DNA of 64,000 bases from Arthonia radiata. Taxonomy: Eukaryota > Ascomycota > Arthoniomycetes > Arthoniales > Arthoniaceae. Where the stretch lies: the NCBI GenBank assembly GCA_002989075.1, contig PSQN01000015.1, forward strand, positions 1,922,001 to 1,986,000, given 5' to 3'. The position numbers and the translations under genes were made by a program. Below the pieces are notes generated by a model. The model made no database searches. It was not told where the DNA came from and worked only from the letters and a program-made list of their open reading frames with translations. Shown here one piece after another: positions 1-64,000 of the stretch. Position 1 is the stretch's first letter. Each line of letters opens with the position of its first letter.

Positions 1-1079
1 TGAAGACCATGAGAACGCCGAGGATAATACGAAGGACGGCGATCGGCCAGCCTAACTCGTCGATACTAAAGGGGATAGTCGACGGCATTGGGTCCGAGAT
101 CGAGTACGGGGAATGGCTGAATTGGAAACAGCCAAGCTGTATACCGATGAAGGTCCCGGAAAAAGCTACAGAGTCGTCAAAGCAGGGGCAGTTGTCTGCG
201 GGTTCAGGATGCAGGCGGACTAGAACCAAGATGACAACTGCGACGATTAAGATATTGTTAAAAGGGCCAGTGGAGACCCATATATCGAAGGCAGTTCCAT
301 ACTGGATCTGAGCAATGGCGATGACTGCGCCGAGAAGAGCGCCAATGACGATGTCGAAGATGCCGTGCATACCGCAATAGACACGGCCAAAGACGATGGA
401 GGCCGCGTAGAAGTAGAAGGCCACTTGCAGGGGTGTCGAGTACGCTTTGACAGTCGGATTTGAGAAGTTTCGGATGGCATACACGGCATAGATGGCCACT
501 GAAACAGCATTGGTGGAGTGTGTTGAAGGGAAGCCATATTCAAGCGCGTGTGACGCTGAACGTGATATTCGTTGAAGCGGTGGAGAGAGTGGGCGCGGTA
601 GACATATCATGTCCTTGATGAAACCGCTGAAGAACACACCAGCTGCAAGCATGTGTACCATACTGGGCAAAGAGGGTCAGCAGACCCTCATGTGTAGTAG
701 TGAAGGTACTTACCCCCTGGCGATCTGTGTCAGTCCGCACCAAAATAGTATAGGCAATATCGTCATGAAAAAGGTATGCGTCCCAAGGTTTCCAGTGAAA
801 GCGAAGTAAGCATCAAGGTTGGGCGATCTAAGTCTCTGCTGTAAGGATGCCAGGAGTGGAGTCTCCCATCTGACGATGGGTATCAGTTCTTCTCTAAACC
901 TTCTACGCCATGGCGGGAGCCTTTGATGGTCTTCACGGGAGATCAGTACCAGGCCAAACATAACGCTTTCACCATTTGCATTGGAGTCTTAGTAGTAGCG
1001 TATTTGACCTACAATGCTCCAAACTTCGCAGACCAGCTTCTACGGTCTTCGGCCGCAGCTCGTTCGGCTTTTCTGCCAT
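1..1079 (-). CDS. LCB3: Dihydrosphingosine/sphingoid-base 1-phosphate phosphatase, 3' end outside window
   Basis: PAP2-superfamily phosphatase of the Lcb3/Ysr3 type, an ER membrane enzyme that removes phosphate from long-chain base 1-phosphates in sphingolipid turnover. Exons read 1079-1013, 930-714 and 662 to beyond base 1, with introns of 82 and 51 nt (GT-AG). All three catalytic motifs of the family are visible: KDMICLPRP (KX6RP), EYGFPSTHS (PSGH-like) and GRVYCGMHGIFD (the SRX5H-like motif). Several hydrophobic segments surround them, such as GTHTFFMTILPILFWCGL. The start at 1079 gives MAEKPNELRPK and, after splicing, LEHYHQRLPPWRRRF, which resembles the family N-terminus; starting at 961 instead would read through the first intron. 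About 315 residues are visible and the C-terminus is lost at the window edge. It is divergent from rho4. The PAP2 assignment is firm; LCB3 versus its paralogue YSR3 cannot be separated here. Confidence 0.9.
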
Positions 1080-1611
1080 TTCGACGGAAGCGCAAATCCT
1101 CCTGTTGACTCTCCCGAATGATCAACGCCGTGTCGCTATGCACCTACTCAATGGTTTGAGGCAATGATGCAGAATTTGGATTGGCTATCGGATTTGATGT
1201 TGAGCTCTCAGGGGGGCCGCTTTTGAGCACATTGGTGGTCCTTCATAAATCGATATTGGAATACACATAGTCCAGCAGTCTTCGGAAGCATGAGATCCAT
1301 GTAGTGTGGCACTACCTACGCGTTGTGACAATCTGCGCTCAAACTACGCTCAGACACAGACTCGAGATGTTGACTCAAGCAGTTGATATGATTCGCGCTA
1401 GCCGCCAGCTTTCACGTGAAAGGACTTGGCACCCGCCGTTGCCGTGCCAACACGTCCCTGGGGCCAAAATGAAGACAGTCGCTCTATCCACCTGCTGATT
1501 GCTCCCGATGTTCTACAGAGTGCCGCATTCACATTCCTCGCGACTGCAGTCCTACCGCGCATCATTCTGTCCTCGCGTCATCAGGCGATCGAATTGCACA
1601 AATACTTTGTC
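1080..1611. promoter_or_regulatory. Divergent spacer between LCB3 and rho4
   Basis: This 532-bp spacer separates two divergent genes and must hold both promoters. I see no strong TATA box and no conserved frame; the short frames are not supported by splice context. Confidence 0.5.
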
Positions 1612-2549
1612 ATGGACGGCTCAACTTCAACCACCACCTCCAACTATGACCACCTGCGTCGCAAACGATCCTCACGCATCAACTTGGGAATGGACTCATC
1701 GCGCCGAAAGCCAGTCCAATCGCATCGCGACTCCGGCACAGTGAGCTCGTCAGTCAGCTCGTTGAACGACGCAGGCTCAGCAAACACAAATATCACCGAG
1801 CCACCCGCATACTCGAAGAAGTTCGTCGTCGTGGGTGATGGTGGCTGTGGGAAAACGTGCTTGTTGATCAGCTATAGCCAAGGATATTTCCCAGAGGTGA
1901 GCATGGGCGTATGCAAAGTTGCGTTTGCGGTCGCTGACTTCTTCAGAAATACGTGCCAACAGTGTTTGAGAACTACATCACCAACAAGTCACATCCAGCC
2001 TCTGGCAAGACAGTCGAGCTTGCGCTATGGGATACGGCCGGACAAGAAGAATACGACCGCCTTCGACCTCTGTCATATCCGGAGACAGACTTGCTTTTTG
2101 TTTGCTTTGCCATTGACTGCCCGAACTCGCTGGAAAATGTCATGGACAAGGTGAGATTATAAGATTAGGCCACCCTAAGAGAGCGATGCTGACCTGCGCA
2201 GTGGTATCCTGAGGTGCTTCACTTCTGCCCGACAACCCCAATCATCCTTCTCGGCTTAAAATCGGATCTCCGCTACAAGAAGAACTGCATCGAGCTGCTG
2301 CGAAGCCAAGGGCTGACTCCAGTGACAACGCAACAAGGCCAACAGGTCGCCTCAAGAATGGGCGCCACATACATGGAATGCAGTAGCAAAGAACAGACCG
2401 GTGTCGAGGAGATCTTCAACCGAGCGATCAACGTCGCAGTCGGGGAGGAAGAGCGGAAGAAAGCAGAACTTCAAGCACCACCAAGAGGTAGAGGAGGTAA
2501 TGGCGTACCGGGCAAGCCGAAGAAGAACAGAAGTTGCATTATTCTGTGA
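1612..2549 (+). CDS. rho4: Rho4-type small GTPase
   Basis: Rho-family GTPase of the Rho4 subfamily, which in filamentous fungi acts at septa and in cell-wall integrity through formins and the MAP-kinase pathway. Exons are 1612-1896, 1947-2150 and 2202-2549 (all introns phase 0; 50 and 51 nt), giving 278 residues. A Ser-rich N-terminal extension of about 70 residues, usual for Rho4, precedes the G domain. Visible motifs are the P-loop GDGGCGKT, switch I ([10 protein letters not shown]), switch II ([18 protein letters not shown]), the base-recognition segment LKSDLR (G4-like) and ECSSKE (G5). The C-terminus is basic and ends in the prenylation box CIIL, predicting geranylgeranylation. RhoGDI, which extracts prenylated Rho proteins from membranes, lies 9 kb downstream. 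Rho3 and Cdc42 were considered, but the long N-terminus and the [14 protein letters not shown] segment fit Rho4. Confidence 0.95.
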
Positions 2550-2924
2550 CCGTACGTTCTTCTTCAAGCTTGCTGACTGAGCGCATAGATCTTCCACTGC
2601 CCCTCGACGCTACCAACGAGCGCGACATTGAAAGCCAAGTCGCGAAACCAAATGGTAGTGTGCTGGAGTCGGTTGGGAGGTCGATCTATGACTTTTTGTT
2701 TCCGTGGTCTTGAATGAGCTGCATGATGTGCATTGGTATGGCGTTGGAGGTATTTGGACACAGGCTCTGACGCTTGATGTTGGTTGTGCTGTTGTTTTGT
2801 AACATAACCAACGGCTTTTGGCCAGAACATGTCCACCCTTAATGTACGCTTTGGTGTGTTGACTTTCCCTCATGTCTTTGTTGCCGAGGATGGCGTTTGA
2901 CCGTCCTCACCATCCTATAGTCCA
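2550..2924. other. Spacer between convergent rho4 and DAD1
   Basis: A 375-bp convergent spacer that should hold both 3' untranslated regions. No coding or repeat signal seen. Confidence 0.5.
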
Positions 2925-3418
2925 TTAGCCAGGTTCCTGTAGAGCGAGACCTCGAGGGGTTCTTGTGTCCGAGTGGGATCTCAAGCAACCAATCGTCCGC
3001 ATGACCGAGTGGGCCAATACGCAACTCCATCGGAGACATAGATATCTAAAGTTGAGACTGACCCTATTAGAAAAGCCGTTCTGCGCCGGCTCTTTGGCCA
3101 TCACACCTTCAAAGTGCGACCACAATGCTTCTACTGAGGAGAACTCGTTTCCAACCTGGCTGCGTTAGCGTCAAATTGAGTCGGCGAGGGTCATCGTTCT
3201 GGTACCGCAATAACGCCTTCAAGATTGCGATTTAGCTTGTTCAAGTTCTGAAGCACCTGCTCCAGGTTCTGAGTATGATGTTAGCTCCGTCCACACCCAC
3301 AAGTATTGTGGATGTAGCTCACCTCGCCGATGTCCTGCAGGAGTAGGCCGCGTTGCTGCTCGAAATATGAAGAGCTCTGACTGGCGCCATTCGACGCAGG
3401 AAGCGCGTTCTTGGACAT
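2925..3418 (-). CDS. DAD1: DASH/Dam1 complex subunit Dad1
   Basis: Subunit of the fungal DASH (Dam1) complex, the ring-forming outer-kinetochore coupler that attaches chromosomes to spindle microtubules. Exons read 3418-3323, 3268-3206, 3155-3063 and 2936-2925. The joined protein (87 residues) carries the family core: [16 protein letters not shown], then [20 protein letters not shown], then [20 protein letters not shown]. The first two introns (54 and 50 nt) are certain because they restore this core. The third (126 nt) is optional: it has GT-AG ends and no in-frame stop, so retaining it adds 42 residues (129-residue form). The spliced length matches the usual Dad1 size. The gene is divergent from the HTH gene starting near 3.5-3.7 kb. 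It is too broken by introns to be found as one frame. Confidence 0.92.
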
Positions 3419-3536
3419 GATGCAGCTTGCTCTCCAAACCGCGTGCAGAAGACGCGATGGAGAAGTGGTAATATCCAGGTTATTGTTACGCTAGTACTCT
3501 AAACGGACGCGCTACCTCAGACGCTAAAGCAGTGCC

Positions 3537-4894
3537 ATGATCGGAGATACCGACGCTCATCGGCAGCCTCCTCACTTTCAAAATCCTCTTCTTCACCTGG
3601 ACCAATCTTTTGTACTGGGTCTGTCGACCATCGTCCGTAATAGGCAATACGCTTTTGCAGCAAACGTCTTTAAGTCTATCTTCGGATACAGAGGCAGGAT
3701 GGGGAGAGCAATGTCAAATGACACGTCGGCCATCATTGTACGAGCGCTTGCGCAAGGTCATTCGCGAAATGACATCGCGAAACTGTGTGGAGTCTCGACC
3801 CGGGCAGTCACCAGAGTCAGTACCAACCTCAAGAAGCATGGTAATGCCAGACCACCACCAAGCGGTTTGAAGCAAGGTCGGCCTGCGAAGTTGACTCGCA
3901 AGCAAGCGGATGTAAGTATTGTTCCGTAGCGTAGTACCACATGATGCATTGACGTGCTCAAGGCGCTACTTGCTTGGATCACGGCCAGGAACTATACTTT
4001 TTACGTGAAGGATCTGGTGAGCTTTTTGAGGGAGCATCACAACTATCAAGGGTGCGATGGCACCGTCAGAAGAGGCATGGTGAGGGCAGGCTTCAAACGC
4101 AAAGAGGTAGGCTTGTGATATTGCATAAACGGCTCCTGCCAGACTACAGCAATGCTGGTCTTCGACTAACGCTCCAATAGCCATACCACAAAAGCGAAAT
4201 CACTGTCTGGATACCGCCAGATCATCCCCCTCGATTTGAGGTTATACTGGACGGTGAAGCACGGTCACAGCCTCAGGAGAAGGCGGCAGGAGATGCTCCG
4301 CCGGAGATACCACAGCAAGCAACACTAACAACACAGTCAACACCCACTCATCAACCGATGCAAGCTCCGCCTGCACCTATGACAGTCGAGTCGTCACAGG
4401 CCACTTCGATGCTTGATGCTTACCCAAATTACTACCATCAACATCACGTGGCGTTCCAAGCTCAAGGACCAGTTCCACCACTGGATCCCAATTTATATCC
4501 AATGCAGCCAGGCCAGAGCTCGCAACAACACCCTCAAGCACCACCACCACAAGTGCCTTTCCCTCCTCAGCAGCTTCCATCTCAACAGCCCACAGGCGCA
4601 AGACCGCAACCGTCACCAGCAGCGAGGTCATCACCAAAGAAGGCCAAGAAGCCCAAAAAGGAAGAGCAACTGCAGACTCAAGTCTCATTAATGCATGAGG
4701 CGATGACGCAGCAAGCGGAGCTTATTCGCCAGCTCCAGACGCAGCTTGCACAGAATCAAGCTGGAGGTCCACCTCAGGCGCAGATGCAGTCATTGCCGTT
4801 CAACAATGCCGGCATAGATCCTTCTTTGGAACTAAATGCTCAACAAGGGCATGATGATGGCTTTGGGATGGACGAGGAAGAAGTCGCAGTGTAG
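3537..4894 (+). CDS. Paired helix-turn-helix protein, probably derived from a Tc1/mariner-type DNA-binding domain
   Basis: Exons 3537-3911, 3963-4106 and 4181-4894 give up to 410 residues; ATGs at 3699 and 3711 are equally possible and would start just before the domain. The N-terminal part has two helix-turn-helix units: one around SNDTSAIIVRALAQGHSRND and IAKLCGVSTRAVTRV, the second around KLTRKQADALLAWI to TVRRGMVRAGFKRKE. The linker GLKQGRPAKL resembles the GRP/AT-hook-like linker of Tc1 and paired-type domains. No DDE catalytic core follows. Instead there is a long Pro/Gln-rich tail, a basic patch (SPKKAKKPKKEE, likely nuclear localisation), a short Gln-rich coiled segment and an acidic end. 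I infer a host DNA-binding protein, possibly a regulator, rather than an active transposase. No terminal inverted repeats were seen around it. Confidence 0.75.
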
Positions 4895-5179
4895 GGCAAA
4901 CATCGGCTCGTTGATTATCAACAACAAAGATCATGATCTTTCAGCTCATCGGTGATTATCAAGTGTGGCGGTAGACAAGCACAAAATGTTTAAGTCTCGT
5001 TTGCTATCAAATCATTACGCTGAAAATGAGGCTGCTGATGCCCCCACTTATTTCTTGATGTCTGCCATTTGCGCTCTCAGAAGCGGCCTGTAGCCGCGCT
5101 ATCTCGTCTTCTTACAAACAGCGGCCCTCGATCACTCTCTCATCACAGTGCTCCTTATACAAGCTCTCCCTTCCTGGAA

Positions 5180-5844
5180 ATGGCTGACTACGCCCACGCA
5201 ATCGATTTGGAGAGTGACAAAGAGCATTGCAAAGCATGCGCATCTATCGCAGATGCTCAAGAAGAAACATCTAGTGGATGGCCTAATGAAGATGCATGTG
5301 TCCAGGAAGAAGATGTAACGTCTATCCAAATGACGCCAAGATACGGGTCTTGTGGCCACCAGACCGTGATTATAATTCCTGAGACCAGCGATCCGTCATC
5401 ACAGATCTCGATCGCGTCACCAGCGCCTTCGCTCTCCTATCTGAAGCAGCCGTCAAATGCAACGAAACAATGATTGGCAAGTGGCTCAGCTATGGCGCCA
5501 TTCGGCGCGCAATGAACATGATTCAGGACCAAATTACGCAAGCTCTTCGTTTGCTCTTTCTAGTCCTGAAACGCATCAGCTACGAAGATCGCCGCGAGAA
5601 AGTCGAGGCCGGGCAGCCGAACATCTGGTGGGAGCGCTACGATTACGTACAGAAGCTTGGAAGGGAGCTCATTCAGTTGTCCGAGAGATATCTTGAGTTG
5701 CCAGAAGATGCAGAACTGGACACAATCGACACTCTAGAAAAGGTGAAAGAAGGACTTGATGTGGCGAGCATACTGCTGGACTTGTTGAACATTCGGATGG
5801 GTGGAGAGCGAAAGGGCAAGGCAGTTGCGTCTGAAGAGTTCTAG
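5180..5844 (+). CDS. Uncharacterised small protein
   Basis: Proposed exons 5180-5314 and 5389-5844, joined by a 74-nt GT-AG intron in phase 0, give 196 residues. The join is needed because the second frame is open and coding-like upstream of its first ATG (ITDLDRVTSAFALLSEAAVK) back to a stop just before the acceptor. The first exon is acidic with several cysteines (EHCKACASIADAQEE). The second is largely helical and amphipathic, with IWWERYDYVQKLGRELIQLS and a short basic end. No family is recognised. The start ATG at 5180 follows a C/T-rich leader. Without the intron the locus would read as two overlapping short frames. Confidence 0.5.
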
Positions 5845-6859
5845 GAGGAGTGCCTTGCCAGGCCTGAGGGAGAGCATTATCGTGGGCCGTGGCATTGCTA
5901 CTCTGCGCATGACAGGCTCGTTTGGTTCAGAAGTCCTGCTGAGGCGATGCCGCATATTGGTGAGTTATGACTTAGTAGCTGCAACTATAACGGGGAGACC
6001 GAAGTGGACTGAATGGGGTGTTGCCCTTCCCCGTCGAGCTATTTACATTTGTCGATCAGCCTGTACGATCTACCACTGTAGCCGCGCTGACTGTCGATTT
6101 GCCAATTCTTTGCTACTACGAAGACACTAAAAATGCTCGACCCTTTCGTGCTGTGCTCAGTACACGAGCTGCAGGCTTAGATTTCCCGTACAACGCTCTT
6201 TCCAGATCCATCCACTCACCTCACTTCCGAACCCACAGTCTAAAAGCCCTAACCCTAAGCGAGGCTCGAATTTGTCCCATTGCTTGGCATCATCCTGCTC
6301 GATTTACATAGCATCAACAAGCCAATCGTCTGCTGTCTCTAATTCTTGACGTAGGTTCTCTCATTGATGGCTGGCTGTCGCAGCACCAGCTCGTCTGTTG
6401 CCTCGGTCGCTACACTTACGTATTATCACGCGCCTCCGGAATTCAGCCAAAGTGAACACCATGTTGTCAACTTTTGGATTCAGTCCAGTGGAGCATGAAT
6501 TCGCTCGAAGGGATGCTTACTTCCCCGATGATACGACTGAAATCTGCTGCGATCTCGATGCGCGTAAGTGTAACGAGATCGCGTAAGTGTAACCGCTGAT
6601 AAATATAACATTATATCACGCCGTCCCTGATACTTATAACTGTCTCAACCATCAAAACACCTTCCTCCCTCTTGTTATATCAAGTTTCGAAGCCACGCTT
6701 TCATTCGACTGCCATCGACCAGGTGAGCATAAAAGGGTTCCTCGATGCCGTTCCTAAGCGCTATTTCCTCTGTCCATATCTCACTCTCCTCATTTACCCC
6801 GTTGCTCAATCCACTCCTCTTCGACTGAAAACCCTCTTCAAGACAAACACCATCTTACC
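5845..6859. other. Intergenic region with a telomere-type repeat
   Basis: About 1 kb without a supported gene. It contains two tandem CCCTAA units at 6247-6258 and a C/T-rich leader (about 6,650-6,850) ahead of the small gene at 6860. Confidence 0.45.
6247..6258. promoter_or_regulatory. Telobox: two CCCTAA units
   Basis: CCCTAACCCTAA, two exact copies of the fungal telomere repeat in an internal position. Such motifs bind Tbf1/TRF-like factors in promoters of housekeeping genes in other fungi. Function here is inferred. A second such site lies at 58486-58497. Confidence 0.4.
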
Positions 6860-7093
6860 ATGTCGAACCCAAATCAAAACACATCCGAAGGTTCTCAACC
6901 TCGAGAAAGAACATTCGGGGAAGTAGTAGCCAAAAAGATGGAGTTGATCAGCAAATTAGGCGGTCGGGACAAGTATGAAAGACGAAAGAACAGTCCGACT
7001 AGGGGCGCATTATACAACAAGGATAGAGATGCGTCCTCTTCGGCTTCTTATCAGTCTGTCGGCAATAGCGGCTCTCATGGAGGAAAGAAGTAG
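6860..7093 (+). CDS. Small uncharacterised hydrophilic protein
   Basis: A 77-residue single-exon frame starting MSNPNQNTSEGSQPRERTFG and ending SHGGKK. The ATG sits in a good fungal context (CTTACCATGTCG) after a long C/T-rich, A-ended leader typical of expressed genes in this group. The protein is charged, rich in Ser, Lys and Arg and probably disordered, apart from a possible short helix (EVVAKKMELISKLGG). No family is recognised. Length alone does not prove coding; the leader and start context are the main support. Confidence 0.45.
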   Translation: MSNPNQNTSEGSQPRERTFGEVVAKKMELISKLGGRDKYERRKNSPTRGALYNKDRDASSSASYQSVGNSGSHGGKK

Positions 7094-7967
7094 TGTTGAT
7101 TGCGCCTGGGCTTTTCTATCTCGTGAGCATGTGGCTGGTGTCGCGTGTGGCAAGATTGTTGGTCAAATGAATGAGTTACAGCGGTGCCTCCTCGAGCTCA
7201 TAACTCGAACTGCCTTCCCTGGAGATCGCAATGCATGTGTCTCTCGCCTTCCCTTGCGAGACGCAGCGGTTTTGCCCAGGAGTAGAGGCATCACCAGCGC
7301 AACGTATGGCTGGCTTGCCGTCTCAATCGCAGGAGCGGTGCGCCATCAGTCTGGCGTCGTCGGATGATGCTCAAGGCACTCCTTGACAGGCGACGGCAGC
7401 ACACTGGCTATAGCCAACATTCTCTCGCCTCTCTCCCTCCCCCCTACTCCACCCCTGGAGGATAGTTGATCTATTCCATCGCTCATTGCCAGCCTTTCAA
7501 CGCTTGCGTGACCACCATCGCCGTCGATCCCTCAAATTTTCTGTAAACTCCGAACATATCCTCATGAACCGCGATGTCCGATGCCTCGCCACTGCAACCC
7601 GCCGAAGAGTCCGGGACATCATCATCTTCCTCGCGTACACGCTCCGCTTTGAGAGAGACCTGGACCGCTCACTTGTATGGGCTGAGATAACGAGATCAGG
7701 GCATGAACACAAGACGCGTTGATGATATGACCCTTGTACTGCAGAAATGCGGTTTTCGGCGCGACAGCCGCGCTATCTGGTTTTTCGAACGTTTCCAGGA
7801 GGTGCTAGAGAAGCCCGAGTGCACGAAGGCGGGGCACTGGAAGAGGTGTGATGAGTGAAGGTTGACGCGAAGTGGAAAGAAGGGGAATATTGTGGAAAAG
7901 AAGGGGTCAGCTGGGTTTGTTGAGTCGACCCGGGACCGAATCAACGTATGGGCAGAAGCTCAGGTAG

Positions 7968-8012
<45 letters not shown>

Positions 8013-8545
8013 GCATCAATCTGGGTCTCGAGCTACGTATAGGCAATCTAAAGGTTTCCGGTCAACTGGTCAGCAAGTCCCAACTGACGACAGCAAGCGC
8101 AGCGCATTTAGAAAGCCAGCGTGTATCACATCCAGATGACGCCAGCGTCTGGAGCATTTCAGACACTGTTCGATACTTATACACCAAGTCGTACGGACTG
8201 TTCTGTGGATAAGCAGACCCTGCAAGCGTGCTCGCCGAGGCACTGATGCTTCGTTTAATCCTTCTAAGGAGCGAAGGAGCTTTAGTAGCGGTCGCAAGCA
8301 ATCATCTCGCGGAAGCAGTCCCCTTTTCTTTCATGGTGGGAAACCGCTTCACCACTTGCCTCCGCACTCTTCGGACGGACGCAGGAGTTTCTCGCGCATT
8401 GGCGGAGTCCGGAATGCTCCTTGTCACCAACCGTGGCAGAAGCCTCGCTCTCCTCATCTTCAGCTTGTTACCGCATCTCCCACCTACTGGAACCAAACAA
8501 GTGAGCCTAGAATCCTTTACGCCCCGAGCGCGACAGCCAAACATG
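7094..8545. other. Gene-poor stretch with hexanucleotide microsatellite
   Basis: About 1.45 kb with only short unsupported frames on both strands. The one clear feature is the ATGGGC repeat at 7968-8014. The right end may include 3' sequence of the kinase-like gene on the minus strand. Confidence 0.4.
7968..8014. repeat. ATGGGC hexanucleotide microsatellite
   Basis: Seven perfect tandem ATGGGC units (7968-8009) plus a partial unit. It creates artificial Gly-His or Trp-Ala repeat frames on the plus strand that I do not consider genes. Confidence 0.9.
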
Positions 8546-9463
8546 CTACCGCGTAAGCTGCGCGTGCACCACGCCAGCGCTCCTCGACTTGTTCTCAGCC
8601 TCGCCAATGCGCCGGGTCATCTCCTCATGCCCCTGCATGCCATGTTCCGGCGAGGTGCCCTCACTCACAAGCTTCCCTGCCGGCAGCTCATCCATCACCA
8701 CCCTCCTCACAGGTCGCTTAACACCATCATGGACGACGTCGAAGGTGTACGCGCCCCAGAACCGAGGCGCGAATTCATCGTCCAGTCCGCTCTCGGCAAG
8801 GAGAGCGTGCGCGTGCGCCTCGCGTCTGTATCGTGCGTCCGTTGTGCGGAAATTGTCGACCGTGCTGTACCCGTGGTCCCAGAATAAGGTGTCGTAGATT
8901 TTTGCGATGACGGGTCTGAAGGGGGGCGGTGGTAATGGGTTTAGACCTGCCTGCGGTGGTGGCCGGTTGGGGAGAGTGACGAGGCCCATTTCGGCGAGGT
9001 CTTCTTCGAGTGTCGGGAGAGGGGTGGGTGCTGGCGCTGGAGGGATGGTGGGAGATGTGGGGGTTCGGGGGAGGAAGGTGACTTTGAAAAGAAGAGGTCC
9101 GCGGGAGTTTGGCCGTGTGTGGATGATACCTGCGATTTGGAGTAGGTGTGAGTCGATGCGCACCTTTCCGGTGTCGGGAGGGTTGTCGAGGCAGAGCTGG
9201 AGCTCGTTGTCCGAAGTGAGCGCGGCTTTCATTGAGGGTGTCGACTGGACGACTGTGCGACCGGTCGGACGTGCTGGGACATGCGGACGTACGTGAAGTA
9301 TGCTGTTCCGAGGATACAAATTGTCAGAGGTGGGTCTCGGAGGCTGTGCGCAGTCTCTGCTCGTGGTACACATTCGTATAGGAACGTTCCGGTTGAGTCT
9401 GCTGGTGGGAATCGGAGCTCTCAGCCGCCAAGCCGAGTTCAGTCGCAATGCAAGTGCTTCCAT
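8546..9463 (-). CDS. Fungal protein-kinase-like protein, appears shortened
   Basis: A 305-residue open frame. The C-terminal third resembles the N-lobe of the fungus-specific kinase-like proteins: RPVIAKIYDTLFWDHG carries a candidate VAIK-type lysine, followed by RYRREAHAHALL (an alphaC-like helix with a Glu), APRFWGAYTFD and the hinge-like RRVVMDELPAGKLV. The frame ends at AGVVHAQLTR, where relatives have the HxD catalytic loop. No HRD/HxD aspartate and no DFG motif are present before the stop, so as read it cannot be a working kinase. Possible explanations are an unseen intron just before the stop (a GT lies at the last codons), a decayed gene, or a pseudokinase. I could not find a convincing following exon. 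Confidence 0.5.
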   Translation of the reverse strand: MEALALRLNSAWRLRAPIPTSRLNRNVPIRMCTTSRDCAQPPRPTSDNLYPRNSILHVRPHVPARPTGRTVVQSTPSMKAALTSDNELQLCLDNPPDTGKVRIDSHLLQIAGIIHTRPNSRGPLLFKVTFLPRTPTSPTIPPAPAPTPLPTLEEDLAEMGLVTLPNRPPPQAGLNPLPPPPFRPVIAKIYDTLFWDHGYSTVDNFRTTDARYRREAHAHALLAESGLDDEFAPRFWGAYTFDVVHDGVKRPVRRVVMDELPAGKLVSEGTSPEHGMQGHEEMTRRIGEAENKSRSAGVVHAQLTR

Positions 9464-9788
9464 GATATCTCAGTCAACTACTTGAGACTTGTTGCGCCGG
9501 TCGATAAGATTGTGGATTGATCATTCTGCATGCGCAACACAATCTGTTCGAGTTGCGTTATGCTCAATAAGCGGAGGTGCCGCATAGGCGCCTCTGCCTG
9601 CACCTCGTTGCAGATTGCAGAAAGTAGTCGATAGGGGGGTCCGAGAATGCATCCACGTATATCTGAAGATTCATGGCTGTGATTGACAGGGATGCCCTTC
9701 ACTAGGGTGTCCACATGCGCGATTTGGGTAATGACGGAGAGTTCGTTGCCTGAAATGTAGGCTTGTGTAACACCAGAATGCTGATCGT
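9464..9788. promoter_or_regulatory. Divergent spacer
   Basis: A 325-bp spacer between the minus-strand kinase-like gene and the plus-strand unknown gene. No motif stands out. Confidence 0.4.
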
Positions 9789-11094
9789 TTGCCTTGTCGC
9801 TCGTACTTCTTGAGTGAAGGCCTTTGCATACCTCTTCCTCTCATCGAGTTTGGCATTCTCAAGATGATTCATCTGCGCGTAAAGCCATTCTTGAGAACTT
9901 CATGCGCCATGATTGCTCCTTTCCGGCGGACCTTGACCTCGACAGCTTGTCAGAACTGGCAGTACACCGTCGCGGAGGCTCGCAAACACGCTGGACCGCT
10001 TTTCAAAATCGCAAGAGGCGGTCACGCAGTCATACGCAAATTCTATGAGGCTCACCTTCCTATTGGCGCCATTGAGCGCGACTGTACAGACCTCGAGGCA
10101 TGGAGCGATCAACATACCTTGTTCGGAGAAAGTGATTGGTCGCGGGAGCAGGTAGGCTTGATTACTTCGGACTCCACGGTACTTCGCAACAGTGCTGATG
10201 TTCTTGTGGCGAGCATCCCTGCATGGCTCGCACCAGTCAAAAAATGTTTTCCGGCGCTAGCGAAAGGGAAAGGATACAGTGGGTGCCTAACTTTCCAGCA
10301 TGGTCAATTCTTCAAACAACAGGCGTTGAGGCCAGGGCTCACTGTCTGGTATGCGGAGGATGCGGAGGATAAAGAGAGTTTTAGAGCTATTGCAATGTCC
10401 AATATAATGACACCCGGCAGTATCCCTGTGAAGGAGCTTCGGTGAGTTGCTCAATACTTTCATAATGAGTCCGAACTTATTGCACTCGTCCGTCTGGTCG
10501 TTCCTCACACACTGGTCTGGTAATCCTCATATTGAGTCATGGGATACGTGCTTTAAGTCCAGAATTTGCCGGAAGGAACCAAGGTTACTTCTTTTGGCGA
10601 CATCTTTTGAACGGGATAGCACCAGACTTACGAACATTGCTAACAGCGTCTCCAGAAGATGCAGTGGCGACTCGGTTTCGGATTTGAAGCTTCGCGCCGG
10701 GACTGAGCCGTTGGACACAGACAGCAAGGGCCTTTTTCACCAGGCAAGCATCCATCCGACTACCCGACGTCTCATCAAGCGCACCATAAGTTTGGGACAT
10801 AAAACACCGTGGATTGGACTATACGACTACGACACACTTGCCTTATTCAAGGTGCCTCAATATGAATGGCAGAACGGTTCGGATTTCACGATTGACTGTT
10901 GGATATGCGAGGAGCTTAATAAGTCGACTGAGGGAGGTCTCGTAGCCTTGCAGGACAATCATGTTGACGTGGTGAGTGAGACTAGGAATTTCTTGTGACT
11001 CTGGACGTCGCTGAGATGCCTTTAGACATTGAGGTTTTTGATGAAGGCCCTCAGGGAACGTTGCCCACAATTGAATACTGTGAGAGGCATGTAG
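9789..11094 (+). CDS. Unrecognised spliced gene
   Basis: Proposed exons 9789-10441, 10561-10971 and 11026-11094, about 377 residues. The first exon is clearly coding-like (NWQYTVAEARKHAGPLFKIA, SIPAWLAPVKKCFPALAKGK). Intron 1 has donor GTGAGT at 10442 and an acceptor near 10560 (CCAG). Intron 2 has donor GTGAGT at 10972 and acceptor TTTAG at 11025. Both keep phase and avoid the stops after each open frame. The last exon encodes a helical end, TLRFLMKALRERCPQLNTV, which supports intron 2. Intron 1 is the weaker join: the two halves could be separate genes. No domain is recognised, no signal peptide or membrane span is seen, and the start codon is uncertain. Confidence 0.4.
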
Positions 11095-11672
11095 CTTTCG
11101 ACTACCACACCAACAACAGTCTGCGGCTCGTGGAAACAGTTTGCGCAGGCTAGAGTCGAGTGGTGGTAATGTTGGCTGGCGTTACTTCGAAGATCGGACT
11201 GATTGGTACCCCACGCTACGCAGACTCGTTAGCGAGCAAAGGTGAGATGTCTCCGAATAGATACGTAGTCGCGTCGGAAAATGGAGATGCACTTTACAAT
11301 GAAAGGTCAGCTGTTGCATGAACAAGGAAAGCGAGAAATGACATGTGTCAAACTTTTGGTCTACATCTACGACATGGATTGGAGAAAGGAGAGAATTCAA
11401 TGCGCAGAGCGAAATGCGTGTGTCGTTCTCTTCATCGATTACAAGAGCTTCTACAGGTCTCGATCCGGTCGTGCGAGTTGCATCATTCGCCGCCATCTTC
11501 ATCGTTGTTGTGTAGTGCTGGCTGACGTCGTTCTCTCGGACTGCTTTAGAGCCTAGCCACGGGCTCTAGGTGTTCTACTTGCCTCTACCTTGGTATTGCC
11601 TATTGGCTGTATGGCAGCGGTCGTGTCCACATTGATCTCGAGCTCGAGCCCACTTTTGGGTACTCGAAACGC
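11095..11672. other. Convergent spacer
   Basis: About 580 bp between the unknown plus-strand gene and RhoGDI on the minus strand. Short frames on both strands lack support; it probably holds 3' untranslated sequence. Confidence 0.4.
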
Positions 11673-12471
11673 TCACCAGTCTTTCGCGATATTGAAGGCC
11701 CAATCAAACTTCAGATGCGTTTGGCCGTCATCGTCAACGAATTTGCTGGCCGCAGAATACTTGCCCCTCGCAATCATGCCGGAAGGCGCAGTCTCCGTGT
11801 CAAGCTTCTTCTCATGTTCTGGTCTGTCGGTCGTGTTGGGCGAGTAGCTGCCAATCATCTCCTCCGTTTTACTGCTGATGCCCATCTTCTTGACCGCCTG
11901 AAGGTATTTCATCCCGCTCAACACCTCGTGCTGGACGCGAAAGCGGACCTTCATGCGGAATGTGGCACCCTCCTTGATCGTGAATGGTTTCTCCTTGAGT
12001 ACTGACACTTTCTGCTCTTGCTCGGCTTGTGAAGGAGCGCTGAGGTCGATGATTATGTCTTCACGGCCTGGGACTTCGAGACCGAGGGAGAGCATGACGA
12101 CTTTGCGAGGGTCGTCGGGGTCCGCGATGGGCTCGCCGGTGCCGAGGCCCAAGGAGGCTTTGTACTTGCGCATAGCCTCATCGTCCTCATCTGCGCAGGA
12201 AGCAATCAGCATGTGTTCAGATCAGCGTGTCCGGAAGGTGGGGGGTGCACACGTATGAGGATCAAGACCACAATAAAGCGGTCACGCTCGCTCAACGGGC
12301 GTCGATCACCAAACGCGTTCACAGAGAGGCTGGAGCGAACACAGGTGCGCAGTGGTCTCGACGAGCTGACCTACCCATGTTGTTGATTTCATCCATCGTC
12401 TTCACCTTGCCGGGCTGATAGTTGGACGTTTGCTCCGGCTGGAGGTCATCATCATGGTGTTCCTCGGACAT
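11673..12471 (-). CDS. RDI1: Rho GDP-dissociation inhibitor (RhoGDI)
   Basis: RhoGDI extracts prenylated Rho GTPases from membranes and holds them inactive in the cytosol. Exons are 12471-12375 and 12190-11673 (184-nt intron, phase 1), giving 204 residues, the normal family length. The acidic, flexible N-terminus (MSEEHHDDDLQPEQTSNYQP) is followed by the helical arm that contacts switch regions (DEDDEAMRKYKASLG). The C-terminal immunoglobulin-like domain that takes up the prenyl group is intact: KVVMLSLGLEVPGR, FTIKEGATFRMKVRF, VLSGMKYLQAVKKMGI, MIGSYSPN and the end LKFDWAFNIAKDW. A nearby client, Rho4, is encoded 9 kb away. It lies just downstream of BCD1 on the same strand, with a 324-bp gap between BCD1's stop and this start. 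Confidence 0.96.
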
Positions 12472-12795
12472 TATGAGAGCTTGTGGATTGTTGCAGAATG
12501 CTTTAAAAGTATGAGAACTCTGCTTGTAAGGCAAGAGGTTACAGCACGTTGAGGTCGAGGTATGAGAGAAGCGAAGTCAGAAGGAAAGAGACGACGAATG
12601 AGAAAGGCGGTGACAGGGTCCAAGATTGAGCAGTGCGAGACGAGTGGTGGGGTATTTCGGAGCCTTGGGGCCAAATCTCCCCAGGTTTCATCCCAATCTG
12701 GAAACCCTGCCATTGGAGTAGATTCAATAAAGAACTTCATGTTGATGACGTCTATCTAGACATGGGAGCCCCGGCTGTAAAAGTAGAGGCTTTTG
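12472..12795. other. Spacer between BCD1 and RDI1
   Basis: A 324-bp tandem spacer that should contain the RDI1 promoter and the 3' untranslated region of BCD1. No specific element recognised. Confidence 0.4.
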
Positions 12796-14228
12796 TTATA
12801 CTGAAGAATTCGAGCCTTGGTGTCTAGCATCGCGCTGTAATGACGCCAGAATTTGAGTCTCATCCATGGGTCTGTCGATGTTGATGTGCTTCCTCGCTGG
12901 CGGTGGGTTGTCGACGGTGACCGAACTCGTGTCGATTCCGGCTTCTTGCAGCTCCAAATCGACTTCCTCGGCCATCTCTTTCGTGATCGTCTCATACTCG
13001 AGCTCAAGCAATAATCCTTCTGGCAAATGTTCAGGCTCGGCTTCAAGCGCGTAGATAGTCGGAAACTCGAAGACCTCCTGCCCACGGAGGATCTCTGATA
13101 CTGTCTTATCTCGATCGAGCGGACGAAGTACCTTCGAAGTGCCACGTGTGAATGGCTTCAATAAATAGAAGTGCATCTGCGCAGCACTGCTTCCGGTGTT
13201 CGTAGGACTTGCAGGCTCAGATGGTTCAGTCTTGATCTCGACATCAGATTCCTCATTCGTATCCTGATCTGCAACACTTACGCTGCACTCCTGTCGCTCG
13301 CGACCATCGACGTCTGGCTGTAAGCCTGCACGCTCGCCTTCTGCATTTGCCAAAGCTGTTGCGGTAACGTCACTTTGCTCGCCAACCCCGTGCTTGGCAT
13401 TAGCTTCGAGGACTGCCTGTAGCTCGTCATCATGAACAGGCACATAGGTAGCCGGTTGAGACGCTCCGCTCTTTCGCCTTTTCGACGTACGCTGGAGCTC
13501 TACTTGAGACAATTTGTTGGCAACCTTTTCTTGCTTGCGTTTGTTGATAGTATAGGTCGACTGTAACTCCTTGTAGACTGCACGTAGCGTAAATGTCTCT
13601 AGAACACCGTCTACCTTGCGACTGCCATCGGGAAATATCCATTCGACGGTCCATCGCATGCAATCTTGTCTTGTACTCTAGCATCAGTATGATCCCAGCT
13701 GACGATGTCACACGTACTCACTTATGCCGCCAACGGGTCAAACTCTCTTTCTGCCGACTCATTCCTTTCGGTGCCCTTCGCCAGCGAATACCAAGCTCCT
13801 CCACGCGCTTCTTCAGACGACGGTCGCCGATAAAATCATCGCCTCCTCTATGTTCGGCATCTTTGTCAGCGCGGTCGATGGCTCGCTCTAAGCCCGTAAG
13901 ATAATTGTAGTCATGATCAAAACCACGTGGGGTTGCAAGCTGGCTTTTTTTTATATAGGCAGCAGGATCTCGCTGGCCGTTACATTGAGCACGCTTCTTG
14001 TGTTGCTTCACACATGGAGCAGAACACGTCTTGGTACCACAACGCGGACATTCGTATTTTGGGACTTGACTGCGACTGCCGGCGCGCACGTGGCACTGTC
14101 AGTATTGAAAATCTTCCATGCCCTGGCGAGAGCCACCCCTTGATCTTGGCTGGCCATAGGTGTTACGGCAAAAGACTCATCACTCACCATACCATGCATA
14201 GCTGACTGAGCACGACAGACTCCGCCAT
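12796..14228 (-). CDS. BCD1: Box C/D snoRNA biogenesis factor Bcd1 (HIT zinc finger)
   Basis: Bcd1/ZNHIT6 is needed to assemble and stabilise box C/D snoRNPs in the nucleus. Exons read 14228-14193, 14095-13722 and 13669-12796 (introns of 97 and 52 nt), 427 residues. The zf-HIT domain is split by intron 1; exon 2 gives KYECPRCGTKTCSAPCVKQH and KKRAQCNG. This is followed by the conserved RDPAAYIKKSQLATPRGFDH segment and, across intron 2, RWRHKQDCMRWTVEWIFPDG. The C-terminal third has an acidic linker and a conserved domain ending in the DETQILASLQRD helix. Intron 1 is the only weak point: the donor GTATGG leaves a C-x-C instead of the usual first C-x2-C pair, so the true junction may differ by one codon. 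Divergent from the DENN gene. Confidence 0.9.
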
Positions 14229-15427
14229 CGCAAAGAGACTTCCGTGTCGCTTCTTCGACGAATCTCTGGCCCTCACTAGAGTTCCGAGGTAACGTTTGAA
14301 TGTCTAAAAAATTGGTGCAACAGTGATCTACATGCAGATTGATGAGCTCTGATACCGCTTCGAGTATTCTTGGTGATAGATCTGGTGAAGTGTGCCATTG
14401 GGTTCACCTCGGAGGTCCGTAAGGGACACCGAAGAGATGACGTGTCCATACAGGCGCGCCCTGGCATTAGCGCCGAACTAGCTTGGCTCTGCTTGCTGAA
14501 ATCGAGCGTCCAAGCTGAACCAAATGCCGTTACGCACCAGCGCAGTGCATCTGCAAATGAGACATGTAACCAGCATTAATGGCCGAGCATGCCAGCCGGT
14601 AGTACGACAATACAGACAATGCCTGCGGCTGAACGTAGGAGTATTGATCTCAATAGTGTGGGATCTACAATGCCAGCTCCCATGTGGCTTGCGTCGCACA
14701 GCAAACGCGTGGGGACGTCGCACCGAGTAGGATCGGGTATTTGTCACACAGATGCATTGCACTCGGTAACCACGTAGATCTGCACATGGGTCTGCTCGAT
14801 GCGCGGACTCGGAAGAGGGCGATACAGAGGGTCCAGCTCAATGTGAATCGGGACCAGCAGCCGGGATTCGGGGAGGCAATAGGAAAGTCGATGTGCCACA
14901 GCTGGTCGACTAGTCTCAAGCTCGAAGCAGCAGCAGCAAACGGCGGGGCTCGAGTCAGCGCCACCAAAATCCCGTCTCTTCCTCTCCAAAGAAGCTTTGA
15001 GCTCGGGCCCTCGTCCCCTTTCGCTCTTGCCCTTTCTCGCTCGCTCCTTCCTCCGCTCCATCTCATCTATCCCCATCTACACTCCCGCTCAATCCCTCAT
15101 ACCTCCCTTACTACTCCATCTCATCCCATTGCGTTTGCATTCGTCTTCTTCCCCTTCTCTGCGCAGCTGCGCGTACTATTTCGCGGTCAACTAATCGCAT
15201 CACTGACATATGTGAAAAGTTAAGCGCCCTAGATCTTCCAGCTCTCTCAGCATTGGAGCAAAACGCGGATCTTGAAGACTTGGTCCGATCTCAAACCACA
15301 GCACTTTCCTACGACCTCCAGCACTCAAGGCATCACAGACCTCGAGCTCAGCTTGCACCAGCTCCCACTCTTCCGAGCTTGATCGATCCTGCCAGTACGT
15401 CTCCTGACATCGACAACCACAATCGAC
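14229..15427. promoter_or_regulatory. Long divergent spacer with C/T-rich leader of the DENN gene
   Basis: About 1.2 kb between two divergent genes. The segment 14,970-15,180 is strongly C/T-rich on the plus strand, as expected for the promoter or 5' untranslated region of the DENN gene. A 179-codon frame at 14684-15223 covers it but has the composition of a leader, not of a protein. Confidence 0.45.
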
Positions 15428-18135
15428 ATGCCTTCCCTCAAGGGCGGGCGGCCCAAGTCATTCGACCGGCCTCCGACTCGCGATGAAGGCGGCCTTCTCA
15501 TCCCAGTGCCAAGTCGCACCTCTTCACTCCATTCAAGAATTGCACAACCTCTTCCCTCCACACTCAGCATGAAGACCGGTCAGCGAGCTCCTAAGACCCT
15601 CACCCATGCCTACATGGTTTGTGGTGTCGGTCGTGAGCCATCACAGTGGGTCAAAGCACCTGCTCCATCGCAAGGCAAGCTTGCCCACATGAAGGGTGCC
15701 GTCGGCCAATTTTGGCTCCCTGAAATCCTCGGCAGCAGCCCGAGGCTCGAGCAGGACAATGAGATTGCTCGCTCTCTCCACGCGGCGATGAGGGTATGTC
15801 TCTCTTCCTATCTTGAAACTGCTCTCGCTGACGCATCCAATCACAGGCCTGCTTCCCCCACGATGTCGAGATTTGCACTGGCAAGAGTCAACCCCATTGC
15901 GTCCACCACGCCTTCGTCTTGCAACAGGACTCCTCTCACACTCTCTACGGTATTGCGCTGCGCGTATGGTCCCGAGCTGACGAGAAGCGCGCCGAGACCA
16001 TTCGTGATCTTCGCAAGCGCACTGAGCCTGACTACTATGACAACCCCGACGAGACGTACTGGATTCCTTACTGTTTGAGCTTCCTGTCTCGGTATCCACT
16101 CTACAATCTACTCGGCGACTATCTCCGTGGCATGTGGATTCACTGGAACAAGGCCACCAACCTTTTCCACGCCGAGGAGGTCTCTCGCATTCTCAGCTTT
16201 CCAGCCCCACGTCTCAACGATCTCGTACGCATCGACATGAAGGATTATGCACTGTGCTACCAGTTTCCCTCCTCTCCTACAGGGTTCCAGAACTTTGCGC
16301 TCTGGCCCCTCTTCCAGTGTCTTTCGATTCCCAATATTGTTGGTGTGATCGAAGCAGCAATTTCGCCCACAAGGAGAATCATCTTCGTCAGTCACCACGC
16401 CTCGATGCTTACCATGGCAGCGGAAACTGTACGCTTTTGCGTTCGCGTGTACGAGTGGAGCGGTTTGTACGTGCCTGTAGTCCACGCAAGACATGCTAGG
16501 GACCTTGTGATGGAACCCGGGCCATACATTCTCGGGATCACCGCTGAATGCAGAGGTCTCTTCACCGCTCCCCCTGACGCTCTCGTGGTCGAGTTGGACA
16601 AGAACTTCGTCATCACATCCAATCCACCAAACGCACTAAGCTCTGGACAGCGCTCCAAGATGATTAGCCGCCTGACAAACTCATTGAACGGCGAGATCCA
16701 CAATCACGGCGTGCCTTCTCACCTAAAGTCAGCCTATGGTGGTGGCAAGCTCATACCAGCCGGCCAGATCATCATCATGAAAGGTGAAGTTGACAGCGTG
16801 CAGGACCCCGAGTGGTGGAATCAAGATGCAGTGATGGGAGTCATGGACCATGTCTGCGAAAAGATGAACCAAAACACCGGCATGAAGAAGGTGTTTGGCG
16901 GAGCCCAGAAGAAGCCACTCATGACGAAGGTGTCCATGCGCCATCTTAATGAGATCGTGCGTGAGCGCAACCAGTACTCCCGTGATGCTCATGAAGCGTG
17001 GCAAGACTTCATCAACCTCAAAGGACGCTTGGATACCGAGCTTGCCAAGGTTTCGAAGCGCAACAACTTCTTGGTTGAAGAGCTGGAGAGCTGGAAGCAG
17101 CAATTCCTCAAGTTTCAGGCTTTCGCTGAGCAGCTTACCAAGGAGACGCAAGATCTCAAGGTCAAGATCGAGAACCATAAGCGCGAGAACCGTCGTCTTG
17201 CCTCGCTTGTCGATCAAGCCAACGACGAGAAGACCAGACTCACAACCCGCTTATCTGGCACCGAGAAGCAGCGTGATGATGCTCTTGAGGCTCTTGTGCT
17301 TCAGCAGGAAATTGCCGAGGAGCTTGAGCGCGAGCGCAAGAACAACAAGGTCCAAATTGGCGACTTGCAGAGTACCCACAAGACCCTGCTCCGCGAGCGT
17401 GACGAAGCTCACCGTGTCGTTCTGCATCTTCGCGCTTTGATTGACGGTCAATCTCATCACATGGAACATATCGTCAAGAACCTGCACAAGGCGCCCGAGA
17501 TGTCTGACGTGTACCAGGTCGTTGATGAGAACGGCAGCCAAGGCGCCATGGGTAGCATTCGCGGCGCTCTCGGCCTCGATCGCTCCAAGTCCCAGACTGC
17601 ACGCAGCGCCACGCCTACCAACAACTCACCCGCTCGTCCACAGCAGAGCCGCGCTGGCAGCCAAGACAAGGTAGCCGAGCTTCAAATGACCGACGTCGCG
17701 GACAAGTACCTTCGCGAGCGCACCGACTCCATCACCTATATCATCCGAAATATCTCTGAGCAGTGCGCTGCAGCTGTCGAGGGTCTCCACTTGGCCCAGC
17801 GTGCCGATCGCGAGAACAAGATCTCCACCACCGAAGCACCGACTTCACACGCTAGCGAGATTGGCGATGACGATTCCGTCCATCCCGAGCGCAACTCTGT
17901 GCCCCCAACGCCCGACCTAGTCAATCATCGCACGAGTACAGCTCTGTCAACCACGACTGAGGGCACACTTCCACGTGACCTGTCAAATGTCTCACAGGAC
18001 GTCAACCCAAAGATTGCCAGTGACGAGCCCGTGGATATGGCCGATGCCTCGACGGTGAAGGCTGATGGCACGGTGGATAAGGCGCCACAGGATGCGACGT
18101 TCCACAACGCTCGCGCTGCGGCGTATGGTGCTTAA
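15428..18135 (+). CDS. DENN (AEX-3) domain protein with coiled coil
   Basis: DENN proteins are mostly guanine-nucleotide exchange factors for Rab GTPases in vesicle traffic. Exons 15428-15793 and 15847-18135 (53-nt intron, phase 0, donor GTATGT) give 884 residues. The N-terminal uDENN part contains HAYMVCGVGREPSQWVKAPA and ACFPHDVEICTGKSQPHCVH. The central cDENN contains FQNFALWPLFQCLSIPNIVG, RRIIFVSHHASMLTMAAETV and GPYILGITAECRGLFTAPPD. A dDENN-like region precedes a long coiled coil (about residues 440-620, rich in Glu, Lys and Arg heptads). The tail is disordered and Ser/Thr-rich. The Rab partner cannot be told from sequence. Confidence 0.88.
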
Positions 18136-19870
18136 GGGAGGACGAGTGCTTTGATACGCAAGATACCCCGACGGCGCGATGCGTGGAGAGTATGCACGGC
18201 GCGTCTGTTCACATTACGACTCTGGGAGGATTTACGGCTTTTGAGTGTTCGTGATTTATGTCATTCGTCATTCGAATGTGCTATCGGCGTCAAACCGTGG
18301 AGGAGGCTTCGCCTGGGCACTCTCGAGTTCGGCGTTGAGGTTGACAATGTTTTGTCTTTTCCAACACCACACTCACTACACTACCATCGCCATCACCATC
18401 ACCATCACCTTGACTTCCCGCCTGTGTCGCACGCGCAAGCACATTCTGACGTCTGTCAATACCATCGTCATGGCCAGGCAACCGCAACAAGTACCCATAT
18501 CCGTGTATAGCTAAAAGACACGTGGCATATTTAGAAAATGACATCGAGGTACCATATCTTATCTGCCTCGTTTGGTCTCATTTCCGACTAGGTAATTAGG
18601 ATTCCACCGTGAACAGTGCTTTTGGGAATCCATCGTGAATGTTCATCTCGTAGCCTTTGCTTCGTGCCGTGGTGCCGTGGGACACAATCGCGCGCCATCA
18701 AACATACAATAACCCTAACAGCTTTGTAGATAGATTTTCCAGCTTTTCTCAGGGGCACACGAGCTAATGTCCGAATCCACTGCATCTGAAACGCCTCTAG
18801 CCAGCCCTCCATGCCGTCTGCGGCGAACATTATTCCGCTGAAGCTCGAAGCTCGACATCTCTTGCCAGAACTTCAATAGACGATAGACGAGGAATACCCG
18901 GGTGGATGCTACGTTATTGCGCGAGGACGGAAGCGCTCGAGGTGCATACGCGCGTGACGGCTGAATACTAGAACGAAGGAAGAGATTTCTGTACTACCGT
19001 TGACGTGGTTGCTTGCGCTCAATTCGCGGTCCGCAATGGGGAGCCGTTCGCTCAGTCGTCTTGTAGGAAGTTGACGTAGCAGCGTAGGTGGACTGCTGGT
19101 ATTGTTGGGTTTGTTCGTTCGATTTAGCCTTCTATCTCTAGTGGTACGTGTGGTGCGGACGGTGGAGACTGGGGCATGATTGCTGCTACTAACTTTGATA
19201 GTTTACTGTGTCTGAGGGACGCCTTGTATATGCTACTTTGCTATTGTCGCTGCGTATCCGCTGCGTATCACTGCCTCTTGTTTCACGAAGATCATGGCCT
19301 TGATCCTGGTCCAGGAGCGGCCACGCGAGAGTCTCTCATCTTCCACGGCAGCGTGGAGGAGTACTCCTCACAACAGCAATAACGATTGAACACAACAACT
19401 ATTGCCTACAAACAGCATAGTACGACATCAATCTGGAAGAGCCATATTATCCTCTTTCGGAGTTGAGGCGCCGTCGCATTGACAGGCAAATCTTGAAAAG
19501 ATCGAGTAGCGACCTTGACTCACGAAAAGCTCAAACGAAAAGCGCTTGAAACTGAAGAGGAACCGATATTGGCAACAACATACTTTGTTCTAGGTTATTC
19601 GGGCAAGCATGAAAGTGATGCAGTGCACACGTAACAGCTAAAATCAACTACACTAGGCAGTTTGTGAAGTACATACGTGGCTCATACGTGGCTTACTTTG
19701 TAGATTAACAACAGCACCCAGATCAGTCGCCAGCAGCACGCCAAGCTTCGAACACCTGGCCTGAATGATAATGTTATAAGATAGGAGAGTTCATTTCTCC
19801 TTAAAGAAGTGAACTTAGAATCAGCTCGAGTGACTGTATTACGATCAAGATCCCATCTGCAGAAGTAAAC
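18136..19870. other. Large gene-free spacer
   Basis: About 1.7 kb with no supported gene on either strand. It holds the 3' region of the DENN gene, a short CCATCA/CCATCG microsatellite around 18384-18408 and a single AACCCTAAC motif near 18711. Nothing else stands out. Confidence 0.4.
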
Positions 19871-20997
19871 ATGAGCCGTTCATCGATCGGTCAATGCAGT
19901 TTCGGACCTCGCGCAGGCTTAGCACGACATTTTGTGAACTTCTATCTGGCTCGGGGAGAGAGAGGAATCCAGGCCGAAGAGTACTTCGAGCGAATTCACC
20001 AGTATCTTGAGGACATCAACAGATCCGAAGGCCCAGAACATTCGAACTGGGAATTTCTTGAGGGTGTCGAGTTTCAGTGGGTGCTGCAGCTTCTGGTGAC
20101 GCCGCGTTCATCTGACTGACGGCCCACAGGGCTTTCTTCGACGACGACCACTGGCCCGGGCCATCTAGAGATGCGAGGCGGTCATTTCGATATGCCCGAG
20201 TAAGAATGATTCCGATGGAGCTTCCGGGCTATCCGGTTCCTGAGCCAGGGAGCATTGCCTGGGTGAGGTACGTCTCTCTTCGGCGTCAAGACCAGCGCGA
20301 AATGAACCCGGGGGGGATGACGGACGAGGTGCTACAAGCTCAAGAAGGTCGTGCGCATCCAGACGACGACGAAGGACGGGCTGAGTTTGATAGCATCCCG
20401 AGAGAATCGATACCATACATTCTGCAGCAGATATTACATGGTGAGTCCATCCACCGAAGGCAGGGGAGAGAGACTGGTATATCAGAGGTAATCCGAGAGC
20501 GGTGGGCTGGGGATGAGAACAGACTTGTTACGGAGGCTCACAGAGTGTTTGGGAGGCGGGGACGCCGCACAGATGTCCCCCGTACAGAGGCCGTAGAAGA
20601 GGACACTGGTGGATCTCGGGGAAGAGGTGCCCGCGGTAATGTGGGCCCACGACGAGGTGGAAGGGGACGGGGACGGGGACAGGGACGTAGCAGGTCACGA
20701 GGACGTGGACAGAGGGACGGAGAGAGACAGAACCCTACTCAGGGTCAAGGATCGCAAGAGCAGACTGCTGCACTCACCAACACGCTTGACAACCTGAGTC
20801 TTGAAGAGCAACAGGGACCGACGACCTCCACTCAGCAACAGGGACCGACGACCTCCACTCAGCAACAGACTCAGCCATCTGGTGGCCAGCGGAGCGGCAG
20901 GAATAATGAGGGCAGGGATCGCGGTCAACGAACAGGTGGCCGAGGACGAGGAGAAGCATCCCGGTTCGGATTCTCCTTTCCCCGTTCGAAACGATGA
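19871..20997 (+). CDS. RGG/GAR-rich protein, uncharacterised
   Basis: Proposed exons 19871-20076 and 20130-20997 (53-nt intron, donor GTGGGT, acceptor CACAG, phase 2) give 357 residues. Joining produces EFLEGVEFQAFFDDDHWPGP, which continues a folded-looking N-terminal part: HFVNFYLARGERGIQAEEYF before the intron, IPMELPGYPVPEPGSIAWVR after it. The C-terminal third is a GAR-type region with many RG/RGG and RSRSRG steps, as in RNA-binding proteins and substrates of arginine methyltransferases. A 27-bp unit is duplicated at 20807-20860 and encodes two copies of a QQGPTTSTQ peptide. No named family is recognised. A donor at 20096 instead would put the second exon out of frame. Confidence 0.6.
20807..20860 (+). 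repeat. Exact 27-bp tandem duplication in coding sequence
   Basis: Two identical 27-bp copies (20807-20833 and 20834-20860) within the RGG-protein gene. The identity suggests recent slippage or ongoing homogenisation. Confidence 0.9.
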
Positions 20998-22260
20998 GAA
21001 CAAATCGCAGGATGACTAGGACTGGCGATGAATTATGAGTTTGATACGTCTGTAGCTATGCTATCCGTACAGTTCTAAAACCTCCAACACCCCACGCACC
21101 TTCCCAGGTAACTTTTATCGCCCTCAATCTTTGCTCTCGGCGGCCTTGCGAATCTCTTTCTCAGGCCGCTGAGCGCAAGCAGCCGTACACGTCTGTGTTG
21201 TGGGCAAAGACCGTCATGTTCGCGACATCAAAGCTGATACAGGTACGTCGGGGAATGCATGTGTCTGGTGGGGGACCGGCGGGCACCCGAGATGCTTCAA
21301 CTACCGAGCCGTGCGTCACACCTCCGCGCTACGAAAGCGCACACCCGCTGGAAAGGTGTCCGAGCGAGCGCGTAACGCTGGATCTGGTCGGCACCGTCTG
21401 CTTTAGTCTCGCTTAGCGCTCGGTTCAGCAGCATCGTCACGCAAGGCCAGATCTGTGCTTTCACGCGTTGCGCTCAGTCGTGGCGCAAATTTCACAGAAA
21501 GGCCGCGGAGCGTTGAGGAGACCGCATGTGCATGCACGTCGTGTACGACGCGTTCCAACTTGAAACAGAAGTACTCGCAGGGTGGGTCTGATACTGTCCT
21601 CGCGTGGGAAGCATGTGCTGTGGATTGGTACTGACTCCTGAGCATCAAAGCGACAACACCCGCACCAAAGAAAGCAGATCTGGGAGGAAGCGCAATTTCA
21701 AATTCATGCTTGTTTCTCTAGCGGTTAGGAGATGCTCCTCCGTAGAGCGTGCTTCTGCCAGCCTTTTCTCTATCGCGAGTGCTCGAAGGAGCTTGGTGCA
21801 GATGGTGCATTGTCATGTGATTGGCTGCTTCCCTCTCTTTGCCCCTGCTGCCCATCCCGTAATTTTTGGCCTGCTCTGAACGCGACTGTCCAGCGGAGAC
21901 CTCTCGCCTCTACATCTCCAGCCAATTCTCGCTACTCATACAACTCCAGCGAGCGCTCATAGTCAGCGTCCTGTTCTCTTCTTCTGGTGCGGCGCAATCC
22001 TTCGCAGGCGACGTGTGCCTCTCATCTCGTCTCCAAACCGTCTCGTCCCTCCTTCATCTCCCATTACCAAGCAGGCCCCGTCACTCTCTTCGCACCTGCA
22101 ACCATTGTCTACCGCTTTGAAAACTCCGACTATCGCACACAAACGTCTAGACGACCGCATTGGCGCAACCGAGACGCGTTGAGACCTCTACTCGCACTCA
22201 CAGCGCCTGCGGGGCACCCCGAACGTCTGGGCTGGGTCGAGGCACTCTTCACCAGTCGCA
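20998..22260. promoter_or_regulatory. Spacer upstream of the kinesin gene
   Basis: About 1.26 kb. The last 350 bases before the kinesin ATG are C/T-rich and probably hold its promoter and leader. Frames in this stretch (for example 21987-22331) have no supporting features. Confidence 0.4.
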
Positions 22261-25200
22261 ATGGCTTCACCGCCACCTTCTGCGACTGGCTTTGTCCGCT
22301 CAGAACCGGCGACCGCAAGACCGCGCAGTGAGAGTCGCTTCAGCAATCCCGTGAGTCGCCCGGGCACGGCAGCCAGTCTCCGGTATCCAGACGATGAGCC
22401 CAAGACCGCGGTCAAAGTCGGTGAGTGCGAAACCAAATCCTCCCGAGTTCCCTTTTCTTATTGACATGCAACGCAGCTGTACGCGTGCGACCTCCGCTTG
22501 ATTCCTCAGATCCTGGCTTCGACCTTATACCAGCTCGCTTCCGAGGCTCAACATGCCACATTCCGAATGGCAATACAATGACCGTCGAGTCCGGTTCGCA
22601 GGGAAGAAAGCTCTTTGTGTTTGATCGAGTGTTCTCGGAGAAGGAGGACCAGGAAGCAGTCTGGGAGTACGTCAGTGAGAGTGTCAACTCGTTCATTCAG
22701 GGCTATAATGTGTCTCTCATGGCGTACGGACAATCAGGGGCAGGAAAGTCTTACACGATGGGAACGGCGAGTCCTGGCGCGCAAGTGAGCGCGCAAAATA
22801 CAGGTACGCAAGACTCTGAGGAATTTGGGCATGTCGGGATGTTTTGCTGACCATCCGACAGGCATTGTGCCACGAGCAGCAGCGGCTCTCTTTGAAAAGC
22901 TTGGAGCAACGACATCATCAGCTTCGGCCCAGACGAATGGCGCTGGCTCTGGCTTGCGCCAACCGAAGAGATATTCATCCACTCCAATGATCGATGTGAA
23001 GGACCGCAATTGGCAACTGAAGGCGACCTACGTTGAGGTACAAAAGCTTTTGAAACGTCCAGCCAAGACCGCCATGCTAACCATTGTAGATCTACAATGA
23101 GCAGCTCCGCGACCTGCTCGTTCCGGACTCCGTAGCAGCTCATGAACGCCAAACAATCCAGATTCGTGAAGACTCGAAAGGCCGCATTCTGCTCACTGGA
23201 CTTCAGCAGGTACCGATCAACTCTGTCGACGATCTGCTCAATGCGCTCAACTTTGGCTCCTCAATCCGTCAGACAGATGCGACTGCGATCAACTCGAAAT
23301 CGTCAAGATCACACGCCGTGTTCTCCCTTTCTTTGATGCTCAAGAAAAACCAAGCCACGTCATCCGAAACGAAGCGATATTCGACTTCTATGCAATCTAT
23401 GAGCGGCTCTGAGAATTGGGTGACGACTGACAGCAAGCTGCACTTTGTTGACCTGGCTGGTAGTGAGCGTCTCAAGAACTCAGGCTTGACGGGTGAGCGG
23501 GTCAAGGAGGGCATCTCGATTAATGCAGGTCTCGCAAGTCTTGGAAAGGTCATTTCGCAGCTTTCGTCGAGGTCTAGTGGTGGCGGTGGTCATATTTCCT
23601 ATCGCGACTCGCGTCTTACGCGCTTACTTCAAGATTCGCTTGGTGGAAATGCTATCACATACATGGTTGCCTGTGTCAACCCCGTGGAGTTTCACCTGTC
23701 CGAGACACTGAACACCGTTCAGTATGCGCAGCGCGCACGCAATATTCAGAGCAAGCCGCAGATCCAGCAGCGAGCGGAAGACGGAGACAAACAGCTCGTA
23801 ATCGATCGGCTCCGTTCTGAGGTCGCCTTCCTGCGGGATCAAATCAGGCATTCAGACCGGTCCGAGCGAAGGAGCAACGGTGAAACGCCCGGCCGGGAGA
23901 CGAGGAACAATGCGCGCGAGAACGAGCTTCAGAATCAGCTATTGGACATTCAAGAGAGTTACAGCGCCCTCAGTCAGCGACATGCCAGACTCATTTCGGA
24001 GATCGCGCAGAGTAAAGGCAATGAAGAGGGAGGCATGCCAGCACTGAAAGGCTCACTCGCGACCACTTCACTGGACCGGCTCAAGCGTTCAAACAACTTT
24101 CAAGAAGCGGTTGAGGCTGTGGTGATGGAGTATGAGAAGACGATTCAAAGCCTGGAAGCGTCACTCTCGAACACTAGATCGTCCCTTTCTACGAGCGAGA
24201 GCAGCTTGTTGGAGCGCGAAGCTCGTCTGGTCTACTCAGAAGCTCGAACACAGCAATTGCTGCAGAGGTTGCAGAAGTCAAAGGACCGCGAGTCAAATTC
24301 TGATACGCATCTGCGTGATTTAGAGTCAAAGCTCGAGGGTGTGGCAACAGGTGAGGAGAAGCAGTTTATTGCCGTCAAAGAGCTTCGAAAGGAATTAGCT
24401 CGCGTTCGCGAGAGCGAGTCGAGCGCTGAGGAGTATATATCGACTCTCGAGGAGCGCCTTGCAGAGGCTGAGCAGGATACCGACATCATGCAACGCGAGA
24501 TCCGAAGGCTTGAGCATGTAGTGGAGCGACAGCGAACTGTGGGCAAGATGGACAGCCTTTTGCAAGAGCTTGACAATATGCGGCAAGAAGATGTCCATGC
24601 TAATGCGAATGGTGCTAACAAGCATCACGAGAGTACCACATCTGACATGTTTCATGATCGACTGGTTGCCACCACTGGAGCTCATCATCCCAATGGGGAG
24701 ATGACAGACGAAGGTGCGGAGCAAGAGTGGAAGACGTTCGGTCCCATGGAGGGTGACGATGAGGCTCCTTCACCTCTAGACACGGCTGAAAATCCTCCGC
24801 CGAGTCAGCAGCACAAGAGGCGATCCGTTGCCGCTGGCCAGGCTGAGAGCGACCGTGCACACAGCCAAGCGCAATCCAAAGCCATCGCTGACAAACTTGA
24901 AACTGTTACCATCGAACTTTTCGATCTTAAAGTTGACCACGAGTCCACTGTTTCCGAGCTGGACGACGTCTCACGCAAGTACCAGATCGCACTCAGCACC
25001 CTCGCCGAGTTACAAGACGCCATGGATGATGGGCGCGCGAGGCCCTCCTCTTTTTTAGGGGTGGATGGCTCGAGGGAGCCGAAGGAAAATGGGGTGTCCT
25101 CAGTTTCGCGTACTTTGCAGTCGGACTTATCCTCGCGTACGGAATCACCTACTTTGGTGGAACCTTCTGAGGCTGGAGCAAGCGAAAACAGCCCGGGTAA

Positions 25201-27616
25201 ACATGAAACACTGATGGATTCCGTTCGGCGACTTAAGCGGGCGAACGCTGAGAAAGACATCAACATGGCGGAGCTCAATGAGAATTTCGCGAACCTGTCG
25301 GATCAGCATCAGACTACCCTGAAGTACGTTGAGGAGCTCAAAGACGAGTTGGCGAAGATTCCGAACGTCCCGTCACCCACCGGGACGACCAGTCTGCACT
25401 CTCCTGGAGTGATCCGACGAAGTCCCAGCCAAAGCTTCCTCACCAAGGATCGCGAAAGCCGCGTGTATGCTAATCTTCGCGAGATTGCTGTCGAACATTT
25501 GATAGGCAAGCCACAGGCGGTACAGATGTTTGAGCAGAACATTAGTGCTGCCGCGACTGAGACGAAACTACGCAATGACCGGATTCAAAGCCTCGAGACT
25601 GAATTGTCGAAGGTGCGAGAGGAGATCAATGTTAAGAACACCATGATCTCCGGTCTGACACGTGAGCGCTCGGCGAGGTCAATGACCGGCTTGGACCTTA
25701 GCTTGCTTTCGTCGATGCGTGATCATGTCACGCAGAGCCAGAAGAAGATCGCGTCCCTGCTGGAAACTCGTACACAAGACGAAAGCAGTATGTCCGAGAG
25801 CGTGAAGACGCTCCAAGCAGCTTTGTCTCGTCGGGCAGCTGGTCGTGATCACATTCCTGGCGAGTTCCCTGACGCAGGTGGCGAAGATGTTCGGGGTGGA
25901 TTCAGAGAAGTCACTGCCGACTCAGGAGATACCCAAGACGAGCACATTACTGCGCTACAACGCGAAGTCTCACAATGGGAGGAGAAGCACCGCACCACGA
26001 CTGAAGCTGTGCAAAACTCAGAAGCGCAACTACTCGCCACTGTTGCCGCGCTCGAGACGTCACTGGCCAACTCTGAAGCGCTGCATACAGAACAAGTAGC
26101 AGCCGCCAATCTACGCAACAACATGCGGTCGCCGAACTCGTCGATCGATTTCGAAGCCGAGAAGACGAAGCACGTAGAGCAAGTCACGGCTCTGCAAAAG
26201 GAGATTGACGGCTACAAGGCTACAAGCACTGCTCATACCGCCAAGCTTGCAGAGCTCGAGGGGTCGTACAGCAAGTTCATGAAAGAGGTTGAAGAGGAGG
26301 CCAAGGTTCGGAAGCTGACCGAGAGCGAACTGCACGTTCAGCGCGAGCGTGTCGAAGGTCTCGAGCAACAAATCGAACAGCAAAAGTCGCTGTCCGAGTT
26401 CCATCAGTCAGGGCTTCGGTCACTGGAGGATAGTCATTCGAAGGAGCTCGATGAGCTACGACAGACGCTCGCCGCACAACAGCGTCAATCCGATGCTCGT
26501 CTTACCGAACAGCTCAATAAGCATCAAGAGTCGACGTCGGCACTTCAAGAGGAACTAACGAAGGCTCACGTGGAGCTTAGCCAACTGATGCACTCCGTGG
26601 CTGTTGCGCTTGATGATCATGAAGCTGATACCTCGACGATCGAGACGCGGCTGAAGACCCTCGCTGCCGAGCGTGACACTGTCGCCAAGAGCCGCGAGAT
26701 GTCAGAGACACTTGAGAGGGCATTGCAGGAGTTGCAGTCCGCCAAGCAGATTACCATCAATCAAGACACCAGAATCAAGGAATTGAGTAGCCTCAACGAA
26801 AACACTCTCAAAGAAGTCGAGCGTGCCACAGAGAAGGAGAAGAAGTCCAGCCAGCTCGTCCAAGAGCTCGAAGAGCAGCTGAACGCTCAGTTCGACCAAC
26901 ACAAGACGACCCAAAAGCGTTTGTCATCTGCGCAGCAAGACGCCGAAAAGGCCATTGATGAGCACCGCACGCGAATGTCTGTTCTTGAGCGCGAGCTCAA
27001 CGATATGAAGCGCTCGACTATGTCCAGCGCGCAAGGCTCCCAGCGCGGCAGCCTTCAAGCCCAGGATCTCGGCCGCACGGAATCCAACGCCGGCAACTTG
27101 CGCAAGAGCAACTCGAATCAGAACCTCCCCGTCTCGCCACCGCCCATCGCGCCTCTGCCGCCCATTCCCGCTGACGTCTCCAACTCCCCTATCCCACCCA
27201 CTCCTCGCAGCCCTAAACCCTCCGACTCCTTCACCTACCCTTCCGGTCCCAGCGACGAGCAGAAAGCACTCCAAGCCAAGGTCGACGAGCAAGACAATCG
27301 CATCAAGACCATCGAGAAGCACTTGTACGCTGAGAAACAGCTCACGCAGACACTCGAGGAAGCGCTTGTGGATCTTGAGACGCAGGCGAACAAGAGCAAG
27401 AGCGACGTCGACGCGTGGAAGAAGCGATGTCGAGAGATTGAGGAGGAGGCCAGCGGGCTGCGGAAGCAACAAGGCAATATGCGGAACTCACTGCAGGCGG
27501 TTGAAGAGGAGCGAGAGAGGCGATTGCGTGCGGAGGCGGCAAGACGGCAGCTGGAGGAGCGGATGGAGCAGGTGCAGAAAAAGAAGAAGAAGCAGGGTGG
27601 TCTCAATTGCTTCTAG
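22261..27616 (+). CDS. Kinesin motor protein, probably kinesin-4 type, with very long coiled coil
   Basis: Microtubule motor of 1,729 residues. Exons 22261-22420, 22477-22803, 22862-23037 and 23090-27616 (introns 52-58 nt). The N-terminal motor domain starts at KVAVRVRPPL. Motifs are the P-loop GQSGAGKSYTMG (about residue 138), switch I NSKSSRSH (about 288) and switch II VDLAGSERLKNSGLTGERVK (about 343). HISYRDSRLTRLLQDSLGGN and LNTVQYAQRARNIQ follow, the latter being the neck junction. The rest is near-continuous coiled coil, broken by a Ser/Asp-rich stretch around 24,700-25,400 and a Pro-rich linker near 27,130-27,240. An N-terminal motor, AVRVRPPL and a long central rod fit kinesin-4/KIF4-KIF21 relatives, but the subfamily is an inference. 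The end is a basic run followed by GGLNCF. Confidence 0.93.
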
Positions 27617-28064
27617 GTGTGGGTGGTGTCGTATATGCTTCTCGACAGGCTCGATCCAGGGCGTGGGAAGAAGCGATGGATTTCCTTTCTCGGGCAGTGT
27701 CGTGGTGGATCCACAACTGCCTTCGAGGTTTTCAGGTGGCTTTCTGCTAGGCGCAGGATGAGCCATGACGTCCAGGAAGATCTGTGGATAGTATATCTTG
27801 AGTGTAACTGTATATTTCGGATGAGAGGGAGGCGTGTAATGCATGAATTAGATACCCCGTCACTTTATCAAGCATGTTCTGCTATCTCTGCTACTGTCTC
27901 CCAACACATCTGGATCACTCCTGCTTGTCATCATTCATGCAAGCAAAAAAGAAACTTCACTCCACATACCAGTCTATGTCTGTTCCCTCGCTATCTACCT
28001 CACGCTCTCCTATGCACACCGTCCTCACCCACAAATCTTGTTCAGCGCCTCTCCACCACCCACC
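27617..28064. other. Convergent spacer
   Basis: A 448-bp spacer between the kinesin and the complex I subunit, which converge. It should contain both 3' untranslated regions; no other signal. Confidence 0.45.
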
Positions 28065-29043
28065 TCACTTCGTCCGCACCTGCTTCAGCTTCCCGGGCGT
28101 ATGCACAAACTGATTCGCGTACGCCTTCGGCACAATCTTGCGCGTGTTCGGCTCCTGCACGAACCACTCGTACCCCTGCTTCTGCGCGAACCGGATCGCG
28201 TCCTCCTTCGTCTTGAAGTTCAGCTTCGTGCCCTGCACGTAGTCGCCGCTGGCCTGCCAGCCCATGAGGTGGTTCTCCCACCGGTGGCCTTTGGCGAGGA
28301 CGTCCCAGTCGAGCTGCCAGTGGTGGGAGTGCCTGGGTGGGTCAGCGGGGAGGGGTGGGAGGGTCAGCGTGGTGTGGAGGAGAGTTTGGGTGATGTGGAG
28401 GTGAGTGTGCGTGGAGGATTGGGAGGGGCAGGAAGGGGAGACGTACCAGTCCCCGGACTGGGTGGCTGTTTTGGCGGGTTGGTAGATGCTGGGGGCGTTA
28501 GCTTTTGCTTGTATTTTTGCTTGTGTCGTGTCTCCATGCTCGCTCGCGACACTGCGCGCCCTCGGAATTGCGGCGTAAGAGGGATAAAACTCACCGGACC
28601 GTCCGTCCCTGCAAATCTATCGGCGCGCCGCTCGTTACGGCTGCTGGCGCAAACTCGGTGTCCTCGCTTCCGTCCTGCACGCGCATCGGGATGGGGCTGA
28701 ATGTGCCCGTCCGGTAGTCTGCTTCCGCGACGTTGTAGTCGGGACGGGGCACATCGACCGGATCCTCGACCTCGTTGCTGATGGCGTGGGAGGGGTCGTG
28801 GGCTGGGCCGGGGCGCTCGACGGGGCGCGAGGGCGAGGCGATGGGCGTGGGCTCCGAGGGGCGCGTGAAGGGGTAGGAGGCTTGGGCTTGGTTGTCGGAG
28901 GGGGTTTTGTGGACAGCCCCGGGCTGAGATTGTTTGGTGAAGGGGTAGGGCTGGCTGGTGGTTTGGTGGCGGAGGGTTGATGGGGTGGTGGTGCGGAGGG
29001 AGGGGAGGGCGCGGCGGAGGGCGTGACGAGCGGGTGTGGACAT
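28065..29043 (-). CDS. Mitochondrial complex I accessory subunit NDUFS4/NUYM
   Basis: NDUFS4-type (18-21 kDa) subunit of NADH:ubiquinone oxidoreductase, located in the matrix arm. Exons 29043-28595, 28488-28447 (42 nt) and 28332-28065 give 252 residues. A basic, Arg/Ser-rich presequence (MSTPARHALRRALPSLRTTT) predicts mitochondrial import. A poorly conserved Pro-rich stretch follows. The NDUFS4 core begins before intron 1 and continues: RTVRIYQPAKTATQSGDW, then HSHHWQLDWDVLAKGHRWEN, LMGWQASGDYVQGTKLNFKT, EDAIRFAQKQGYEWFVQEP and KAYANQFVHTPGKLKQVRTK. Both junctions fall inside codons and restore the core exactly. It is divergent from the ATP synthase f gene, 306 bp away. Confidence 0.94.
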
Positions 29044-29349
29044 GGTGGATGCTCTGCTGGTTGGCGAAAAGCTGTAGGATGTTGGAGAGGATCAATCAGT
29101 GGCGTGGACGTGGGAAGTTTGCTGGACCACAGCGAAATGTCATTGAAGCAAGCTGAGTGGAGACGAAAGGGGACTAGCGTGAGTGGAGGCTTGGCGCTGC
29201 AGACCTCTTCGCTGAAGCTGTTCGGATGAGCTTTAGGATCAGGAACTCTCTCCGCTCCTTTGACATAGTCATCAAGCTCTTGATGTAAGTACCAGATTTA
29301 GCACGCGTCAATTCTTGATTAGCTAACAGCTGTCGCTTCAGCCTCCACG
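29044..29349. promoter_or_regulatory. Bidirectional promoter of two respiratory-chain genes
   Basis: Only 306 bp separate the start codons of NDUFS4 (minus) and ATP17 (plus). Any promoter elements for both must lie here, so shared control of the two OXPHOS genes is likely. I could not pick out a specific factor site with confidence. Confidence 0.55.
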
Positions 29350-29982
29350 ATGTCTCTCATCTTTCGACGCGGCATCTCCTCCCTGGTCCCGCCAAAGGTA
29401 CGGACACCGATGTTCTCGGCTATGCTGGCAGCCATAGTCCCTTCTACTTGAGGCATTCGCTGACGATAACCCACAGATTGCTTCGCCAAGTGTGAGTACA
29501 CCAGCTTCCCTCTTGCGGCCGCCAAACATGCCGAGCAGCCTCCTTCGCCAACATCAGAAAACGCGGGCCGATCGAATGCGACGCGGCTTGCTGCCGCACA
29601 AATCTCTGACATATACCCCAGGGCATCGGTGCAGCAGGTGATGCGAAGCGCATGCAGAGACTAGTCAAGTTCTACGAGCGACTCCCCCGAGGTCCGGCAC
29701 CTGAGCCCTCCGGCGCTGGCCCGATTGCGTGGTACCGGAAGAGATACTTTGGCCAGAATGCGTCGGCAGCACGTATGTGAACGATCAGTGGTATGAAGTG
29801 GGACGGACAAAGGGGCTAACATCATGGTCACTATAGCAATAGCACACATCATTGGCTTGTTCCTATTGATCGGCTATGGACAGGAGTATTACTTCCACTT
29901 GAGTATGCTTTGGCCATTGGAAGGCGATATAAGACCGGAACACTAATAACGAATAGGACATCACAAGAACAACGCGCACTAG
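29350..29982 (+). CDS. ATP17: Mitochondrial F1Fo-ATP synthase subunit f
   Basis: Small membrane subunit f of the Fo sector. Five exons: 29350-29397, 29477-29491 (15 nt), 29622-29772, 29837-29902 and 29957-29982, making 101 residues. The assembled protein reads as the family throughout: MSLIFRRGISSLVPPK, IASPS, GIGAAGDAKRMQRLVKFYER, LPRGPAPEPSGAGPIAWYRK, then one membrane span IAHIIGLFLLIGYGQEYYFH and the diagnostic C-terminus RHHKNNAH. The microexon encodes IASPS, matching the conserved PPKIASP stretch of fungal subunit f, which makes it believable despite its size. Four introns (54-130 nt) interrupt only 306 coding bases, so no single frame shows the gene. It is divergent from NDUFS4. Confidence 0.95.
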
Positions 29983-30574
29983 ATGATGGAAGACTATGGG
30001 AGCGGTTGCGTGTAGTCTGAAGGAGCGGCCGAAGGAGTGTCTGTACAGCTAGGACGTAGGGAAAAGCATCGCGAACAACCAGTTACACATCCCATCACTC
30101 TGGCATTTGCTTATCTTTCAATGTTGTGCGTGCTTGGTGATGATTTGCGACACGGCGCTTGCGAACGAGCATATTTGAGGCGCAGGCAATCGACATAAAC
30201 AGTAACGAACAAGCGCAAGAAGATGTGGACATGATCGACGTTGACACGATTCACTCATTTCATAGAGTCTGTTTAATGCGTTTGAAAACCATGACAATTT
30301 GCTCGAGAACGCCTTCGCTATTCACTCCTCCCCCTGAGCCCTGACAATAAGAACATTAAGAGCACATATGCTCGGGTATCATCTCCAATCGCCGTACTAT
30401 AACTGCTGCCGCTGCCATCTGATCGTTCTAACAAGATGGCCCGCTGGCATCATTGGCTATGTTTCGTTGCCGTGTGTTCGACTAGCCGACGTTGAGGCGA
30501 CCGAGGCGGACCCAGACGCGCTTTCCGCAACGGTGAATGTGGACGCAGCGCGGGATGAGGGTGAGAGTGTGGAC

Positions 30575-30746
30575 CTGAAAGTGTCAGCAATTTGAAAGGT
30601 TGACTGCAGCGTGAAGTTCGACATACTTTATGTGCATAGCTGACGTGAGGACCCATTCCGGATTTTTTGTTGTGGAGCTGTGAGGAATTTGTTGATGAAG
30701 TGGATGTAGTCGACGGATTGTGGTATGCGTTTAACGATCTGCTGGC
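30575..30746 (-). ncRNA. Candidate spliced transcript, frame unresolved
   Basis: The minus strand shows two strong intron signatures close together. An acceptor CTGCTCTTCTTGCAG ends at 30747, preceded by CTGAC. A complete 52-nt intron at 30626-30575 has donor GTATGT, branch-like CTGAC and acceptor TTTCAG. The exon between them (30746-30627) is open in more than one frame, one giving QQIVKRIPQSVDYIHFINKF before a stop. No frame joins cleanly into a recognisable protein. It could be a small unrecognised protein gene or a spliced non-coding RNA; the type given here is provisional. Confidence 0.25.
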
Positions 30747-31923
30747 CTGCAAGAAGAGCAGGTGAGCCGTGTCAGGCGGTTGAGTTAAGTAGATGAGCAG
30801 AGTTGAGTAGACAAAGCAGACGAGCAAGTTAAGTAAAGCCCAATCGTGCCAATGTTCCAGGCGCGAAGCAGGATCCCCTAACCCTTGGCAACTGCGTCAT
30901 AACAGCCATTTCCCCTGCACCTTGGCGACGCTGTGCAGCAGCAATCTCACGATGCATGGCAGGCGCAGCTCGATCGTGATAGGAAAATTGACCCCAGTTG
31001 TCCAGTGTCTCAGTTTGATTGCGGAGAAGCTCCGGATTCGTGATAGCATGTGCACGCTCTGCGCGCTTTGGTCTTCTGATGGCTGTCTTCTGCTAATGGC
31101 CCCGTGTTTAAGATTGAACTTGCAGGAACAGCTGCTTGCCTACATGCTCTTGTCTCCTTATCCCTGCTGAGTGCAATACGATGAAGGTGTTCAGGAAATG
31201 CAAACAATCGTGTTGATTAACTACCTCAATGCGGCTCCACGATGATCGGCAAGGGTGGGAACTAAATGTGTGGCGGTGCGTCATCCCAGAAGGGAATGTG
31301 TGGCGCAGTATCTTCTTTTAGGCTGTGGTGCAAATCAGAGCGTCAAGGCGTAAAGTCCCATGCCCGTGGATTGTGCTCGTCGACTCTACTTAATTGACCG
31401 CTACCGGAAGAAAGCATCGGCTTCGAATTCACATGTACCATGATGCACCAGCGTCAATGCTCTTCATTTGATGTAGCATTCATACTCGCTTGCTTTTGCT
31501 GGTTTTGTTATCTTCTGTGATGCACCGGTCGCAGGGCCCTTGGACCAGCTCTGAGCAGTTTATGAGCAACCTCTTTGCCGGCTTCATGAGCCTTTCCGTG
31601 GTCGACCACAGCCATTTGGCCATTCTACACAAAACTCCGTCCTGTGCCTGAGCTCACGCCCGGGCCTGATCGGCTCGACGTGCACAGGTGACTTAGTGAT
31701 TGTATCTTGGGGGCTTCTTTCGTGATCATGTTGTCCAGCGTCGTAAACGACCGTAGCGGCATTCATGCGTAATCAGAATCATTGCTAGCCTCTTGTCGAT
31801 GTCTATTAGTATTAGGAGAGTCAATTCACAGAACTAAAGTACTTGTCGTCCGAGATTAGTCGTGCAACGCCGGCTCGGTCCTGCGTATTCGAGTGACGGC
31901 TTACTCCACGTATATGCTCGACC

Positions 31924-31999
31924 TGTCAGAGAAGATCGGACATTCCTCTGACGGGCAGTCTCTGACATATATAAGCTGGCTTACCCGTCCCTTCACGGG
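31924..31999 (+). promoter_or_regulatory. TATA-box promoter with flanking dyad
   Basis: A perfect TATATAA lies at 31968-31974. Directly upstream is a 9-bp inverted repeat, TGTCAGAGA at 31924-31932 and TCTCTGACA at 31959-31967, a plausible factor-binding dyad. Downstream is a small potential hairpin, CCCGT (31984-31988) with ACGGG (31995-31999). It points at the short frame starting at 32072. Confidence 0.4.
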
Positions 32000-32071
32000 A
32001 AGTGTGAAAGAGCATCGTCAACGACCCACAAAGCCACATTATTAACACATCTCGCTCTTCAATCAAGCCGC

Positions 32072-32221
32072 ATGGTTAGAGCATCGGTCGCCCGACATAC
32101 AAACTGGAAAGCTCCAAATTCTCGAAAACGGATTCGTGGCCTTGTATATATCAGTAGCATGCAAGTGTGCTCACCAGTCTCAGATGTGTGGTCTTGCAGG
32201 CAGCTTCGTTCTAGTTTTTAA
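32072..32221 (+). CDS. Candidate orphan micro-ORF
   Basis: A 49-codon frame starting MVRASVARHTNWKAPNSRKR and ending CRQLRSSF. Its start lies about 100 bp downstream of the TATA box at 31968, after an A/C-rich leader. The peptide is basic and has no recognised domain. Coding status is doubtful; the only support is its position behind a good promoter motif. Confidence 0.2.
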   Translation: MVRASVARHTNWKAPNSRKRIRGLVYISSMQVCSPVSDVWSCRQLRSSF

Positions 32222-32719
32222 TGAAGAGTGGTGTTGATGAAGGTGCCGCAAAGAAGCACGCGAGCGGAGGCGTATCTGAGTCATGCAGTCTTGGCATTCA
32301 GAATCGACGTCGATGATAGCACCCACGTCTCAGATTCCGTACGCCTTTGGCAATTTCCTCACTACATCCACATCCCATAGAAACCTTTGAAGAGCGCTCA
32401 GCGATCTTCATTGAGTGTCTGCTCCCCTTATTCATCGGAGGTCCGTCTTCGCCCCTGTCGCGAATGCAGCACCATCGAACCATCAACTAATTGCAACGCT
32501 TCTAGGCTGCTTCTCACCTCAGATCTTCACTCCACGAGAGCTCAGTCACTTAAAGACCGTGGCGACAATTACTGACTGACCCGTACGCCACCTTCCCCAA
32601 CCACCGTCTCAAACATCGAACCCTCTCCGCACTTAGCCACCTTCCCGAGCTCCGAGCTTCTGCAAGAGTCCTGTTCTGACTGAGTTGCGGTCTTCGCACA
32701 AATAGATTTGAGTTGTGTT

Positions 32720-35700
32720 ATGGCAGAGACAGTGGCCGATCATGTGGTAAACGGCAACCAGTCGATGGGCTGCGATCCCGCGCCCGTCGACACACCCCAG
32801 GAAACACAACCTTCAAGCCGGACTGCTGGGGAAGTTGGGGACGACGGTACACAGAACGCTACATCAAACGACACAAAGACGCAAGATCAAACGCATGCTT
32901 CCACAGTACCTCAATCAGCGGATCACCAAGCAGTAGCGCCCTCGGACGTAGGTCTCGAACAATCGACGGTAAGCCATCGTGCCTGCTGTCAGCGGGAAGT
33001 GCGGTGCTGAGATTAATAAATGCGCAGATTCCCCAGCAAGACCAGCCAAACCACGAACAAATCAGCACTGTCAATCCAGGCGCGGACTTGGCAAATGGAA
33101 ATCCAGACACGACAGCTTTCCCGGAACCCTCGCCTATGTCGCCGCATGGCGGCGAGCTTGAGTGGCGACGACCATCTTTCACGGCGCCAGGCACAAGTGG
33201 CCGCGGCGAGCGATCAAACTCTTACAAGAAGCCGACATCCTTCAAATCAGTCTCCGTAACTAAGAATTTTTTGGCAAAGTCTTCAAACGGGACCGCGCCC
33301 ACAACCAAAGTAGGGCCGGATAAGCGTACGTCGAACAGGCACCAAGACGAGTGGGTATCTGCTGACATCGCATAGTCATATCTCCCAGTCCAACCCCGTC
33401 TTCTAATGCTCTGGGCGCAAAACCTCGACTCGTAGCTAAGTCAGTGAGGGATGCGCGGTCACCAGCTTTAGCAGGTCCCGGCTCCCCTGCGGGACCCGAT
33501 GCATCCAAGGTTTGGAACAGGAACAGACGTATGCACCCAGACTCTCTGATTATCAATATCGGCAGTTACTGACAACGTTCTCCAAGCTGTCCCTTTGCCA
33601 CCGCCGAAACAGTTCACCGATGAAGAACTCAAGCAGCAATACGGCATTCATCTGGCAACTCGTCTGCAGTCTGATGAGCCGGGTAAGGGCTCCAAGTGGG
33701 CAGACATGGAAGACGATGAAGATGATTGGGCGCCCGACACGGTTGAGTGGATGGATGGCACCAAGACTACTCTTCAACCAGAAAACCAGCAACCGCCCAT
33801 CCAGGACAGCCGTCAATTACCTCCAAAGCCGTCAACAGAAGAAGCTATCGATGACTCTGAACCACCAAAGACCTCACCTGGCATTGGACCTGGCAAGACC
33901 ATCTTGCGCCCTGGAGCACGTGCCAGTCAGACCATTACCAAACCAGGACTCGTCCTCAGGAGCGTACCCGAAAACCAAGCTCCGCCGCCTCAGCCTACGC
34001 CTAATGGCTCATCCAAATCACCGTGGGCTCCGTTGCCTCCCGTCGACAAGGTCTCGCCGGTCACGTTTGTTCCACCGCCAAGCCAAACGCCAAGCCACTT
34101 GCGACGTGACAGTTCAGCTGCCGCCCCTTCCCGTGACTACAATCTTCCCACAACGTCACCAGCAAGGGAGATGGCAGCAGATACATTTGACCGCTCCTGG
34201 CGTAACTACGAGGGAGGTTCGAGGGAGTTATTTGATGCCAAGTCTGGACGCTACGAACCTGCAAAGGGAACACGTAGATCCTCTTTCCGCCAAGAAGGCA
34301 ACTTCAGACCGCCATCACTTCTCCAGCGGCCATCGCAATACGATCAGGATAGATCATATGGTAGTCAAGACGCAAGGAATTTTGAGCGCAAGCAAAGCCC
34401 TATGAGCACAGACAGTCACGTCGCTTCAGACAGGAAATCCTCGTTTGTTGACGACGCACAGACCTCCGAGCGCACCACTTCTCCCCAAGTTGCCAGGAGT
34501 GATACTAGTCCAAATCAAACAGCGCTGCCGATCCCCAGCCATTCGGATAGCAAAGACAGCCATCGAGTTTACGCCGCGCATGCATCCGATGGCCAAGCTT
34601 CGAGCCCAAACGTGGATGGTGCTTCGTCTGATGTGCAACTGCAGCAACAGCTGATGCGTCAGCGCATCGAAGCCAACCGCAGACGTAAGCAAGAGGAGCA
34701 AGCCCGTGAAGAAGCTGCCAAGCAGGAGCGTATTCGCCAGAAATTGCAGGCACTTGATATCGCATCTCCTGTCACTGCAAAGCCCGATGAATTGCAGGGG
34801 GCTGGGAAAACGTTGGAAGCAAACGGGGCTTCCCAGCCATCGATTACCCCAGCAACGGGCCACGTATTGTCCCCCGCAAACAATAAGCCCATTGGATCTG
34901 GAAAAGGTGCAAGTTCAGCCATCGTCCCAGCAACGTCGCCCACCAAATCTGATGAGCAGCCCCACCTTGATGGTCTGGGGGAAATACCCGTCAATGCGTC
35001 CTCAATAGGACCCACTTCCCAGCCTCTCTCCTATTCAGCCATCAATCAAACCTCCTCGCTAGCTCCACATCGTCAGCTATCGCAATTTTCATCGCCTGGA
35101 ACAAAACTCTCTTCCTCCCCTCGACTTGCTTCTGAAAACTTTCCTCATCATCCTTCTCAACCTTCGCTCCATCCTTCCCAATCTTCTTCACACCAATACT
35201 TCGCTCTACCCTCTGATCCAACACACCCACCGTCTGCAGACAACAGACCATTCCCACCAAATCATTCACCAAGTCCAGCATCGTTCGAGCGCTCTCGTCA
35301 TCACTGGGCGTCAAGTCAGCCCTCACATCCTCGATCCGGCTGGTCCAGCAACGCAGGTCCACCACACACCTTCGCACAAGCCAACGTTTGGGGTCCTCCC
35401 ACCAGCGACAAAGCTCTTGGTAACGGCGCTTTCGAACCTGACTTGCACCGTCCCCCCTACCAATACCCTCCTCCGCAATTCCGACAATCTCCACAACCAC
35501 CAGGTCCAATCGCTCCACCGTCCATCTCACCAATACCGCAAGCCCCTCCAAGAACCGATTCACAAGTACCCAACACCACAAGCATGTCTTCCACCATGAT
35601 GGTCCAGTCTCCTACTGAAGACAGCTTCAAGATCGGCCCTACCCCCGCAGCTGCCACTGGACCCAAGAAGAGCTCCGGCATGCCCAACGGTATCAAATTT

Positions 35701-36840
35701 GATACCACAGGATACGGCAAGAATGCCGCAAAAGCCCGCCGGCCCCTATCTCCCCCCAGACGCGAGGCCGCTGACGCCTGGAATCACACCGACATTGTAC
35801 GCTCCGAGGCCGCTCGACGCGCGACACTCAAGGCCCAGAGAGAAGCAGCTCAAGACAATCCGGTTGACCCCTTCAAACGCGACATGGAGAGCACCTTTGG
35901 TCGTGATAATGAGCCCATCGTGATCAAGCATCCAAGCATTGGCACCGACACCAACACCAGGAAGCATGAAGAGAAGCCCTTGATCAAGATGCCCCCAACG
36001 GAGATGTCTTCCGCCGAGGTACCCTCGACCAAGATGTCCTCAACCAAGATGCCCTCAATCAAGATGCCTTCGATCGATATGCCCGCCGATGCCACTCAAG
36101 ATCTCTTTGGCACCTCCATGACTGCCTATGTCATCAAGCCAGGCTTCAAGCATACCCCCAAGACGATCTTTCGCATGTCCAACAACGAGTCAGCCGTCGT
36201 CAACCTGCCACCTCCACCGATGTCTGCACCCACGGTCTTCTCTCGGCCACCCGGACACAACGGTGCTCAGTCACTCATCGCTCAGCTGGGAACGCGAGGC
36301 AAGGTTGAAGACCTCCTTGGCTTCTTCCGTGAATCCTCCCGCGCAAGCGTCGCCTCCACCCTCAAGCCCCTTCCACCAACCATCGCTACGAAGCCGACCT
36401 TCGATGCCAGCGATGCTTCCAACATGAACAAGGTCGAAGTCGTCCTACCTGGCCTCACTCCAATTGCCGGCTTCAAGACTGGCAATGTTCCAGACACCAA
36501 GGACGGTGACAATGCGGTATTCCCCGACCCCGAGAATGGCTCTCGTCCCGCTGTCAACTTGTCCGACAATGTTCCTATGATCTCCAAGGATGTCACCGAG
36601 TCCGCTCTCGCCCAGAAGCGCGCTGCCTCCCCTGGTGCCCAGACTGTTTCCAGCCTCTCCTCCGAGCAAGAGGACTTCCGCAAGCGCGCCGAGATCACCG
36701 TCAGCATCGGTGACAAGTACCGCAAGCTTGCCATGGACAGCAAATCTACTACCCAACAGCCAGCAGCACGAAAGAACGGCGCTTCCAAGACCAGCTGGGC
36801 TAAGGTGCCAAAGGGCCCTTCTCGCAATAAGAAGTACTGA
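32720..36840 (+). CDS. Large conserved fungal protein of unknown function, mostly disordered
   Basis: Exons 32720-32968, 33028-33325, 33376-33528 and 33587-36840 (introns 50-59 nt) give 1,317 residues. The best-ordered part is at the start of exon 4: PPPKQFTDEELKQQYGIHLA, then GSKWADMEDDEDDWAPDTVE and WMDGTKTTL, an acidic Trp-containing motif I associate with a conserved but unnamed fungal family. A charged helix follows (about 34,660-34,750, many Arg, Lys, Gln and Glu). The rest is Pro/Ser-rich. A short region near 36,000-36,080 repeats a KMPSI-like pentapeptide in degenerate form. The C-terminus is basic (SWAKVPKGPSRNKKY). No catalytic domain is seen. A role in RNA or translation is possible but only a guess. 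Confidence 0.8.
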
Positions 36841-37721
36841 GTCCAACCGATCTCTCACACTGGCACTGCTCGAGCCTCGACACTTCCATGATACACAACA
36901 CTCGCCATCACAACACCCTCAAGCCACTCTTCTGGTCCAAAGTCTCACTCATTCATCCATGTATTATACCGGCGAAAGGCTCTTTGTTCTGACTCTCAAC
37001 TGAGCGTCTCCTTCATCAACTTTCACTAACTCCACCACATCATCCATGTGGTATCTGACATCAGCGCTTTCACTACGGAAGGCGCATTCGAGAAGCATGC
37101 AAGGCATGCAAGGTAGGCGAACTAGCGGCGTTTCGGAATGCAGGTATGACTGGTGGTTTCGGCGTCTCGACTGGTCGTGGACTCTGGTATTAGCAATCGA
37201 TAATTGCAATGAAGTTTGAAAATAACCATTGTCTTCTTTGCTCTTGGTGCTTTTGTGACTTAGAGCGTGCCGTCAGGAGACTGAAGTGTAGCAGTCGTTA
37301 TCCGAGCCTCACACTCACGGAACAACCATTCTGCATCACGCCGCGGCGCTGTCACTCTTCGCAGTGAATATTGGCTGCATCTTGACGGCGTGTGCCGCTG
37401 TAGAGATAGCTTACCCCTTCCATCTGCAATGCTTTAAACCTTAGCATCCACAATGGCTGGTCGAGGGTCAAGTTTCTCTGATCGGCTCCTTCGCCCGCCA
37501 TTTCGTGCCCCTTAGCGAATGAATGCAACCGTGATCAGTCGTCGACAATGCTGCCAGTCGACAACTGGCTTTTCACCTACGACAGCAAATATTTCCTCTG
37601 CTGCATCTTGAGATATATCAATAAGGGTTATACACCACCATGAGGAAGCCCCAGTCTAGACGAAGAATGCGCGTCGGTCACCTCATTGATTCATGTCTCA
37701 TACGCTCCTTCACAACTACCT
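36841..37721. other. Convergent spacer
   Basis: About 880 bp between the plus-strand large protein gene and AP-3 beta on the minus strand. It should hold 3' untranslated regions; I see no repeats or coding signal. Confidence 0.45.
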
Positions 37722-40313
37722 CTATCTGACAAGCCGTCCCTCCTCACCCTCCTCACTACTACTCTCCTCCTCCTCACTCTCCTCATCCGTCTCCTCCTCC
37801 GTAGTCCCCTCTTCGCTCTCCTCACTCCCCTCTTCATCCTCATCCGCCAACCAATCCTCCAGATCTCTTTCCTTCACCACTGGCGGTCCTACTCTCACTT
37901 CGCCTGCACTCTTATCCAGCGTCTCGGCCGCCGGTACAGTCCTCGATCCTGAGCCGAAGCCGCTGATGCTGGGCATACCCGGGCTACTGGTCCCACCGCT
38001 CTCTCTCAACCTTGAATCGGGCTCGTGACCTGCTTCAACCCAGTCCGGGAACGCAAAGGTCTCGTACCCAGGGATGTTTTTATCACCTAATACCAATGCT
38101 GCTGAGCCCAGCTCGAGACCTTGTCGGAGCGTTGCAGGTGAGGATGTCACAGGCGGTGGTTTGGGGGCAAGGAGAAGCAGCGTGGCGAGTTGTGTGTTTG
38201 CGGCCGCTGAGGGTGGGGCGTAGGACTGCTGTTGATGCATCGTTGTTGATAGCGGAGGTGGAGGGAGTAGAGCGCGGTGCATGCGAGCGACGTCGCGGAG
38301 GGTGTAGGAGGTGTCATAGCGGATGAGGGAGTGGATGTAGGCGTATAATAATGGGATCTGACTCTGCTTTTTTTCAGGTTGGTCTGGTGTGGTAGCATCT
38401 AGCGCGGAGATATTGTCTGCGGGTGCATTTTCGGATGGTGGTGGTGGATCGGCGGGAGGGGTGGGTTGAGGTAGGTTGTTCAAGTAGTGAACGTACACTT
38501 TAGCGGCTAAGATGCAGATCTGCAACTTCACCTCCTCCGCTTCGTTGGTGAAACCACCCGCAAGAATGCGGAGAACATCCGCAGCAATGTTGCCTTTGCC
38601 GCTGTCACCGGCTGAGACCGCGCTGGACATATCGCTGCCTGCGTACTCGCCTACCAACCATACAATGGCGGCGCGCGCTTTCGGCTGAGTAGTTGTATCG
38701 AGGTCCTTAGCGAGGCGGATGACCGTGGACATGTGCTCAGTAGGGTTCGACTGGATCAAATGACGGATCTGAGTGAGGGCTTCGGAAGCTGCAGTGCCCG
38801 CCATTTCCACGTCTACTGAGGCTGGAGGGGACTTGACGTGCTCGAGCAGAAGCGAGAGACAGCGGTTCGAGGTCTTGGAGTTGGTCTGGGCGGAGAGAGC
38901 GCAGCGACCGATGCCTGATATGGCGGCGCGGAGGAGGGCAGGTGAGGTGGAAGTGTGCCGACGTGCGGCTGTGGCGAGCTCCGCGAGGATGAGTGACTGC
39001 GTATGAGATTGTGCATAGGGAAAGAGGAGGGTAAGCACTTCAAGCTTGAGAGGCGCAGTGTCGGTTGGGGAGTCGGTGGACTTGAGTAGAAAATGCCTTG
39101 TGTATGAGACCAAAGGGGCGGGGTAAAGAAGAGCGACTTGAAGAATGTTATGCAGCGCCAGTGGTGTAATTGAAGGCGTGCTGGTGGGCCGTAGGAGTGT
39201 CAGGAGCGACGGTATGGCGGAGGACAGGTAAGGAGGCGTCTGGACGCTTGAAGCTGAGGTGGGGATCTCAAGCGCGAGGTACGATCGGACGACGGCAACG
39301 ATGACAGCAGGATTGCGCGATTGTAGAAGAGGCTGGGCGGATTTGAAAAGAAGGGTGAGGTCTGGGTCTTGAAGATGGATGGTTTCATGATCATTGTTCG
39401 CTGGGGTCTTTGCAGTGTCGTCTGGCTCTTCGTAGAACGACTGCATCTTCTGCTGCTCGCGCTGATCGTCTTTTGGCGGCCCTTTGCGGATCCGTCTCGT
39501 TCGTCTTGGGAAGCAGCGTCGTGCGTAGACACCAAGCACACGCAATGCCGCACACTGACCCCAGTCGTTCATGTCGACCAGCTTCCGGCAAAGACCTCGA
39601 TACACGCCATGAAGCATGTTCACCACCTTGTCCATACCCTCTGTGGTTTCAAGCAGGCCAGTCTCAAGCAGTGCAGTGCACGCCGCCCCCACCACAATGT
39701 ACTGCCTGTCTCCCAGTAGCACGCCCATGTATCCTTCCAGCTGCGGCGACGTACTGGGGTCCAGCTTCCAGCACTTGGGGATCGCCAGCGCCGCCGTCTT
39801 TCTCACAATAGGTGACATGTCCCCTACACCTTTCTTGATCCCCAACGCAACGATCTGCGCGATTACAGGCACCCTCAGACTTGATATCGTCCGCAACGCC
39901 AATGCTCGAATGTGTGGATCCGTGGCTGATAAGGCCTTTTGTATGCTGTTGATCGCCAGCAGCGCGGTATCTTGATCTGACTCGGCATGCTTTATGAGGA
40001 TAAGGTAGACCAGCTTGCGAATGTGCGTGTTCGACGAAGTGATGTTCTTAAGAATGGTGGGAAGTAGCTGCGACGCGAGCGTAGGGTCTGCCTGACGCTT
40101 CGGTGATTGCGTGATAGTAAGGAATCGCCGCAAGCCATCGAGCACCTCGCGCTCGTGCCTACTGTTCAGCAAGGCCTTGATCTGCGGAACGGTGGTGTGC
40201 GTCGTGCCGGAAGTGGTAGGTGCTTTACGCAGGGAGGAGGTCAAGGCGGATGCGTCAAGGGTCAGGTCTCGTGTTGGCTCCAAAAGGGATGAAACTCGTG
40301 ATATAGAGTCCAT
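37722..40313 (-). CDS. APL6: AP-3 adaptor complex beta subunit
   Basis: Large beta subunit of AP-3, which sorts cargo from the Golgi to the vacuole by the alkaline-phosphatase pathway. One uninterrupted 863-codon frame. The N-terminal adaptin trunk of HEAT-like repeats is clear: VPQIKALLNSRHEREVLDGL, NITSSNTHIRKLVYLILIKH, ALSATDPHIRALALRTISSL, VIAQIVALGIKKGVGDMSPI and VRKTAALAIPKCWKLDP. A Pro-rich hinge follows (around 38,150-38,480). The C-terminus is a very acidic Ser/Glu tail typical of AP-3 beta. No obvious ear domain is seen, as expected for the fungal form. Divergent from the gene at 40679. Confidence 0.94.
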   Translation of the reverse strand: MDSISRVSSLLEPTRDLTLDASALTSSLRKAPTTSGTTHTTVPQIKALLNSRHEREVLDGLRRFLTITQSPKRQADPTLASQLLPTILKNITSSNTHIRKLVYLILIKHAESDQDTALLAINSIQKALSATDPHIRALALRTISSLRVPVIAQIVALGIKKGVGDMSPIVRKTAALAIPKCWKLDPSTSPQLEGYMGVLLGDRQYIVVGAACTALLETGLLETTEGMDKVVNMLHGVYRGLCRKLVDMNDWGQCAALRVLGVYARRCFPRRTRRIRKGPPKDDQREQQKMQSFYEEPDDTAKTPANNDHETIHLQDPDLTLLFKSAQPLLQSRNPAVIVAVVRSYLALEIPTSASSVQTPPYLSSAIPSLLTLLRPTSTPSITPLALHNILQVALLYPAPLVSYTRHFLLKSTDSPTDTAPLKLEVLTLLFPYAQSHTQSLILAELATAARRHTSTSPALLRAAISGIGRCALSAQTNSKTSNRCLSLLLEHVKSPPASVDVEMAGTAASEALTQIRHLIQSNPTEHMSTVIRLAKDLDTTTQPKARAAIVWLVGEYAGSDMSSAVSAGDSGKGNIAADVLRILAGGFTNEAEEVKLQICILAAKVYVHYLNNLPQPTPPADPPPPSENAPADNISALDATTPDQPEKKQSQIPLLYAYIHSLIRYDTSYTLRDVARMHRALLPPPPLSTTMHQQQSYAPPSAAANTQLATLLLLAPKPPPVTSSPATLRQGLELGSAALVLGDKNIPGYETFAFPDWVEAGHEPDSRLRESGGTSSPGMPSISGFGSGSRTVPAAETLDKSAGEVRVGPPVVKERDLEDWLADEDEEGSEESEEGTTEEETDEESEEEESSSEEGEEGRLVR

Positions 40314-40678
40314 TACTGGTCATGCCAGTGACGCAGCATGTGCTCGGAGCTGCTCAATGCAGATGGGATGAGGTGGATATACTGAGATCTTTATCGATAA
40401 GGGAGGTGGTGTCCATCAGGGTCTTTAACCTATCGTCATTTGTCTACCACCGTTATGCACTCAGCGATTATTTCACTTTCAAAGCCTACGCCATTTCTAG
40501 GTCGGGTGACATATTGAAGATGTCGAATGAAACGACTGGTCGGATACAGGAGTATATCCAAGAGAGATGAGGGACTTCCACCGTTTCCAACGACGGCGGC
40601 ATCACATCTGACTTGATACTCTCGATTTTGACATCTGACCAGACTCAATGCTAACTTATGCTGTGATGCCGGCATTCG
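40314..40678. promoter_or_regulatory. Divergent spacer
   Basis: A 365-bp spacer serving AP-3 beta (minus) and the unknown gene (plus). No clear motif. Confidence 0.4.
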
Positions 40679-41503
40679 ATGGACGCAACATGCTACACCG
40701 GAGCCACCCTGGAGTCCTTCCTGACGCACATTCTCCGTCACCATGAGTCCCACGTATTGCTCATTATCTGCTCTGAGCGGCGCGCTTTCATTCACAGCCT
40801 TCTAAAATCCATCGAAAAGGATCAACGACCGTCTCAATTGGGCGCGATAGACCCCGCTGTCCCCAACGACGAGCCAGATATTGATCACGATGGACGTCAG
40901 CAGCCACGGGAGCCTGCTCCGCGCCCACCTCATCCGCTCCTAACCCGCACATTGAAGGTGCTAGCTGCGTCCCAGTCGATACAGGTTGCATTCTGCCCTT
41001 CCGTGCAAGTGTTGAGAGCATACCTGGCTACTCCGCACCTTAAAACAACCAATGACGGGAATTGTGAGGCAGAGGAACGGACGCAACTGTCAACCCTTGC
41101 CCTTATCAAGCCAGTCTCAGTGCATCGCGCGACCGCATCTTACTCTGCACAAGGCGTGAGTGAGACGTTAGCAGCGGCTGTTGAAGCGTCGTCGCGTGAA
41201 GGAACCAAGCTATCAGTGGTCGAGACTGTTGACTCTATCGAAAGGCCTGCCTCAGAGGAGTTTGCAGAGGCACGCGCTGACGAACGAATTGCGGATGGGG
41301 CAGCTGCCTTGCAAACTGAGAATCGCGATAGTCACGATCAGCCAGCAGCGATGGATCCATTGGAGGAACAGCTGCCGATTCTGAACGCAACGACGAAGAT
41401 GTTTGGTGTTAGCGGGCAACGAACGATGATGGGTAGGACTGTCAAGGTGGGCGATGTCGTGAAGAGGTGGTGTCGCATGCAGCCTCTTCCGGATCGTGCG
41501 TGA
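40679..41503 (+). CDS. Conserved fungal protein of unknown function
   Basis: Single-exon frame of 274 residues. The pattern of alternating hydrophobic strands and helices suggests an alpha/beta fold: HESHVLLIICSERRAFIHSL, then HPLLTRTLKVLAASQSIQVA, FCPSVQVLRAYLATPHL, then LSTLALIKPVSVHRATASYS and AQGVSETLAAAVEASSREGT. This layout (strand, helix, strand, helix with Ser/Ala-rich turns) is reminiscent of RecA-like proteins that have lost nucleotide binding, such as small recombination mediators or Elongator-type subunits. No P-loop is present, so this comparison is weak. The C-terminus has a basic segment (QRTMMGRTVKVGDVVKRWCR). Confidence 0.65.
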   Translation: MDATCYTGATLESFLTHILRHHESHVLLIICSERRAFIHSLLKSIEKDQRPSQLGAIDPAVPNDEPDIDHDGRQQPREPAPRPPHPLLTRTLKVLAASQSIQVAFCPSVQVLRAYLATPHLKTTNDGNCEAEERTQLSTLALIKPVSVHRATASYSAQGVSETLAAAVEASSREGTKLSVVETVDSIERPASEEFAEARADERIADGAAALQTENRDSHDQPAAMDPLEEQLPILNATTKMFGVSGQRTMMGRTVKVGDVVKRWCRMQPLPDRA

Positions 41504-41920
41504 ATAGTGTCAGCTTCATCCAGGCGCATGCGCGTCTTTTATGACGTTGATGCCGAAGGTCATCGTTACGTGAGGTATTGAAAGCTCGGAGCTTAGCAAA
41601 CCCATTCGAAGATATGTCTCCGACCTTCCATTCATTTACCGCTTTTTGCTGCGACCGCTAAACCCTCGTCTAAATGAGTTCGCTATTCACTCACAAGCAA
41701 AGGCGTGCTACTAGGGAGTGCTTCCAGGTGAGAGCACATGCGGAGTGCTGGTCATCACTTCAGTTGCCCAGGTGACAGCTTTGTTGTCGTCAACAATCTC
41801 TGCGGACAACTTGTTCAATGGTCTTGTTGCTCACTGTCTCGTCAAACGCCTTTTACAAAACGACCTCGTCGTCTTGTCGTGCCAGCTTTCCACTCTCACA
41901 GTGCCCTCACCACAACCACC
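41504..41920. promoter_or_regulatory. Promoter region of the first cysteine-rich paralogue
   Basis: A 417-bp tandem spacer. The 60 bases before the ATG at 41921 are C/A-rich and end CCACCATGG, a strong start context. No named site recognised. Confidence 0.4.
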
Positions 41921-43301
41921 ATGGCCAAGAACAAGAAGAATGGAGTGCAGAAGGCAATCAAGATGATGTGTACGGGTTGCGGTAAAACTGTTAAGGATAT
42001 TGAGAAGAACTGCCACGAGTGCGGTAACAGTATGGCGACGCCTTTCCTTGTCTTGTCCACGACATAACTAATAGCAATCAGAGCATCCACGGCTTCGCTG
42101 CAGCAAATGGTACTACAAAGATGGAGGCGATAAGTCCGGGAAAGGTATCCAGATTTTGTTCCACACCCACACCGGCAAAGAATGGAGCTGGGTCGAAGGT
42201 TCCCAAGACGACAAGTACGACCTCGTCTGTTCCAGCTTTCACGGCGCGATCAAAAAGCCATGCGCGAAGAAGACATGCGGAAAGTGCACAGCCGCCAACC
42301 CGCCAGCGTCCTGTAACCCCAACAGATGCAAGACGGCCGAGAGGATTATGCAAAAGGGTATAGAACGCTTGATGTTCGACACCCTGGAACCGACCGTCAT
42401 CCATGAGCAGCGCGTGGACGAAGAAGACTCTGAAGAGGATGCTGGCGGTGATGCGCATGCGCTGAAACCTTCTATACGGACGGACCTCGACGCGGGCGAT
42501 ATGGAAGAAGTGAGCGACGTCGAGGACACCGAGGACACCAAATACATTGAAATCACAAGCGAATCACCGGCGAAGCCCGCGACCACTGCGAATGCAAAGC
42601 CAGGCTTCGCACTCGGAGCTGGCGCAGGCGCTTTTGCGATTCTGATGGAAGAAGACCTGGCCGAACCCGTGCTTTCTACCGCGCCATCTACTACAGCGCC
42701 ACCAGCTAGTGCGACCAAGCCTCCGATCTTCCTCCCCTTCTCAACGCCGCCGGCAGGAATGGAGCTAGACTCCCTCTCATTGGAAGACGATGACGGGCAC
42801 AAGCTCGTGCTCAACGACCCGGCCAAGATACAGAGAGTGCTAGCAGGCATAGGAGCAGCAGCACAAGCAGAGTTCAACGGCATGATCGAGTCGAAAATGA
42901 AGTCCGCCGCCCGCGCAGCCAAATTAGCTGCAATCCAGCAGGTCGAGACCCAGCTGGCTTCGCTCGACCAGCGCTGCCGGGGAAAGCTGCAGCAGCTCTT
43001 CGACGATGGTCTGATCTCGATTCAAGATGGGCCTGAAGCGGGCAAGAGCAAGAATGGCAAGCCCCGCCCAGTGAAGGATTGGGACGGCGATAACGTGGTG
43101 CAGTATATGATGAGCACGGCGATGTCGCTGGGCGTGCGCGTGGCCAATCTTACAGACCAGATTGAGCGGCTGCAGGAGGAGAGGGAGCGCGTTAGTGTGG
43201 TAGGAGAGGAGGTGTCGTTGTTGACGAAGGAGAACCAGTTCCATACTGAGAAATTGGCTTTGCTGGTGGAGAAGAAGAAGGCTGTGGAGGCGGAGAAGTG
43301 A
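41921..43301 (+). CDS. Cysteine-rich (double Cys-cluster) protein with C-terminal coiled coil, paralogue A
   Basis: Exons 41921-42023 and 42082-43301 (58-nt intron, phase 1) give 440 residues. Cluster 1 is C17-x2-C20-x10-C31-x2-C34. A lone C41 and a beta-like segment follow (SKWYYKDGGDKSG, IQILFHTHTGKEWSWVEG). Cluster 2 is C84-x10-C95-x4-C100-x2-C103-x8-C112-x4-C117. The spacing predicts zinc binding. The middle is acidic and disordered, with an Ala/Gly-rich stretch (GFALGAGAGAFAIL). The last 130 residues are a charged coiled coil. The convergent neighbour at 43483-45292 has the same module with the same cysteine numbering. I do not recognise a named family. The intron was placed by the paralogue and by the need to join the C34 and C41 parts in frame. 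Confidence 0.82.
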
Positions 43302-43482
43302 GCATGGAGGTCTATTATACGTGCAGGCTATGGCGAGAAGGAAGCATGGAAAGTTGGGTCGATGGTCATTCAAACTGGTATCCATGCTTTCATGCTGTGA
43401 GATCAGGCAAGATCAGGCTTGCCACCACCGGCTGGACGCATCAAACCCTACCGATCCTGCCTGCTCACAATCTTGCATGCTC

Positions 43483-45292
43483 TTACTCATCATCAACGGA
43501 CTTACAAGCCCTCAGACCACTCGGCTTACGCTTTGCCTCTCCTTCCATCTCACCCTCATTTCCAGCGCGCTTGATCGCACTCTCCGCAAGTTCCTCTTTC
43601 CCCTTCTCCAGGCTCTGCAACAGACGCTTCACCGTTCTAATGCGCTCTTTTCCCATCTCCACCTCTCGCTGCGAGTCCGTCACCTTCCCGATCTCTCGTT
43701 TCAGCTCCACCAGAATTATAGCCTTCATCTCCAGTTTCGTCATCTGTTGCGTAATACTCGCCAGCTCCTCTTCCATCTTCTTACCCTCAGCGGCAACACA
43801 ATCTTTCAGCTGAACATCCGTGAACTCGTTTCTGCGTCGACGTATTTCAAGCGCGACATACTTGTCTTGATCGCACAAGTCGAATTGCGAATGGTCAAGG
43901 TATGAGTTCATGACCTGTTGCGCGACCTTGCTGCCAGTTTCAACCTTGCTCTCTAATTCTTTGAGATGTTGCGTGAGGTATATGGTCTGGGCATCGCGGG
44001 AGACGTTCTCAAGTGCCTCTTTGAGGTCAGTGTATCCGACGAGGGGCAAGTGAATGTCGACGCTTGGGTGGCCACAGAGGGTGAAGGCACTGCGGTCGGC
44101 GGTCGCACGGTCACGCGGGGGAATTTGGGGGGTGTCGTCTGGCAAGAACACGCCATTGGGCTCCAATGAGGGGGTCGAAGAGGGCGAAAGGGCACGTGGT
44201 GTCTCAGACTCGTCGACTTGTGAGGCAATGGAGTCATTGAAAGACGGCGTGTTCGAAGGGTAGAACCGGAAGACTCGGGAGACCTTGCCTTCCGTGACAG
44301 ACATGGCATCGCCAGAGTCGCTGGTATCATAAGGAGTTTGCTCGATGGGTACCGGTGTGTCGACGGGTCGCGTTCGCATCGACATTGAGGTAGGGACAGC
44401 AGGCGGAGTCTCGGCAAAGTCAACCTCGGAGGCAGCAGAGTCTGCGGCGCTCATGATAGAGAAGGAGCTGATAGAGTCGTTTGAGCCCTCACTCTTGTGC
44501 TTCGTCTCAGCAAGTGGTGAACTTGGCGAAGGAGGTAAGTCTGACGGTTGCGAAGGAGTTGGGGTTGAAGAGTCTTGGGTTTCGACTATGAATTCTGTCG
44601 CGGGACGGTCGATCGTCGTGTGCTGTGATTTGAGAGCTGCCTTGTTCTGGGAACGACGGACCAGCTGCTCAAAGTCTTTCGAGCTCAGAATATTGGCTGA
44701 GTATTGAGCATCTCTCTCGTCGATGAATTGTTTGAGGGATGCGATCTCCGTCTTTGCAAGCGCCAATTTATCAGCGTCTGTCTCCGCAGCCTTCGCATCA
44801 TGTTCCTTTGAATCAGCAGCCTCCATCTCAGCAGCAACTTTCTCACGGCTCCCCTTGATCTTCATAATGATCGTCCTCGTAACCTGCTTACACTTATGCG
44901 GATCACACGCAATCGGCGGCGGCTCCTCCGCGCACTTGGCACAATACTTGGACTCACAGGCCGTGATGCCTTTGACCCACTCGACGCAGATGAGCTTGTA
45001 CTGCCCCACAACCTGAGTCTCGGACCAGACCCAGCGAACACCCCAGCGGTTGTGGAAGGTGACGATCAGGTAGCCGTCGGAGCGGGTGACGGTGTAGTCT
45101 TGACAGCGTTCGGATGAGAGATGAGCTGTGATTTGTTAGTCTCCGGTTGTGTAGAGGGTGGCATTTCGGGGGGGGAAGCTTACGCGTCTCGCAGTCTTTG
45201 CAGGCGATCTTGTCTGCTGAGACTTCTTCTTTGCAACCTTGACAGAGGATCTGGCGGCGTGCGCGCCCGCCTCGCTCCGGAAAGCGCGCCAT
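43483..45292 (-). CDS. Cysteine-rich (double Cys-cluster) protein with coiled coil, paralogue B
   Basis: Exons 45292-45184 and 45125-43483 (58-nt intron, phase 1) give 583 residues. Cluster 1 is C17-x2-C20-x10-C31-x2-C34, at exactly the same residue numbers as paralogue A. Then come C44 and a beta-like segment with RWVWSET (compare EWSWVEG in A). Cluster 2 is C83-x9-C93-x4-C98-x2-C101-x8-C110-x4-C115. The LICVEWVKGITACESKYCAK stretch aligns with LVCSSFHGAIKKPCAKKTCG of A. A helical segment follows (KKIKGSREK-like basic, then Ala/Glu-rich), a long Ser/Pro/Thr-rich linker, and a C-terminal coiled coil. The two genes are tail to tail with 181 bp between stops. No known family recognised. Confidence 0.82.
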
Positions 45293-45721
45293 GTTGAGAT
45301 TACAGGGACGGGTATATGGGAAGTTGACGTTACGACATGGAAGCTTGAAGATGAAAGAGTGGGGAAGATACTCAGAGTAAACAAAAGTGGCAGTGCATGC
45401 AAACATTCGGCGGTGAGCTAGCAACGCATCACTTCCATTCACTTGCATGTGATAATATGAGCTCACCAGCTCAACAGCGCTTTGAAGGAGAGAGTGCGGC
45501 TCTTCAAGAAGTGAGGGGCGACTAATACGGGTATGATTTTTCAACACCGGCGTGGATACGTGGAAACCATTCTCATCTTCCAGCCATTATCGCTCCGCTA
45601 CACTGAGACTCGTGTTCCCTCCTACAAGTTGTTGCATTTGCTGCTGAATGCTAACTTCGAGCCCGACATCGTCGTCAATTGTGTGAGGAAGGAACTGTAT
45701 GGCATCGACCTATCGAGCAGT
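45293..45721. other. Spacer upstream of paralogue B
   Basis: A 429-bp tandem spacer (both neighbours on the minus strand) that should contain the promoter of paralogue B and the 3' region of the next gene. No specific element seen. Confidence 0.4.
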
Positions 45722-46872
45722 CTAAGCATCCCACTCGTGGACTTTCAGCATGGCGTCTTCAAGGCATTGGATTGCCAGACCAATGTTGACTGCCTCCTGA
45801 CGTCGTCGCTTCAGCTTGGCCATATTTTCCTCCACCCGACCAATATTCTTGACGGCCTTGCCGTTAGCTTTCGAGGCTGACTCTTGCAGACGCGCTCGAG
45901 TTGCATCCAGCTTATCCAGCTTTTCGTCGTATGCGGCCTGAATATAAACGTCGCTTGGGTCGCGCGTCTGCTCATTGGTTCCTGATCTGATTAATAAGTC
46001 TAGCTTCTGAGCTCCTATTTCTTGAGCTTCGCGCTTGTATTCGCGCTTCAACTTGGTGACAGACTTTTCAGCAATGAGCAGCCAAGATAGCAATTCTTGA
46101 CATGGAGCTTGTTCAAGTGCACCATTGACACTCTTGATGTAGTCGTGAAACAACACCTTCCCGAGAGTCGATGCCTACACTTAATGAGTCTGTGACAGAA
46201 GATGCGATTTTGAGTAGAGACTTACCTCAACACCGGCGCTTTGGAAATATCGAGCAGGATCAGGGACCGAAGGTGCCGAGTCGAACGGCCAGCAGCCTTG
46301 CTTATGAATTGAGCGCATTTGCCAGCCAATGTGTCTCGCGTGGTTTTTCGTGACCCAAGTCACCGCTGTGGAAGCATTAGCCAAGACCCGGATACTGCAA
46401 GGGAAATCATCCCACACACCCGTACTCTCGACAAGCGGTCCGATTGGAATGGGCTTTGCTGCAATTGCGCGGGCACGTCTCAGGATATAACAAGCTTCGC
46501 CTCCGTAGTGTGGGTCATATCGCTTGGACGCCTCTCTGATGTCACACCGGCCGCAGAGCGCAGTTGCGTCTCCGTCTCTGTGCGCTGGAGAGCACACGAG
46601 CTCGTACGCAAGAATCTCGTCGCTTTCATTTACATGCTTTCGCCACGTCCAGGGATCGCGCTGCCATCCTTCTCGCGGAATGAAAGCTCGACGGTGGAAT
46701 ACTTCGGTTTCGATTGGCGTAACTTTGCTCTCGTGATCGACACATCATCTCCACCATGCCAGCAATCGTCTTCATCATGCCCGGCTAGAGAATGATCAGC
46801 AGCTGGGAGTTCTTGGTAGATTCGCTGGAAATACCAAGCCCGCAGCAGTCGCATGATTGTTTCGTTGTACAT
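45722..46872 (-). CDS. Unrecognised spliced gene, 5' exon uncertain
   Basis: Two exons are firm: one ending at 46226 and one at 46174-45722, joined by a 51-nt intron (GTAAGT...GTAG, phase 0). The upstream exon is open back to 46744 but has no ATG, so at least one further 5' exon exists. One option is a short exon starting at 46872 (MYNETIMRLLRA) joined by an intron with donor GTATTT; another start as far as 47282 cannot be excluded. The protein has a Trp-rich part (REGWQRDPWTWRKHVNESDE), a small Cys/His patch (ELVCSPAHRDGDATALCGRC), a GACYILRRARAIAA-like helix and a C-terminal coiled coil of about 110 residues. No family is recognised. Confidence 0.55.
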
Positions 46873-47326
46873 TTATGCCCTCTAGGCGCTATTATAAGCT
46901 GATGACATGAGCTGTTTCGCGATGCTGTAAAGCTTCGAGTAGCAGTTGAGCGAGCGGTAACGCAGGGATGAGACTCGTCGTCAAAGCGACGTTTTCTTTC
47001 GGAAGACTGTGTTATTCGCGAGAAGTGACCGCCACTTGGACACGTTTACCGGTCAACGACTTCAAGCTGACGCTGCTTGGCGAGGAACTACGTTGTAAAA
47101 AGTGATTGAAATGCAGGGGATAAGGTGATGCAGAGCCCCATTTTAGAGATCTCCGAAGATGGCAAATGCTCGTTATTGAGCTTCCGCCGGATGATTCGAC
47201 ACAGTAGTCCAGGGTAATTCGAAAAGCTTACACTTTGCCACGCTTTCGCAGCTTTATGGGGGTCTCTCATCGTCGAATACAAAACCCTGGCAGACTTGGA
47301 TGGCGATGAACTACCTACCTATCAAG
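46873..47326. other. Spacer between the unknown gene and NOP7
   Basis: About 450 bp. A leucine-rich open stretch near 46,920-46,990 on the minus strand (IPALPLAQLLLEALQHRETA) and a GTAAGC donor-like site near 47,235 suggest 5' exons of the unknown gene may lie here, but I cannot assemble them. Confidence 0.35.
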
Positions 47327-49509
47327 TCAAGATTTCGTCCGTTCGATCTTCCTCCGCTTCGTTCGCAACTTGTCGCTCACGGCATCCTTCTGGGCATTGC
47401 TGTACTCCATCTTTTCGTACAGCGTTCGCTGCTTTCGAGACATCATCATCTTCTGTCGGTCCTTCTTCCACGCTTCATCCGCACGCTCTTTTCTCTTCTT
47501 CTCTCGTACACCCTGCTTTTGTTTCTGCGACCTGGACTGAAGGCTTTCCGCTGGCTTACCCATTGTCTCGGCCTTCAGCTCTCGTTCATAGTCTTCTGAC
47601 TCCACACCGGACTCATTGAAACCTTCGAAGTCATCTTCGTCTGCCCCTGCACCCGCGGAATGGGCTCGGTCATCTTGCTTCGCCGTATTGGCTGCAATGC
47701 CGCTGTTTTCACGATCAACAGAGCCGTTGAGATCAGCAAGCTCTTTGACGCTGTCAATACCATCTATGGAGTCTGCATCTTTGTCGTCATCCTCAACTTC
47801 TTCGCCATCGACCTCCTCATCAGACTGGATTTGTAGCTCTTCCTCTTCTGGCTCAAGCTGCTCATCATCCTCGTCCTCTTCTGAAGCAGCGTCAAGTGGC
47901 TTACTGGGGTCATACTCTCCAGCTTTTGGTTTCACAAATGGGCTGAGGTGTGGTGGCAGTGTAGTACCAGGTCCATAGTGATCCGCCCTCACTAGCTCGC
48001 AAGCGTTAACACAATCCCAGACCCACTGAGGTTGCACATAGATGCGTCCTGGGATCCTGCCGCGAACTGAGGAAGCTTTGTCGTTCTGTTCCGATGCGGC
48101 AGCGCCTTGCGAATCAGGTATCGGAGGACGGTCAACAATCTGATGTGTGATGCGCGAATCCCTCTCATCATGTGTGAATGCGCCGGCCCCTGAGATCTCG
48201 CCCCAGCCAATCCTGCTGCATCCGAATGCTTTGAGAAGAAACTCCAAGGGGCCTCGGGGTGCCTCTCGCGAAAGAAAGAAGACGAATGGCTTGAATAGCT
48301 CTGCAGCTCTCTGGGACACGGCGGAAGAGCTGATGTTTGCTACTTCGACATCATCAGCGTTATCAGCTTGACGCTTGAAGGCTGAATCAGTGGATGTGGC
48401 TGCACCACCATCAGCGTCATCTCCATCCTCAGCATCGGGTTCTGCCTCGTCAACAGCTTCGGTCGCAACTGTTGAGTCTGTTTTGGAGACTGCGTCAGCA
48501 ATGGCTTGCGCACGAGCTGTCACCTTGCTGTCGGCATGGCCGTTCTGAAGCACGTCCGCTTTTTTGCTGCCATTGAGCTCACTGATCTGACGTGACTGGG
48601 GCGTGAATGCCATGAGTGCGCCACCCTTCTCATCGCTACTGGCATTGAATTTAGGAGGATAGACAAGACCAGCGGTATTATACAGTCGATAGTTGACGAA
48701 GCCCAGTAACGTTGTGTAAAACTCCACGAAGGTACCCATGATGCGAAAGTCTATGTCGCCAGTGATTTGCTGGACGAAGGTGTAAGGGACGAGCCAGAGA
48801 ACATCTTGGCCTTGGATGGTTGCCTGACAATAGATTCCTTTGATGGACAAGAATGACTTGCGCAAACAGTGGGAGATTATCACGTAGTGTTGGAACTCAT
48901 GACAAAGTCGCTGGCACAGTCGAATGGTCTTGGCAGGTATGTTCGTGTGCGACGGTAAGTTGGCAAACAGGAAGAGCATCGACAAAGCGTCGTCTAGGTC
49001 TCGCAGCGCATCGTTGAAAGTCGGATATCGTTCTTTGACAATGTGATCAAGCGTCATCCGTGGCGCGTGCGTCCGCTCCAATCGAGCCGCATCTTTGTCC
49101 TGGCCTTTTCCAAGCGCTTTTGCGATCTTCTTCGCCAAGGCATTGTGGTCACGGAACTTGTTCAACAATGGTTCGTGCAGGAGGTATTGGATGTCTTTCG
49201 AATAGTAGAATGTGGTGCTTGGAGTCGAGTTTTTGGCGGCCTTTTGGCGGTTGCGCGGTTGTCTGGGATAGATACCTTTGAAGATGCATAGTCTGCGGAA
49301 GTCCGGTAGTGAGATCTGAAGCTTGCGTACTAAAAGACAAACCCTGATCAGCTAATCCTGGGGAAGTAGAGGGATCTAGCAAGTACCTGCTTGTGTCCTG
49401 GTCGCATGTTAGCACGTCAATAATGAGTTCACCTGGGGGACTGATTAGCTGACCTTGTGATATAGTTCTTTGCCTGACCCGAGGTCCCCTTCCTTTTGAT
49501 TTTGCCCAT
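47327..49509 (-). CDS. NOP7: Pescadillo homologue, ribosome biogenesis factor
   Basis: Nop7/Pescadillo is the BRCT-containing core of the PeBoW (Nop7-Erb1-Ytm1) complex needed for 27S pre-rRNA processing and 60S subunit assembly in the nucleolus. Exons are 49509-49454, 49397-49387 (11 nt) and 49329-47327, giving 689 residues. The joined N-terminus reads MGKIKRKGTSGQAKNYITR, TQAVRKLQISLPDFRRLCIF, KGIYPRQPRNRQKAAKN, exactly the family start; the 11-nt microexon supplies TQA and parts of two flanking codons. The Pescadillo domain continues with LHEPLLNKFRDHNALAKKIA. The BRCT domain (about residues 340-460) includes FKPFVFFLSREAPRGPLEFL and YVQPQWVWDCVNACELVRAD. The tail is acidic and then basic with coiled-coil character (KRKERADEAWKKDRQKMMMS). 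Confidence 0.95.
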
Positions 49510-50593
49510 GACAACAGTGACGGATCTTGAATCTTTGGACAGCTTACTGATTGGAGTCACGACGGCGAAGAAATTATCGAGACGAGCAAGGCAATTTTAC
49601 CCGGTCTTGGTCGGACTAAGGACTGTTATCTCCGCGCGTCAATCACGTCACGAATCATGGCGGAGTCATTCCATCAAACGCGCGACTTGACCTAGATGGA
49701 AATATGGCCGTATACGAGATGCTCGAGGCGTAATGCACGGGCGAAGAAAACACCTTGCCTCTTCAATACTTGCTTTTAGGCGTTCACTGAAGATCCATAG
49801 CAGTACAGCCAGCTTGAGTTGTCATGCGGGGCCACAACTTTGCCAGACGCGTCCGCGGCCAGGACGAGACGCGCGAGGCACAGCAACGTGCCACCTCATG
49901 AGAAGTGACTCGAGATTGACGTCTGAAGAAATGCGATGACTGGGCAAAGAGGGTGCATCACGATCGGGACTGAGCAAACAGAGACACCTTGGGATAGAGC
50001 ACGTGCTCTGATTGCTTCCTGTATCGAGTCTCAATGTTGAGAAGTGGTGCTGAGTGGGAAGGAGCGCATGGCATGTTTATCACCTCTCCTCGCCTCCACC
50101 CTTTTAGAATATACAGCTTCCAAACGTTGTGCATGGCTTGATCAGTTGGCGGCGCAGGCATTCACCGGACTCCAAGTACTTACGCTGACACTGAACATTG
50201 CAGGTCAGACTGAATGGATGGACGAGAGGCGGCGAAAGTGGCCGCCATCATCACCATGGGGGCACGCACGCCAGCGACCAGTCCGAGCGGCGTCATAGAG
50301 CCGGAAAGGTGGTTCGCGATGACGGAAACACAAGACAGGTGCGTTGCTGAATTCTATGTATCGTCAACATCGCTTGGCCGTCGCTCTTCATTTCCCCTAT
50401 CCAGCCGGAGCACCAGACGAGACCGCTGTTCTCACATCTTCACCGCCTCCTTCTATCATGTACTATTTCGCTTTTGTCTGCTTTCCTGCATTGTGTCTGC
50501 CTCTCAAAGCACTTGAGCGTACTTCGTCTCATTCTCCAGCATCATCACTTATTTCTACTCTCATCTCATCTTCCAGCCTCCTCACCTATCATT
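49510..50593. promoter_or_regulatory. Divergent spacer between NOP7 and the EZH2 homologue
   Basis: About 1.08 kb. The last 200 bases before the ATG at 50594 are C/T-rich. No specific element is recognised; the short frames are not supported. Confidence 0.4.
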
Positions 50594-53500
50594 ATGCCCC
50601 ACTCCAGCAAAGTAGCTCGGGATCCCCAGCCACCTGATTTTGTGACACGTCATGCCTCCCCGCCGCTTGCTCTTCCCCGTCTCACTGCGCGAAAGACTGC
50701 TCCTTTGTTCAGACCTAGTCGTCCTACTAATCGTCAAGTCAATCTCGCTCTGCTTCCAAAGCTCAATCCTGCATCCTCAGACGTCATCATCGTTGACAGC
50801 GACGAAGAAGAGTCACACATTGGAACCCGCTCTAACAGTCCGCCTGCACAGAAGTCCAGGCGAGCAACATTACGATTCAGTTCTCCACGTCAAGTATGTT
50901 CTGACAACCTGATGGCTTCGTTCTCTTCACACTGACCAAATTCCCTTCTACAAGTTCCTTCTTCACAGAACGCAGCAAATCTTCGGCTTCAACATGTCTA
51001 CTACTCCTACCGAGCTACCGGCGTCATCCTCAACGCCCGACGAACAGCCTGAGTTGAACTACCATGAACATTTCGCGAACTTTCCATCAGAACAATCGAT
51101 TAAATCTGCACTCTATCTGCGAATGAATGAATTCCAAGAGGATCATTCCCAAGATTTCTCCGAAGCACTCAAAGCGGCCCGGCTCGCCCCTCGACCGCCA
51201 CCGCACCCATGCGGTATTCCCCCAGCGCAAGATCCCTTTGCAAGCTTGCAGCCGATCGAGCGCTCCAAAGATCTCAAAGCGTGGTCGGTCACCGCCGAGC
51301 TTCCTACAGGCAAGATCTGCAAAAAAGTCAAGCCTGTCACAACCACATATAGCGCCAGCGTTGATCAGGTTCCACCCCACATCTATTACACAACATCCAA
51401 CGTCGACATCGTCACGCAAAACGATACTGAGCTTCGCTCCTACCCCGAACTTATGCAAAAGGACAGCACTGAAAAACTTGAGAAGGAACTGCTTAAACGC
51501 TACGATGACTGCAACCCAGAGACGCGCCGCAAGCATCTGCCTGAGGTCGCGAAGATGAGACAGCTACTGCCGTATTTATTCAAATTCTTCAAGGACGCTG
51601 GTGTCAGTCCCCTAGCCGTCATGCACTTCCTGCTTCGACCGCACCTCAAAGTCTACAATGGCATGCCGAAAACCATCCGCGAATGCTGGACAGACAGGAA
51701 GCGTTTCTGCTCCAAGAAACTACCGCCAGACAGCGAAGAACTCGCCGAGGATGTCCGGCGCATTTCTAAACCCACAGATCGCGACATGCTCATGGCTTGT
51801 TTCAGCTGCAAGCTCATCAAAGAAGTCTGTGATTTGCGTCTCTATCCAGCCATCGAAGAGGTGATCATGTCACAAAGCATAGGAGATGGCAATCAGACCA
51901 ACGTCGTTAATGGTAGAGCCGAGAAGCCGCATGCTCTCTCGTCCCTGGCGTTTCACGACAACTTCCAGTGTTCGATCTGCTTCACGTGAGTCCCGTGGTT
52001 GAGATTCTTTCACTTACATACATCGCTGACGATAACAGGCACGAATGTTTGGAGCACGGAGATATCCAGGAGCTCGCAGATGACACTCCCACTGACACGG
52101 AGAGTATTGAATCCGACACTCAGCCGGATGATCCTAGTGAGGGCGACAGCAACTTTCGCACTCGAATCCTCAACAACGTTGAGGCGCCTGTGAAGAAGCG
52201 CAAACTTTTAGCGTCAAGCTTCACAGAGATCAGCGAGCTGGACTGTGGGCTGACAGACGACGGAACGCTACGTGGTGCACATGAGGTCGACGACATGGAC
52301 AGTGCCGTACCTGACTCCAGCCTTTGCTCTTTAGATTGCTTTTGGAAGGTCAGTGAACACTTGTCCTGCGTGTCGCCGCCCCAATTGAGCTCTAGTTGCT
52401 AACTTCTAGCATAGATCAGCAGCCGCCAAACTGGAGATGCTGGCGAGTGGACAGATCAAGAGACCGAGCTTCTCAAGTCCTTCCTACCTGGTATGGCAGA
52501 AGACAAACGAGCGCCTTGCGCGCTGAACACAGCTCTCGGTCACACATGCGTTGAAGTGAGTTAATCCTGTCCTGTTGTTCGAATTCCTTGCTGACAGGCG
52601 TTCAGGTATTCCACAAGTCTGTTGAGCTTACCGCAGCCGGTCTCGGAACCAAGGCTGCCGGCAAATCCCCACCCCGCAAGAAGACCAAGCGCTTGACACC
52701 GACTAAGCGGAAGCAGAAGAACCCGACCAGAGACGGTTCACTTGACTGCTCCGGCAAGACAGCTGCTCGAGAAGTTTTCTACCCTTGTGATCACGAAGGT
52801 AGTTGCGAGGACGCACGCTGCTCCTGTTTCCTCAATCAGGTCCACTGCGAGAAGATATGCAACTGCTCAGGAGACTGCAAGCGCCGCTTCCTAGGCTGTC
52901 GATGCAAACAGCTGGGCAAGGCCTGCACCGACGGCAACAAATGCGCTTGCGTGCAGTGGAATCGCGAGTGTGACGCCGATCTCTGCGGCATCTGCGGCGC
53001 CGATGAGCTTCTCGACCCCATGAACCTTGACAAGGATATTGCCGCAGACGGCAAGTGCTGCAATGTTGACTTCCAGCGGCGCAGACCTAAGAACACTTGG
53101 TTTGGCCGGTCACACGTGGTTCAGAACGGCAATGGTTTGTACGCTGGCGAAGCCATCAAAGAAGGCCAGCTCATCGGTGAATACACTGGCGAGATCATCA
53201 CTACTGAGGAGGCCGACCGCCGCGGTGAGGTCTATCACGCTACCAAGAACTATCTGTTCCGTATTGGCGCTTGTGAGTACCCGCTCCATCCGCAATCCTT
53301 CCAGAGCAACCCATCACTGACATTCCATCTAGCCCTCGAACTCGACGGCAACTACATCGGCAACAAGATCCGCCTCATCAACCACGCCGGCAAGGCCGAG
53401 TTCCAGAATTGCATCTGCGTCAACAAGCTCGTCGACACCCGCACGCGCGTCGGCATCTTCGCTAAGCGCGACATCAACCTAGGCGAGGAGCTCTTCTACG

Positions 53501-53841
53501 ACTACGGGTACGCTTCCTGGGAGCATCTACAGGACTTCTACGAGAAGGATGGCAGCCGCAGCTGGGACCATGTGGTCAACAAGGACCACCGCGCGGGAGG
53601 CTCCGCCAGCAAGGGTGCAGAGCCCGAGCCCAGTGACGACGACGAGGTGCATGAGAGCGAATCCAGCAACGACCACCTCATGTCCGGTGGGCTGACCAGT
53701 GAGGATACTACGGAGGAGGCCGAAGAGGCGCCACCGCGCAGGGGACTCAAGCGCAAGGCGACGGCGCCCCCGCCGGCTGAGACAGAGGACGGTGGTAGGC
53801 GTAAGAGCGCGCGCAAGATCAAAGCCATCAAGCGGATGTGA
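50594..53841 (+). CDS. KMT6: PRC2 histone H3K27 methyltransferase, EZH2/KMT6 type
   Basis: Catalytic subunit of Polycomb repressive complex 2, which trimethylates H3 lysine 27 to silence genes in facultative heterochromatin. Exons 50594-50893, 50976-51985, 52039-52348, 52415-52555, 52606-53272 and 53333-53841 give 978 residues. A SANT-like helix lies across exon 4 (GEWTDQETELLKSFLPGM). The Cys-rich CXC domain starts near residue 648: PCDHEGSCEDARCSCF, HCEKICNCSGDCKRRFLGCR, CKQLGKACTDGNKCACVQWN. The SET domain (about 740-870) has NGNGLYAGEAIKEGQLIGEY, INHAGKAEFQNC (NH motif) and GEELFYDYGYAS. CXC plus SET is diagnostic for E(z). The last intron (60 nt) lies inside SET and has no stop. The C-tail is acidic then basic. 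Confidence 0.94.
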
Positions 53842-55629
53842 GCTGGTTTGCTTACGCTGGCGAGACTGGTGGTCGCGAGCGGTCGAAACTGGTATGCATG
53901 CAGTGCTGGGCGCTGTCATTCTGGTGGTATATACTCTTGTACGTTGTCAGATGAACCTCAAATATAAACTCTCAACCATCTTCCCCGCGACATATCATGT
54001 CAGACTCGTGACTGCTGCGTCACTTCAAAGCCTGCTCTTATTTGAGGACGACCGCCAGCTGCGCTCTCGCCCTCTCACCCTCTCACCTTCTCTCTCCTTG
54101 TTCAGATGTCGTTCGCACTAGCGCACTAGCGCGTAAATGCTCAGAACCATTCCTTCTCACCACGCCCACAATTAAATATGTGCTCACCTCGCTGGCTTAT
54201 GCTCCCACCCGAATTTTGCTCAAATCTCGATTGCCGTTGTCTACAGAATCACAGCGCTGATTTGGGAGGAGCTGTGCGTGTTTCGTTGATTTGGCGCTTG
54301 GGCCTCTCGCGCTAGTGAATTAGCGTATACGCACCTCACGGGTCGAGGAGAGTGGAGGGTTTCGTCAAATGGTTGATATTGCAGGGTGGGTGGTTTATAA
54401 AGAAGTAGTTAACAAGCATTGACGAGAGTAAAGTGAGCAAAGATGATGGAATGACGGGATGGTCCAGTACATCCTTCGCGCTGACGCTATGATTGATTTT
54501 CAGAAGCCGACTAGGAGCCATAGCTATCTAAGCTGCGCGGACGGACCGCGGAACTACTTGATATATGCAAGGGGCAGAACCAAGCGCAGCAGCGTTAGTC
54601 GTACCCGTAGACAGTGCACCCGGTAGCTGCGGTAGCGAGCCTGCGTGCTGCAGGAGGTGATCGTTGCGCTTGCTCCTCGCGTCGCAAAACCGGTTTCGCA
54701 CCTGCCACCGACGTGCTCGAGACACACACCATTGAGTTAAACCAGCTTCAAGGCGGCTAGAAGTTGCTGCCATACCGCGTGCATTGCTTGCGAAGTTTGA
54801 ACACTCGCAGATGGAGCAGGCTCGACGTTAAGATAGGCTGAGTAATCTTATCGATTGGCGATAGCGGTGTGCGCCGTATCGAATGGGACCTGATAATGGA
54901 CAGCCTGCATCTAGCGGTGTGTTCCTAAAAGTTAATTGAAGCTGCTCCGACTGTTCGCGTGTGAAAGATCATCATCGTTGCGCAATGCTGACGTGAGGTA
55001 ACAGGCCGAGATTTGGGGCGGGATTCACGATAAGAGTCACGTGATCTGAATATTTTGCGAAATGCTCTTCCTCGCACTGGCAGCTGAGAGATTCCATCTG
55101 GCTTTGCGATGGATACAGAGAGGTAAATTGCCCTTCTGAACAGGACACGATGACCAAAGATGAGATAACGAATGTACAGCAACTCAAGATGCAACTGCAT
55201 TCACTGGAACATACTGGGAGCACATACTTGAGAATCGGCGCATTGAACTTATATTTTGCTCGGAGATTTAACACGATATGATGCTTGATGCCAGACGCTG
55301 CCAGTGCGATGGAGTACTGCCTGATCCAACTGGACCTTTCTGCAGCGAAATGAAATTTTTGCATGATCCGGCATGCTTCCTCTTGTGGACGCTCTTACCG
55401 ACAATTCTGATCAGCTTATGCCATGGCCTACCAAGACTAGCAAAGCCATCTTTGAGTGGTCGTAATCACTGAATGAAAGCAAGCTGAAATGTTACCCAAA
55501 TGGCCGAGAGCGGCTGAGGGCAAGTGTGCTGATGTTAGTGCTGTTGGCGCAGAAGCAGACTCAATGCTGCCTTACCATCGTCGCCTGGACGACAATTAGC
55601 TAAGTTCTTGCAAGACAATGGATCAACAC
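53842..55629. other. Large convergent spacer
   Basis: About 1.8 kb between EZH2 (plus) and the QPV-repeat gene (minus), which converge. No supported gene, tandem repeat or transposon signature was seen. Some of it must be 3' untranslated sequence. Confidence 0.4.
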
Positions 55630-58218
55630 TCACATATACGCAGCAGCAACTTTCGGAGGGCGCTTCTGCAGCCGCTCAAGGGTGGCAGCATCGATCTCTG
55701 ACGAACCTGACCGCTGACGTTTCTTGTTCGTTTTGACAGGACTTTTGTCTTCTGGAATGGGCTCAAGGGGGATGAAAGTCTCAGTCGACTCTAGAGGGGC
55801 ATCTTCGAAGTCAGATGCTGCAGCTGTGCGCTGACTAAGCGCAGAGTTAGGACGCTCGAAAGGTCGTCCGATAGCTTCGTACGGCTCGGGCGGCGGCGGT
55901 GGCGGTGGTGGAACTGGGAAGCCGTGCATCGGATTACCATAGTAACCATTCGCGCCATTGATGCCATTGGGACGTTGAGGCGGCATTTGCTTCACTGGGC
56001 TATAGCTACGGCTTCTTGAACGTGAGCGTCGCTCGTAGCCTGGCGGAGGCTCAGTGCGCGCTGGAGCTGGCATGGTATACACAGGCTTTGCATCACCCGT
56101 AACACCCAACTTGGCGAGTACGTCTTCCTGTGACTCGTCCTTCGGAAAATCTTTCGGGGGCAAGCTGTTACTGCGCTTGTGCTGTGTTGGTGGAGCCTGT
56201 GAAACGCTACTTTTGCGGCGGGGTTGTGATCTTGGAATATTCGAACGATCCGAAACAGTCTGTTGAGCTGGCGGCGGGCGCCGGGAAGCAGGCTGCAGGG
56301 CTCGACCGCTTGTAATGGCCTCAATTCGAGCCTGTATGTCGGTCTGCTCAGTCGACTGAACTTCAGCCTCAACTTGTTTAGCATGAGTTATCGCTTCAAT
56401 GCGTGCTTGGATTAGATCAGTCGGTTCCCGCGAAGACTGCTTCTCGATATTGGTGATCAGCGCCTGGATGTTTTGGCCGGCCTCCGCCTGGTCTGGAGCT
56501 GAACCAGCTTGTGTTGGTGAAGTGCGCTTGTTAGGTGAAGGACCTTCCTCGACAATGGTCTCTAACGCCGAGAATTTGCGCTTATGACTGGTTGGCTTTG
56601 ACTGCGATTTGGTTGTGCCATTGACCACAGGCTCCACAGGCTGCACGGGCTGCACAGGCTGCACGGGCTGCACAGGCTGCACGGGCTGCACAGGCTGCAC
56701 GGGCTGCACAGGCTGCACGGGCTCCGCAGGCGGTGGACTGTACGATTCTTCATCACTACCCTCATCGCTTGACTCGCCTCCTATGATGCACATCGGTTGC
56801 ATGGCAGCCGCATCGTCGGCGCCGTGTCGAATCGATTGATCCACCCTTGACTGATAGTCCAAGGAGCCTGACCCGTAGGCGCTGGCATTGACACCGTCTT
56901 CAGCACCGCGGCTCTGAAGATTGCGGTGCTCGCCTGCCGAGAGTTCGGGCCGCGCACGGAGTCCTCGGATTCTGGGGAAAGGTACCATAGCACCAGTCTT
57001 TGATAGATCTCGGAAGATCGGATCATGCTGCATCTGTGGCCAATACTCCGTACCACGAATAGATCTGTCCTGCTCACCAAATTTACCTGCATGTACGTAA
57101 CGTGACACGCCGGCCTGAGGCTGTTCTACGGGCGGGAAATGCTTGAGTTGTTCATTGGCTTCTAAGAAATCCGAAGGCAAGGCGCGGGAGACATAGCTAG
57201 GTGGATGCCAGACCACAGACCCAAGACTCAAGACCTGAGGCGTATTTTGCCAGTCCGAATGCCAGTCCTCGTGTTCTTCTTCACCTAGGTAATCCAAGCC
57301 AGGATATGGGTTCAGAGGAGCTCGCTTCTGGGGTTGAGAGAGTGTGGGAGCGGTCATCTGCTCCTGCTTTACTTTGACAGGAGCGGGTGTCGGCGCTTTG
57401 GACATTGTGGAAGTGGTTGGAGCGGTGGAAGGCTGAGTTTTCGAGCTTGGCGTCTGAGATGTCTCAATCTTCACATCATCTGTGCTTAACTTTTTCTCGG
57501 GGGGCGTCTTAGGCCTGCGCCACTGCCTAGATGATGCAGAAACCGGTACGGGCTTGAAACCTCCTCTAGTGGCTGGAGGTTGACCATTGTGCCATGCAAT
57601 CGATTGCGGAGTGGGTTGTTGCGGAGGCTGCTGGTACGAGGGTGGAGGGGGCGGCGGTGCTGAGGGGTAACTGTATGCTGGCTGAGGAGGTGAGTATTGC
57701 TGAGGTGCATAAGATTGAGGGGGGTAGGGTTGCGCCGGAGGAGGCTGCCAGCCGGGCTGTGGGAGTCCCCATCCCTGGGCATGCGGTTGCTGAGGGTACA
57801 GCTGTCCAGGCGGTGGCTGAGGGTATGTTTGCTGTGGCGGATATGCTCCGAAACTTTGATCGGGATAGGAAGCATGTGGTTGCTGGCCGTGCTGGAAGCC
57901 ACCACGGCCTCGACCTCCCCCGCGATAATTAGCCCGTTGCCTCTTCGCTGGCGGGTAGCCCCTGCCGTACTGATCGTTAGGCGGTGATGCGCCGTGACTG
58001 TATGCATTTGCACCGTAAGGTTGACCGGTGTAGCCAGTCTGGCTATATTGCTGAGGGTACTGGTTGTTGTGAGGTTGTGGATGTTGCTGATAGTTGTAGT
58101 AGGCATTGGCGTCGTATCCGCTCTGTCCGTATGGACTCTGGTTGTACTGTGGCTGACTGTATGGCTGCGATGGATACCCTTGCGGGTAAGGATACTGAAA
58201 AGGAGGAGAGCCGGCCAT
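55630..58218 (-). CDS. Disordered Pro/Gln/Tyr-rich protein with QPV repeat
   Basis: Uninterrupted 862-codon frame, but the 3' end is not certain: the stop overlaps a GTGAGT, so a further small exon may replace the last residues. The N-terminal 200 residues are a low-complexity Tyr/Gln/Pro/Gly region (FQYPYPQGYPSQPYSQPQYN) with an RGGGRGRGGF motif, as in RNA-binding condensate proteins. A conserved-looking segment lies in the middle: GLDYLGEEEHEDWHSDWQNT, LSLGSVVWHPPSYVSRALPS, FRDLSKTGAMVPFPRIRGLR. A perfect QPV tripeptide repeat is next. The C-terminal half has coiled stretches with the repeated phrase IQARIEAIT, an RS-type patch (RRSRSRSRSYSP) and poly-Pro. No named family is recognised; an RNA-related role is inferred from composition only. 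Confidence 0.78.
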   Translation of the reverse strand: MAGSPPFQYPYPQGYPSQPYSQPQYNQSPYGQSGYDANAYYNYQQHPQPHNNQYPQQYSQTGYTGQPYGANAYSHGASPPNDQYGRGYPPAKRQRANYRGGGRGRGGFQHGQQPHASYPDQSFGAYPPQQTYPQPPPGQLYPQQPHAQGWGLPQPGWQPPPAQPYPPQSYAPQQYSPPQPAYSYPSAPPPPPPSYQQPPQQPTPQSIAWHNGQPPATRGGFKPVPVSASSRQWRRPKTPPEKKLSTDDVKIETSQTPSSKTQPSTAPTTSTMSKAPTPAPVKVKQEQMTAPTLSQPQKRAPLNPYPGLDYLGEEEHEDWHSDWQNTPQVLSLGSVVWHPPSYVSRALPSDFLEANEQLKHFPPVEQPQAGVSRYVHAGKFGEQDRSIRGTEYWPQMQHDPIFRDLSKTGAMVPFPRIRGLRARPELSAGEHRNLQSRGAEDGVNASAYGSGSLDYQSRVDQSIRHGADDAAAMQPMCIIGGESSDEGSDEESYSPPPAEPVQPVQPVQPVQPVQPVQPVQPVQPVQPVEPVVNGTTKSQSKPTSHKRKFSALETIVEEGPSPNKRTSPTQAGSAPDQAEAGQNIQALITNIEKQSSREPTDLIQARIEAITHAKQVEAEVQSTEQTDIQARIEAITSGRALQPASRRPPPAQQTVSDRSNIPRSQPRRKSSVSQAPPTQHKRSNSLPPKDFPKDESQEDVLAKLGVTGDAKPVYTMPAPARTEPPPGYERRSRSRSRSYSPVKQMPPQRPNGINGANGYYGNPMHGFPVPPPPPPPPEPYEAIGRPFERPNSALSQRTAAASDFEDAPLESTETFIPLEPIPEDKSPVKTNKKRQRSGSSEIDAATLERLQKRPPKVAAAYM
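56638..56718 (-). repeat. Coding minisatellite, nine 9-bp units (QPV)
   Basis: Nine tandem 9-bp units that alternate AGGCTGCAC and GGGCTGCAC on the plus strand, so the true period is 18 bp. On the minus strand they encode nine QPV tripeptides, with degenerate units (EPV) at both edges. Copy number is likely to vary between strains. Confidence 0.9.
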
Positions 58219-58758
58219 CTTGACCCACCATTCGATTAAATCAACATGCGGTGGCAGAGCGGTCTCTTCAAGATGAATATCGCGGAAAGACGCGTCTGCA
58301 AAGAGCTGTGCCGCACATCGCTTGTCTCTATCCTATATCTGTCAGCACGTCATTTCAATGATGAACTGCAACGCGCTCAGAAGGGTGGGCTGCCCTTGAA
58401 GCACAAACGACGCAGTGATGAAGATTGAAGGCCAATCTTCTCACAAAGTTCAAGAAACATGTTGGAGGAAGTTGTAAGAAGGCTCAGGGTTAGGGTTGAT
58501 ACACTGATAATCTCTGTCGAGCGATACTAGTCGTCTCACAACGACACTGTAATCTTCCGATGGCCGTCTGCGTCGCCGTTCGTTGACGCCGAATATGCAA
58601 CGAAGATGTCAAGGTCTTCCAGTCGCAATCTCGACCAGCTCCTAGCCGTCCCTCCGCGTTGGCGATCACCATAGTCGCCATCTCAGCTGGGAGGACGTTC
58701 GTCTGACTATCTTTACTTGCTCCGAAATATCTGAGACCTGTGTTTCGCTAACAGCGCA
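58219..58758. promoter_or_regulatory. Divergent spacer upstream of PPG1 with telobox and hairpin
   Basis: A 540-bp spacer between the QPV-repeat gene and PPG1. It holds a telomere-type AGGGTTAGGGTT at 58486-58497 and a perfect 8-bp stem with 5-nt loop at 58420-58440 (GAAGATTG and CAATCTTC), the latter overlapping a CCAAT. These are candidate control elements. Confidence 0.45.
58486..58497. promoter_or_regulatory. Telobox: two TTAGGG-type units
   Basis: AGGGTTAGGGTT, two telomere repeat units about 260 bp upstream of the PPG1 start codon. Binding by a Tbf1/TRF-like factor is inferred from other fungi. Confidence 0.4.
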
Positions 58759-59839
58759 ATGCCCGGCTTGCCTCCATCTATCGACCTCGATGAATGCATT
58801 TCAAGATTATACAACAAGGAGCTCATCGCGGAGTCTGTCATTGAAGCGATATGCGCAAAGACGAAGGAGCTTCTTATGAAGGAGAGTAATGTCGTGCACA
58901 TCGATGCGCCGGTCACCGTCGTGGGCGACATACACGGACAATTCTTTGACTTGATCGAGATCTTCAAGATAGGGGGCTACTGTCCAGACACGAACTATCT
59001 CTTTCTGGGTACGTCTGCTCGAGATATCCGACTGTCGCCAGCCTCATTCCAGCACAGGCTCTCAATTGCTGTACCCAGCGCGGGCTTCCAGTGTTTCATA
59101 CCAGATGCTGACAATTCTTGCTGCAGGTGACTACGTCGACCGCGGCCTCTTCAGTGTCGAGACCATCACCCTCCTTATTTGCCTCAAGCTCCGCTATCCG
59201 TCGCGCATACACCTCATTCGCGGAAACCATGAGTCGCGGGGCGTCACTCAGTCTTACGGCTTCTATACCGAATGCGCGCGCAAATATGGATCGGCCACCG
59301 TGTGGCATCATTTCACAGACATGTTCGATTACCTCACACTCTCCGTCGTGATCGCCAACCAAATCTTTTGTGTGCATGGCGGACTCAGTCCCAGTATACA
59401 TTCCATCGACCAGATCAAGATCATAGATCGCTTCCGAGAGATACCGCACGAGGGTCCAATGGCGGACTTGGTCTGGAGTGACCCGGATGCAGAGCGCGAC
59501 GAGTTCAGTCTCAGCCCGCGTGGTGCAGGCTACACATTCGGCGCGCAAGTCGTGCGCAAGTTTCTCGAGGTCAATGGTATGAACCACATTCTACGAGCGC
59601 ATCAATTATGCCAGGAAGGATATCAAGTGCTGTACGACGACCAGTTGAGCACGGTATGGAGCGCGCCAAACTATTGCTACCGATGCGGAAATATGGCGAG
59701 CGTGCTTGAAGTCGGCAAGAAAGGCGAGCGATTCTTCAATGTTTTTGACGCCGCGCCCGAAAATGATAAACATCGCCTTGAGAGTCAGCAGCAGTCGCAG
59801 CAGGACGGCACTGGCGCAGTGACTGAGTATTTCTTATAA
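58759..59839 (+). CDS. PPG1: PP2A-like serine/threonine phosphatase Ppg1
   Basis: Catalytic PPP-family phosphatase. Exons 58759-59008 and 59127-59839 (118-nt intron inside the Gly of the GDYVDRG motif) give 320 residues. Metal-binding motifs are intact: GDIHGQ (about 56-61), GDYVDRG (about 84-90) and GNHES (about 115), with HGGLSP and SAPNYCYRCGN further on. The N-terminus (DLDECISRLYNKELIAESVI, KESNVVHIDAPVTVVGD) and the SQSYGFYTECARKYG-like region fit Ppg1 better than PP2A, PP4 or PP6. The protein ends in YFL, as PP2A-group catalytic subunits do, the site of carboxyl methylation. Ppg1 acts in glycogen control and as part of the Far/STRIPAK-like complex in yeast. The short ORF before exon 2 (59066-59126) is intron read-through. 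Confidence 0.94.
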
Positions 59840-60054
59840 CGAAGGTGGTTGTAAGTTTGAGAGTTTGCATGGACGGCGTTGTCAGTATATCACGTTGGAC
59901 TAGCAGACGTGTACGATCACATGAACAGCAGCCGCAGAAGAAGGAAAATACTTTGTACAGGATGTAATTCTTATACCTGTTCCATATCAATCGGATTGGC
60001 CTTCAGATCTTGCATTCAACAGCCCCAGGCCGCGCTGGCACCAAGGACTTCCAA

Positions 60055-61287
60055 CTACGTACTTCGCGTGGTCTTCTCGAAGTCAAGTTCGGGCAAATCA
60101 CTCACCCTCCACACCGCCCTCTCCCCTCTCAACTCCCTCCCCCTCAACAACCCCATCGCCTTCTCCGCTCTCTCAAGCATACTCTTCCCATCCACTATCC
60201 TCTGCCGGTTCGGCTTCACAACCCCATCCCTCAACAACGTAGGCATAATCTCACTCTGCAGCTTCTCCTTCCATACCGGGTTTTCCAGGTAATAGTGCGT
60301 CCGCACACCCTCCACCATCACACCCTCAGCCCAAGACGCCGCAGCCACAACGTCCATAGCGTACTCCGGCAACGCATCACTGTTGGCGTCGCTATCCTTG
60401 ACAATAACAGGCAAGAGCACAGCGACCCTCGTCCCTTTCTCCGCGATCTTGGCCAATGGCGCAAGCGACCCCGATTTCGAGCCAATGCAATCCACCACCA
60501 ACGGCACCGCTGGCCCTTCGCTTCCCCTCTGGATCTCCCTCCCCATCTTCACCACCTTCCTCACCACCTCCGCATCCTTGTAATCGACACACCCCGCCGC
60601 CCCCATCTCCCTCAACACCCCATGATGCCCCTTACTCGCCACCGCAATCACGCTCTCATACCCATGAAACCGCAACACCTGCACCATGAACATCCCCGCG
60701 CTGCTCGCCGCGCCCCAAATCAATATCGGGACGCTCCACTCCCTCGGCTTACAACCTTCTGGTTTCGGCCACGGCAACTCTAACTTCAGGTTCGCGGACA
60801 GCGTATGGAACGCGGTGACGAAGTTATTCGGCAGCGTTACTACTTCCTCTGGTTTGATACCCTTCGGCAGCCTACCGACGAGGTAAGAAGGCAACGTAGA
60901 GAAGTCCTGGTGCCCCTTTTCCTTCTGCTCGCGCCAGCCGAATGAGAAGACCCAGTCGCCCACAGCTAGCGGGCGGGGCGAGCCTTGCGAGCTGTGGGGA
61001 CTAGTCGGGGCATCAGGGTCAAAGTGCGGCACCCTCGCGATCGCAGAGCCGACAGCGACGATAGGTCCGCAGACGCCATCGCCGAGGACCTGGGGTGGGG
61101 TGACGAGGAGGTGCCCGTCGTTTTGGTGGAGGTCGAGTGGGGTAGAGGCCGTGTAGCGGTTGAGGACTGTAACTTCATGGGGGCCTGGGCGGGGTGTGGG
61201 GACTGAGAGGGTGGAGAGGGGGGCTTTGGGGGCGGTGGTGACGATGGCGGTGTGGGTGGTTGGAAGAGCGAAACTGGAGGTGGACAT
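60055..61287 (-). CDS. Medium-chain dehydrogenase/reductase, zinc-independent enoyl/quinone reductase type
   Basis: Single-exon 410-residue MDR-superfamily oxidoreductase, probably NADPH-dependent. The GroES-like N-terminal part includes PRPGPHEVTVLNRYTASTPL and VLGDGVCGPIVAVGSA. The Rossmann nucleotide-binding part has LIWGAASSAGMFMVQVLRFH (Gly-rich loop), a substrate-side helix before it (LPNNFVTAFHTLSANLKL), and GHHGVLREMGAAGCVDYKDA. VPLVVDCIGSKSGSL follows. The structural-zinc cysteines of alcohol dehydrogenases are missing, which places it with the quinone or trans-enoyl reductase-like proteins common in fungi. Neighbours are unrelated housekeeping genes, so it does not look like part of a secondary-metabolite cluster. 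The substrate is unknown. Confidence 0.85.
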   Translation of the reverse strand: MSTSSFALPTTHTAIVTTAPKAPLSTLSVPTPRPGPHEVTVLNRYTASTPLDLHQNDGHLLVTPPQVLGDGVCGPIVAVGSAIARVPHFDPDAPTSPHSSQGSPRPLAVGDWVFSFGWREQKEKGHQDFSTLPSYLVGRLPKGIKPEEVVTLPNNFVTAFHTLSANLKLELPWPKPEGCKPREWSVPILIWGAASSAGMFMVQVLRFHGYESVIAVASKGHHGVLREMGAAGCVDYKDAEVVRKVVKMGREIQRGSEGPAVPLVVDCIGSKSGSLAPLAKIAEKGTRVAVLLPVIVKDSDANSDALPEYAMDVVAAASWAEGVMVEGVRTHYYLENPVWKEKLQSEIMPTLLRDGVVKPNRQRIVDGKSMLERAEKAMGLLRGRELRGERAVWRVSDLPELDFEKTTRST

Positions 61288-62100
61288 GGTGGGTTTGAGT
61301 GTGGTGAGAGGGCTGGCGAGCGAGATGGAGATGGAAAAAGGAGGACCAGCAGGGCGGAGTCAAAGTGAACAAAGGGGGATGGGTACAGGTACCAAGATGC
61401 TCAAGTTGCTGCAGTTGGATGAGAGGCGCGACGCGAGAGTCTGATAGTTTCGAAAGTCGACGCTCTATGGAGTGCATTATAAGTATATCTTTCCAGAGGG
61501 CTTCTCGTTGAGTTCTAACGGATTTGCTTACGTGACTTGACCAGGGGATATGCTTATGAAGCTGCTGACAAATGCAGTTGTCTTACACCATGGGCATCGC
61601 AAACGAAGAGCGCTTGGCTCAGCACGCTCAGAAGCCTTAAGAGCGAGTGGATCATACAGCGTCAACGCCATTGCAGCCGTTTATCGAAGACTGATGTATC
61701 TGAAATTTTCACTCTCCCAAGGTGCTGAATCGTGAGCACAGAGAACAGCCAAATGGATGGGTTGTAACGCGTAACAACGCCGCTTCAAGCGAGTGCGGAC
61801 GATGAAAAGGGGTATCTGTGTCATTTCGAATCTTATATCACAATCAACGAGCGTCGGGTCGCCTGCCAGCCATAGCGACGACAGCATAATAGTATCTTCG
61901 AACAGATCGTTCTGGACTCCGCAAATCTAACAGCGTCGCTTGGGAGCCTCGCACAGCCTGCTGAGGTCCAGTACCTCGTATGAGCTCTTCGCAATCCTTT
62001 CGCGCCTCTCGTAGATGTCTTTGCGCTTCCCTACAACTGCTTGATTGAGCGAGCGCGTGAATCGAACAAGCTCGCCATGTCCTCGAAGGGTCGCACGTCA
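61288..62100. other. Spacer between MDR gene and Bqt4
   Basis: About 810 bp. Both neighbours are on the minus strand, so it holds the MDR promoter and the Bqt4 3' region. No supported frame or repeat. Confidence 0.45.
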
Positions 62101-63898
62101 TTAGAAAAGGTTGGAAACAAAGGGTATGATAGCTCTGTATACAGTCAGTTATCACGTAGCCTGAACAAATTTTCAATGGGGGAGGACTTACCCCACGGCG
62201 AACGTAGCGGTCACACCGAGCAATGCGCGCCTCTGCATCTTCTCCCTTCTGTACTCTTCTGCCGGCACCATGACACGAGTGCGCTTAGTCGCAGGCTCGC
62301 CGTCCCGCTCGCCAAAGTGTATATGCTTTCCAGCGTCGGCGGACGAGCCCTCACCATTGTCAGTCGCCTCTCCTTCACCGTTGACCCACTCAGTGACCAG
62401 CTCCTCTTCCGGGTTTTCTACTTCAAGCTCGTCGGCCTTGCGCTTCCTGCCAGCCTTTGAAGGTGGTGCGGTATCGACTTGACCATCTTGTAGCGCCTTG
62501 GCCTCCTCGACGATGGCTTTCGCTGCCGCGATAGCTTCCTCGGCGTCTGCAGGGACATCGACGGCTCCTGCGCCAGCTGGCATCTCCACAGTGACTTTTG
62601 TGCGCTTCGCGTCAACTGTACCGTCATCTTGCTCGTCAGTGGTCACTGTAATCTTCGTCTGTGGCTTTGAGGATTGTTTAACGTGAACATCGTTTGCAAT
62701 AGCGGCGATCGCGTCTTCAGCATCCGCTTCCGTTTCTGCTGCCACAGCCTCCGCTGCATGGTTTGCGACAGCGTGGAGTGTATCCTCCTTCTCATCATCG
62801 GGCTCTTCAGTCTCCGCTGCAGAGTCCGCGATGGATGGTGTCGCGTCTTCGACGTGATCATTCAACGCGCGACTCTTCGCCCTCACGCTATCGGGGCCTT
62901 TCTTCTCTTTCTTGCCTTTAAGGCGTCGCTTCGGCGATGCTTTTGGTCGAGTATCTGGTGAAGGCGCCGGAAGCTTGCTGGGGGACACTGATCGCAGAGA
63001 GCGATCTTTGCGACTGGATTTAGGCGTCGGCTCCATGCCATTGGCGGACTTGTCGTGATGTCGGGCCATATCGAACGTTGGCGGCGCAGTTATGGCCTTT
63101 TCAGTAGGCGAGATAGTACGTCCGAGTTCGATCGGCGCTGGATCGAGGAGCGCGCAAACGTAGGTGGAGATGTGATACTCGGTGGCTAGTCGCAGAGCTG
63201 AACCAAGTATTAGTATATCATGCGCTATTCTATCCAAGACATGATCATGAGCGGCGATGCGACGAGGGATGTCACAGGCGCAGATAAATGGTAGCAGGTG
63301 TGAGGTGATGGGATGAGATGAGCGCTCCACAAGCTCAGAAGAGGTACGGGGGAGCCAAGGGTTAGCGGGTCGAGGAGCTTAATTCTGAGGGCGGGCGATG
63401 GCGCTAAACCACTTCGGGGGCACGCGTTCAGAGCAGTCACGTCCTGCACTTACCGGTCTCTGGATTTATCCAAACACTGCCAGCGACTTCTTGCTCGTGA
63501 GTTTCTGGCAGGCTTTTGACATACGCGCGCTCTTGTTTCTCCTCTTCAAGCGTTGACCATGGAAAGGCCGCTTTGTACAGATATGTTGCGGACACATATC
63601 CGTCGCTGCTCCTTCTCTGAGCATGAAACATCTGTCAGCGAGAATCGCAATCCTTCGTCGACGCAATGTTGTGTCTCATCACCTACCAGTAACGCGTAGC
63701 TAATGCTAGCCGCTCTTGACTTTGTTTTGAATATCTCAGAGTGCTCTAGTTCGGATGATGGAGGCAGTGGCACATGCAGGAAGGCGTAATCGAAGCGGCC
63801 CAGGTTGTACTTCTGTGTTGCGTTGCAAATGCCTGCAAGCCCAGGCGACACTGCCACGCGAGCTCGCCCAAGGGAGCGTCGATTGACGAGATTCTCAT
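62101..63898 (-). CDS. bqt4: Bqt4-type inner-nuclear-membrane telomere anchor (APSES/KilA-N domain), 5' end outside window
   Basis: Bqt4 anchors telomeres to the inner nuclear membrane and supports meiotic bouquet formation in fission yeast. Visible exons: 63898-63687, 63631-63454, 63197-62192 and 62134-62101; an earlier exon lies beyond about 63,910. The APSES/KilA-N fold is split over three exons: ARVAVSPGLAGICNATQKYN, LGRFDYAFLHVPLPPSS, RRSSDGYVSATYLYKAAFPW, EVAGSVWINPETALRLATEY, HISTYVCALLDPAPIELG. A long Lys/Ala/Glu-rich disordered region follows (SPKRRLKGKKEKKG). The end is a single C-terminal membrane span, RRALLGVTATFAVG plus AIIPFVSNLF from the last 34-nt exon. This tail-anchored layout with an N-terminal APSES domain is the Bqt4 pattern rather than that of APSES transcription factors. 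About 476 residues are visible. Confidence 0.85.
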
Positions 63899-64000
63899 CT
63901 ACGCGTGGAGATTAGTATGGTCGATGTGGCGACTTTTGTGGTGTGTTTGTAGGACGAACAGGAGGCCGCTGTAGCAAGGTAGGGGTTTGATCGAATGGGC

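Follow-up and report, generated by a model that had tools for sequence, protein, structure and literature searches.

Two convergent genes, designated A and B, in the window (the whole 64,000-nucleotide stretch of DNA analyzed here, part of a 33.5-Mb genome of 16 contigs whose gene content and gene style point to a filamentous fungus) encode proteins with a common cysteine module, and comparison of the two sequences indicates that the modules are homologous. We consider it reasonably probable that A and B belong to a small local family of fungal intracellular proteins, each composed of the cysteine module, a charged and probably disordered linker, and a helical, probably coiled-coil tail, with the module serving as a predicted docking head. 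The first four cysteines of the module resemble a short zinc ribbon, and the part that would lack a name is mainly the second part of the module. Overall, A and B, with a shorter neighbor as a probable third member, look like an ordinary gene family that is so far uncharacterized.

The features of the locus are summarized in Table 1. A and B lie tail to tail with a gap of about 180 bp, and the start context of gene A is ACCACCATGGCC. The third-position GC of the long exon was 0.68 for A and 0.63 for B, near the values of two neighboring genes (0.56 and 0.62). A pescadillo gene (47330–49351, minus strand) is located beyond gene C, and a gene with an adaptin N-terminal region (37722–40316, minus strand) is located on the opposite flank of the cluster. 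Further along, a SET-domain gene (52555–53838, plus strand) showed a weak match, below the cut-off, to a fungal Ezh2-like CXC domain.

Table 1. Positions of genes A, B, and C and their parts in the window
Feature	Position	Strand	Description
Gene A	41921–43301	+	ATG at 41921; stop codon ends at 43301
Gene A exon 1	41921–42029	+	Basic N-terminus and C17-x2-C20-x10-C31-x2-C34; ends at 42023 with the 58-nt intron and at 42029 with the 52-nt intron
Gene A intron, 52-nt alternative	42030–42081	+	Donor GTATGG; phase 1; codon 37
Gene A intron, 58-nt alternative	starts at 42024	+	Donor GTAACA; codon 35
Gene A exon 2	42082–43301	+	Lone Cys, W-x-W, six-cysteine cluster, linker, heptad-bearing C-terminal helix, stop
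Gene B	45292–43483	-	ATG at 45292; stop codon ends at 43483
Gene B exon 1	45184–45292	-	First cluster, C17-x2-C20-x10-C31-x2-C34
Gene B intron	45126–45183	-	58 nt; phase 1; codon 37; donor GTAAGC; branch CTAAC
Gene B exon 2	43483–45125	-	Cys44, W-x-W, six-cysteine cluster, linker, heptad-bearing C-terminal helix, stop
Gene C, partial	46184–46744	-	W-x-W ... Y-x-L-V-C ... C-x2-C; probable third relative
Gene C 3′ exon	45722–46174	-	Probably helical; best-window heptad z 2.0

In both proteins, the four-cysteine cluster at residues 17, 20, 31, and 34 is followed by a lone cysteine, a W-x-W segment, and C-x(9,10)-C-x4-C-x2-C-x8-C-x4-C. The subsequent cysteines are at residues 41, 84, 95, 100, 103, 112, and 117 in A, numbered with a 58-nt splice, and at residues 44, 83, 93, 98, 101, 110, and 115 in B. 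The W-x-W segment occupies residues 69/71 and 68/70 of A (58-nt splice) and B, respectively; with a 52-nt splice, the residues of A downstream of the intron are renumbered by +2. The cysteine spacing given in the preliminary description was found to be exact to the residue on translation. The residues common to the two modules include 11 cysteines and the invariant histidine of an F-H pair. We examined 264 kb for stop-to-stop ORFs of 40 or more amino acid residues and obtained 3,449; the six-cysteine spacing occurred in two of them, A and B, and C-x2-C-x10-C-x2-C occurred in three, namely A, B, and one other.

The modules of A and B were 30% identical, and their local alignment, with A in the 52-nt form, scored 153, compared with an average of 31.4 for shuffled sequences (z 23.1; 0/500 shuffles scored as high). 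When the cysteines were masked, the z value was 8.9 (0/500 shuffles), and the similarity of A and B therefore extends beyond the cysteines. The second part alone gave a z value of 19.1, and the first cluster alone gave 6.0, each with 0/500 shuffles. Protein searches of their own genome recovered A and B reciprocally with E values of 2.8e-8 and 4.1e-8, and no other copy was found among the best candidates listed when the 33.5-Mb genome was searched at the protein level, exon by exon. The proposal of an old local duplication is supported by the homology of the modules and by an intron located at, or no more than two codons from, the same place.

With the splice sites chosen in the preliminary description, both genes contain the 58-nt phase-1 intron that it reported, and the insertion point differs by two codons (codon 35 in A and codon 37 in B). 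In both introns, a CTRAY-type sequence, the branch motif, was read by eye 5′ of the acceptor. Gene A also has a second in-frame donor, GTATGG, six bases downstream of the first, that had gone unmentioned. Its use keeps the frame, brings the phase-1 intron to the same codon as in B, and places the fourth cysteine of A within a C-H-E-C-G-N knuckle (C-x2-C-G). Because the intron position then equals that of B, we lean toward the 52-nt intron for gene A.

Donor frequencies were examined in the 264 kb with a weak filter, which gave 110 GT candidates compared with 92–129 for four other dinucleotides. Candidate introns in which the third donor base was A and the fifth was G were 2.3-fold enriched (13 vs 5.6), and those with C as the fifth base were 1.4-fold enriched (8 vs 5.6). 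GTATG was 2.7-fold enriched (4 vs 1.5) and GTAAC 0.96-fold (1 vs 1.0), both on counts too thin to choose between the donors, and each of the two exact donors of gene A occurred once in the 264 kb, which may be gene A itself. Under a looser filter, the two donor classes gave 1.94 and 1.11, respectively, and the shorter donor sequences pointed in the opposite direction, with 0.92 for GTATG plus non-T (not enriched) and 1.62 for GTAAC.

The similarity of A and B did not continue into their C-terminal halves. The remaining C-terminal sequences gave a z value of 0.3 (173/500 shuffles scored as well), and the tails alone gave −0.3 (291/500). Descent from a common ancestor can therefore be claimed for the module and not for the rest, and a coiled-coil scaffold inherited by both proteins is not supported, because their C-termini cannot be aligned. 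The tails may have diverged past recognition or may have been acquired separately. As for the claim that both proteins end in a coiled coil, the heptad test lent it modest support, with z values of 3.3 for A and 4.0 for B in the best 42-residue window, each being the best of many windows. A match of RP-C to full-length A (E 0.00078) was below the cut-off and located on the tail, and we read it as coiled-coil noise.

A third gene, C, adjoins B on the same strand and is likely, judging from several sequence comparisons, to be related to the modules of A and B. The local alignment of its ORF gave a z value of 4.3 against A (2/500 shuffles) and 1.9 against B (28/500). A profile of A and B scored 7.6 bits on gene C, higher than all 1,000 shuffles of gene C itself (best 5.7), and three other ORFs among the 3,449 scored higher still, at 15.6, 11.5, and 8.8 bits. 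The highest of these (59861–60289, plus strand; E 0.0031) contains one C-x2-C without a second pair, and its score was attributed to chance. Three of the 3,449 ORFs (A, B, and C) contained W-x-W, Y-x-L-[VI]-C, and C-x2-C in this order, and 200,000 shuffles of gene C yielded none. The shuffle result makes the case look stronger than it is, because the motif was composed after all three sequences had been viewed. The location of the three carriers within 5 kb was not built into the motif. In a MAFFT alignment, gene C paired with three of the six second-cluster cysteines. No two-pair C-x2-C cluster was found in the other ORFs of at least 40 amino acid residues in the 1.5 kb upstream of gene C. 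Used as a query against the genome, gene C matched itself and not A or B, and neither of its parts matched a Pfam family.

A, B, and C probably form a three-gene cluster. The convergent arrangement of A and B described earlier was confirmed; since a probable, reduced third relative lies beside B, a single inverted duplication is not the whole story. It is possible, and we suggest it only tentatively, that B and C are tandem copies, A an inverted copy, and C a decayed pseudogene. The lack of a visible first cluster in C is consistent with this history, as are two results of inspection: the frame of C contains no ATG 5′ of the residues that it shares with A and B, and between the stop that opens this frame and the F-H pair we saw no YAG acceptor. 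However, C retains an open frame of 187 amino acid residues and, on inspection, a plausible intron into an exon of 150 amino acid residues, its start may sit in an exon not recognized here, and it is closer to A than to B in the alignments given above.

The view that the module belongs to no named domain was upheld by searches of Pfam, NCBIfam, and PHROGs, which yielded nothing significant or above a curated cut-off; the second part of the module matched no Pfam family in either A or B. The nearest approach was Pfam DZR, which matched the first-cluster pieces of both proteins with the first cysteine aligned to profile position 1; the E values were 0.0036 for the 44-residue piece of A (52-nt form) and 0.024 for the 45-residue piece of B, neither match reaching the cut-off. 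The pieces scored 14.7–17.9 bits compared with a cut-off of 27.3. DZR was listed for 52-nt A and the short pieces only, and not for full-length B or full-length 58-nt A, and unrelated families scored alike on short pieces (for example, Fn3_nematode, 0.013); the match therefore reflects similar spacing and does not make the modules members of this family. The N-terminal 45-residue piece of B also matched ZZ_ADA2 (0.011), DZR_2 (0.012), and zinc_ribbon_6 (0.014), all below the cut-off. A DZR search of the genome listed nine places, none of them at the A/B locus and none above the cut-off. When these nine loci were considered as relatives of A and B, the A/B profile scored 9.6 bits at best, and nothing convincing was found.

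Matches in the PDB were weak. Single-sequence searches related A to manganese peroxidase (E 0.37) and B to a cilia protein (E 0.12), and the matches to BRD4 (best E 0.021, for the second part) represented many entries of one protein and were read as chance. Scans with two short peptide patterns each, which have a small reach, gave 53 and 44 pattern matches in viral contigs and 28 in prokaryote genomes, with no confirmed relative in either set. Titles and abstract openings in the literature pointed to no publication evidently dealing with the module. A single-sequence fold of A had a mean pLDDT of 40.6 and was of no use.

We infer zinc binding, the fold, docking, and dimerization of A and B from sequence features. 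The first four cysteines would most likely form one zinc-ribbon site, and the second cluster would be expected to bind at least one further zinc, beside a short beta hairpin that bears F-H and W-x-W. Once folded, the module would serve as a docking head to which a protein, or possibly RNA or DNA, binds; nucleic acids are suggested because basic residues precede the ribbon. The coil of the tail would pair chains. An unlikely alternative is that the cysteines are redox-active or disulfide-bonded and do not bind zinc. Eleven shared cysteines are an odd number for four-cysteine sites alone, as this alternative might lead one to expect, but A and B begin with basic residues that on inspection are not signal-like, and C-x2-C pairs at zinc-ribbon spacing usually bind zinc. 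A further reading, which we regard as doubtful, is a new fungal module that would hold three metals and would have given rise, at this locus, to three genes whose tails are unrelated. The 11 cysteines and the F-H histidine would provide 12 ligands, enough for three predicted zinc sites: the ribbon, a four-cysteine site, and a mixed site of the lone cysteine, the histidine, and two second-cluster cysteines.

A relationship of the module to the chromatin reader ADD (GATA-like plus PHD), with recognition of histone tails, is very unlikely. Residues 5–40 of A in the 58-nt form matched ADD_ATRX with an E value of 0.057 (13.7 bits), the 44-residue piece in the 52-nt form did so at 0.016 (15.4 bits), and the order of cysteine finger, second cluster, and helix is compatible with such a reader. 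Both scores were, however, lower than the curated cut-off (25.7 bits), B had no ADD_ATRX match listed, and the second part of both modules, as noted, returned no family. If the second part of the docking head that we favor is a real unnamed fold, it would add one more domain to the fungal zinc modules and provide a small, testable local family in which the heads are conserved and the tails are not. Otherwise, A and B, and possibly C, would be an ordinary uncharacterized gene family.

The module can be compared with three known types of zinc-binding unit. RanBP2/NZF fingers have the four-cysteine spacing C-x2-C-x10-C-x2-C, with a Trp before the first cysteine and an Asn after the second, between the pairs. 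It is quite unlikely that the module is a divergent ubiquitin- or RNA-binding finger of this type joined to an unrelated domain. The spacing is the same in A and B, and B matched a 35-residue chain of RNF31 (E 0.19), which we take to be its NZF finger; however, the defining Trp and Asn are absent from both A and B, and no RanBP family was listed for either protein at E values up to 10, in a search with filters that discard most matches weaker than about E 0.1. The L40e/eL40 ribosomal zinc ribbon likewise has the same four-cysteine spacing and a basic N-terminus before it. When the PDB was searched with the whole-module profile, an archaeal L40e chain ranked first (E 0.082, not significant), but this chain is 51 residues long and could not accommodate the second cluster or the tail. 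Pfam DZR and Zn_Ribbon_1 (PF12773 and PF13240) have C-x2-C-x10-C-x2-C in common with A and B, and resemble A in the G that follows the second cysteine and, with the 52-nt intron, also the fourth. Unlike DZR, A and B have one ribbon of the double-ribbon unit, together with a second cluster that is spaced differently.
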